In this document: one piece after another, positions 1-37,583 of the stretch
How positions within the stretch are numbered: the stretch's first letter is position 1
Layout: each line of letters begins with the position of its first letter
Assembly (NCBI GenBank): GCA_002816715.1
Contig: MUCJ01000002.1
Span: 1-37,583 of the forward strand
DNA: 37,583 nucleotides
From: SAR202 cluster bacterium Casp-Chloro-G3
GTDB lineage: Bacteria; Chloroflexota; Dehalococcoidia; Lucifugimonadales; UBA3495
Reading direction: 5' to 3'
Notes under the pieces: generated by a model
Seen by the model: only the letters and a program-made list of their open reading frames with translations
Databases searched by the model: none
Told to the model about the DNA's origin: nothing
Program-made: the position numbers and the translations under genes

Positions 1-45
1 CCCCCTCCCTCTAACTCCCTCCCACCAGGGGAGGGAGAACAGCCC
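1..45. repeat. Degenerate hairpin repeat at window edge
   Basis: A C-rich stretch contains an imperfect inverted repeat, CTCCCTCCC near 20-28 and GGGAGGGAG near 31-38. It resembles the hairpins of the dispersed repeat at 2034-2115 and 19333-19414 and may be a diverged or truncated copy. The match is by eye and weak. Confidence 0.3.
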
Positions 46-83
46 TTTCTTGCCAACGGCTTTATTAGTAATTAACTCAGGGG

Positions 84-1025
84 TCAGTAATTGACTTTGG
101 CCCCAGCGTACTTGCCGGTCAACTGGGGGGTGGTTCCTTCCAGGCCCTTCTGCATCCGGTCGAGGCGGGTTTCCCGCGACCAGGTGCGCTTCAGATCGTC
201 ACGCACGTTGAGTTGGAGCTTTCCCAGACCGTCAATTTCCATTTCAACGGTATCACCGTCCATCAAGGCGCTCAGGCCACGGTGGTTGGTTCCGGTGGCC
301 ACCACGTCCCCCGGTTCCAGCGTATGGATTGAAGTGACCCATTCCATCAGCTTGGGAATTTTGTGGGCCATGTCGCTGCTGTTGAAGTTTTGCTTTAGCC
401 CGCCGTTGACCGAGAGCTTTAACTGAAGGTTCAGTGGGTCGGCAATCTCGTCAGCGGTCACCAACCAAGGGCCCATTGGCGCGAAAGTGTCGCGGGACTT
501 CATCTGATAAAAGGTATTGCCCGCTGGCAACAAACCCCGCGCCGATACGTCGATGAAGTTCAGGTAGCCGAAGATATAATCATAAGCGTTTTCAGCATTA
601 ATTTTCTCGGCCCTTTTGCCAATGACCAGGGCCAGTTCGGCTTCATGCTCGAAAATGCTGGCGGGGACATCGGGAATCACGATGGTGTCGCCGTCGCCGA
701 TAACCGCGTTGGGCGACTTGTGGAAAGCGTTGATCGGCGCTGGCTCGGCGCGGGTGCCGTCTTCCATGTAGTTGACCGCCATTGCCACTATGTTATTGGG
801 TTTGGGCAGGGGCGATCGGAACCGGACCTGACCGGCGGGTTTGCCCTCCTGCTCGTTGACTAGTGCCTCCAATCGGCCCCGATGCTCCGAAAAATTCTCG
901 ATGAGCCGATTGAGCAGGTCTTGCGGCGAGGTGTGCGGTATATCCGCCACTGCGCCGCTCACATCGACCACAGTTTTGCCTTTCATGACGCCCAGCTTGA
1001 AATCGTCAACAAATACCAGCTTCAC
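84..1025 (-). CDS. Fumarylacetoacetate hydrolase family protein
   Basis: This 313-residue protein belongs to the FAH family of Mg/Mn-dependent hydrolases, decarboxylases and isomerases that act on 2-keto or oxo acids of aromatic catabolism. The metal ligands are visible: E126 and E128 in FEHEAE, and D159 in FIDVSAR. K175 lies in QMKSRDTFAPMGP, and the C-terminal TGTNHRG/GDTVE motif spans about 244-261. The usual Asn before the third ligand (NDVSAR) is Ile here. Residues 1-75 form the variable N-terminal domain. Translation starts at GTG 1025, behind a near-perfect TAAGGAGGAG at 1031-1040. The family does not reveal the substrate. A single-gene transcript is likely, because the next gene upstream, MOSC, ends 121 bases away and there is a promoter candidate between them. 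Confidence 0.88.
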   Translation of the reverse strand: MKLVFVDDFKLGVMKGKTVVDVSGAVADIPHTSPQDLLNRLIENFSEHRGRLEALVNEQEGKPAGQVRFRSPLPKPNNIVAMAVNYMEDGTRAEPAPINAFHKSPNAVIGDGDTIVIPDVPASIFEHEAELALVIGKRAEKINAENAYDYIFGYLNFIDVSARGLLPAGNTFYQMKSRDTFAPMGPWLVTADEIADPLNLQLKLSVNGGLKQNFNSSDMAHKIPKLMEWVTSIHTLEPGDVVATGTNHRGLSALMDGDTVEMEIDGLGKLQLNVRDDLKRTWSRETRLDRMQKGLEGTTPQLTGKYAGAKVNY

Positions 1026-1073
1026 GACTTCTCCTCCTTAATTGATTGGATACAGACCTCCGATGGTGGCCTA

Positions 1074-1101
1074 ATTATACAGCTATGCGACCGTAGGGCA
1101 A
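1074..1101 (-). promoter_or_regulatory. Sigma-70-like promoter for the FAH-family gene
   Basis: On the minus strand TTGCCC (1101-1096) and a perfect TATAAT (1079-1074) are separated by 16 bases. The predicted start near 1067 gives a leader of about 40 bases ending in the strong Shine-Dalgarno of the FAH-family gene. Confidence 0.45.
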
Positions 1102-1146
1102 GCTAGGCGCTTCAGGAGCAGGGGGTGAGCAAATATTAACTAGTCA

Positions 1147-1959
1147 CTACCTTTTTGCTCTAAGCAATTTGACCTCATCCCCTACCGATACTGTGCCCGG
1201 GTTTTCGACGATGGCATAAACCCCAAAGTAGGCGTTCCTGGGACTGGGCCGGTAGCCCATGATGAGCCGGAGGGTATCGACATCCCGCTCACCGGTTGCG
1301 GGGTTTTGGGAGACAATGGAACATCTAGGGTCGGGCATGATGGGTTGCAGACGTAGTTCATTGCCCAGCTGGATCACCCCGCTCAGCCACGAGTCCTCTT
1401 CGTGGGGTTGGCATCCTTCCAACAGGAAATTGGGCCGGAATCTGGCACCGGTGAAATTAACCTCAAAAGCCGTCTGACCGGCGGCTTCTTCCGTCAATCG
1501 CTGCAATGAAGCCTCCGACACAATTGAAACGGGAAACTCGTCAAAAGCCTGACCGGAATCGTCCGAGGCGACCAACTGGACTGGCTCGCCACAGAACTGG
1601 GATAGGGCCTCGTGCCAGATTCCTTCAATCAAGTGACCCTTTACCCGGCGGTCCCAGATTACCGTGCCAATGCCTCTACCTCGCGTTACTGGCCCTTGGC
1701 AGGTGTCGCCGTTGGGGAAAGTTAGCCGCAGTGACTCAGGCTCTATTGAGTCAGGTTCTACTAAACAGCCCGATGAATAATCAGCTTTGACCTGCACCAG
1801 TTTGCCCATTTGCCGCTGGGTTAGCAACTTGCCCTGGCTGTTGACTAGATAGAACCGCCGGTCTTCGGCAACTCCCCGAAAGCCAACGTGTACCGTTTCG
1901 GGCTGTTGCAATGCCAGAGACTTTACTGGTGCAGTGTAAATCGCCGTTACTGTAATCAT
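1147..1959 (-). CDS. MOSC domain protein
   Basis: A 270-residue protein with an N-terminal beta-barrel MOSC_N domain (about 1-110) followed by a MOSC domain (about 115-268), as in the C-terminus of molybdenum cofactor sulfurase and in YiiM/YcbX-like proteins. Signs are the start VTAIYTAPVKSL, the FRPN block at 174-177, and the conserved cysteine C213 in DPRCSIVSQNPATGERD, which in this family carries or transfers sulfur or contacts the molybdenum cofactor. It probably acts in reduction of N-hydroxylated or sulfur compounds together with a molybdoenzyme, but none is encoded here. The ATG start at 1959 has only a weak ribosome-binding site. There is no ferredoxin domain of the YcbX type. Confidence 0.85.
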   Translation of the reverse strand: MITVTAIYTAPVKSLALQQPETVHVGFRGVAEDRRFYLVNSQGKLLTQRQMGKLVQVKADYSSGCLVEPDSIEPESLRLTFPNGDTCQGPVTRGRGIGTVIWDRRVKGHLIEGIWHEALSQFCGEPVQLVASDDSGQAFDEFPVSIVSEASLQRLTEEAAGQTAFEVNFTGARFRPNFLLEGCQPHEEDSWLSGVIQLGNELRLQPIMPDPRCSIVSQNPATGERDVDTLRLIMGYRPSPRNAYFGVYAIVENPGTVSVGDEVKLLRAKR

Positions 1960-2033
1960 AGCTGCTATATGAGCGGTCTAAACGTAAGCCATCACCCCCC
2001 CATTTGGCTAAGTGCACGACACTGTTAGGGAAC

Positions 2034-2115
2034 GGCATCCTCTCCCTTTGTGGGAGAGGACCGGGGTGAGGGGTATCACCCTCATCCCAGCCTTCTCTCA
2101 TCAAGGGAGAAGGAG
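2034..2115. repeat. Dispersed double-hairpin repeat, family 1, copy 1
   Basis: About 82 bases with two hairpins. The first has the 8-bp stem CCTCTCCC/GGGAGAGG (2039-2046 with 2052-2059). The second has CCTTCTC/GAGAAGG (2091-2097 with 2107-2113). The spacer carries GGGGTATCACCCTCATCCC. The same element occurs in reverse orientation at 19333-19414 with high identity by eye. It fills most of the gap between the propeller gene and the MOSC gene. Confidence 0.8.
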
Positions 2116-2226
2116 TTTTGCTCATTCCCTGCCGAAAACTTTCGTGTATTAATCTCCGATTGGAAAAGGTCAGGGTGATGGCTTTCTATATCTGACAGTT
2201 GGGGTAGACCAGCGCCACGCCAACCG

Positions 2227-3213
2227 CTAGTTGGGCGTTATCGCCATCGACCGTACTTCGCCAAACTCCTTCTTCAGCTTGGCCCATGAGTCTCCGCCGT
2301 CCTCGCTGACATAGACGTAGCCGTAAAGACTGGCAGCCGCTATCACGTTGGGCCGCTCCGGGTGAGTCCCGAACCAGTAAATCACCGAGTTAGGTTCGAC
2401 CGGCAGCGGGGCCACATCCCAAGTCTGCCCGGCGTTTTTAGTGCGACGAATGGCTCCGGTGACTCCGGGAATAAAATCGCCGTTGCCCACGAACATTACG
2501 TCGGGATTGTCGTGTTTGAGGGCCATGCCTCGACAGTAGGATCGGTTGTCCCCTTCGTTAAATTTGGGAAACTCATGGTAGTCCCAGCTTTCACCTTCGT
2601 CGGTGCTGGTGGCGATGCCAAAGGGGCTGGTCACGTATACCGAAGTCTGCCGACCGGGTTTAATCATCATTCCGTGAACGTCGCCGTGGAAGGGGTCTGG
2701 GCCCAACTCCGGCAGATGCACCCAGCTATCGCCGCCATCCAGGCTCTTGTAAACTCCGTCCACCTCAATACCGGCCCAGATGGTGCGGTGGTCGCGGGGG
2801 TCAACGATGACGTTGGTGGTGCGGGGGATACCCACGGGGCAAGGGACGGTCACCCCCAGGGACAGCTTTTCCCAGTTTTTTCCGCCGTCTTTGGAACGAA
2901 AAGCGTCGGGCCGCGTTCCGGCAAAAATGGTGTTGCTGTCTTCTGGGTCTACCGCCACCGACCAGGTCTGAATATTGTCGTCCATCGGCGACTCCAGGTG
3001 TTCCCAGTTGACGCCGTTATCGTTGCTACGGAAGATGCCCAGATCGGAACCGGCAATTATCCGGTGGGGGTCGTCGGGATAGACCGTCAAGGCCCGGACA
3101 TTACATTCAGAGGGCAACGGATTCCTCACCCGGTTCCAAGTGTCCCCGCCATCGGGACTGTAAGAGAGGCCACCGCCAACGCACCCTACAAAAATAGTGT
3201 AATCCTTCTCCAT
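2227..3213 (-). CDS. Seven-Asp-box (BNR) beta-propeller protein
   Basis: This 328-residue protein contains seven Asp-box (BNR) motifs of the form S-x-D-x-G-x-x-W, at 19-26, 63-70, 107-114, 157-164, 203-210, 258-265 (degenerate, TKNAGQTW) and 303-310. The spacing is 44-55 residues. This predicts a seven-bladed propeller of the sialidase, Vps10 or xyloglucanase-like fold that covers the whole protein. The catalytic Arg triad and Glu/Tyr of true sialidases are not recognisable, so an enzyme activity should not be assumed; a binding scaffold is equally possible. I chose ATG 3213 over the upstream in-frame ATG 3243 because GAGAGGAGG (3222-3230) lies 8 bases before it. There is no signal peptide, so it appears cytoplasmic, unusual for this fold. 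It stands alone as a transcription unit. Confidence 0.85.
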   Translation of the reverse strand: MEKDYTIFVGCVGGGLSYSPDGGDTWNRVRNPLPSECNVRALTVYPDDPHRIIAGSDLGIFRSNDNGVNWEHLESPMDDNIQTWSVAVDPEDSNTIFAGTRPDAFRSKDGGKNWEKLSLGVTVPCPVGIPRTTNVIVDPRDHRTIWAGIEVDGVYKSLDGGDSWVHLPELGPDPFHGDVHGMMIKPGRQTSVYVTSPFGIATSTDEGESWDYHEFPKFNEGDNRSYCRGMALKHDNPDVMFVGNGDFIPGVTGAIRRTKNAGQTWDVAPLPVEPNSVIYWFGTHPERPNVIAAASLYGYVYVSEDGGDSWAKLKKEFGEVRSMAITPN

Positions 3214-3563
3214 TTCAACATCCTCCTCTCGGTGGAAATACATACCAATCTCCAGGTATGAGGGTATAATAGCCCCAAGTTAGGGGAATTGCTACCAGCA
3301 AACCGACAGATTGGTTTTTTCTGGTCTTGGAATCTCTTACTATTTGCATGTACGGGGCGGTATACTCCCAACGCCATCTGCCTTAGGGGTTCGCTATCGC
3401 AAAACATGGTTCGACAAGCCCGTCCTGAGCTTGCCGAAGGGTTTGCCATGAGCGGTGGCGCGCCTCCGGTCCGCTCATTCTGAGCCTGTAGAAGGATAAT
3501 TTTCTTCAAGCAGCAGAGTTTTGAGATGGATTTAAAATTGTTAATCCCTGAGAATAGCTTCTA
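3214..3563. other. Divergent intergenic region with repeat
   Basis: The gap lies between the leftward propeller gene and the rightward peptidase pseudogene. It holds a family 2 dispersed repeat (3405-3495) and a small GC dyad, CCCC-N6-GGGG, around 3273-3286. A TATAAT-like box at 3265-3270 has no good partner hexamer. No gene is supported here. Confidence 0.5.
3405..3495. repeat. Dispersed palindromic repeat, family 2, copy A
   Basis: It begins GGTTCGACAAGCC, continues CTGAGCTTGCCGAAGGG, has a central ATGAGCGG...CCGCTCAT dyad, and ends CTGAGCCTGTAGAAGGA. The outer and inner parts are mutually complementary, so the element can fold as a long hairpin. Related copies are at 6209-6262 (partial), 21902-21968 and 25036-25122. 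Confidence 0.8.
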
Positions 3564-5489
3564 ATGTTTGACCAGCTAGTAAATATATTGCGTCGATTTT
3601 TTGGGTGGAGGCCTGATATGCCCTCTAATACCACGCTAACGCCGGAGACACCTAATGAGCCGGCCACCAAACGTGACTCCCTGGACTTTCGGGATTTGAT
3701 TTATCGGCCTGCTCTCGTCCGTCTGGAAGACGAGTTGCTGCCCAACAAAGAATACCTTAAGCCATTAGATCAAGGCAGAGAGGGAGCTTGCACCGGGTTC
3801 GGTCTGGCGGCGGTGATCAACTACCTGCTGCGCGCTAGAGGGGTTTCATCAGAAGAGGCGGCAAGCCCCCGGATGCTTTATGAAATGGCCAAGCACCACG
3901 ACCAGTGACCCGGCGAAGACTACGAAGGCTCCAGCGCGCGAGGAGCCATGAAGGGGTGGCACAAGAACGGCGTGTGCACGGATACGGCGTGGCCCTACAA
4001 TCCCCAAGACGCTGGATTCCTGACCAGAGCACGACAGGAGAGCGCCCTCAAGTATCCTCTGGGAGCGTATTACCGGATACAGCGCAAGCGGTCTGACCTC
4101 CACGCCGCCCTCAACGAAACTCAGGTCGTTTTTGCCACCGCCCAAACCCACCCCGGCTGGCACAACCCGCAGGATGGGAAAATTCCGTTGGGGTAGGGAG
4201 AAGAAAATACTGGGGGACATGCCTTCGCGATTGTCGGTTATACCCAAGAGGGATTCATCATTCAGAACTCCTGGGGTGAAGGTTGGGGCGGAGTCACGGT
4301 CAAGGGCGTTACCTATCCGGGGTGCGTTATCTGGCAGTACGCCGATTTTGACCGTAACCTGTGGGACGCCTGGGTAGCTCGACTGGCCCTTCCTCTGGAG
4401 TCGATGGAGGCGCTGGCGGCCAGCACCACGCGATACACTGAGGGTCCGGGCGGCACCGAGGCTGCGCCCAACCTCAAGCCGCCGAGACCGACCATCCGGG
4501 AACACTACGTTCACATTGACGATGGGCACTTCGACAACTCGGGCGATTATTATTCCAACCCGGGAGAAGTTCAGCAGATCATCAAGGATGTTTTAGAAGA
4601 CAAGCCCGCTCATATTTTGCTATTTGCTCACGGTGGACTCAACTCGGTCAGCAGCGGGGCGGCCCGGGTTGGGCAGTGGCGTCAGGTTTTCAAGGCCAAC
4701 GGTATCCACGAAATCCACTTTATCTGGGAGACCGGCTTCACTGAGGAGTTGGCCGATATACTGCGGGCCAAACTTGGCCTGGCGGAACGGCGGGCCTCCG
4801 GGTTCAGCGGCTGGTGGGACAGTGTCCTGGAGCGGTTTGCCCAGCCGGTAGGGTCGGCTCTCTGGACGGAGATGCAGTGGGACGCGGAACGGGCTTTCCA
4901 GCCAGGTAACGCGGGAGACCAGTTCGTGGCCTGGTTGATTGAGGGCATGAAACAAATGCCCGCCGGGGAGCGACCGCAGATACAATTGGTGGGACACAGA
5001 GCTGGTTCCATCTTGCAGGGACATCTGCTAAAAAGCTGGCAGCGCAACGGCGGGACACCCGTCAGCAACCTGATATTGTTTGCTCCGGCCTGCACCCATC
5101 AGTTCTTTGGTTCCAGTATCAAGCCCGCGCTGGCAGATTCGACGCTGCGCCAGCTTCATCATTTCCTGCTGGACGACAAAGCTGAGCAGGAAGATAACGT
5201 TGCCAATATTTACCGAAAGTCGCTGTTGTACCTGGTGCCCCGGTCTTTTCAGAGCAGAGACGGCACGGTGCCCATCCTGGGTATGGAGAAATATTTGGAG
5301 CAACTGGATTGTTCTGGGATTCAGGATCGGGTGGAGCACTATACGCCGTCGAAAAGGTCCGATTTCACCGCCACCAACTCTCACGGCGGCTTTGACGACG
5401 ACGAAACCACCATGAACTCCATGCTAAAGCTGGTATTGGGTCGAGAGCCGGACCATAAATTTGACGGCGGCAGCCTGAGTGGGTACTGA
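3564..5489 (+). pseudogene. C1-family peptidase / alpha-beta hydrolase fusion, two nonsense codons
   Basis: One reading frame runs from ATG 3564 to TGA 5487-5489 and is interrupted only by TGA 3906-3908 (codon 115) and TAG 4194-4196 (codon 211). There is no frameshift. Residues 50-250 form a papain-like (C1) peptidase: Gln70 and Cys76 in DQGREGACTGFG, His219 in GGHAFAIVGY, and Asn235 in QNSWGEGWG, so the triad itself is preserved. Residues about 290-640 resemble an alpha/beta hydrolase: HILLFAHGG, then a nucleophile-elbow-like VGHRAGS in which the usual Ser is Arg479 (AGA, 4998-5000). TGA and TAG serve as normal stops in neighbouring genes, so the code looks standard. I read it as a recently disabled gene or consensus errors. 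The intact C-terminal part could be made from ATG 4404 (361 residues), but I see no clear ribosome-binding site there. No signal peptide is visible. Confidence 0.8.
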
Positions 5490-5523
5490 GTGAGGTTGAG
5501 TACAGATAAGTAAGCAAGAAACC

Positions 5524-6057
5524 GTGGGGTCTACCCACAAATTCTGTCCCACCTGCGGATACCGATTACAGCTAAGATTGCGTGGAGATCGAGAACGGCT
5601 GGTCTGCACTGGGTGCGACTCCATCCTGTACCGCAATCCGGCGGTGGGCGTGGCGGTGGTGCTGGTGCAAGACCGGCAGGTCTTGCTGGGTCGGCGCGCT
5701 CGCGGTGAGTATCAAGGTCACTGGTGTATCCCCTGCGGTTACGTTGAATGGGGCGAGGACGTGCGGGACGCAGCCAGGCGGGAGTTGTTGGAGGAGACGG
5801 GATTGAAGGTGGCACTCGGGCCGGTTTACTCCGTCCATTCCAACTTTCACAACCCAGGGTCGTTAACGGTGGGCATCTGGTTCTGGGGGCAGGTTTGCGG
5901 TGGCAAGCTTGAAGCCGGTGATGATCTGGATGCCGTGGATTATTTTCCTATCGACGCTCTGCCCGAGCCGATAGCTTTTCCCACCGACCTGCTGGTGCTG
6001 GAACAATTGCTGTCGGATTTCCCATATCTTCCCGGCGGCGACTCCGTGACCAAGTAG
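5524..6057 (+). CDS. Nudix hydrolase with N-terminal zinc ribbon
   Basis: A 177-residue pyrophosphohydrolase. The Nudix box is complete, G72-x5-E78-x7-R86-E87-x2-E90-E91-x-G93, which binds the catalytic Mg ions. Before it lie two CxxC pairs (C8/C11 and C28/C31) forming a rubredoxin-like zinc ribbon, an arrangement shared with NudC-type NAD pyrophosphatases and many ADP-ribose or nucleotide hydrolases; the protein is too short for full NudC. The substrate is probably a nucleoside diphosphate derivative. The start is GTG 5524 with no good Shine-Dalgarno. It lies 34 bases after the stop of the peptidase pseudogene and may have been translated from the same message. Confidence 0.85.
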   Translation: MGSTHKFCPTCGYRLQLRLRGDRERLVCTGCDSILYRNPAVGVAVVLVQDRQVLLGRRARGEYQGHWCIPCGYVEWGEDVRDAARRELLEETGLKVALGPVYSVHSNFHNPGSLTVGIWFWGQVCGGKLEAGDDLDAVDYFPIDALPEPIAFPTDLLVLEQLLSDFPYLPGGDSVTK

Positions 6058-6368
6058 CAGAATACTTGGGTATTAACCTGCGTTCAAAATCGCGCTGGTT
6101 CAACGTTGCATCCCATGGGGCCAAACTTTCTGCGGCTATTCAGGGCAACCCCATCTCGAACAAGATATGAGGCAGTCGGGATATTTGGGGCCACCATCCG
6201 ATTTTGGTGAGTTTGTCGAACCATGAGCGGACGGATTCCGCCCATCCTTCGAGGGCCTCAGGCGCAACGGAAACGGATACGTTAGTGTCCAGTTACTCAT
6301 GCAGTTTCCCTATGTGATGCGGTTTCCCCGAGCCGGAGGGGCAACTGTTGCCGCCGGTGGTCAATGCG
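6058..6368. other. Intergenic region between convergent genes
   Basis: The gap separates the rightward Nudix gene from the leftward amidohydrolase gene. It contains a partial family 2 repeat near 6209-6262 and otherwise unrecognised sequence. No open frame with homology and no clear terminator was found. Confidence 0.5.
6209..6262. repeat. Dispersed palindromic repeat, family 2, partial copy B
   Basis: GAGTTTGTCGAACCATGAGCG matches, in reverse complement, the CGCTCATGGTTCGACAAACTC edge of family 2 copies. It is followed by a diverged CCTTCGAGGGCCTCAGG. This copy is shorter and more degenerate than copies A, C and D. Confidence 0.55.
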
Positions 6369-7385
6369 TTAATCGTCTATCCGGTATACCCGGGTGGCGG
6401 TGTCGTGAAACAGATTGGCCCGCTCGGTGGCCGAGTATCCCTGGGATAGCCGCTTGAAGGCGTTGAACAGGACGTTGTAAGAAGAGGAAACCTTGTCCGG
6501 CGGGAAGTTGCTTTCAAACATGCATCTATCCGGGCTAAATTGTTCGATGCAGTAGTTCATCAAGGGGCCTAGATGACTGGCCAGTTCTTCGGAGCCGATG
6601 GGTTTTTCCCAGGTGTACCAGTCGAAACCGTAGCGAGGCTGCCCGACTCCCCCCAGTTTGAGCACAATGTTGGGACACTTCGCCACGGCGGCGATGCCCC
6701 GTCGCCACTCTGGTATCACCTCGTCATCCCGGTTGCCGTAGGGGCCGACCCGGTACAGGCCGCCGATATGGTTAAGGACGATGGTCAGATCAGGTACAGC
6801 GTTGGCAAAATCTACCAACTCAGGCAACTGCGGGAAATACAGAGTGTTTTCCAGGGACAGGCCCCGTCGGGCCAGTATCCGTGCGCCCTCCCGGAATTTT
6901 TCATTGGACAACAGACCTTGCTCCGCTCGGTTTTCCACGTCGGGATGGGGATCCCAAGCGGCAGAATTGCGTACACCGCGAAATCGGTTGGGGCTGGCGG
7001 CCTGCAACGCGTCCAGCACCGGCTCGACTGCGGCTCCCAAGTTCAGGCTGGCGTTGCCGATGATCGCCGCCGCCGCGCGAGTCGGGCCATACATGCCGTT
7101 GGCGCTGGCCGCGGCCAGTCCCTGCACGAACTCCACCTCCCCGACAGAACGCGTTTCCGCTGGCCCGTCCGGGCGGTACATTGACCTCGCTTCAATGAAC
7201 ACGGTGGAGCGGACATTGTGGCCGCTGTTTAGATCGGCAGCAAGTTCGTGCAGCAGATAACGTTGATAGGGAACCCGCTCGGGTCGAAAGTCCCAAAAAT
7301 GGTGGTGTGGATCACATATAGGAAGCTCGGGTTCCAGAGTTGTCTCCGGGGTTAAAGCGAGCCAGTCATTGCCTCCGTACGCCAT
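6369..7385 (-). CDS. Amidohydrolase family 2 metal-dependent hydrolase
   Basis: This 338-residue TIM-barrel hydrolase belongs to the amidohydrolase-2 group, which includes 2-pyrone-4,6-dicarboxylate lactonase and other lactonases, decarboxylases and hydratases. The beta-1 motif D25-P-H27-H28-H29-F-W-D carries the metal ligands. NHIG (205-208) supplies the histidine on a middle strand, and the late motif ESNFPPD (291-297) supplies the acidic residue. Length and motif order are normal. ATG 7385 follows AGGGAGGGA by about 6 bases. It is the last gene of the minus-strand catabolic cluster, 128 bases after the ThDP enzyme. A role in opening a lactone or cleaving a C-C or amide bond of an organic acid is likely; the exact substrate is unknown. 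Confidence 0.85.
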   Translation of the reverse strand: MAYGGNDWLALTPETTLEPELPICDPHHHFWDFRPERVPYQRYLLHELAADLNSGHNVRSTVFIEARSMYRPDGPAETRSVGEVEFVQGLAAASANGMYGPTRAAAAIIGNASLNLGAAVEPVLDALQAASPNRFRGVRNSAAWDPHPDVENRAEQGLLSNEKFREGARILARRGLSLENTLYFPQLPELVDFANAVPDLTIVLNHIGGLYRVGPYGNRDDEVIPEWRRGIAAVAKCPNIVLKLGGVGQPRYGFDWYTWEKPIGSEELASHLGPLMNYCIEQFSPDRCMFESNFPPDKVSSSYNVLFNAFKRLSQGYSATERANLFHDTATRVYRIDD

Positions 7386-7513
7386 TGCAGTCCCTCCCTA
7401 GCCAAGTTTGGCGGGCAAATAATACCACACCTGACCGGATAGGGTAAGCTAGGGCCCCGAAAGAAACTTCTTGGGAGTTGCCAGATTAACTGGCCAGCGG
7501 CAACTCGCCGCGC

Positions 7514-9184
7514 CTACAACGACCCGTCGATGACCATGTCCAGCAAGGCTGGTTTGCCGGAAGCCACCGCCCGTTCCACCGCCGGTCTAATCTCCTCCGG
7601 ACTGACTATGCGTTCGCCGTGGACACCCATGCTGTTGGCTATTGCCGCCATATCAAAGGGAGTGCCGAAGTCGGAATACAAAAGTCTGCCGCCCGAGGTC
7701 TCCGGCAATTCAAGGACGTCCTTCTGATAGGTGTTGAAGTTGACCTTGAGTATCCGGTACATCCCGTTGTTGCAAATCACGAAGATGCAGGGGATGTTGT
7801 CGTTGGCCGCGGTCCATAACCCTTGAACGGTCATCATTGCGCTGCCATCGCCGATTATTCCGAATACCGGCCGGTCGGGATTGGCGCACTGGGTGCCCAT
7901 GGTAGCTCCGATGCCGCCGCCGATGGACTGCCCTCGGTATCCCCGTATATCACCGCGTTTGGTGGCCTGGAAATAATGGCGGAGAACCGCCCGGTTGCTG
8001 ACCGAATCATCGACGACGATGGCATTCTCGGGCAGAGCCGCCGCCAGTTCCGACATCATGCGGGCCGGTGTCATGGGCTTGTTGTCCCATTTTGCGACCA
8101 CCGACTGGTCAAATGCCTCCCGACTCTCTTGGGACTCTCGGACAACCGCTTTAACACGATTGGCGATTTCCGTTTTGTCCGACGCAGAGAGTTTCGGCTT
8201 GATCGTGGCGGTCAGCGCCGCTAGAGCCAGCCCGCAATGCGCAACAATGCCGACATCGGTTGGTTCTGATTTGCCGACGCCGCCCGGAATGGGGTCGATG
8301 TGTATCAACTTAGTCTCGGGTTTCAAGATAACATCGCCCCAGTAAAATAGTTCTTCAAACGCGCCCATTCCCACCGCCAATACCAGGTCGGCTCTCTGTA
8401 GAATGGCCCGGTGATCGGCGGCGCGCAGGGAAAGGATGCCCAAGAACTGTCCGTGAGTTGTGGGGAAGGAGACTTCGGCCCCTCTGGACTGATACACCGG
8501 CAACCCGAGCAGTTCCGCCAGTTCAACCGCTTGCTCCATCGCTCCATCATCGGAGACTCGGTCGCCCACCATCATGATGGGTCTGCTGGCTTTCATCAGT
8601 AGCGACGCTGCTTCAGTGATGCCTGCCGGGTTTGGCGGTGTTGCGTCATAGACCTGGCGCGACGGAATGATGTTCATTTCCGCCGACCCCTCCAGCGCGT
8701 TGGCGGTGAACCCCACATACACCGGGCCTTTTGGGTGGCTATTGGCTTCGTTGAAAGCCCTTCTGATGGCGCTGGGAATCTGCTCGGCATGGCTCAACTC
8801 TACGGCCCACTTGGTTACCGGTCTCACCAGTTCGGCCAGGTCGGTTTTCCCTTCAGTGATTTTGCGAACATCATAGTTGGCCGAGGTCACCACCATGGGC
8901 GTTCCGGTATTGAGTGCGTCCAACATTAGCGCGATGCCATTGGCAAGTCCGCTGTCCACGTGGAGGCTGACAAAAGACGCTTTGCCGGTGGCTCTGGCGT
9001 AGGATTCTCCCATGCCAACCGCGACGCTCTCTTGCAGCGTCAATATGTACCGAAACTCGGGGTAATCTCCCAGCAGGTCAATGATTGGCCCTTCACTGGT
9101 TCCCGGATTCCCGAATATAAACTCCACGCCTTCGGCCTTTAGCATTTCCAGCAAGGCCTGTTTTCCAGTCATAACTTCAGACAT
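7514..9184 (-). CDS. Thiamine-diphosphate enzyme, benzoylformate decarboxylase-like
   Basis: A 556-residue ThDP-dependent enzyme of full length, with the usual Pyr, central and PP domains. Glu52 (LQESVAVG) is the glutamate that activates the cofactor. GDGS (445-448) followed by N472/N473 is the ThDP-Mg motif. Early blocks FGNPGTSE and SLHVDSG align with benzoylformate decarboxylase: the active-site Ser26 of the Pseudomonas enzyme is Thr29 here, His70 is kept as His75, and His281 seems absent. It therefore probably decarboxylates or carboligates a 2-keto acid, but not necessarily benzoylformate. The acetolactate synthase and oxalyl-CoA decarboxylase families are alternatives I consider less likely. 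ATG 9184 follows AGAGGG. It lies 201 bases after the CoA-transferase pair and 128 before the amidohydrolase. Confidence 0.82.
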   Translation of the reverse strand: MSEVMTGKQALLEMLKAEGVEFIFGNPGTSEGPIIDLLGDYPEFRYILTLQESVAVGMGESYARATGKASFVSLHVDSGLANGIALMLDALNTGTPMVVTSANYDVRKITEGKTDLAELVRPVTKWAVELSHAEQIPSAIRRAFNEANSHPKGPVYVGFTANALEGSAEMNIIPSRQVYDATPPNPAGITEAASLLMKASRPIMMVGDRVSDDGAMEQAVELAELLGLPVYQSRGAEVSFPTTHGQFLGILSLRAADHRAILQRADLVLAVGMGAFEELFYWGDVILKPETKLIHIDPIPGGVGKSEPTDVGIVAHCGLALAALTATIKPKLSASDKTEIANRVKAVVRESQESREAFDQSVVAKWDNKPMTPARMMSELAAALPENAIVVDDSVSNRAVLRHYFQATKRGDIRGYRGQSIGGGIGATMGTQCANPDRPVFGIIGDGSAMMTVQGLWTAANDNIPCIFVICNNGMYRILKVNFNTYQKDVLELPETSGGRLLYSDFGTPFDMAAIANSMGVHGERIVSPEEIRPAVERAVASGKPALLDMVIDGSL

Positions 9185-9385
9185 TCAACCCTCTATCTAA
9201 CAACAAATTGAAACAATCTATATAAACTGCGGTGGCCCTGGTCTGAGAGCCCAGATTTGTGCGGCCAGTTTTGCTCAGCCAGTCTAGTTCCGGTTAAGTT
9301 TAGGGTTGTTGCCAATTGCAGTCAACGGCTTGAGAATCAACCTTTCCGTAAACCCGTTGCCGTTTGGGTTTGCCTCGTCAGGCTT

Positions 9386-10786
9386 TTAACTTGCCTTGGG
9401 GTTTTCAACCTCGGCCAGGAATCGCTGGTACTCAGGGTCGTATTCGACGATCCACCCCAGTTCCGCCTGGCGGTCGAGCGGCACCGAAGCGGGCGTTGCC
9501 GCGCCAGCGAGGGTCTGGCCGATGGCGCTGGCGGCCTGCAACTCCTCAATTTCCGACTCTCCCATTCCCAGAACTTCGGACAGCACATAGTGGTTGTCTT
9601 GGCCCAGCAGGGGGGCCGATTTTCGGATGTGGATTTCGGCATCGGAAAGCTTCCAGCCCCGACCAACGTATTCCCGGTGGCCCAGTCCAGATTCGGCAGT
9701 GTGCTCTACCGGCTCAAAATAGCCCCGGGTTCTCAAATGGGGGTCGGCCAGCATTTGTTTGGCATTGAGTACCGGCCCGGCAGGGACGCCCCTTTTCTGG
9801 AGCAAGTCGGTCACATCGTAAGAGCTTTTGTCTGAAGTCCAGTTGCCGATTATAGCGTCCAGTTCGTCCTGATGCTGGTGGCGGGTCACGGGATCGGCGA
9901 ATCTGGAATCAACGGCCAGGGCAGGTTGCTGGATGGCATCACAGAACGCGCGCCATTCAACGTCGTCCCGCACTGCGATGACCACCCATTGGTCGGTTCC
10001 CTGACAGGGATAACAACCGTGAGGCGACATGAACTCGTGACGATTGCCCAACCGGCGGGTGCGGCGGCCGTTGTAGGCGTAGTCCAGCAGCCCTTCGCCG
10101 ACGAACGATACACCCACCTGATACATGGCCAGGTCGATCCACATACCTTGACCGGTGCGGGCCCGGTGGAATAGGCTGGCCAAAACCGCCAGTTGAGCAG
10201 TCCAGCTAGCCAAGAAGTCGGTGTAGGAGTTGGCAATTTTGTTGGGAACACTGCCGGGTACCAACCGCCCGTCGGCGTTCGGCTCCAGGTAGCCCATGAA
10301 CGCTCCGGTGCCGTGGGTGGGTTCCAGCGCGGTGGCCATTGCGCCAAAGTCGCTCCAAGGGCCGCTCTGGCCGTACCCAGTGTTGGACACCATAATCAGG
10401 TCGGGCCGGTGCGATTTCAGATTGGGATAGTCCAGCCCAAATCGGCGCATCACCCGTGGCGTGAAATTCTCCAGAACAACGTCGCTGACGCCGATCAGCC
10501 GTTTCAACACTGTCAGGGCCGCGTCGGAGCGTAAGTCCAGGGTCAAGCTGTGTTTGCCCCGGTTCAATGTCTGAAATGTGCCCGCTCGGTTATAGTAGTC
10601 CTCACCCGGCTCGTTGTCGGGATAGGGGCCGTTGAGCGTGCGGGTAGTATCGACAAAGGCGGCGTGGTGAGTGTCTATTTTGATAACCTCTGCCCCCAGA
10701 TCGGCCAGGTAGGCCCCGCAATAGGGCATGGCGAAAACCCGGCTCAGATCCACCACTCGTATTCCGGTCAGTGGCAGGTTGCTCAT
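9386..10786 (-). CDS. Family III CoA-transferase (CaiB/BaiF), with catalytic Asp
   Basis: A 466-residue family III CoA-transferase, the fold of formyl-CoA, succinyl-CoA:malate and mesaconyl-CoA transferases, which move CoA between carboxylic acids through an acyl-aspartyl intermediate. The likely nucleophile is Asp190 in NSYTDFLASW, 21 residues before the TGQG turn and the conserved D218. The N-terminus reads GIRVVDLSRVFAMPYCGAYLADLGAEVIKI, here given only as the start of the Rossmann region (8-38). At 466 residues it is longer than the usual 390-430, with extra sequence at the C-terminal end. ATG 10786 is preceded by a modest AAAGG. It follows its paralogue by 40 bases, so the two are almost certainly co-transcribed. 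Confidence 0.88.
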   Translation of the reverse strand: MSNLPLTGIRVVDLSRVFAMPYCGAYLADLGAEVIKIDTHHAAFVDTTRTLNGPYPDNEPGEDYYNRAGTFQTLNRGKHSLTLDLRSDAALTVLKRLIGVSDVVLENFTPRVMRRFGLDYPNLKSHRPDLIMVSNTGYGQSGPWSDFGAMATALEPTHGTGAFMGYLEPNADGRLVPGSVPNKIANSYTDFLASWTAQLAVLASLFHRARTGQGMWIDLAMYQVGVSFVGEGLLDYAYNGRRTRRLGNRHEFMSPHGCYPCQGTDQWVVIAVRDDVEWRAFCDAIQQPALAVDSRFADPVTRHQHQDELDAIIGNWTSDKSSYDVTDLLQKRGVPAGPVLNAKQMLADPHLRTRGYFEPVEHTAESGLGHREYVGRGWKLSDAEIHIRKSAPLLGQDNHYVLSEVLGMGESEIEELQAASAIGQTLAGAATPASVPLDRQAELGWIVEYDPEYQRFLAEVENPKAS

Positions 10787-10826
10787 ACGGTCAGACCTTT
10801 ACTGGATTTTAGAGTGGCTGAAGTTC

Positions 10827-12032
10827 TCAAATTATCCCCGATGCGCGCAACTGGACCAGGTCTTGGCGCGAGTATCCGAGTTCATCGCAGAAAATTTCGG
10901 TGTTGTGCTGGCCCAGCAGCGGAGCCGGGCGGCCCACCTGATAGGACATGCCCGAAAGTTGCGTACCCATGCCGGGGTAGTTGGCGGTTCCCGCCACCGG
11001 ATGGGTGACTTCTGCGAAGAAGCCGCGCCCTCGTAAATGGGGGCATTGGTACAGGTCGCCGGCATCCTGGGCCATGCCAAAGACCAATCGCCGCTCACCA
11101 GACGCCTGGAATAAGGCTTTGCGATCCCATTGGGCCAATCCCTTGATCAGCAACTCATTAAGTTCTTGGCCATGCTCAATGCGTCCAGAGCCGGTGGCGA
11201 ACCGGGGGTCTTGCAGTTCTTCCAGGCCAATCAAGTCGGCCACCGTTGACCAGGGCTGGGAACCTTGCACCGACGGGATGACGTAACCGTCTTTGGCTGG
11301 CATCAATTCTTCAAATCCTGCACCCCTCACCGGGCGTCGGCCCTTGGTCGCGCCCATATAGTTGTAGTAGGGCACCGCCTGCACCAGATGGGAAGCCAGA
11401 CACTCCATTACCGAAACATCGACGTGCTGTCCGGTACCGGTGGCAAGACGTTGAAACAACGCGGCGGTGGTGGCTACCGCGCCGTTGACCCCCGCCACGT
11501 AAAAGGACTGGTTTAACGCGTTGCGGAGAGGTTCGCGGTCTGAGTCGCCAGAGTGGTACATCAGGCCGCTCAGGGCGTAGGTCACGATGTCGGTGGCGGC
11601 CAGGTTCCGGTACGGCCCGGTCTGACCGAAGGGGGTAATGGACGTTACTATTAATTGCGGGTTTATTTTTTTCAGCGAAGGAAAATCTAGCCCCAAGTCT
11701 TCCGATGTTGACGGCGAAAAGTTTTGGATCAGGATATCGGCCTGCTTGATGAGGCCGCTCAAAACTTTCATCCCGCTGCGCGTGCCAAAATCCAGAGTAA
11801 CTCCCCTTTTATTGGTGTTCAGATACAAGAAGGGGATGCTCTTGTCGGTATGGGGATCATCCCCGACAAAGGGGCCCATCCGCCGTGCTTCCTCGCCCAC
11901 GTCCGGCGGTTCTACTTTGATGACAGCGGCCCCATAATCGGCCAGCAGTTTGCCGCAAAAAGGCGCGGAAATCTGGCTGCCCAATTCCAGCACCCGTATT
12001 CCGTCCAGGATTCCGGTCATTGCCCCGGTCAT
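10827..12032 (-). CDS. Family III CoA-transferase homologue lacking the catalytic Asp
   Basis: A 401-residue CaiB/BaiF protein of normal length: GIRVLELGSQISAPFCG at 11-27, and TGTGQHVDVS at 198-207. Aligned with its neighbour by the fixed 21-residue distance to the TG.G turn, the nucleophilic aspartate is replaced by Phe177 (NQSFYVAGVNG). Many CaiB-like proteins of this subfamily share such a change, so it may be a non-catalytic partner or use another mechanism. The start ATG at 12032-12030 overlaps the TAA stop of the upstream hot-dog gene as TAATG, which indicates translational coupling. A second ATG at 12020 is possible. With the next gene it may form a heteromer such as SmtAB or BbsEF. 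Confidence 0.86.
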   Translation of the reverse strand: MTGAMTGILDGIRVLELGSQISAPFCGKLLADYGAAVIKVEPPDVGEEARRMGPFVGDDPHTDKSIPFLYLNTNKRGVTLDFGTRSGMKVLSGLIKQADILIQNFSPSTSEDLGLDFPSLKKINPQLIVTSITPFGQTGPYRNLAATDIVTYALSGLMYHSGDSDREPLRNALNQSFYVAGVNGAVATTAALFQRLATGTGQHVDVSVMECLASHLVQAVPYYNYMGATKGRRPVRGAGFEELMPAKDGYVIPSVQGSQPWSTVADLIGLEELQDPRFATGSGRIEHGQELNELLIKGLAQWDRKALFQASGERRLVFGMAQDAGDLYQCPHLRGRGFFAEVTHPVAGTANYPGMGTQLSGMSYQVGRPAPLLGQHNTEIFCDELGYSRQDLVQLRASGII

Positions 12033-13102
12033 TACCAGGGTTCCTCATCCCAGACTAAAGGCAGAGTCTGACCTCGTTTGGGCAGGATTAGGGTGGCATT
12101 GCCCGAAGCGGTCTGCTCGCCCCGACTGTTGCGAAGCCCTACTTGGCAATCAACGTGGCCATATCCGTTAACTTCTCTGGTGCCGGTGACCGAACCGAAG
12201 GCGGTCAGGACATCTCCCGGGAAATCCATGCCCCGATGTTCGATATAGAATCGCTGGCACCAGCCCTCTTCTCCGGCGAAGTTGATTAGCAGTTGGCCCA
12301 GGTACTGGTTCTTGAGCGAGCCGTTGACCACCACGTTGGGCAGGCCCTGATGCAGTTGAGCAAAGGGCAAGTCCCAGTGGATTCGGGCGTAATTGCCGTT
12401 GGCCGCCGCCCACCGTATCAGGTGAGTGGTGGTCATCGGCCCTTTGACCACCGGGGGCAGTTCCGTTCCCACCGAGACATCCTCATAGTGCAGTTGGTTC
12501 AGAGGCCGGGGTTCTGGCTTGGGCAGTATTACCTCTGGGTCGGGGGGAGCCACCGCCACCGTGGTCAGATGGTCGGTCACCATCTTGACCTGGTTGGATT
12601 GCTCTCCTGCAGGTAGAGAACGGTGAATGCTAACCCGCTTGGCTCGGCTGAGCACCTGGCCTTCCTGATTAGTCTGCGTCTCCTGTCGGACTATGAATAC
12701 CAACGGCCCAGATCTGCCTTGCTTCTCAAAAATGTCCAATATACGGAATTGTCGGGTGACCCAGGTGCCAACGTATGCTGGCCTCAGGAACTGCCAATCA
12801 CTGCCTCCGTTCAGGCCGTAGCTGTTGAAGGGCAGTGGCACCTCAAAGTGCCACTCCTGCCCGGCTCCAAAGTATCCAATAGGAGGAGCAATATCCTTCC
12901 AGGTCGCCAGCGGCGGGCACAGTAGACCCCCAAAACGGCTTTTTTCTGCGTAGTCCGCATTGACATAAAGGGGATTGTAATCTTCGATGGAGTCGGCGAC
13001 ATCGTAGGCCATTTCTGCGCTGATTGGAAACCGGTTTCGTTCCGGTGGGGTTTCAAAACCGATGATCGATTGTACATCCGCAGTTATAAGTGTGTCTGAC
13101 AT
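12032..13102 (-). CDS. MaoC-like double hot-dog hydratase/dehydratase
   Basis: A 356-residue protein with two hot-dog domains. The first (about 10-165) has the MaoC/FAS1-like dehydratase N-terminal pattern DYNPLYVNADYAEKSRFGG. The second (about 200-345) carries YARIHWDLPFA, with His242 and Asp244 in the position of the hydratase-2 signature; the canonical Asp and Asn before the His are Asn and Ala, as in HTD2-like and mesaconyl-C4-CoA hydratase-like relatives. The expected reaction is reversible hydration of an enoyl-CoA. ATG 13102 follows CAGGAG by about 9 bases. It is the first gene of the catabolic cluster and is coupled by TAATG to the CoA-transferase homologue, so its substrate is probably the CoA ester made by the transferases. 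Confidence 0.83.
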   Translation of the reverse strand: MSDTLITADVQSIIGFETPPERNRFPISAEMAYDVADSIEDYNPLYVNADYAEKSRFGGLLCPPLATWKDIAPPIGYFGAGQEWHFEVPLPFNSYGLNGGSDWQFLRPAYVGTWVTRQFRILDIFEKQGRSGPLVFIVRQETQTNQEGQVLSRAKRVSIHRSLPAGEQSNQVKMVTDHLTTVAVAPPDPEVILPKPEPRPLNQLHYEDVSVGTELPPVVKGPMTTTHLIRWAAANGNYARIHWDLPFAQLHQGLPNVVVNGSLKNQYLGQLLINFAGEEGWCQRFYIEHRGMDFPGDVLTAFGSVTGTREVNGYGHVDCQVGLRNSRGEQTASGNATLILPKRGQTLPLVWDEEPW

Positions 13103-13280
13103 CCAAATCTGCTCCTGTCTAGACTGTTGAAATGAGGTTACGAGCCTGATTTCTTCAAATGCTTAGCTGGATCGCCGGTCATTTGTGCATACCCATCATC
13201 GTGTGGGTTGTCCGGGGCACAGAGAGGGGCCGATGGCTAACGCTGACAGCGTAATATTTGGCAATTGTAGAAAGCAGATG

Positions 13281-13357
13281 TGGCGTCCCAGGCAGGATTC
13301 GAACCCGCAACATCCTGGGTAGAAACCAGGTGCTCTGTCCATTTGAGCTACTGGGAC
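13281..13357 (-). tRNA. tRNA-Arg (anticodon UCU)
   Basis: On the minus strand a full cloverleaf folds. The acceptor is GTCCCAG/CTGGGAC, then positions 8-9 TA, D stem GCTC/GAGC, anticodon stem CCTGG/CCAGG with loop TTTCTAC, T stem GCGGG/CCTGC with one G-T pair, and loop TTCGAAT. The discriminator is G and the 3' CCA is encoded. The anticodon TCT reads AGA and AGG. It is 77 nucleotides including CCA. Confidence 0.95.
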
Positions 13358-13636
13358 GCATCGCAAAGATACATGACCCATAGCCTTGCTGGTGTACAAG
13401 TAGGGTCTCCGATATTATTAAAACCCCTGCTGAACTTACTGTCAACGTAATGCGGCACCAGCTAGCCAGACGCTTGGCCGGTAATTCTGCGTACTGCGTA
13501 TAGGCTTCCGCCATTGGGTCGCCTCTTCCGCAAAGTGGTAATGATATCAAACCCGACCCTATTGCAGTATAATATTGCCTGATAATCAATCAGAGCAGTT
13601 TTCCTTTGGTAGACTGCCTGACTACCAGGTCATTTA
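13358..13636. other. Intergenic region upstream of tRNA-Arg and mcmA2
   Basis: This divergent region must hold promoters for the leftward tRNA and the rightward B12-binding gene. TATAAT at 13568-13573 on the plus strand is a candidate -10 box for mcmA2, but no good -35 is in place. No gene was seen. Confidence 0.35.
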
Positions 13637-14053
13637 ATGGTTCAGGACAAATTTCCCATTCGCGTGCTGGTCGCCAAGCCTGGGCTAGATGGGCACGACC
13701 GGGGAGCCAAGGTAATTGCCCGAGCATTGCGCGACGCCGGGATGGAAGTTATTTACACTGGTATCAGGCAGACTCCTGAGATGATCGTTCACGCGGCGGC
13801 TCAAGAAGATGTTGGCGTGTTGGGTCTGAGCATACTGTCGGGAGCGCACCTGGAGATTATCCCTCAGATTCTGAAACTCTTGGGCGAACAGGGGATGGAT
13901 GATGTGATGGTGCTATTGGGTGGAATTATTCCTGAACAAGACCGGGTAGCACTGACTGAAATGGGTGTTGCCGCCGTATTTGGGCCGGGGACTTCAACCC
14001 GGCAAATAGTTGAATTTATTGAGTCCAACTCCGTGACCAAAGCCGGCCTTTGA
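13637..14053 (+). CDS. mcmA2: Methylmalonyl-CoA mutase, B12-binding (small) subunit
   Basis: A 138-residue stand-alone cobalamin-binding domain. It has the base-off/His-on signature D18-G-H20-D-R-G23, in which His20 ligates cobalt, then S65-I-L67 and the G95-G96 turn. The sequence [15 protein letters not shown] is typical of the C-terminal domain of methylmalonyl-CoA mutase. In organisms with split enzymes this domain is a separate subunit that pairs with a catalytic subunit of about 550 residues; such a subunit is encoded on the other strand at 27631-29289. Together they isomerise (R)-methylmalonyl-CoA to succinyl-CoA. The ATG start has only a weak AGG upstream. A subunit of isobutyryl-CoA or ethylmalonyl-CoA mutase is possible from this domain alone. 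Confidence 0.9.
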
Positions 14054-14153
14054 AATTCAGTCCGCAATGCTATTCTGAGGTTTCCAGAGCTAAATGGTCT
14101 ATCTATGCACAATTTTCCGCGGTAAATTGGTTATTTAACGGAAGCCATGCCAC

Positions 14154-14184
14154 TTGACAGTCTGCCTTTGTATGATCATATAAT
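14154..14184 (+). promoter_or_regulatory. Sigma-70-like promoter for the yceD-rpmF operon
   Basis: A perfect TTGACA (14154-14159) and a perfect TATAAT (14179-14184) are separated by 19 bases, slightly long. With CATATA at 14177 as the -10 the spacing would be 17. The transcript would have a leader of about 68 bases before yceD. Confidence 0.55.
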
Positions 14185-14258
14185 CCTACGGGTTGATCGC
14201 CAGAGATAATAAGTTGGTGCGGATTTAGTAAAGCTTTAATGGCGATGGCACCCATATT

Positions 14259-14780
14259 ATGCAATATAATGTAGCCCAGCTACTCAAAGAACCAATAGGT
14301 TCGACTCGCAGTTATCAACTGGATGAGGCCCTTAGTGGCGTTGACCGCTTCGCTGACCATATTAGTGGGTCAGTTGAGTTGTTGAAGACTCACGAAGGAG
14401 TTTTTGTTGATGCTAAAGTGGATGTCGATGCTTTTTTGATCTGCGGTAGATGCCTCAGTGAATATCCCCTCAATTTAAGCCTCATCATTGAAGAAGAATG
14501 TTTTCCGACGGTTGATATAGATACTGGAAGCAGTATGTCCGCACCTGACGGGTCGGAGGGAGTTCTAATTGATGAGTCGCATACTTTGGACTTATCTGAA
14601 GTTGTACGGCAGTACCTAATCACCAACTCGCCAATGAAACCCCTTTGTCGCGCCGAATGCGGCGGTCTTTGTCAGAACTGCGGGGTGAATTTGAACCTAC
14701 AAGAATGCCAATGTGGCAAGCCAGCAATAGACCCCCGATGGGGGGAACTCGCTGGGTTGTTACTGCAAGAACAAGACTAG
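14259..14780 (+). CDS. yceD: YceD/DUF177 family protein
   Basis: A 173-residue DUF177 protein, the family that sits directly before rpmF in most bacteria and is linked to 23S rRNA accumulation and ribosome assembly. The first cysteine pair is C62-x2-C65 (CGRC). A C-terminal cluster, C130, C134, C138, C141, C150 and C152, forms the CxxECxGxCxxCG pattern usual outside proteobacteria, probably binding zinc. It is followed 12 bases later by rpmF, the classic order. ATG 14259 has no obvious Shine-Dalgarno, so initiation efficiency is uncertain. Confidence 0.9.
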   Translation: MQYNVAQLLKEPIGSTRSYQLDEALSGVDRFADHISGSVELLKTHEGVFVDAKVDVDAFLICGRCLSEYPLNLSLIIEEECFPTVDIDTGSSMSAPDGSEGVLIDESHTLDLSEVVRQYLITNSPMKPLCRAECGGLCQNCGVNLNLQECQCGKPAIDPRWGELAGLLLQEQD

Positions 14781-14792
14781 AAAGGATTTGTT

Positions 14793-14975
14793 ATGGGTGC
14801 ACTACCAAAAAAGAAAATTACCAGAGCACGTCGAGGAAGGCGCCTGACCGCGTATAAGCTGAGGCCGCTCACGCCCGCTTATTGCTCACGATGTCGTACC
14901 GCTAAATTACCCCACACTGCGTGTCCTAGCTGCGGCTACTACCGTGGGCGGGAAGTTGTGGCAGTCAAAGGGTAG
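14793..14975 (+). CDS. rpmF: 50S ribosomal protein bL32
   Basis: A 60-residue bL32 of normal length, with the basic N-terminus MGALPKKKITRARRGRR and four zinc cysteines, C31, C34, C44 and C47 (CSRC and CPSC). It is therefore the zinc-containing (C+) paralogue type. The Shine-Dalgarno AAAGGA lies 7 bases before ATG 14793. It is co-transcribed with yceD upstream and fabD 51 bases downstream, linking ribosome assembly with fatty-acid synthesis. Confidence 0.96.
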   Translation: MGALPKKKITRARRGRRLTAYKLRPLTPAYCSRCRTAKLPHTACPSCGYYRGREVVAVKG

Positions 14976-15026
14976 GGTCTGGCGATATGCGTTTATGCCA
15001 GTCCGGCGATTTTTGCTCAGGAAATA

Positions 15027-15986
15027 ATGGAGGCTAATACGGATACTCTAGGTGTCGGCAAATACTCTTACGTTTTCCCAGGCCAGGGATCTCAGAGTGT
15101 TGGAATGGGTCTGGAACTCTACAACACTTCTCAGGCAGCTCGGGAGGTTTTTGAGGAAGCTGACGATAGCTTAAACCTCCATTTGTCCAAGCTAATATTT
15201 GAAGGGCCAACCGAAGAGCTACAGGATACTGCTAACTCCCAGCCAGCCATTATGCTGGTTAGTATTGCTTGCTGGCGGGCTTGGGAAGAATTTTTGGGCT
15301 CCAGGGCTCCAAAACCCGCGTCGGTGGCCGGGCATAGTTTGGGCGAGTACACGTCAATGGTGGTCGCCGGGGTAATCAGTTTCAAAGATGGGTTGTGCTT
15401 GGTGCGGGAACGCGGCCGTCTGATGCACCAGGCTTCTATGGAACGGCCTGGCGGAATGGCAGCAATCATTGGTTTGGACGAGTATGCATTGGAGCATATC
15501 TGCGCTGAGACCGGCGTGGAATTGGCCAACATTAACTCCGATGACCAGATAGTTATCAGCGGTGACAAAATTGCGGTCGCCAGAGCAATGGACTTGGCTT
15601 CGGCTCGTGGCGCCAGAAAGACTATTCCTCTGCAAGTTAGCGGGGCCTTCCACTCATCTCTAATGTACCAGGCGCAAACCGGCCTATCGGCGGCAATTGA
15701 CGCCATCGACCTCCACGACCCAGAATATCCAATCATTGCCAACTACAGCGGCACTCCTTTGAGCACTGCTGAAGAAGTCCGGAGTGAATTGGTCAACGGC
15801 TTGTGCCACTGCGTGCAATGGAGAAACTCGGTACGCTTTATGGTTAGCTCCGGGGTGTCCCAGTTTGTGGAGTTTGGGCCATCCAGGGTACTGGCCAGCT
15901 TGATCAAGCGCATAGACCGGGATGTGGCAGCGGTAACCTTATCGGATACGGCTTCCATTCAGAAGCTTTCGGAAGACATCCGCTAG
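15027..15986 (+). CDS. fabD: Malonyl-CoA:ACP transacylase
   Basis: A 319-residue malonyl-CoA:acyl-carrier-protein transacylase that loads malonyl units on ACP for fatty-acid elongation. Motifs are FPGQGSQ (17-23), the nucleophile Ser104 in GHSLGEY, Arg129 that binds the malonyl carboxylate, and His209 in SGAFHS. Length is standard. ATG 15027 follows AGGAAA by a few bases. It lies between rpmF and nusB, with acpP two genes on, so enzyme and carrier are made together. The plsX, fabH and fabG genes that often accompany it are not in this cluster. Confidence 0.95.
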   Translation: MEANTDTLGVGKYSYVFPGQGSQSVGMGLELYNTSQAAREVFEEADDSLNLHLSKLIFEGPTEELQDTANSQPAIMLVSIACWRAWEEFLGSRAPKPASVAGHSLGEYTSMVVAGVISFKDGLCLVRERGRLMHQASMERPGGMAAIIGLDEYALEHICAETGVELANINSDDQIVISGDKIAVARAMDLASARGARKTIPLQVSGAFHSSLMYQAQTGLSAAIDAIDLHDPEYPIIANYSGTPLSTAEEVRSELVNGLCHCVQWRNSVRFMVSSGVSQFVEFGPSRVLASLIKRIDRDVAAVTLSDTASIQKLSEDIR

Positions 15987-15991
15987 GTTTA

Positions 15992-16480
15992 TTGACGCAA
16001 ATTGTGCTTACCGCTATGCCCGAAGTAAATTTTGTCGATCCCAGGCGAAAGGCGAGGATGCTCACTCTCCAATGCCTCTTTGGGATGGACTTGAGAGATT
16101 GGTCACAGGAAATTCCTCTGGAATGGCTGATTGAAGATGATCCTATACCCACTGGCACCAAGGAATTTGCGCAAGGACTGATTCAAGGGGTACAGGAAGG
16201 CCTGGCGCAATTGGATAGTGTAATCCACAAATACGCGCCGGCTTGGCCGATAGACCAGTTGTCAGTTGTGGACCGGAACGTTCTGCGCATCGCCTTGTTC
16301 GAATTGATGTTCCGTAAAGACACCCCAAGGAAGTCAGCGGTCAATGAGGCCGTTGAGTTGGCCAAAGCATTTGGGAGTGAAAGCTCATCCAGATTCGTCA
16401 ACGGAGTTTTGGGGTCAATAATGTTAGACTTGGAATCCGGTGAGTTGGTCGTGGACCAACCCGTGTACGAAGGGAGTTAG
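15992..16480 (+). CDS. nusB: Transcription antitermination factor NusB
   Basis: NusB binds boxA RNA with NusE (S10) in antitermination of rRNA operons. The 162-residue frame shows RRKARMLTLQCLFGMD near the start, and VVDRNVLRIALFELM plus SAVNEAVELAKAFGSESSSRFVNGVLG in the second half, given here as family blocks (about 90-150). The open frame begins at TTG 15992, five bases after the fabD stop, with AGG just upstream. ATG 16016 is an alternative giving 154 residues and would still include all conserved parts. The gene is tightly packed between fabD and acpP. Confidence 0.92.
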   Translation: MTQIVLTAMPEVNFVDPRRKARMLTLQCLFGMDLRDWSQEIPLEWLIEDDPIPTGTKEFAQGLIQGVQEGLAQLDSVIHKYAPAWPIDQLSVVDRNVLRIALFELMFRKDTPRKSAVNEAVELAKAFGSESSSRFVNGVLGSIMLDLESGELVVDQPVYEGS

Positions 16481-16483
16481 ACG

Positions 16484-16744
16484 TTGCCCACTGTTTATGA
16501 ACGTGTAAAGGACATCGTTGTCGATAAATTGGGAGTGGAAGAAGGAGATATTAGCGAAGGGTCATCCTTCGTTGATGACCTGGGAGCCGACTCTCTGGAC
16601 CTGGTGGAGTTGATCATGGCCTTTGAGGAGGCGTTCTCCACCGACGACCAGCCGGTGGAAATTTCCGACGACGATGCTGGAAACATTAACACTATCAAAG
16701 ATGCCGTCGATTACCTGAAAGGTAAGGGCGCTTCGGACGCCTAG
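16484..16744 (+). CDS. acpP: Acyl carrier protein
   Basis: An 86-residue acidic carrier protein. Ser37 in [10 protein letters not shown] is the site of the 4'-phosphopantetheine arm, and the surrounding helices match AcpP. The start is TTG 16484, three bases after the nusB stop and 7 bases after GGGAG, a good ribosome-binding site. It ends the yceD-rpmF-fabD-nusB-acpP unit. FabF, which often follows, is absent; the next gene is the UDG-RNase J frame 209 bases on. Confidence 0.95.
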
Positions 16745-16953
16745 TAGAGGCTTTCGGTAGCAGCCAACTTCGCGGCTTCCCGGATAAAAGGCACGCCAGG
16801 CAGGTAATTGAGAAACTTTCGGCGTCTGAATTTATTCAGATCGGCCATGCAACTGTAGATCGCAGGTTCCCTTAGTTGACGGACAGTTCCCACTGACGTA
16901 GTCTGTTGTGAAACTGGCCAATGAGCGGGTATCTCAACGGTGGGAGGGCGTGA

Positions 16954-19272
16954 ATGGATAGCCTGGGAGAAATCGCTCAGTTAATTCAAGTATGTACTGA
17001 CTGCCCGCTCCACGAAGGACGTACCAACAGTGTCCCGGGGGAGGGAGCGTCCGACGCCGAGATTCTGTTCATCGGCGAAGGGCCGGGCTATCAGGAAGAC
17101 CGGCAAGGGAGACCCTTTGTTGGCCCGGCCGGGCATTTTTTGGAAGAATTACTGAAGTCGATCGGACTCACCCGCCAGCAAGTATTTATCGCCAACATGG
17201 TCAAGTGCCGTCCTCCGCAGAATCGAGACCCGGCTCCCGCTGAAATGGAGGCCTGCAGCAAGTACTTGGACCGGCAAATAGAACTCATCGACCCGAACCT
17301 GATCGTGACCCTGGGACGCTTCTCCCTGGCCAGGTTTTTCCCTGGCGAGACCATCAGCCGCGCCAGAGGCCGATTGCGGCAGCAGAACGGGCGATACGTC
17401 TATCCGATTATGCACCCGGCAGCGGCGCTGCACCGGCAAGAATTTCGGGCCACCATCACCGAAGACTTCAAGGCCATACCGGCTATTTTGGAAAAGGTGA
17501 GACAGGCCCCGGCCCTGGTTACCGAGGCTGTGCCGGAGGAAATGCCACCCCCAGAACAGCTAGCTCTTTTTGAGGAATTATTCTTGACATTGAATCCTAC
17601 TTCTAATTCAACTGCTAATCCTACTCTGCGCGTAATACCCCTGGGCGGTCTGGGGGAAATCGGTAAAAACATGATGGCCCTGGAGTGCGGCAACGATATC
17701 ATAGTCGTTGACTGCGGGGTCCAGTTTCCCACTGAGGACTTGCTGGGAGTAGACCTCATCATCCCGGACATCTCTTACCTGGTGGAAAACGTTGATCGAG
17801 TGCGGGCCATCCTGATCACCCACGGGCACGAAGACCACATCGGCGCATTGCCCTTCGTTTTGCCGCAACTCAATGTGCCGGTCTACGCCCCTAGATTGGC
17901 GCATGGCTTAATTTCGGTCAAGCTCAAGGAGCGAGCCGCTTCTCGAGGCGCCACCGCCGAAGCGATTGAACCCAACCAGACCTACCAGTTTGGCGAAAAC
18001 TTTAAAGCTACTTGGTTCCGCGTCTGCCATAGCATCCCCGACGCTATGGGCATTGCTATCGAGACTCCGTTGGGCACGGTAATCCACACTGGCGACTTCA
18101 AGATAGACCACACCCCAGTGGATGGACACACCATTGACCTGGCGGCATTGGCCGAGAGGGGATCTAAGGGCGTGCTGCTTCTTTGCTCCGACTCTACCTA
18201 TGCTGAGCTGGCCGGTTTCACTCCGTCAGAGCAGATCATGAGCGAAGCGCTGAATCGGGCCATCGGTGACGCCGAGGGCCGGGTGATTGTGGCGACCTTC
18301 GCGTCGCTGATCTCCCGCATACAGCAGGTGATCCATGCGGCCCACCTGCATAATCGCAAGGTGGGTATCGTGGGCCGCAGCATGGTGGACAATGTCAACA
18401 TGGCCGCCGAAATGGGGTACCTGGATATTCCTGAAGGCACCCTGATTTCGCTCAACCAGGCCCGCAACCTTCCCCCGGAACAGGTGGTGCTGATGAGCAC
18501 CGGCAGCCAGGGTGAGCCTACTTCTGCGCTGGTTCGCATTGCCAACCAGGAACATCGGGATGTGCGCGCTCTCCCCGGCGACACTGTAATAATATCGGCC
18601 ACGCCCATTCCAGGCAACGAGTTACTGGTCAGCCGTACCATCGACAAATTGTTGCGTCAGGGTGCCAAGGTGCTGCACGACCGGGTGGCGCTGGTGCACG
18701 TCCACGGGCACGCCAGCCAGGAAGAGCTGAAAATCATGCTCAGCCTGGTGCGCCCCAAGTATTTTGTGCCGGTGCATGGCGAATACCGTCACCTGATGGC
18801 CCACGCCAAGCTGGCCTGGGATATGGGTGTCGCTGAGTCGGGAATATTCGTTCTGGTGGATGGCGACGTTCTGGAACTCTCCGAGAAGGGCGGCCAAGTG
18901 GTGGACACGGTATCCGCCGGGCCGATCTACATCGACGGTCTGACCACCCATGATACCTCCAGCGAGGTGCTTCGTGACCGCCGCGCTCTGTCCCGGGATG
19001 GCGTCGTCACGGTGGTATTGTCAATCGACAGTGCAACCGGTTTGCTCACCAGCAGCCCCAAGATTGTCGCCAGCGGCTTTATGGAGCAGGCCCAGGTTAT
19101 ACCGATTTTTGATGCCCTCGGTGTTGAGATCGAAAGGGTAATATCCGAGAAACCGGAGATGCTTGACGACCCGGAATCAGTCAAGTCGCAGGTCAGGGAG
19201 CTCACCCGTAAATTCCTCTACAATGAGACCCACCGCCGCCCCATGGTGATTACGGTAGTCCTGGAAATTTAG
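16954..19272 (+). CDS. rnj: Uracil-DNA glycosylase (family 4) fused to ribonuclease J
   Basis: One uninterrupted 772-codon frame encodes two complete enzymes. Residues 1-190 are an iron-sulfur uracil-DNA glycosylase: C14 and C17, GEGPG (41-45), PFVGPAG (54-60), C85 and C101, and MHPAAALHR (153-161). Residues 225-772 are a full-length RNase J with the metallo-beta-lactamase motif H290-G-H292-E-D294-H295, D381 in HTGDFK, the beta-CASP domain, and H608 in PVHGEYRH. A polar linker rich in N, T and S (211-224) joins them. ATG 16954 follows GGAGGG by 5 bases. A possible internal start, TTG 17584, has GAGGAA six bases before it and would give a separate 562-residue RNase J. RNase J acts in mRNA decay and rRNA maturation, the glycosylase in repair of deaminated cytosine. 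ftsK lies downstream. Confidence 0.9.
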   Translation: MDSLGEIAQLIQVCTDCPLHEGRTNSVPGEGASDAEILFIGEGPGYQEDRQGRPFVGPAGHFLEELLKSIGLTRQQVFIANMVKCRPPQNRDPAPAEMEACSKYLDRQIELIDPNLIVTLGRFSLARFFPGETISRARGRLRQQNGRYVYPIMHPAAALHRQEFRATITEDFKAIPAILEKVRQAPALVTEAVPEEMPPPEQLALFEELFLTLNPTSNSTANPTLRVIPLGGLGEIGKNMMALECGNDIIVVDCGVQFPTEDLLGVDLIIPDISYLVENVDRVRAILITHGHEDHIGALPFVLPQLNVPVYAPRLAHGLISVKLKERAASRGATAEAIEPNQTYQFGENFKATWFRVCHSIPDAMGIAIETPLGTVIHTGDFKIDHTPVDGHTIDLAALAERGSKGVLLLCSDSTYAELAGFTPSEQIMSEALNRAIGDAEGRVIVATFASLISRIQQVIHAAHLHNRKVGIVGRSMVDNVNMAAEMGYLDIPEGTLISLNQARNLPPEQVVLMSTGSQGEPTSALVRIANQEHRDVRALPGDTVIISATPIPGNELLVSRTIDKLLRQGAKVLHDRVALVHVHGHASQEELKIMLSLVRPKYFVPVHGEYRHLMAHAKLAWDMGVAESGIFVLVDGDVLELSEKGGQVVDTVSAGPIYIDGLTTHDTSSEVLRDRRALSRDGVVTVVLSIDSATGLLTSSPKIVASGFMEQAQVIPIFDALGVEIERVISEKPEMLDDPESVKSQVRELTRKFLYNETHRRPMVITVVLEI

Positions 19273-19590
19273 CGCGGAAATTTAGTACGGTGTCAGCCCT
19301 GGATTGACAATTGTCAAAGTGGGCTGGCTAGACCCCTTCTCCCTTGATTGGAGAAGGCTGGGATGAGGGTGATACCCCTCTCCTTATTCCTCTCCCACAA
19401 GGGGAGAGGATGCCACCAATCAAAAGACAATTGACGCGGCATAAGCCATCCCCGGCAAAGACCTCATTAGCTGCTGCTATCTGATAACTCTTCTGTAATA
19501 CTCCCCAGGTATAATGTACTAAAGTGGTTGTGCTTCCAATGAAGCTCTGCAATTCTAAGGCTTTACATAACCTGGTTGTACGGAGGGGCT
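19273..19590. other. Intergenic region before ftsK
   Basis: It holds a family 1 repeat (19333-19414), which may act as a transcription barrier after rnj. A perfect TATAAT at 19510-19515 is a candidate -10 box for ftsK, although no convincing -35 is present. No gene was seen. Confidence 0.4.
19333..19414. repeat. Dispersed double-hairpin repeat, family 1, copy 2 (inverted)
   Basis: In reverse complement this segment matches 2034-2115 over its whole length by eye. It shares GGCATCCTCTCC, the GGGGTATCACCCTCATCCC core and a CCTTCTCC...AAGGGAGAAGG hairpin. The spacer between the hairpins is the least conserved part. Confidence 0.8.
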
Positions 19591-21855
19591 ATGGCAAAAT
19601 CCTCCAAACAGATTCGTCGTTCCGCCGCTCCGGATAAGACCGTCCGCAGTATCAAGCTAGGCGCGACCTTCGATGTCGCCGCCTTGATCGTCGCGGTCTT
19701 GGCTGGTGCGCTGGTGTTGGGCCTGTCGGCAGAGGCCAGATTGTGGATGTTGACCACCCTGGCCTTTGGCTGGATACCCGTTGGTATCTGGGCGATTGGC
19801 GCCATAGTTATGCTGCGATACTGGCCCAAGCTGGTGTTCCGGTACTGGCGTTGGTGGCTGGGTTCGGCTGGACTGATTGCTATCAGCGTTGGCATACTTT
19901 CTTTCTTCATCATCGATCTGCCTTTACCCGGTCTAGGGACGCTGTATGACGCCAGGCTGGGCGGACTGTGGGGCAGTGCTTTGGCTGGGTATCCTTTGCC
20001 CCTAGGCGTGCTCAAGCTGGCGGCCATTGCCATCGTGACACCTTTGCTCATGTACCCCAAGTGGATCGGCGCGCATTACTTCAGAGGGATGCGTGTGTCT
20101 GGGATTTACCTGTGGCTGGGAATCCGCCGAACCGGCATAGGTATCTACCGGGCGGTACGGTATCTGGCCTTCCGGATTGGCCTCCTGCTCAACAGCCGCC
20201 AGCGACGCCGCTGGATGCGGCAGTTGGGCCGGGCGTTGAATCAAGCATTATCGGCCAGGCCCGGCAGGTCGGTTGCTCAGCCTAACGGAGCGACTCTGGC
20301 AATGGCTCCTGGCGTAGTTACCGTACCTGTCGACTCCCCCCCGTGGGATGAGCCTTCGGACCTGGACGGTGCTGATTGGGAGGTTGCCGACCCCTTTGCT
20401 TCCCCGGCAAGCGCCAAGGAAACCATGCCGGTGATGCCTCCGATCAAGTCTCAGTGGAAGCTACCGTCCACCAGCTTGCTGACGGCTCCAGAACCCTACT
20501 CAGTGCCGCAGAGTCCGCTGCAGCATATGGCCCGGCACATTGAAACCACCCTGGCCGACCACGGCGTAACGGTCGAAGTCAAAGACATCAAGGCTGGCCC
20601 GCGCATAGTGCGATTTGGGCTGGTGCCCGGGTGGGTGCAGAAGCGGGCAGCATACAGCAAGAAAGATGGTTCCACTGCTGAATCAGAGCGCAGCCGCGTC
20701 AAAGTTCAGAGTATTATCACCCGCGAAAAAGACCTGGCCCTGGCCTTGAAGACACCCTACCTTCGCATTGAGGCGCCGGTTCCGGGCGAAGCGTTGGTCG
20801 GGTTGGAAGTGCCCAACCCATCGCCGGGAAAAGTGCCGCTACGAAAGGTAATGGATATCCAATCATTTGTCGCCCTGACCGCCAAAGGTGGCTTGCCCAT
20901 CGCATTGGGCGAAGATACCGGTGGCAGCGCCGTGGTTATGGACCTGGCGGCGCTGCCCCATGTGCTAATTGCGGGCGCGACCGGCAGCGGCAAGAGCGTA
21001 TGCATCAACTCCATAGTCGCCTCTCTGCTGTTCACCAAGCCGCCCGACCAACTGCGCATGCTCATGATTGACCCCAAGCGGGTGGAGTTGACTCCTTTCA
21101 ACGGCATCCCGCACCTGATCGCTCCGGTGATCGTGGATGTCGAGGAAGTTAACCCGGCCCTGCGGGCCTTGATGCGAGAGATGTTCCGGCGGTACAAGCT
21201 AATGGAAGAGATAGGCACTCGCAATATCGCCGGGTACAATGCCAAGGCTGAAGAACGGATGCCCTATCTGGTGCTGGTAGTTGACGAGCTGGCCGACCTG
21301 ATGATGGTCGGTGGGTTCGAGATTGAGCAGAATCTAGTCAGACTGGCCCAACTGGGGCGAGCCACCGGTATTCATCTGGTGCTGGCGACCCAACGCCCGT
21401 CGGTGAACGTGGTCACCGGACTGCTCAAGGCCAACATACCGGCCCGGGTAGCCTTCGCGGTGGCTTCCCAGGTGGACTCGCGGGTGATTCTGGACACGGT
21501 GGGAGCGGAGAAGCTGTTGGGCAAGGGCGATATGCTGTTGCTGAATAACGACTCTCCCAAGCCTCGGCGGGTGCAGGGCACGCTGGTCTTGGATGAGGAA
21601 GTGGACAAAGTGGTCGAGTTCTGGCTGAACCAGCAAGGGCCGCCTTTGCCGGTGATCTCCATTGAGGATTATGAAGATGAAGCGGCGGCCAGTGACGAAG
21701 TTGATACGCAGATGGTGGAGCGGGCTAGAGATTTGGCTCTGCGGAACCCGAATTTGTCATCATCGTTTCTGGAGCGTCGGCTCAAGATTGGCCGACTGAA
21801 GGCCGAGCAGATTATTGAACTGCTGGAAGAGGAGGGGCTGGTAATCCCACGCTAA
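19591..21855 (+). CDS. ftsK: DNA translocase FtsK/SpoIIIE
   Basis: A 754-residue FtsK-type translocase that pumps chromosome ends through the division septum. The N-terminus has about three to four membrane segments (near 28-46, 52-75, 90-109 and 140-158), then a proline-rich linker (230-305). The alpha/beta motor domain has Walker A GATGSGKS (462-469) and Walker B VLVVDEL (561-567). The C-terminal gamma winged helix (about 704-754) ends in LLEEEGLVIPR and recognises KOPS-like sequences. I chose ATG 19591, with GGAGGGG just before it, rather than the in-frame TTG 19576. The linker is short, giving a protein smaller than E. coli FtsK and near SpoIIIE in size. Confidence 0.94.
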   Translation: MAKSSKQIRRSAAPDKTVRSIKLGATFDVAALIVAVLAGALVLGLSAEARLWMLTTLAFGWIPVGIWAIGAIVMLRYWPKLVFRYWRWWLGSAGLIAISVGILSFFIIDLPLPGLGTLYDARLGGLWGSALAGYPLPLGVLKLAAIAIVTPLLMYPKWIGAHYFRGMRVSGIYLWLGIRRTGIGIYRAVRYLAFRIGLLLNSRQRRRWMRQLGRALNQALSARPGRSVAQPNGATLAMAPGVVTVPVDSPPWDEPSDLDGADWEVADPFASPASAKETMPVMPPIKSQWKLPSTSLLTAPEPYSVPQSPLQHMARHIETTLADHGVTVEVKDIKAGPRIVRFGLVPGWVQKRAAYSKKDGSTAESERSRVKVQSIITREKDLALALKTPYLRIEAPVPGEALVGLEVPNPSPGKVPLRKVMDIQSFVALTAKGGLPIALGEDTGGSAVVMDLAALPHVLIAGATGSGKSVCINSIVASLLFTKPPDQLRMLMIDPKRVELTPFNGIPHLIAPVIVDVEEVNPALRALMREMFRRYKLMEEIGTRNIAGYNAKAEERMPYLVLVVDELADLMMVGGFEIEQNLVRLAQLGRATGIHLVLATQRPSVNVVTGLLKANIPARVAFAVASQVDSRVILDTVGAEKLLGKGDMLLLNNDSPKPRRVQGTLVLDEEVDKVVEFWLNQQGPPLPVISIEDYEDEAAASDEVDTQMVERARDLALRNPNLSSSFLERRLKIGRLKAEQIIELLEEEGLVIPR

Positions 21856-22088
21856 CCTTTCCCTCTGGTCGGACGGTGCATCATAATCCACCAAATGAAG
21901 TAGTTCGACAAACTCAGCATAAGCGACCTGCAACTTGGAACCCGCTTATCCTGAGCCTGTCGAAGGATGCACCCTTGAAGTCACACAAAACGTTCAACGT
22001 GTCCCGAGATGGTTTTCCCTGACTTCCACAATTTTGTTATCATGCCTCAATACTACCCAGCAACGTCGGCAGCCAAAGGCAACTTTCT
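21856..22088. repeat. Intergenic hairpin, dispersed repeat family 2, copy D at 21902-21968
   Basis: Directly after ftsK, arms of 22 bases at 21904-21925 and 21943-21964 pair at 19 of 22 positions and enclose a 17-base loop. The arms carry TTCGACA...CTCAG...ATAAGCG and CGCTTAT...CTGAGCCTGTCGAA. The edges match family 2 copies A and C while the centre differs. The transcript of ftsK would end in this hairpin. Confidence 0.75.
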
Positions 22089-22733
22089 TTGTTGATTGAT
22101 CTCCACACTCACAGCTACCCCAAGTCTGACGACAGCTTTATCAGTGTGGACGAGTTAATTGAGGAGGCCAAAAGACTAGGCTTGGATGGGGTCTGCCTGA
22201 CCGAACACGATGCCTTCTGGTCTGCGGAAGAAACCCACACTCTAAGTCAGCGGCACGATTTTCTGGTTCTACCTGGTGTTGAACTGAACACCGACTCAGG
22301 ACATGTGGTAGTCTTTGGCCTGGATCGCTATGTTTTTGGGATGCACAAGCCAGCATTTCTGCGCAAGTTGGTTGACCAGCATGCTGGCGTGATGATCGCC
22401 GCTCATCCCTACCGGAGGCGATTTCTGGAAGAACCGGCCCAGAACGTTGAGTCTCGTCGGGAAATGTTGGAACAGGCCGTCGCCGATGAATTTTTTGGAT
22501 ACTGCGATGCCATCGAAGAAATTAATGGCCGGGGCTCGGCTCAGGAAAATAAATTCTCGCTGGATTTGCGCGACCGGCTGGGGATGAGGTCTACCGGCGG
22601 CAGCGACGCCCACCGAATCGGGCAACTTGGCACCGCCGCCACACGATTCCAGAAAAAAATCACCGGACTGCCCGACTTGATTCAAGAAATTAGACCGGGC
22701 AGATTCTGTGCAGTAGATTTGAGGTATGCTTGA
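22089..22733 (+). CDS. PHP-domain phosphoesterase
   Basis: A 214-residue PHP-family metal-dependent phosphoesterase. Ligands are H6 and H8 (DLHTHS), H40 with D41 (LTEHD), E65 (LPGVELN), H106 (AAHPYR), and D173 and H175 (GGSDAHR), a full trinuclear site. Related enzymes hydrolyse nucleoside 3',5'-bisphosphates, RNA 5' ends or sugar phosphates; the sequence does not decide which. The start is TTG 22089, eight bases after AAAGG; a second TTG follows directly at 22092. It stands between ftsK and an ABC ATPase with no obvious functional partner. Confidence 0.85.
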   Translation: MLIDLHTHSYPKSDDSFISVDELIEEAKRLGLDGVCLTEHDAFWSAEETHTLSQRHDFLVLPGVELNTDSGHVVVFGLDRYVFGMHKPAFLRKLVDQHAGVMIAAHPYRRRFLEEPAQNVESRREMLEQAVADEFFGYCDAIEEINGRGSAQENKFSLDLRDRLGMRSTGGSDAHRIGQLGTAATRFQKKITGLPDLIQEIRPGRFCAVDLRYA

Positions 22734-22855
22734 ATATGTGGCCTGTCTAATTGTTGGATAATCAGCATCCAGAGACAGTTGGTAAATCTTCTTGGTAAAT
22801 CTTCGTAGATAATTAAGGCGTAAGCAATTAAAGAAATCCGGGCGGGAGGCCCTAG

Positions 22856-23833
22856 ATGGCGGAAGTTCTGAAAGTTGAAGACCTGCATGTGCACCTCGAC
22901 ACCACAGTGGGCCTGGTTAAAGCCCTGAACGGGGTCAGCTTTGTGCAGGAAGAAGAGCAGGTCTATTGCCTGGTGGGGGAAAGCGGGGCTGGCAAAAGCA
23001 CTCTGGCCCTGGCGATCATGGGCCTGCTGCCACCCTCAGCCACAGTGCCCGCCGGTCGCATTCTCTTTCAGGGCGTGGATTTGCTGCGGGCCAGCGCGTC
23101 TCATTTGCGGAGCATACGGGGCAAAGAAATCTCTCTGGTTTTTCAAGACGCTCAAGCGGCGTTGAATCCGGTGCAGACCGTTGGCCAACAGTTGGTGGAA
23201 GTGATTCTGGCTCACAGTGATGTTTCCGGGCGCGCTGCCGAGGGAATGGCCCAGGAAATCTTGCGCGAACTGGGTCTCCCCGAGCCCAGTCGCATTATGG
23301 GTCAGTATCCCTTTAGCCTGAGCGGTGGCATGTGCCAGCGGGTGATGCTGGCGATTGCTCTGGTATTGCGGCCCAAGTTGCTAATCGCCGATGAAGCCAC
23401 CTCCAGTCTGGATGTGACGCTCCAGGCCGAGATTTTACAGCGCTTGAAGACTCTCTGCAAAGACTTTGGCTCGGCAATTTTGTTGATTACTCACGACATG
23501 GGGATTGTGGCTCATATGGGCAACAAGGTCGGTGTAATGTACGCTGGTACGCTGGTAGAGTCGGCGCCGGTGATTCCTTTGTTCCATCGGGCCAGACACC
23601 CTTATACCTGGGCGCTGATCCAGGCCCTGCCCCGGCTGGACGACACTGCGCGCCGCTTGCAGCCTTTGCGCGGAGTACCGCCGGACATGGTAAATCTTCC
23701 GGAGCAATGTCCTTTTCTGCCCAGGTGTCAAAAAGCGGTCAATACCTGCCGGGTGGAACGCAGGCCCTTAATTGAAGAGATCGAAGCAGAGCATTACGTG
23801 GCCTGTTACAACCCCATGATTCCGGGGTCTTAG
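22856..23833 (+). CDS. Peptide/nickel-type ABC transporter ATPase (OppD/DppD-like)
   Basis: A 325-residue ATP-binding subunit of a dipeptide/oligopeptide importer. It has Walker A GESGAGKS (41-48), Q-loop Q97, signature SLSGGM (154-159), Walker B LLIADE (175-180) followed by ATSSLD where most relatives have PTTALD or PTSALD, and the switch His213. The C-terminal oligopeptide domain has the cysteine cluster CPFLPRCQKAVNTC. GGGAGG lies about 6 bases before ATG 22856. No permease, binding protein or OppF partner follows, because the next gene is convergent, so it is an orphan here. Its stop overlaps the stop of holA. Confidence 0.9.
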   Translation: MAEVLKVEDLHVHLDTTVGLVKALNGVSFVQEEEQVYCLVGESGAGKSTLALAIMGLLPPSATVPAGRILFQGVDLLRASASHLRSIRGKEISLVFQDAQAALNPVQTVGQQLVEVILAHSDVSGRAAEGMAQEILRELGLPEPSRIMGQYPFSLSGGMCQRVMLAIALVLRPKLLIADEATSSLDVTLQAEILQRLKTLCKDFGSAILLITHDMGIVAHMGNKVGVMYAGTLVESAPVIPLFHRARHPYTWALIQALPRLDDTARRLQPLRGVPPDMVNLPEQCPFLPRCQKAVNTCRVERRPLIEEIEAEHYVACYNPMIPGS

Positions 23834-24843
23834 CCATTTCTGGTGCCAATCAGGTCGGCCACCAGTAGCTCAAGGGCCAGATCAGGCTCCTGTCTGCCTC
23901 GCTTGATGGCCAGGTCGGCGTCCAACAATCTTTGATAACGTTGGCGTATCACCGGCCAGGAGTGCCGGCGGGCCTGATCCATGGTCTTGCGCAACGCGAA
24001 CTGGGAGTTGATCCCCACCTTGCTTCCCAACTCGCCGCCGCCTACCCCCTGATCGGTCAGGTATTTGACCAGGGAGAGCAGACGCAACTGTCGGCCTACC
24101 ATTGAGATGATATAGGTGGCGTCGCGACCGTCATGCAGCAATTCCCGGAGCAGTCGGAACGCCGCCGCCGCGTTACCGTCAATGATGGCATCGACCGCGT
24201 TGAAGATGCTGGTTTCTCGTATTTGAGAGACCATGTCACGGACATCGTCCTCTTCAATGTTGCGGCCGGTGCAGTACAGGGACAGCTTCTCTAGCTCCCG
24301 ATCCAGAGTCCATAAGTCACTGCCGACCAGGTCAGCCAGCGACCTGATCGCCGCCGGACTGATTCCTGCCCCTTTTTGCTGGGCGTTGTTTTTGATCCAC
24401 AGGGACAGCATCTCCCGGGTCGGAGCGATCGCCGGGTGGGTTACACATACCGGTTTGAGCCGTTGCAGCAGTGGGTTGCTGGCGGAAATAGGGCCGTCGA
24501 TGAATACCAGCCTGGTGGTATCGGGCATTTGCGGAATGGCCTGGGCCAGAGCATCCCAGTCGCCGACGTTCTTGCCTGACGATGCTGACCGGCCTCCCCG
24601 ACTTCTCCCGGCACCGGAACGGCTCTCGAAGGTGCCCAACAGACCCTCTACGAGTATCAGGCGCAGCGGGTCCATGAAGGGGAGGGCGTTGCATACGCTG
24701 AGCAGTTCCGGCAGCTTGACCTGGCCACCCTGCAGACGGTGGTAATTGGAGTCCAGCAGAGTCTGTTCCCCAAGATCCGACTCCAACTCCTTGAGCTGTT
24801 GGGCCACCAGGAAGCTGTCTCCATAAATAACGTGGGTGGGCAA
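23830..24843 (-). CDS. holA: DNA polymerase III delta subunit
   Basis: A 337-residue clamp-loader delta subunit, which opens the sliding clamp at replication forks. It has the AAA+-like fold without Walker A. Recognisable blocks are THVIYGDSFLV at the start, SLWTLDRELEKLSLY (about 185-199), then an IFNAVDAIIDGNAAAAFRLL stretch (about 214-233) and the C-terminal collar helices. An Arg/Gly/Ser-rich insertion lies at 73-92. The start is TTG 24843, 7 bases after GGAG. A TATAAT on the minus strand (24940-24935) may belong to its promoter. The stop codon overlaps that of the convergent ABC ATPase by four bases. Confidence 0.9.
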   Translation of the reverse strand: MPTHVIYGDSFLVAQQLKELESDLGEQTLLDSNYHRLQGGQVKLPELLSVCNALPFMDPLRLILVEGLLGTFESRSGAGRSRGGRSASSGKNVGDWDALAQAIPQMPDTTRLVFIDGPISASNPLLQRLKPVCVTHPAIAPTREMLSLWIKNNAQQKGAGISPAAIRSLADLVGSDLWTLDRELEKLSLYCTGRNIEEDDVRDMVSQIRETSIFNAVDAIIDGNAAAAFRLLRELLHDGRDATYIISMVGRQLRLLSLVKYLTDQGVGGGELGSKVGINSQFALRKTMDQARRHSWPVIRQRYQRLLDADLAIKRGRQEPDLALELLVADLIGTRNG

Positions 24844-25035
24844 GATGCGCTCCGGTGAGGGTTAACTGGGTTGCGTGGTGATCGCCGTTGCAGAGGTGCG
24901 CCCCGGCGCAGAATTGCGTTGCGATCTAACCCGTATTATACGTTGCCGTTGCCAAGCTGGAGCAAGGGTCTTTGGTCGTTTCGCGGAGTCTTTGAGGGTT
25001 TCGGAAAGCTACCCCAAAGCTTCAACTTGATTTAG

Positions 25036-25122
25036 TTGAGCCCTTCGGCAGGCTGAGGACGAGCGGATCCCCCGCTCATGGTGAGCCCTTCGGCAAGCTC
25101 AGGACAGGCTTGTCGAACCATA
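25036..25122. repeat. Dispersed palindromic repeat, family 2, copy C (inverted)
   Basis: In reverse complement it reads ATGGTTCGACAAGCCTGTCC, then CTGAGCTTGCCGAAGGGCTC, CATGAGCGG...CCGCTCG, and CAGCCTGCCGAAGGGCTCAA, closely matching copy A at 3405-3495. It fills most of the gap between holA and the epimerase gene; the rest of that gap (24844-25152) holds nothing I recognise apart from the holA leader. Confidence 0.8.
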
Positions 25123-25152
25123 AAGCTGTAGCATTTGATTTTTGGAATAGTT

Positions 25153-25569
25153 CTAGGGCTGGCTCTCCACCAGTTCAGTGAGCACGCCAAACACCGAACT
25201 GGGATGGACAAAGGCAATGGTGCCGGAAAGCCCTTCTCGCGGCTCTTGGTCGATCAGCCGCATTCCCAGGCTATCCAAGATTTGCAGTTTGCCGGAAATA
25301 TCATCGACGTTCAGAGCCAGGTGATGCAGACCTTCGCCTCTGCGTTGGATAAACCGACCGACGGCGCTGTCGTCGGACAGCGGCTCCAGCAGTTCCAGCC
25401 GGGTCTGTCCGACCTGGATTAGCGTCGCCCGAACACCCTGGTCGGCCAATTCCTCAATTCTTGTTGGCGGCGTGCCGAACACATCCTGGAACAACTTCAG
25501 GGCGGCGTCAATGTCCTTGACCGCCACGCCCACATGGTCAATGTAGTTGACGGTGCACGTTTCGGCCAC
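25153..25569 (-). CDS. mce: Methylmalonyl-CoA epimerase
   Basis: A 138-residue vicinal-oxygen-chelate protein that interconverts (S)- and (R)-methylmalonyl-CoA. His12 (YIDHVGVAV), a Glu in LELLEPL (59-62), His82/His83 (GLHHLALNVDD) and Glu132 (LTELVE) match the metal site and catalytic acids of the family. GTG 25569 is preceded by AGAAGGAGG at 6 bases, a strong ribosome-binding site. It lies 24 bases after the acyl-CoA dehydrogenase stop, the last gene of the mutase operon, so it supplies the (R)-isomer to the mutase encoded upstream. Confidence 0.92.
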   Translation of the reverse strand: MAETCTVNYIDHVGVAVKDIDAALKLFQDVFGTPPTRIEELADQGVRATLIQVGQTRLELLEPLSDDSAVGRFIQRRGEGLHHLALNVDDISGKLQILDSLGMRLIDQEPREGLSGTIAFVHPSSVFGVLTELVESQP

Positions 25570-25593
25570 GGTACGGCCTCCTTCTGGTTGATA

Positions 25594-26748
25594 CTAGATC
25601 TGGTACTGCTCCAGCACTTGCCGGGCAATGACCAGACGCTGAACTTCCGATGTGCCTTCGTAGATGGTGGTGACCCGTGCGTCGCGGAACAGCCGTTCCA
25701 CCGTCGAGTCCTTGAAGTAACCGGCCCCGCCGTGGACTTGTAACGCCTGGGAGGCGACCTTGACGCACATCTCCGAGGCCAGCAGCTTGGCCATCGACGC
25801 CTCGTTGATGAAGGGTAGTCCTTCGTCCTTGAGAGTGGCGGCCTGCATGGTGGCGGTGCGGGCGGCGTGAACGTCGGTTGCCATGTCGGCCAGCATGAAC
25901 TGGATGGCCTGATGCTGGGCGATGGGCTTGCCAAATGTCTGCCGTTGCTGGGCGTAGCGCACCGCTTCCTCCAGCGCCGCCTGGCCGATACCGACGCACT
26001 GGGCGGCGATGATTATCCGGCTGGTGTCTAGAATTTCCATGGCGTAGCGGAACCCCCGGCCCTCTTCGCCCAACAGGTTGTCGGCGGATACCGGCGTGTC
26101 CTGGAAGATTACTTCATTGGTGCTGGAAGCGCGCATTCCCAGCTTGCCGTGCTGGGGGTTGATCTGCATCCCGGGCGCGCCCTGATGAACTACAAAGGCG
26201 CTGATGCCCCGGTAGCCCTGGGAGCGGTCCAACGTGGCGAACACCACCATGGATTCGGCGACTTCGGCGTTGGTGATGAACGTCTTGCTGCCGTTGAGGA
26301 AGTAGGTGCCGTCGCGCTTGGTGGCGGTGGTCTGCAAGGCGGCGGCGTCGGAGCCACCCCCCGGCTCGGTCAACGCCCAAGCGGCGATGCCCTTGCCGGA
26401 AGCCAGCGATGGTATCAGCCGCTGTTTCTGTTCTTCGTTGCCGAAGCGGTACATGGTGGAGGTGCCCAGGGACAGGTGGGCGATCAGGGTGACGCTGGCC
26501 GATGGGTCGCCCCGGGCGGTCTCTTCCGCGGCGATGGCCACCTGCCGATAACCGCCGCCGCTGCCGCCGTAGGCCGGGTCGATGCCGATGCCGGTCAATC
26601 CCAGCCGGGCCATGCCTTCCCAGTTCTCCATGGAGAAGCGTTCTTCCTCGTCTAGCTGGCGGGCGCGAGGCTTCAGTTCCCGGTCGGCGAAGTCGCGCAC
26701 CAGGTTTTGCAGCATCCGCTCTTCTTCGTTAAGTATTTGGTTGGTCAT
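25594..26748 (-). CDS. Acyl-CoA dehydrogenase
   Basis: A 384-residue FAD-dependent acyl-CoA dehydrogenase of normal length. The family signatures are present: AWALTEPGGGSDAAALQT (about 123-140), TFITNAEVA, and near the C-terminus IYEGTSEVQRLVIARQ, where Glu364 is the catalytic base at the position used by short- and medium-chain enzymes. AAAGGAG lies 7 bases before ATG 26748. It sits between an unknown membrane protein gene and the epimerase gene; a short branched-chain acyl-CoA feeding into methylmalonyl-CoA is a sensible substrate, but this is inferred from context. Electron transfer would be through ETF, not encoded here. Confidence 0.93.
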   Translation of the reverse strand: MTNQILNEEERMLQNLVRDFADRELKPRARQLDEEERFSMENWEGMARLGLTGIGIDPAYGGSGGGYRQVAIAAEETARGDPSASVTLIAHLSLGTSTMYRFGNEEQKQRLIPSLASGKGIAAWALTEPGGGSDAAALQTTATKRDGTYFLNGSKTFITNAEVAESMVVFATLDRSQGYRGISAFVVHQGAPGMQINPQHGKLGMRASSTNEVIFQDTPVSADNLLGEEGRGFRYAMEILDTSRIIIAAQCVGIGQAALEEAVRYAQQRQTFGKPIAQHQAIQFMLADMATDVHAARTATMQAATLKDEGLPFINEASMAKLLASEMCVKVASQALQVHGGAGYFKDSTVERLFRDARVTTIYEGTSEVQRLVIARQVLEQYQI

Positions 26749-26802
26749 GTTTTGGCTCCTTTAGCTGTTGCACAGATCAGGGACTCCGAATTTTAAACGG
26801 GT

Positions 26803-27621
26803 CTACTTGTTCGTCGTGGAGGTTTTGGGTTGACCTCCTACTTTGACTATAGCGTTGGTTAGATCTTGTTGCCTGGGGTTCTTTTGAAATCGGAAGCAAA
26901 CCATGATCAAGAACGAAAAAAAGAAAAATGCCGTTATCGAACCAAAAATTATTGGGATCCAAGGTAATGAGGGTTTCCATGCCGTGATTTGGAATGGAAG
27001 TAAGCAGAAAACAATGCCTGTAGTCAGGATAAAAATCAGTACGCCAATGTCGATACGACCATGTCCGCGTGTTCCAACTCGTCGATTTTGTACCAATTCT
27101 TTAACTGCCGCCACACGTTGTTCATCAGTCAATCTAGCGGTTGACGAGAAAATCTGTCTAGTAGGTGTTACAACCCTTCGCAAGTATCCGCTGATCCCAC
27201 GCTCTGTGGGTACATTCAACGAAGTCTCATAACTCAAAAGTTCTGGATATAAATCGACTACTTGATTATCAAACCAATGGCTGTACCAACGAAACAAGAG
27301 TAAAAAGATCGAGGAAGTACCTGCTGCGACGGCTAAAATAGCAAATTCGATAGGCTCCTGAGCCTTCCTGGACAACGCTCCGTCGATAAATACACCAATT
27401 GCTAATGTCCAGACTGCGGAGGTAAGAGCCAACCCATAGCCAAAGAAGTTGTTCATTCGGTCCACCAGAGAATTCCTGAACTGATAAGTGACTTGAAGCA
27501 TTGTACGCAGATTCTCGTCGCTCATGACCTCACTTCCCATCGGCTTCCTTGACCTTTGCTTTTCCCGGAGTAGACAGAGAATTATTCCTGTGATTCCCGA
27601 TAGAATAGCGAAGCGTAACAA
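26803..27621 (-). CDS. Unknown multi-spanning membrane protein
   Basis: I do not recognise this protein. From TTG 27621 it has 272 residues with hydrophobic segments near 4-18, 59-80, 92-112, 190-210 and 220-243. The charged loop 115-188, rich in Arg, Glu and Thr, is probably cytoplasmic. The tail 246-272 is polar. TTG 27621 has AGGGGG five bases upstream and lies only 9 bases after the mutase stop; ATG 27540, with AAGGA five bases upstream, is the alternative and would drop the first segment. The region is clearly AT-richer than its neighbours: a hand count at 26881-27060 gives 71 of 180 GC, against 35 of 60 at 28021-28080. It may be a recent insertion into the mutase operon. Confidence 0.7.
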   Translation of the reverse strand: MLRFAILSGITGIILCLLREKQRSRKPMGSEVMSDENLRTMLQVTYQFRNSLVDRMNNFFGYGLALTSAVWTLAIGVFIDGALSRKAQEPIEFAILAVAAGTSSIFLLLFRWYSHWFDNQVVDLYPELLSYETSLNVPTERGISGYLRRVVTPTRQIFSSTARLTDEQRVAAVKELVQNRRVGTRGHGRIDIGVLIFILTTGIVFCLLPFQITAWKPSLPWIPIIFGSITAFFFFSFLIMVCFRFQKNPRQQDLTNAIVKVGGQPKTSTTNK

Positions 27622-27630
27622 GTATGCCCC

Positions 27631-29289
27631 CTAAATCCCCGGCATCTGCTGCTGCTCGCCGAACACGTTGCGGAACACCTGGCAAATCTCTCCCAGGGTG
27701 CAGTAGCTCTCCACGCACTCTAGAATGGCCGGAACGGTGTTTTCATCGCCATTGGCAACCTGTTCCAGCCGGGATAGGGCGGCAGTCACTTGGGTACCAT
27801 CCCGCTCGTTGCGTAGTCTCTGGAGGCGGGCTATCTGCTGCTGGGCTGCTTCAGCATCCACGCTTAGCAGATTGCCCATCGGTATCTCATCGGCGACGTA
27901 CTGGTTGACGCCTACCACCACTCTCTGGCCTGAGTCCACCTGCTGCTGATGCTGGTAGGCCGACTCGCCAATCTCCCGCATCTGGAACCCCTGCTCAATT
28001 GCGCTCACCGCCCCGCCCATCTGGTCAATGCGGTCAATGTACTCGAAGGCCCGGGCTTCCAGGTCGTTGGTCAGACTCTCTACGTAGTAGGAGCCGCCCA
28101 GCGGGTCTACCACGTCGGCGACACCGCTTTCGTGGGCGATGATCTGCTGGGTGCGCAGGGATAGCAGGGCCGATTCTTCGGTGGGTAGGCCCAACGCCTC
28201 GTCCCGCGAGTTTACGTGCAGCGACTGAGTGCCGCCCAACACGGCGGCCAGCGCCTGAATTGCGCTGCGCACCAGGTTGTTGTCGGGTTGCTGGGCGGTG
28301 AGAGTTACCCCGGCAGTCTGGGTGTGGAAACGCAGCATCATCGAGCGGGGGTCTTCCGCCCCGAATCGCTCCTTCATAATCTTGGCCCACATGCGCCGCG
28401 CCGCCCGGAACTTGGCGACCTCTTCAAACAGGTTGTTCTGGGACACGAAGAAGAAGGAGATGCGCGGCGCAAAGTCGTCCACATTTAGCCCGGCGTCGAT
28501 GGCGGCCCGCACGTAGGCGATGGCGTTGGCGAAGGTGAAGGCTAACTCCTGCACGGCGGTCGCGCCGGCCTCGCGCATGTGGTAGCCGCTGACGCTGATG
28601 CTGTTCCAGCGAGGAACCTGCTCAGCGCAATACTTGAACACGTCCACCACCAGCCGCATGGAGGGCCGGGGCGGGTAAGCGTAGGTGCCCCGCGCGATGT
28701 ATTCCTTGAGGATGTCGTTTTGCAGGGTGCCGCTGATCTGGCTCTGGGCCACTCCCTGGCGTTTGGCGGCGGCGATGTACATGCACAGCAGCACCGACGC
28801 CGTGGAGTTGATCGTCATAGAGGTGCTGACCCGGTCCAGTGGGATGTCCTTGAAGAGGGTTTCCATGTCCTCCAGGCTACAGATGGGCACTCCCACTTTG
28901 CCGACCTCACCCTGGGACAAGGGATGGTCTGAGTCGTAGCCAATTTGGGTGGGCAGGTCAAAGGCCACCGAAAGCCCGGTCTGTCCCTGGTCCAGCAGGT
29001 AGCGGAACCGCTCGTTGGTGTCGGCGGCGGTGGCATAGCCGGAGTACTGCCGCATGGTCCAGATGCGGCCCCGGTACGTGTTGGGCTGCACTCCCCGGGT
29101 GTAGGGATACTCGCCGGGGAAACCGATATCTTTTAGGTAGTCCAGCTTTGAGTCGCTCAAGTCTTCCGCAGTGTAAACTGGGTCGATGTCTATTCCGCTG
29201 TCGGTCTGGAAGCTCTCTTGGCGTTGGGGAAACCGAGCAGTAGCCGGGTCCAGACTGTTTCTACGCCATTCTTCTTTGCTGTTGGACAC
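27631..29289 (-). CDS. mcmA1: Methylmalonyl-CoA mutase, catalytic (large) subunit
   Basis: A 552-residue catalytic subunit without its own B12 domain, as in split archaeal and Chloroflexota enzymes. Family blocks are YPYTRGV (61-67), TMRQYSGY (78-85), [11 protein letters not shown] (105-115), [11 protein letters not shown] with His237, and [15 protein letters not shown] (321-335). Tyr82 and Arg200 match Tyr89 and Arg207 of the Propionibacterium mutase, which select methylmalonyl-CoA; isobutyryl-CoA mutase has Phe and Gln there. I start it at GTG 29289, seven bases after ACAGGAG, not at the first codon of the longer open frame (29382). The B12 subunit is encoded at 13637-14053. It heads an operon with the membrane protein, acyl-CoA dehydrogenase and epimerase. 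Confidence 0.93.
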
Positions 29290-29369
29290 CGTTAGTCTCC
29301 TGTCCCGGCGATACGGTTCATTTTGGGTAAAAGTGCGTCCCAAAAGCCTGAGTCTCCCTGAGTCACACC

Positions 29370-29399
29370 ATTGTAGCGTCATTGAGTCTTGCTACTCAA
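29370..29399 (-). promoter_or_regulatory. Promoter of the mutase operon with operator-like dyad
   Basis: On the minus strand TTGAGT (29399-29394) and TACAAT (29375-29370) are 18 bases apart, giving a start near 29362 and a leader of about 73 bases. A perfect inverted repeat TTGAGT-N6-ACTCAA (29382-29399) covers the -35 box and part of the spacer. TGAGTC recurs on the plus strand at 29349-29354, 29359-29364 and 29383-29388. This arrangement suggests a repressor site, but the regulator is unknown. Confidence 0.45.
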
Positions 29400-29717
29400 C
29401 CCGCTGGGAACGTAGGTAGTGGCCCAGTTAGGTTCTCGTCATTCCGGCGCAAGTCGTAATCTAGCAAGGCATAGCAACCACGCCGGTATCTGGACACCGG
29501 CCTTCGCCAGTGTGACGAATGGAATCCCATTCCTGAGCCAGCATATTGAACCACTGCCGGATTTGCAGTTGCCCAGCTGAAAACGCGCGAAAGATCAGAA
29601 TGTGGTGAGTTAGTGGTGAGTTAGTGGTGAGATTGTCGGGTCATAATCGGGTTGTGGCCAGATTGGGGTCGACTGTCAAGTTCTGTTTGAAAAGAGTTTG
29701 CCCTGACCAGTATCACC
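29400..29717. other. Intergenic region with two repeats
   Basis: Between the divergent mcmA1 and glmR promoters lie a family 3 dispersed repeat (29437-29518) and an 11-base tandem repeat, GTGGTGAGTTA, at 29602-29631 (two full units and eight bases of a third). No gene was seen. Confidence 0.55.
29437..29518. repeat. Dispersed repeat, family 3, copy 1
   Basis: It starts CGTCATTCCGGCG, contains CTGGACACCGGCCTTCGCC, and ends GTGTGACGA; the ends are roughly complementary. A related copy is at 34014-34079. It resembles the CGTCATTCC...GGAATGACG palindromes common in many environmental bacterial genomes. Confidence 0.65.
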
Positions 29718-29747
29718 TTGACACTAAAGAAACGCCCTTCTTATACT
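29718..29747 (+). promoter_or_regulatory. Sigma-70-like promoter for glmR
   Basis: A perfect TTGACA (29718-29723) and TATACT (29742-29747) are spaced 18 bases apart. The predicted leader of about 60 bases contains a direct repeat ATAGTGCTA at 29759-29767 and 29787-29795, which could be a binding site. Confidence 0.55.
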
Positions 29748-29813
29748 AACTTAAACGTATAGTGCTATTATTGGTATTGTCTATGGATAGTGCTAATAGA
29801 TCGAACAAAATAA

Positions 29814-30815
29814 ATGAGCAGAAAACGCATTGTAGTAGTGGGCGGCGGCACTGGCAACCACACTACTCTTACTGGACTTAGAACCCTGGACTGCGATCTT
29901 TCCGCTGTGGTGACCATGACTGACAGCGGAGGTAGCTCTGGCAGGCTGCGGGATGAATTGGGACACCTGCCTCCCGGCGATATTCGCCGTTGTTTGATGG
30001 CTCTAGCCTCCGAAGACAAGTCCGGTAACCTGATGCATCGATTGTTTGACTATCGTTTCAGTTCCGGCAATGGACTGAGCGGCCACAACTTTGGTAATTT
30101 GCTGCTCACCGCGCTCACCGAGGTCACTGGCAACACCATCACCGCCATTGAAGAAGCCTCCAAATTGTTGGGGCTCAAGGGCAAGGTGCTTCCGGTTACG
30201 CTGACCCGTTCTACCCTGGTTGCTCGATTGGTTGATGGCACGGAGCTATCCGGTGAATCCACCATAGATTTGCGCCAAGAAAACCTCAACGTCAGCATAG
30301 ATTACGTGTCGTTAGACCCTAAAGCCTATGTGTATCCGCCAGTGCTGGACGCTTTCCTACAGGCCGACGCAATTGTTTTGGGTCCGGGAGATATATACAC
30401 CAGCGTCTTGCCTAACCTTCTGGTGGAGGACGTGGCCGAAGCGATCAACGCCTCCAAGGCGGTTAAAGTCCACGTTTGCAATTTAATGACCAAACCGTCG
30501 GAGTCGAAAGGGTTCAGAGCCTCAACCTTTGTCAAATTGCTGATTGATTATCTCGGGCGGGTTCAACCCCTGGACTTTCTGATATTTAACGATTCTCCGT
30601 TTCCAGAACGGCTGTTGCTGCGTTACGCTGCCGACGGCCAGTATCCAGTAGAATTGGATCTGGACGAAACACAGAATCTGGTAAAGCAAGTTTTAGCAAG
30701 GCCGATTTTGGCCGCTGGGGTCAAGCTGCGCCATGACCCGTATGCCTTGGCCAAAGCGATCATGGAAACCGTTGCAGATCCTAAGCCTAAGCTTGAAGGG
30801 CAATTGAGCAGCTAG
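29814..30815 (+). CDS. glmR: GlmR/YvcK, cell-wall carbon-partitioning factor
   Basis: A 333-residue member of the YvcK/CofD-like family. GGGTG (10-14) is the Rossmann-like nucleotide loop; TDSGGSSGRLR (36-46) and LPPGDIRR (52-59) are family signatures. In Bacillus and Listeria the protein binds UDP-GlcNAc, is needed for peptidoglycan synthesis on gluconeogenic carbon, and in B. subtilis stimulates GlmS. Here glmS is the next gene, which fits that role. The related CofD transferases of coenzyme F420 synthesis are an alternative family, but sequence and context favour GlmR. The ATG start lacks a Shine-Dalgarno and sits in an A-rich leader. RapZ and WhiA, which often flank it in Firmicutes, are absent. 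Confidence 0.9.
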   Translation: MSRKRIVVVGGGTGNHTTLTGLRTLDCDLSAVVTMTDSGGSSGRLRDELGHLPPGDIRRCLMALASEDKSGNLMHRLFDYRFSSGNGLSGHNFGNLLLTALTEVTGNTITAIEEASKLLGLKGKVLPVTLTRSTLVARLVDGTELSGESTIDLRQENLNVSIDYVSLDPKAYVYPPVLDAFLQADAIVLGPGDIYTSVLPNLLVEDVAEAINASKAVKVHVCNLMTKPSESKGFRASTFVKLLIDYLGRVQPLDFLIFNDSPFPERLLLRYAADGQYPVELDLDETQNLVKQVLARPILAAGVKLRHDPYALAKAIMETVADPKPKLEGQLSS

Positions 30816-31132
30816 GTCGCACCCCCTACTTTGGGCAAAACCCTTTTTCAAAACCCGATTTAATGAATCCAACTAATGAATCCAACTAATGAATCCACAA
30901 TGAGCTAATCTCAGAACGAGTCTCAAATAGCAAATTTGGTTTGGGTGGATTCTTCGGCTGGTGCTGGCTCAATATGGTTAGATAAAGTACGTTAGAGTTA
31001 GCCTGTCGCTCTTTGGGACTGTATAGTAACTTGTTTTGGTACGGTTTTATGCTTAACTAAGTAAAATACCGTCCGCCAGGTTCAAGCTATAAGTTGTTCT
31101 TATTCTTAGGGTCGGTTGTTATCGGAGGCATC
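30816..31132. other. Intergenic region between glmR and glmS
   Basis: It contains a 13-base tandem repeat TAATGAATCCAAC at 30861-30897 (two units plus 11 bases), a possible -10 box TATAGT at 31022-31027, and a dyad ACGGTTTTA...TAAAATACCGT at 31041-31072 just before glmS. I looked for the core of the glmS ribozyme and did not find it. Confidence 0.45.
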
Positions 31133-32995
31133 GTGTGTGGCATAGTCGCATACCTGGGTAATCAGGAAGCTTGGCCCATCATCTTGGAAGGCCTGCAGCG
31201 GTTGGAATACCGGGGCTATGACAGTGCTGGCATTGCCATTGCCGACGGTTCAGGTAAATTACACTTCCGCAAAACAGTCGGGAAAGTTGTCGGTCTGATT
31301 CCGGTGGGCCAATTGGGTGTTCCCCAGGGTTTTGCTGGCATTGGACACACTCGTTGGGCCACACATGGCAAGCCCTCTAGCGCCAACGCCCACCCTCACA
31401 CCGAGTGCCACGGGGACATCGCTTTAGTCCACAATGGAATCGTGGAAAACTTTTTGGTATTGAAACGTCGTCTTCAGGATCAAGGTCATGAGTTCACCTC
31501 TGAGACTGATACTGAAGTTATAGCCCACTTGATTGAGGAAGGGTGCGCCGAAGGTCTGTCTTTTGAAGACTCTTTCCGGCGTTTGGGCACAGTACTAAAA
31601 GGCTCTCAAGCAATTGCGGCCATGATGCAGGGAGAAGCTGGTAAGATCTGCGTGATGCGTCTGGGAAACGCCGGTGGCATTGTGGTGGCCAACCGCGATG
31701 GCCAAAGTATTGTGGCCAGCGATTTGCCGGCTATGCTGCCGCTGTTCCGTATGGACTCTCCGTCCGGGGATGTGGGATTCATGGAGCCCGGGGAGATGGC
31801 GATTGTTACCCGGCAGGGCGTTAACTATCTGGACCTAGAGGGCAACGCGTTGGAAAAACAGTTGCGCCACGTTACTCCAGAAGATGTGTTGATCGACAAG
31901 GGCGGCTACCGGCACTTTATGCTCAAGGAAATTATGGAGCAGCCGCAGGCGGTGGCGGCGGCTTTGCGGGAGAGGGTGGACTTTGAGCACGGAAGAGTCA
32001 ATTTGCCCGACTTCCCCATCTCCGACGCGGATATCAAGCAATTGCAGCGGGTGATGCTGATTGGATGCGGTACCAGCCTGCACGCGGCTCAGGTGGGTCG
32101 GCACCTCATAGAACGGCTGGCTGGTCTGCCTGCCGAAGTTGAGAGCGCTTCAGAGTTCCGCTATCGGGATGCCTATATCAACGAGCGCACGCTGTACATT
32201 TCTATTGCTCAGTCTGGGGAGACCGCCGATACGGTGGCGGCAATGCACGAGATCAAGGCTAAGGGTGGTCGGCTGATCACCATCTGCAATGCCCAGGGCA
32301 GCCAGGCCTCCAGACTGGCTGAAGCCACCTTATACATGCGCTCGGGCATGGAGGTTGGGGTGGCCAGCACCAAGACTTTCATCTCATCTCTGACTATCCT
32401 GAACTTGCTGGCCGTGTACTTGGGGCAAGTTAGAGGTCAACTTTCCCCGGAAGATTCTCGTCGGTTGGTTGATGACTTGGCCCGAGTCCCCACGCTCATC
32501 GGGGATATGCTGGTTGACACCAGTCAGTACCAGCAACTGGCCCGGCGCTTCAAAGATTATAACAATTTCATGTTCCTGGGCAGAGGTATCAACTCACCCA
32601 TTGCCTCAGAGGGAGCGTTGAAATTGAAGGAAATTAGTTATATCCATGCGGAAGGCTATCCGGCGGGGGAGATGAAGCATGGCCCCATTGCGCTGATTGA
32701 TACGGAAATGGCCACGCTGGCCCTGGCGCCCCGGGATTCGCTCTTCGACAAGATGCTGAGCAATGTGAAAGAGGTAAAAGCCCGGGATGGCGTGGTCATT
32801 GGAGTTACCACGGCGGGAGACACTGAGTTGAGCGAGGAAGTAGATGAAATAATCTACATACCTCCAGCCCCGGACCACTTGGTGCCCATGCTGGCTACTA
32901 TACCAATGCAGTTGCTGGCTTACCACATCTCTGTTCAGCGGGGTTGCGATGTTGACCAGCCGCGCAATTTAGCCAAGTCAGTGACTGTTGAGTAG
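31133..32995 (+). CDS. glmS: Glutamine--fructose-6-phosphate aminotransferase
   Basis: GlmS makes glucosamine-6-phosphate from fructose-6-phosphate and glutamine, the entry step to UDP-GlcNAc. The true start is GTG 31133, because the next codon is the obligatory N-terminal nucleophile Cys2 (MCGIVAYLG) and GGAGG lies 4 bases upstream; an upstream in-frame TTG at 31094 would bury this cysteine. The protein has 620 residues: glutaminase domain 1-240 with HTRWATHG (72-79), and two SIS isomerase domains from about 290, with IGCGTS (310-315) and a second near GRGINSPIASEGALKLKE. The C-terminus DQPRNLAKSVTVE is conserved. It lies between glmR and uppP, forming a cell-wall precursor group. Confidence 0.96.
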   Translation: MCGIVAYLGNQEAWPIILEGLQRLEYRGYDSAGIAIADGSGKLHFRKTVGKVVGLIPVGQLGVPQGFAGIGHTRWATHGKPSSANAHPHTECHGDIALVHNGIVENFLVLKRRLQDQGHEFTSETDTEVIAHLIEEGCAEGLSFEDSFRRLGTVLKGSQAIAAMMQGEAGKICVMRLGNAGGIVVANRDGQSIVASDLPAMLPLFRMDSPSGDVGFMEPGEMAIVTRQGVNYLDLEGNALEKQLRHVTPEDVLIDKGGYRHFMLKEIMEQPQAVAAALRERVDFEHGRVNLPDFPISDADIKQLQRVMLIGCGTSLHAAQVGRHLIERLAGLPAEVESASEFRYRDAYINERTLYISIAQSGETADTVAAMHEIKAKGGRLITICNAQGSQASRLAEATLYMRSGMEVGVASTKTFISSLTILNLLAVYLGQVRGQLSPEDSRRLVDDLARVPTLIGDMLVDTSQYQQLARRFKDYNNFMFLGRGINSPIASEGALKLKEISYIHAEGYPAGEMKHGPIALIDTEMATLALAPRDSLFDKMLSNVKEVKARDGVVIGVTTAGDTELSEEVDEIIYIPPAPDHLVPMLATIPMQLLAYHISVQRGCDVDQPRNLAKSVTVE

Positions 32996-33074
32996 TTCAG
33001 GCTACAGGGCGCTTCCCTTGTTTTCATTCGACGTTTCGGTTGCGCCCTTTCAGTTCCGCGGGCAAAAGTAGCCA

Positions 33075-33869
33075 ATGCCCTCTATTTCCGCGTTCATTCT
33101 TGGCCTGGTGCAGGGTCTAACCGAGTTCCTGCCGGTTTCCAGCTCCGGGCACCTGGTAATTGCCTCCAAGCTGCTGGAATACCAGTCGCCGGGATTGATC
33201 CTGGAAACCGTAGTCCACATCGCCACTACCCTGGCGGTAATCATCTACTTCCGTAAACGGTTTGCCTCAGTTATTGTCGGTGTTTTCAACGACATCGACA
33301 GTCGCAAGCTGGTTCTCATGCTTGGCTTGTCGTTCTGCACTACTGCCGTGATCGGGATTGGACTGGATCAAAGCGGAGTCATTGATTTGGTGTTTGACTC
33401 ACCGGTCTTCGTTGGTGCCATGCTGCTGGTAACCGCCGGTGCGTTGTTCTCGGTATTGCGCTTGCAGCCTGCCGCAGAATCCGACCAGCCGTTGCAGATT
33501 TCCTGGAAGGTGGCGGTTCTGGTGGGACTGGCCCAGGGAGTTGCAATTTTCCCGGGCATCTCTCGTAGCGGGTTTACGATTGTTGCCGGGCTTTGGGGAG
33601 GAATGGGACGGAGATCAGCCGCCGAGTTCTCCTTTTTATTATCGGTGCCCACCATCCTGGCGGCGTCGCTGTTTGAGTTGTGGCGAGAACCTGACCTGGC
33701 AATTGGCGACGGTCAGGCCATGATTGTTGCCGGAGTTGTTGCTTTCATCACCGGAATGGCGGCCATTCACTGGTTAATGCGCTGGCTACAGCGGGGCCGT
33801 TTGTGGTGGTTTGCCGGCTATTGCGCTTTAATTGGAAGCGCTTCGGTGGCATATTGGGGGTTCTTCTAA
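33075..33869 (+). CDS. uppP: Undecaprenyl-diphosphate phosphatase
   Basis: A 264-residue integral membrane phosphatase (BacA/UppP) that recycles undecaprenyl pyrophosphate to the monophosphate lipid carrier for peptidoglycan and other envelope polymers, and confers bacitracin tolerance. Active-site blocks are QGLTEFLPVSSSGH (13-26) and PGISRSG (160-166). About seven to eight hydrophobic helices cover the rest. ATG 33075 has no clear Shine-Dalgarno. It follows glmS by 79 bases in the same direction, probably in the same transcript. Confidence 0.94.
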   Translation: MPSISAFILGLVQGLTEFLPVSSSGHLVIASKLLEYQSPGLILETVVHIATTLAVIIYFRKRFASVIVGVFNDIDSRKLVLMLGLSFCTTAVIGIGLDQSGVIDLVFDSPVFVGAMLLVTAGALFSVLRLQPAAESDQPLQISWKVAVLVGLAQGVAIFPGISRSGFTIVAGLWGGMGRRSAAEFSFLLSVPTILAASLFELWREPDLAIGDGQAMIVAGVVAFITGMAAIHWLMRWLQRGRLWWFAGYCALIGSASVAYWGFF

Positions 33870-34270
33870 GATGGGTGTTCGCCAAGAAGACGATCATTCC
33901 ATATAGCGGGAACGCTACCGGCATTAGAGCAATCGCATATCCTTGAGATCAGATAGTGAAATCAGACAGTCCACTTGCAACTTCTGTGATGTCCAAGCCG
34001 TAATGGCTAAATGCGTCATTCCGGCGTAAGCTGGAATCCAGGGAATGAAACTGGACGCTGGCTTTTGCCGGTGCGACTCTGGCGCCTTTGCGGGGTAAGA
34101 TGCGATTGCCCTGCTACAAGCTTTTCCCCGTCTTGCCGCCATCGTTGGTATGCTGTAGAGTCTAAGACGCGTCTGCTGCGCAGCATTTAATTGGATGGTG
34201 CCAGGGTGCTGGCGGCAAAACCCTGCTAATGCAGACATCGTCTTTCCCAAGGCAAATTTAGGCAGGCTAG
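33870..34270. other. Intergenic region before thrB
   Basis: About 400 bases without a supported gene. It holds a family 3 repeat copy (34014-34079). Neither a clear promoter for thrB nor a terminator for uppP could be seen. Confidence 0.5.
34014..34079. repeat. Dispersed repeat, family 3, copy 2
   Basis: CGTCATTCCGGCGTAAGCTGG, then AATCCAGGGAATGAAA, then CTGGACGCTGGCTTTTGCCGG and TGCGACTC. Start and second half match the copy at 29437-29518 in the same orientation; the middle differs in length. Confidence 0.65.
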
Positions 34271-35185
34271 ATGAACCCAATCCGCGTACTCTCCCCCGCG
34301 ACCACCGCTAACCTTGGCCCAGGGTTCGACTGTCTGGGTATGTCCGTCGATTTGTGGAATCGGCTGGATGTGTTGCCCGCCGAAAACGGCAGCCTGCCGC
34401 TGGTAGAGGTCATCGGTGAAGGTGAAGGCGAGTTGCCCACCGACAGCCGCAATCTGGTCTACCAGGCGATGGAGTTTCTGTTCCGTGAAGCGGATGAGAG
34501 CCTGCCTCCCTTGCACTTAATTTGTCATAATAAAGTGCCGCTCAGCCGTGGATTGGGCAGCAGCGCCGCCGCCATTGCCAGCGGACTGGTCGCGGCCAAC
34601 GCTCTATGTAGCCATACCTTTTCTTCCAACGAACTGCTGGAGATGGCTGCCACCATTGAAGGTCACCCGGACAACGTCGCCGCCACGATTTTCGGCGGGC
34701 TGAGATTGGTGATTAGCGATCAGGATAAGCTATACACCGTGCCGATCAGCATGCCGTCGGAAGTCCATGCGGTGTTGCTAGTCCCCGAGGTCAGGATTGC
34801 CACCGAGGACGCCCGGCGAGTGCTTCCGGACATGGTCAGCGTAGCCGATGCGGTTTTCAACATGGGGCGCATTGCGCTCCTGGTGGCGGGCATGACCACC
34901 AACCACCCGGAATATCTGAGCGTCGCGACCCAAGACCAAATGCACCAGCCCTATCGCCAGACAATATTCCCGGCGATGAAGGTGATCTTCAAAGCAGCCC
35001 GGGACGCCGGAGCTTTGGGGGTGTTCCTTTCCGGCAGTGGCTCAACCATCATGGCGTTGACGCAGGGACGGGAGATGACGGTGGCCTACGAGATGGCTGA
35101 AGCGGCCCGTCAAACCGAGTTAGAGTATACAGTCGAAGTGACTAAACCCACCTTGCTGGGCGCACACCTGGTCGATTCTGGATAG
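34271..35185 (+). CDS. thrB: Homoserine kinase
   Basis: A 304-residue GHMP-family kinase that phosphorylates homoserine in threonine synthesis. It has the N-terminal SPATTANLGPGFDCLG (8-23), the ATP-binding P-x3-GLGSSAA loop (94-100), EGHPDNVA (130-137), and the C-terminal glycine motif SGSGSTIMAL near 254-263. Length is normal. A modest AGGCAGG lies just before ATG 34271. It is followed in the same direction by lysC 64 bases on, so two steps of the aspartate pathway are adjacent; hom and thrC are not in the window. Confidence 0.94.
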   Translation: MNPIRVLSPATTANLGPGFDCLGMSVDLWNRLDVLPAENGSLPLVEVIGEGEGELPTDSRNLVYQAMEFLFREADESLPPLHLICHNKVPLSRGLGSSAAAIASGLVAANALCSHTFSSNELLEMAATIEGHPDNVAATIFGGLRLVISDQDKLYTVPISMPSEVHAVLLVPEVRIATEDARRVLPDMVSVADAVFNMGRIALLVAGMTTNHPEYLSVATQDQMHQPYRQTIFPAMKVIFKAARDAGALGVFLSGSGSTIMALTQGREMTVAYEMAEAARQTELEYTVEVTKPTLLGAHLVDSG

Positions 35186-35249
35186 CGGCCTGTGCGCCTC
35201 AGCGGTTTCGGACTCAACCAGTTAATTTGTTTTCATTAGGTTTCGATCA

Positions 35250-36479
35250 ATGGCATTGGTAGTCCATAAATATGGCGGCAGTTCGGTGGCCGACGCGGAG
35301 CGAATCCGAAATGTGGCCAGGCGTATCGTCAGGGTCAAGGACTCTGGTTTAGATATCGTGGCGGTGGTATCGGCGATGGGCGACACCACCGACGATCTAA
35401 TCGAACTGGCCCACACCGTTTCGTCAGACCCAGACCCTCGGGAAATGGACTTGCTCCTGTCCACCGGAGAACTGGTGTCCTGCACCTTGCTGACCATGGC
35501 TTTGCGCTCTTTGGGTTATCCGGCCATCAGCCTCAGTGGGCCTCAGGCTGGTATTCACACCGACACCATGTACGGGCGGGCCCGCATCCACAGTGTAGAC
35601 CCCGACCGTATCAAATCCGAGCTTCAGAAAGGCCGGGTAGTGGTGGTGGCTGGCTTCCAGGGCATAACCGAAGACCTGGACATCACTACCCTGGGCAGGG
35701 GCGGCTCCGACACTACCGCCGTGGCCCTGGCGGCAGCTTTGGGCGCAGAACGGTGCGACATCTATACTGATGTCGAGGGTATCTACACCGCCGACCCGCG
35801 GATAGTCCCGAATGCCAGAAAGATGTCGGAAGTGGGCTATGAAGAGATGCTGGAGTTGGCCAGCTATGGGGCTAAAATGCACCCCAGGTCAATTGAGTTG
35901 GGCGCGGTGTATCAGGTTCCGATCTACGTGGCGTCCAGCTTCACCGACGCACCGGGCACTTTGATCCAGCAATCAGCAGATGAGCGCAAAATGGAAAATA
36001 GAATAAAAGTCACTGGAATTGCCACCCAAGCCAACGTAGCCAAGATCACTGTGCGCGCCGTCCCCGACCGGCCCGGTATCGCCGCCGCATTGTTTGAGCC
36101 GCTGGCTAAGGGTGGGATCAGCGTGGACACCATAGTGCAGAATACCAGCGAGGAGCGCACCACCGATATCAGCTTCACCGTCAGTCGGGCTGATCTGCCC
36201 CACGCCTTACGGGAGGTTGAGTCCCTTAAAGAGACTCTGGGAGCCGCTAGCGTGTTTAGCGACCCCACGCTGGCATCGGTGAGTGTTGTTGGTTCGGGTA
36301 TGCAAAACACCCCTGGTTACGCCTCGCGCATGTTCCGCATTTTGGCCGATGGCAACGTGAACATTGACATGATAACCACCTCTGAGATTCGCATCTCCTG
36401 CATTGTCAGGGAGGAGCAGGCCGCCGAGGCTGTCCGCCTCCTGCACCGAGGATTTCAACTTGATATGGAAGGCCAGTAG
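35250..36479 (+). CDS. lysC: Aspartate kinase
   Basis: A 409-residue monofunctional aspartokinase, first step to lysine, threonine and methionine. The kinase domain (1-240) has KYGGSSV (7-13), STGELVS (71-77), GRGGSDTTAVALAAAL (149-164) and the YTDVEGIYTADPR block near 172-184. Two ACT domains follow (about 263-335 and 342-405), so feedback control by lysine and/or threonine is expected. In some relatives (B. subtilis, Corynebacterium) an internal start makes a separate beta subunit from the ACT half; ATG 35988 in the right region could play this role but has no clear Shine-Dalgarno. The ATG start has a weak TTAGG at 9 bases. Confidence 0.95.
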   Translation: MALVVHKYGGSSVADAERIRNVARRIVRVKDSGLDIVAVVSAMGDTTDDLIELAHTVSSDPDPREMDLLLSTGELVSCTLLTMALRSLGYPAISLSGPQAGIHTDTMYGRARIHSVDPDRIKSELQKGRVVVVAGFQGITEDLDITTLGRGGSDTTAVALAAALGAERCDIYTDVEGIYTADPRIVPNARKMSEVGYEEMLELASYGAKMHPRSIELGAVYQVPIYVASSFTDAPGTLIQQSADERKMENRIKVTGIATQANVAKITVRAVPDRPGIAAALFEPLAKGGISVDTIVQNTSEERTTDISFTVSRADLPHALREVESLKETLGAASVFSDPTLASVSVVGSGMQNTPGYASRMFRILADGNVNIDMITTSEIRISCIVREEQAAEAVRLLHRGFQLDMEGQ

Positions 36480-36485
36480 ACGGGC

Positions 36486-37235
36486 GTGCCAGATCCTGAG
36501 TCGCCCTTGTCTGAGCCGTTGCAGTCCCCGTTTCTTTCAATAGTAATTCCGGCTTATAACGAAGAATCCCGTATTCTAGAGACTCTGGGGCAGGTGGTCG
36601 AGTTTCTGGCCTCCCAGAGCTACTCTTGGGAGGTGGTGGTGGTAGACGACGGCAGTACCGACGGCACCGCCTCGTTGGTCAGCGACTTCGCCTCCAGACA
36701 TTCCAGCGTTCGCCTGATTACCGTGCCCCACCGGGGTAAGGGCTGGGCGGTCAAGCACGGCATGCTGGACGCCGCCGGTGCCTATCGCTTCCTCTGTGAT
36801 GCGGATCTCTCCATGCCGATTGAGCAGGTGGAACGTTTCTTGCCGCCCCAGTTGGACGGTGTTGACATTGCCATTGGCTCTCGTGAAGCGCCCAATTCCA
36901 GGCGCATTGGTGAACCCGCCCGTCGGCACACCATGGGGCGGTTGTTCAACGGTCTGGTGCGGGTTTTGGCGGTGCCTGGCCTGGACGATACTCAGTGCGG
37001 CTTCAAATGCTTCAGAGGCGAGATTGTATCGGAGTTGTTCCAACGGCAGACCCTGGACGGGTTCGCCTTTGATGTCGAATTGCTTTTTATGGCGTACCGG
37101 TCTGGGATGAAGATTCAAGAGGTGGGTATCGATTGGTACTATCGGGATCAGAGTAAAGTTCGTCAGATACACGACTCGTTCGCAATGACCCGCGATCTAC
37201 TAAAAATCCGCTGGCGACATAAGAGGCGACGATAG
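36486..37235 (+). CDS. Family 2 glycosyltransferase, polyprenyl-phosphate type
   Basis: A 249-residue GT2 enzyme like dolichyl-phosphate glucosyl/mannosyltransferases (ALG5/DPM1 type), which load a sugar onto a polyprenyl phosphate at the inner membrane face. Motifs are LSIVIPAYNEE (17-27), VVVDDGSTDGT (51-61), the metal-binding DAD (105-107) followed by LSMP, and DDTQCGFKCFR near 166-176. It has no membrane segment. The start is GTG 36486, six bases after the lysC stop, so translation may be coupled, though the Shine-Dalgarno is poor. Nothing links its chemistry with aspartate kinase; the position seems incidental. The acceptor may be undecaprenyl phosphate, the product of UppP encoded upstream. 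Confidence 0.87.
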   Translation: MPDPESPLSEPLQSPFLSIVIPAYNEESRILETLGQVVEFLASQSYSWEVVVVDDGSTDGTASLVSDFASRHSSVRLITVPHRGKGWAVKHGMLDAAGAYRFLCDADLSMPIEQVERFLPPQLDGVDIAIGSREAPNSRRIGEPARRHTMGRLFNGLVRVLAVPGLDDTQCGFKCFRGEIVSELFQRQTLDGFAFDVELLFMAYRSGMKIQEVGIDWYYRDQSKVRQIHDSFAMTRDLLKIRWRHKRRR

Positions 37236-37583
37236 CGTTTTGTGTAGGAAATTGTGGGGGTATCTGCTAGAAAGACAAATGGGCCCCGTGTTTTCTGGCT
37301 GTCTGGTAATGGGCGTGTCTAAACAATTTGTTTGGGTTTAGTTGGGAATTATCTGGGTTATCGATATGGGCAGCCAACCCACGATAGATCATCTCCTTTT
37401 GGAGCCAAAATGGACTTGACCTGACGTGTGGATTTATTGTATTTACTTAAGTAAGCTTTTTTATGAGGACTTCTTCCGAATAGATCATTGAAATGGCTAG
37501 TACACCTTCGCGCAGTTCTTTCGGTAGTTTTAATATGCTCATCGCTGCTAATTTCGGTGAGCTAAACTACCGAGATATTTAGC
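37236..37583. other. Intergenic end of window with structured elements
   Basis: No gene is supported. A perfect 12-base palindrome TTACTTAAGTAA lies at 37443-37454, and a nested hairpin at 37521-37573. The hairpin has an outer stem TCGGTAGTTT/AAACTACCGA of 10 pairs and an inner stem GCTCATCG/CGGTGAGC of 8 with one G-T pair. A 29-codon open frame (37493-37582) covers the same bases. Confidence 0.45.

Follow-up and report, generated by a model that had tools for sequence, protein, structure and literature searches.

The window, a 37,583-nucleotide stretch of contig MUCJ01000002.1 from SAR202 cluster bacterium Casp-Chloro-G3, carries at 3564–5489 (+ strand, as for all features of this gene given below) a broken gene for a papain-like C1 peptidase with a C-terminal alpha/beta hydrolase. 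Translation gives a single frame of 641 codons (642 counting the terminal stop) from ATG 3564 to TGA 5487–5489, free of indels and interrupted by TGA at codon 115 (3906–3908) and TAG at codon 211 (4194–4196), as the original prediction had described it. The frame is not a product of chance: tblastn aligns it with 93 loci, always in a single hit and a single frame and in 90 cases over nearly the full length, and the peptidase profile match spans both stops. That match, to the Pfam Peptidase_C1 (papain) family, covers codons 69–242 (3768–4289; PF00112, 2.2e-8, 34.9 bits against a cut-off of 20.7) and was obtained with X placed at both stops, which break the open reading frame across the domain. 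The peptidase nucleophile Cys76 (3789–3791) and the other triad residues, His219 (4218–4220) and Asn235 (4266–4268), are intact, and each is found in all 91 homologues that cover it (2 of the 93 tblastn loci do not cover these columns). An N-domain model of an intact homologue (L012), on which the papain fold was assessed rather than on the broken gene, superposes on xylellain, the nearest solved structure (3ois; Z 28.2, rmsd 2.8, 235 aligned), and the papain resemblance of this homologue is also seen by sequence. The window gene is thus like the papain-like C1 peptidases (PF00112, xylellain 3ois) in its Cys/His/Asn triad, its profile match and its homologue's fold, whereas it differs from them by two internal stops and a fused second enzyme domain. 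Prokaryotic multidomain C1A peptidases were left without more detailed analysis in one study, according to the part of it available (PMC10380794).

The second enzyme domain, which had been missed in the original prediction, is an alpha/beta hydrolase at 4503–5486. An AlphaFold model of this stretch, folded together with 25 homologues, has a pLDDT of 89.7 and a pTM of 0.90, and the top PDB rows retrieved with it are mostly alpha/beta hydrolases (best Z 11.6, 9bld, rmsd 4.1, 207 aligned, many rows being tied); Foldseek alone returned nothing for the same model at E≤0.001, its best match being at 1.4e-3. Resemblance to DUF900/Abhydrolase_9 is weak and below the cut-off, and no Pfam model exceeds its own cut-off in this domain. 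Residue 479, which is Ser in all 92 covering homologues and Arg in the window (4998–5000), corresponds to model residue 166, in the turn between strand 159–165 and helix 168–181. In the alpha/beta hydrolase fold the nucleophile usually sits at such a strand-turn-helix turn. The domain therefore resembles alpha/beta hydrolases in fold and nucleophile position but has Arg for the Ser nucleophile, and belongs with them through descent and fold but not through chemistry. An earlier claim that the catalytic triad is intact accordingly stands for Cys76, His219 and Asn235 of the peptidase and fails for the hydrolase domain. The model places S479R in a predicted catalytic site separate from that of the peptidase, i.e., as a third lesion independent of the stops. 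Nearby, codon 474 (4983–4985) encodes Gln in place of a His present in 90 of 90 aligned homologues; E228, D231 and H294, invariant in alignment A4, are candidates for the acid and His of the hydrolase triad. Separately, a gene on a Kovacikia (cyanobacterial) plasmid (L008, 3200–6184) holds a related hydrolase-like stretch between amidase and caspase domains, an arrangement suggesting that the domain also occurs in other combinations.

All 90 aligned homologues, i.e., the 93 tblastn loci minus three partial or single-domain ones (L008, L094 and L095), are fusions of a papain-like peptidase and an alpha/beta hydrolase, the nearest being 54–55% identical to the window gene. Searching genome contigs with the alignment as query gave at least 576 relatives, of which the best 80 were kept, and searching them with the C-terminal protein alone gave none. 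Fifteen plasmid records contained a match; ten were taken and the nine full-length ones aligned (31–36% identical). These plasmid genes, rhizobial and other, are annotated as 'C1 family peptidase' (WP_080711060.1, WP_155247562.1) and share the two-domain architecture of the window gene, but have intact frames and the Ser nucleophile. No model in Pfam, NCBIfam or PADLOC describes the fusion as one unit: a PADLOC search of three proteins had no match, and the single NCBIfam match scored 15.7 bits where the cut-off is 307. Among the neighbors of 23 homologue loci, no family recurred at three loci or more, apart from what three Pseudomonas loci have in common. Phage records searched with the C-terminal 361 residues yielded no match. 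One contig filed as viral in IMG/VR contains a near full-length relative (L128, 4001–6097; 31% identity over the best segment, residues 36–626), which may be virus-borne or may reflect a mis-filed contig. A literature search for the peptidase-hydrolase fusion found nothing, which leaves printed accounts possible.

Two other loci of the window were examined in passing. At 16954–19272 (+), one 772-residue frame combines a uracil-DNA glycosylase (PF03167) with ribonuclease J. Thirty of the 39 relatives searched have two or three separate matches for these parts; one-stretch matches in two relatives (G005 and G063) have stop codons between the parts, and two others (G012, 888 residues; G051, 785 residues) have both parts in the same open frame, such that fused frames of this kind seem to recur. 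At 26803–27621 (−), a 272-residue open frame has no Pfam match at 1e-5; the frame just upstream of it is one that we take to resemble methylmalonyl-CoA mutase.

Neither internal stop of the peptidase-hydrolase gene is shared with any homologue examined. At codon 115, 89 of the 91 covering homologues have Trp (one has Phe, one Thr) and none has a stop, in agreement with the original prediction that a Trp codon lies behind TGA 3906. The same derivation proposed for TAG 4194 does not hold: codon 211 falls in a variable loop preceding the catalytic His, where homologues have P, G, K, H, Q or others, a gap in 11 loci, never W, and no stop among the 80 with a residue there. A conserved split, which homologues with the same stops would have indicated, is likewise not borne out. 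The sole exception to intact frames among the 90 near full-length homologues is one (L050) with a different in-frame stop at about query residue 18, before the conserved domains.

The coincidence of TGA codon 115 with the Trp of homologues bears on low-level or programmed readthrough, by which TGA would be decoded as Trp and TAG by a suppressor to give a little full-length protein. Leaky TGA decoding puts in Trp in E. coli and Salmonella according to the available part of PMC7918605, which also argues that dN/dS stays under 1 for many in-frame stops of bacterial genes, and a release factor gene went undetected in this incomplete genome. However, the stops are common to no homologue, the RNA around both folds in an unexceptional way (four 81-nt stretches, z −0.42 to 1.62), giving no sign of a stimulatory structure, and an Rfam search of 3200–5600 at E≤1 matched no family. 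Readthrough would also have to pass two different stops, of which TAG is the commonest terminator in the window (18 of 28 other CDS), in a sequence whose 28 other CDS contain 102 TGG codons, and its product would still be without the hydrolase nucleophile. Readthrough is in our judgment highly improbable, in line with the remote standing that the original prediction had given its programmed form. Scarcely credible is an elaboration of it in which the two-stop frame serves as a throttle, leaky Trp insertion at TGA and a TAG suppressor yielding traces of a fused peptidase that now ends in a pseudo-hydrolase, in a genome with undetected release-factor genes.

Other possibilities concerning the stops were also considered. 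Against stop-codon reassignment, the 28 CDS end in TAG (18), TAA (6) and TGA (4) and use TGG as above, a pattern that holds partly by construction since they are open frames by the standard code. The RF-1 family had no match in the genome itself (66.67% complete), and among 29 other genomes drawn it had two matches in 26, one in 2 and none in 1, a relative listed as 97% complete (G061). As both TGA and TAG end genes here, the missing release factors are read as genome incompleteness. For selenocysteine insertion there is one weak SelA match (20.3 bits, 110 of 367 positions; the family cut-off of 22.8 bits is reached only with its neighbors in the frame), and this reading was put aside because homologues have Trp, not Cys, at the site. 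Finally, a codon-usage scan of the window and ten other stretches (194 kb) listed five candidate in-frame stops; the known two were not among them, and the scan was set aside because these score under its thresholds, a failed control.

Conservation along the gene was compared with that of the 90 near full-length homologues. The window gene departs at 2 of 47 fully invariant columns (H474Q and S479R), at 3 of 72 columns at the 97% level (W115 being added) and at 5 of 95 at the 95% threshold (W115, Y354, H474, S479 and S559). When each homologue was left out in turn, 4 of the 90 departed at two fully invariant columns and 9 at one, and at the 97% level 8 had between three and seven departures. 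Because intact homologues also leave invariant columns, the number of departures is, judged from the alignment, unremarkable, and what appears remarkable is their place. Under three simple mutation schemes, two nonsense changes roughly correspond to 38–50 random substitutions, or 2.0–2.6% of sites, a load expected by the same rough arithmetic to strike about two of the 47 invariant columns; two were observed. Identity to the eleven nearest homologues falls from 55–68% over codons 36–114 to 41–51% over codons 401–641, and among eight of these eleven the mean identity falls likewise, from 58% to 46%. Since the fall along the window gene resembles the homologues' own, a long period of decay after the stops is not indicated, and, stops aside, the protein of this gene still looks constrained.

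This nearly intact appearance of protein-level constraint also suits an error of assembly or consensus, or a draft that caught a minority strain variant, in which case the gene would be intact in most cells. The genome is a draft of 60 contigs (completeness 66.67), and assembly errors are behind many internal-stop pseudogenes according to the accessible portion of PMC11017572. Such an error would, however, need to account as well for one gene having lost both His474 and the hydrolase nucleophile. The 28 other CDS of the window, which were chosen as open frames and are uninterrupted partly by construction, have no internal stop in 9797 sense codons; all 21 of them that were scanned against Pfam match a family, mostly over nearly the whole profile. 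For two random nonsense errors spread over these CDS and the present gene, the chance of both falling in one gene is about 0.04. We regard error or strain variation as unlikely, and the independence of S479R from the stops makes a genuine young pseudogene more plausible than chance sequence errors.

Frame 3564–5489 is probably a recently inactivated gene, i.e., a young pseudogene. Very young pseudogene, population variant and sequence error had been listed earlier as the possible explanations, and this list was the right one; the young pseudogene takes first place in it because of the independent third lesion, S479R. Inactivating lesions unseen in covering homologues were taken as the mark of a pseudogene, and the two stops and S479R are of this kind; the absence of any indel speaks mildly against an old one. 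Translation would end after 114 residues, and the resulting fragment would retain Cys76 and be missing His219 and Asn235, such that it should have no peptidase activity; any C-terminal piece made by re-initiation would in turn be a hydrolase lacking the nucleophile. Two separate proteins might nonetheless have been retained in a functional split, with the C-terminal hydrolase-like domain (e.g., from ATG 4404) kept as a pseudoenzyme, since the 3′ frame runs open over 430 codons and the C-domain is predicted to fold alone. This is very unlikely: the C-domain is without a nucleophile that all 92 covering homologues have, the 90 aligned homologues show no split inside the domains, and the N-terminal piece would be the same incomplete peptidase.

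Recent inactivation, as the preferred reading, resembles what is described for young bacterial pseudogenes with premature stops. In the available part of a Salmonella survey (PMC2916853), 131 of 346 single-lesion pseudogenes have premature stops and 32 of 378 pseudogenes have more than one lesion. The window gene is like those covered there in having few lesions, stops among them, and a frame that is otherwise readable, but has two nonsense changes and an active-site missense change rather than one lesion. Gene decay here is ordinary and not a new mechanism. Searching the literature for pseudogenes in such genomes found nothing, which leaves room for printed accounts.

With regard to origin, the gene is present in one copy in its own genome, and a search with its C-terminal 361 residues at E≤1e-3 did not find it in 98 other genomes (49 of the family and 49 of the order). 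Within a class-level draw of 393 genomes including its own, four had a match at E≤1e-20, namely its own, G322 with a full-length copy, and two others with partial ones. The G322 copy had been flagged for stops inside (one TAG), a flag that was discarded upon reading the TAG as the terminal codon of that copy. A tree built by a quick method places the window gene in a 12-row clade (support 100) with Pseudomonadota, Planctomycetota, Calditrichota and unnamed rows; the same-class G322 falls apart from this clade, its own placement being unsure owing to its long branch. These comparisons suggest that the gene was probably acquired from an unrelated bacterium by horizontal transfer, and horizontal acquisition followed by decay fits best, because the gene was unfound in 98 relatives and groups with other phyla. 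A stand-alone C1 peptidase-alpha/beta hydrolase gene would have entered the lineage and been functional at first; selection on it would then have ceased, and two nonsense changes and a missense change removing the hydrolase nucleophile would have gathered, in unspecified order and as yet with no frameshift. Compositionally the gene is not foreign (GC 0.574 and third-position GC 0.669, vs means of 0.565 and 0.659 for the other genes). An empty-site comparison by synteny gave no result among relatives matching both flanking genes: the best flanking-gene matches lie about 345 kb and 151 kb apart in two single-contig relatives (G025 and G033, respectively) and on different contigs in draft relatives. 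Beside the broken gene lies a dispersed repeat near GTTCGACAAGCCYGTCCTGAGC (3409–3430, +), with a further copy at 25097–25118. It occurs at 11 genome sites at ≤3 mismatches, compared with 0 for a reversed-pattern control, which makes it less likely that the contig is a contaminant.

The locus is a clean instance of early gene decay in a draft genome after probable horizontal acquisition, and its missing nucleophile illustrates why inspection beyond the stops helps to separate decay from error. For the family, the window gene draws attention to a fusion of C1 peptidase and alpha/beta hydrolase that is widespread, with at least 576 relatives.
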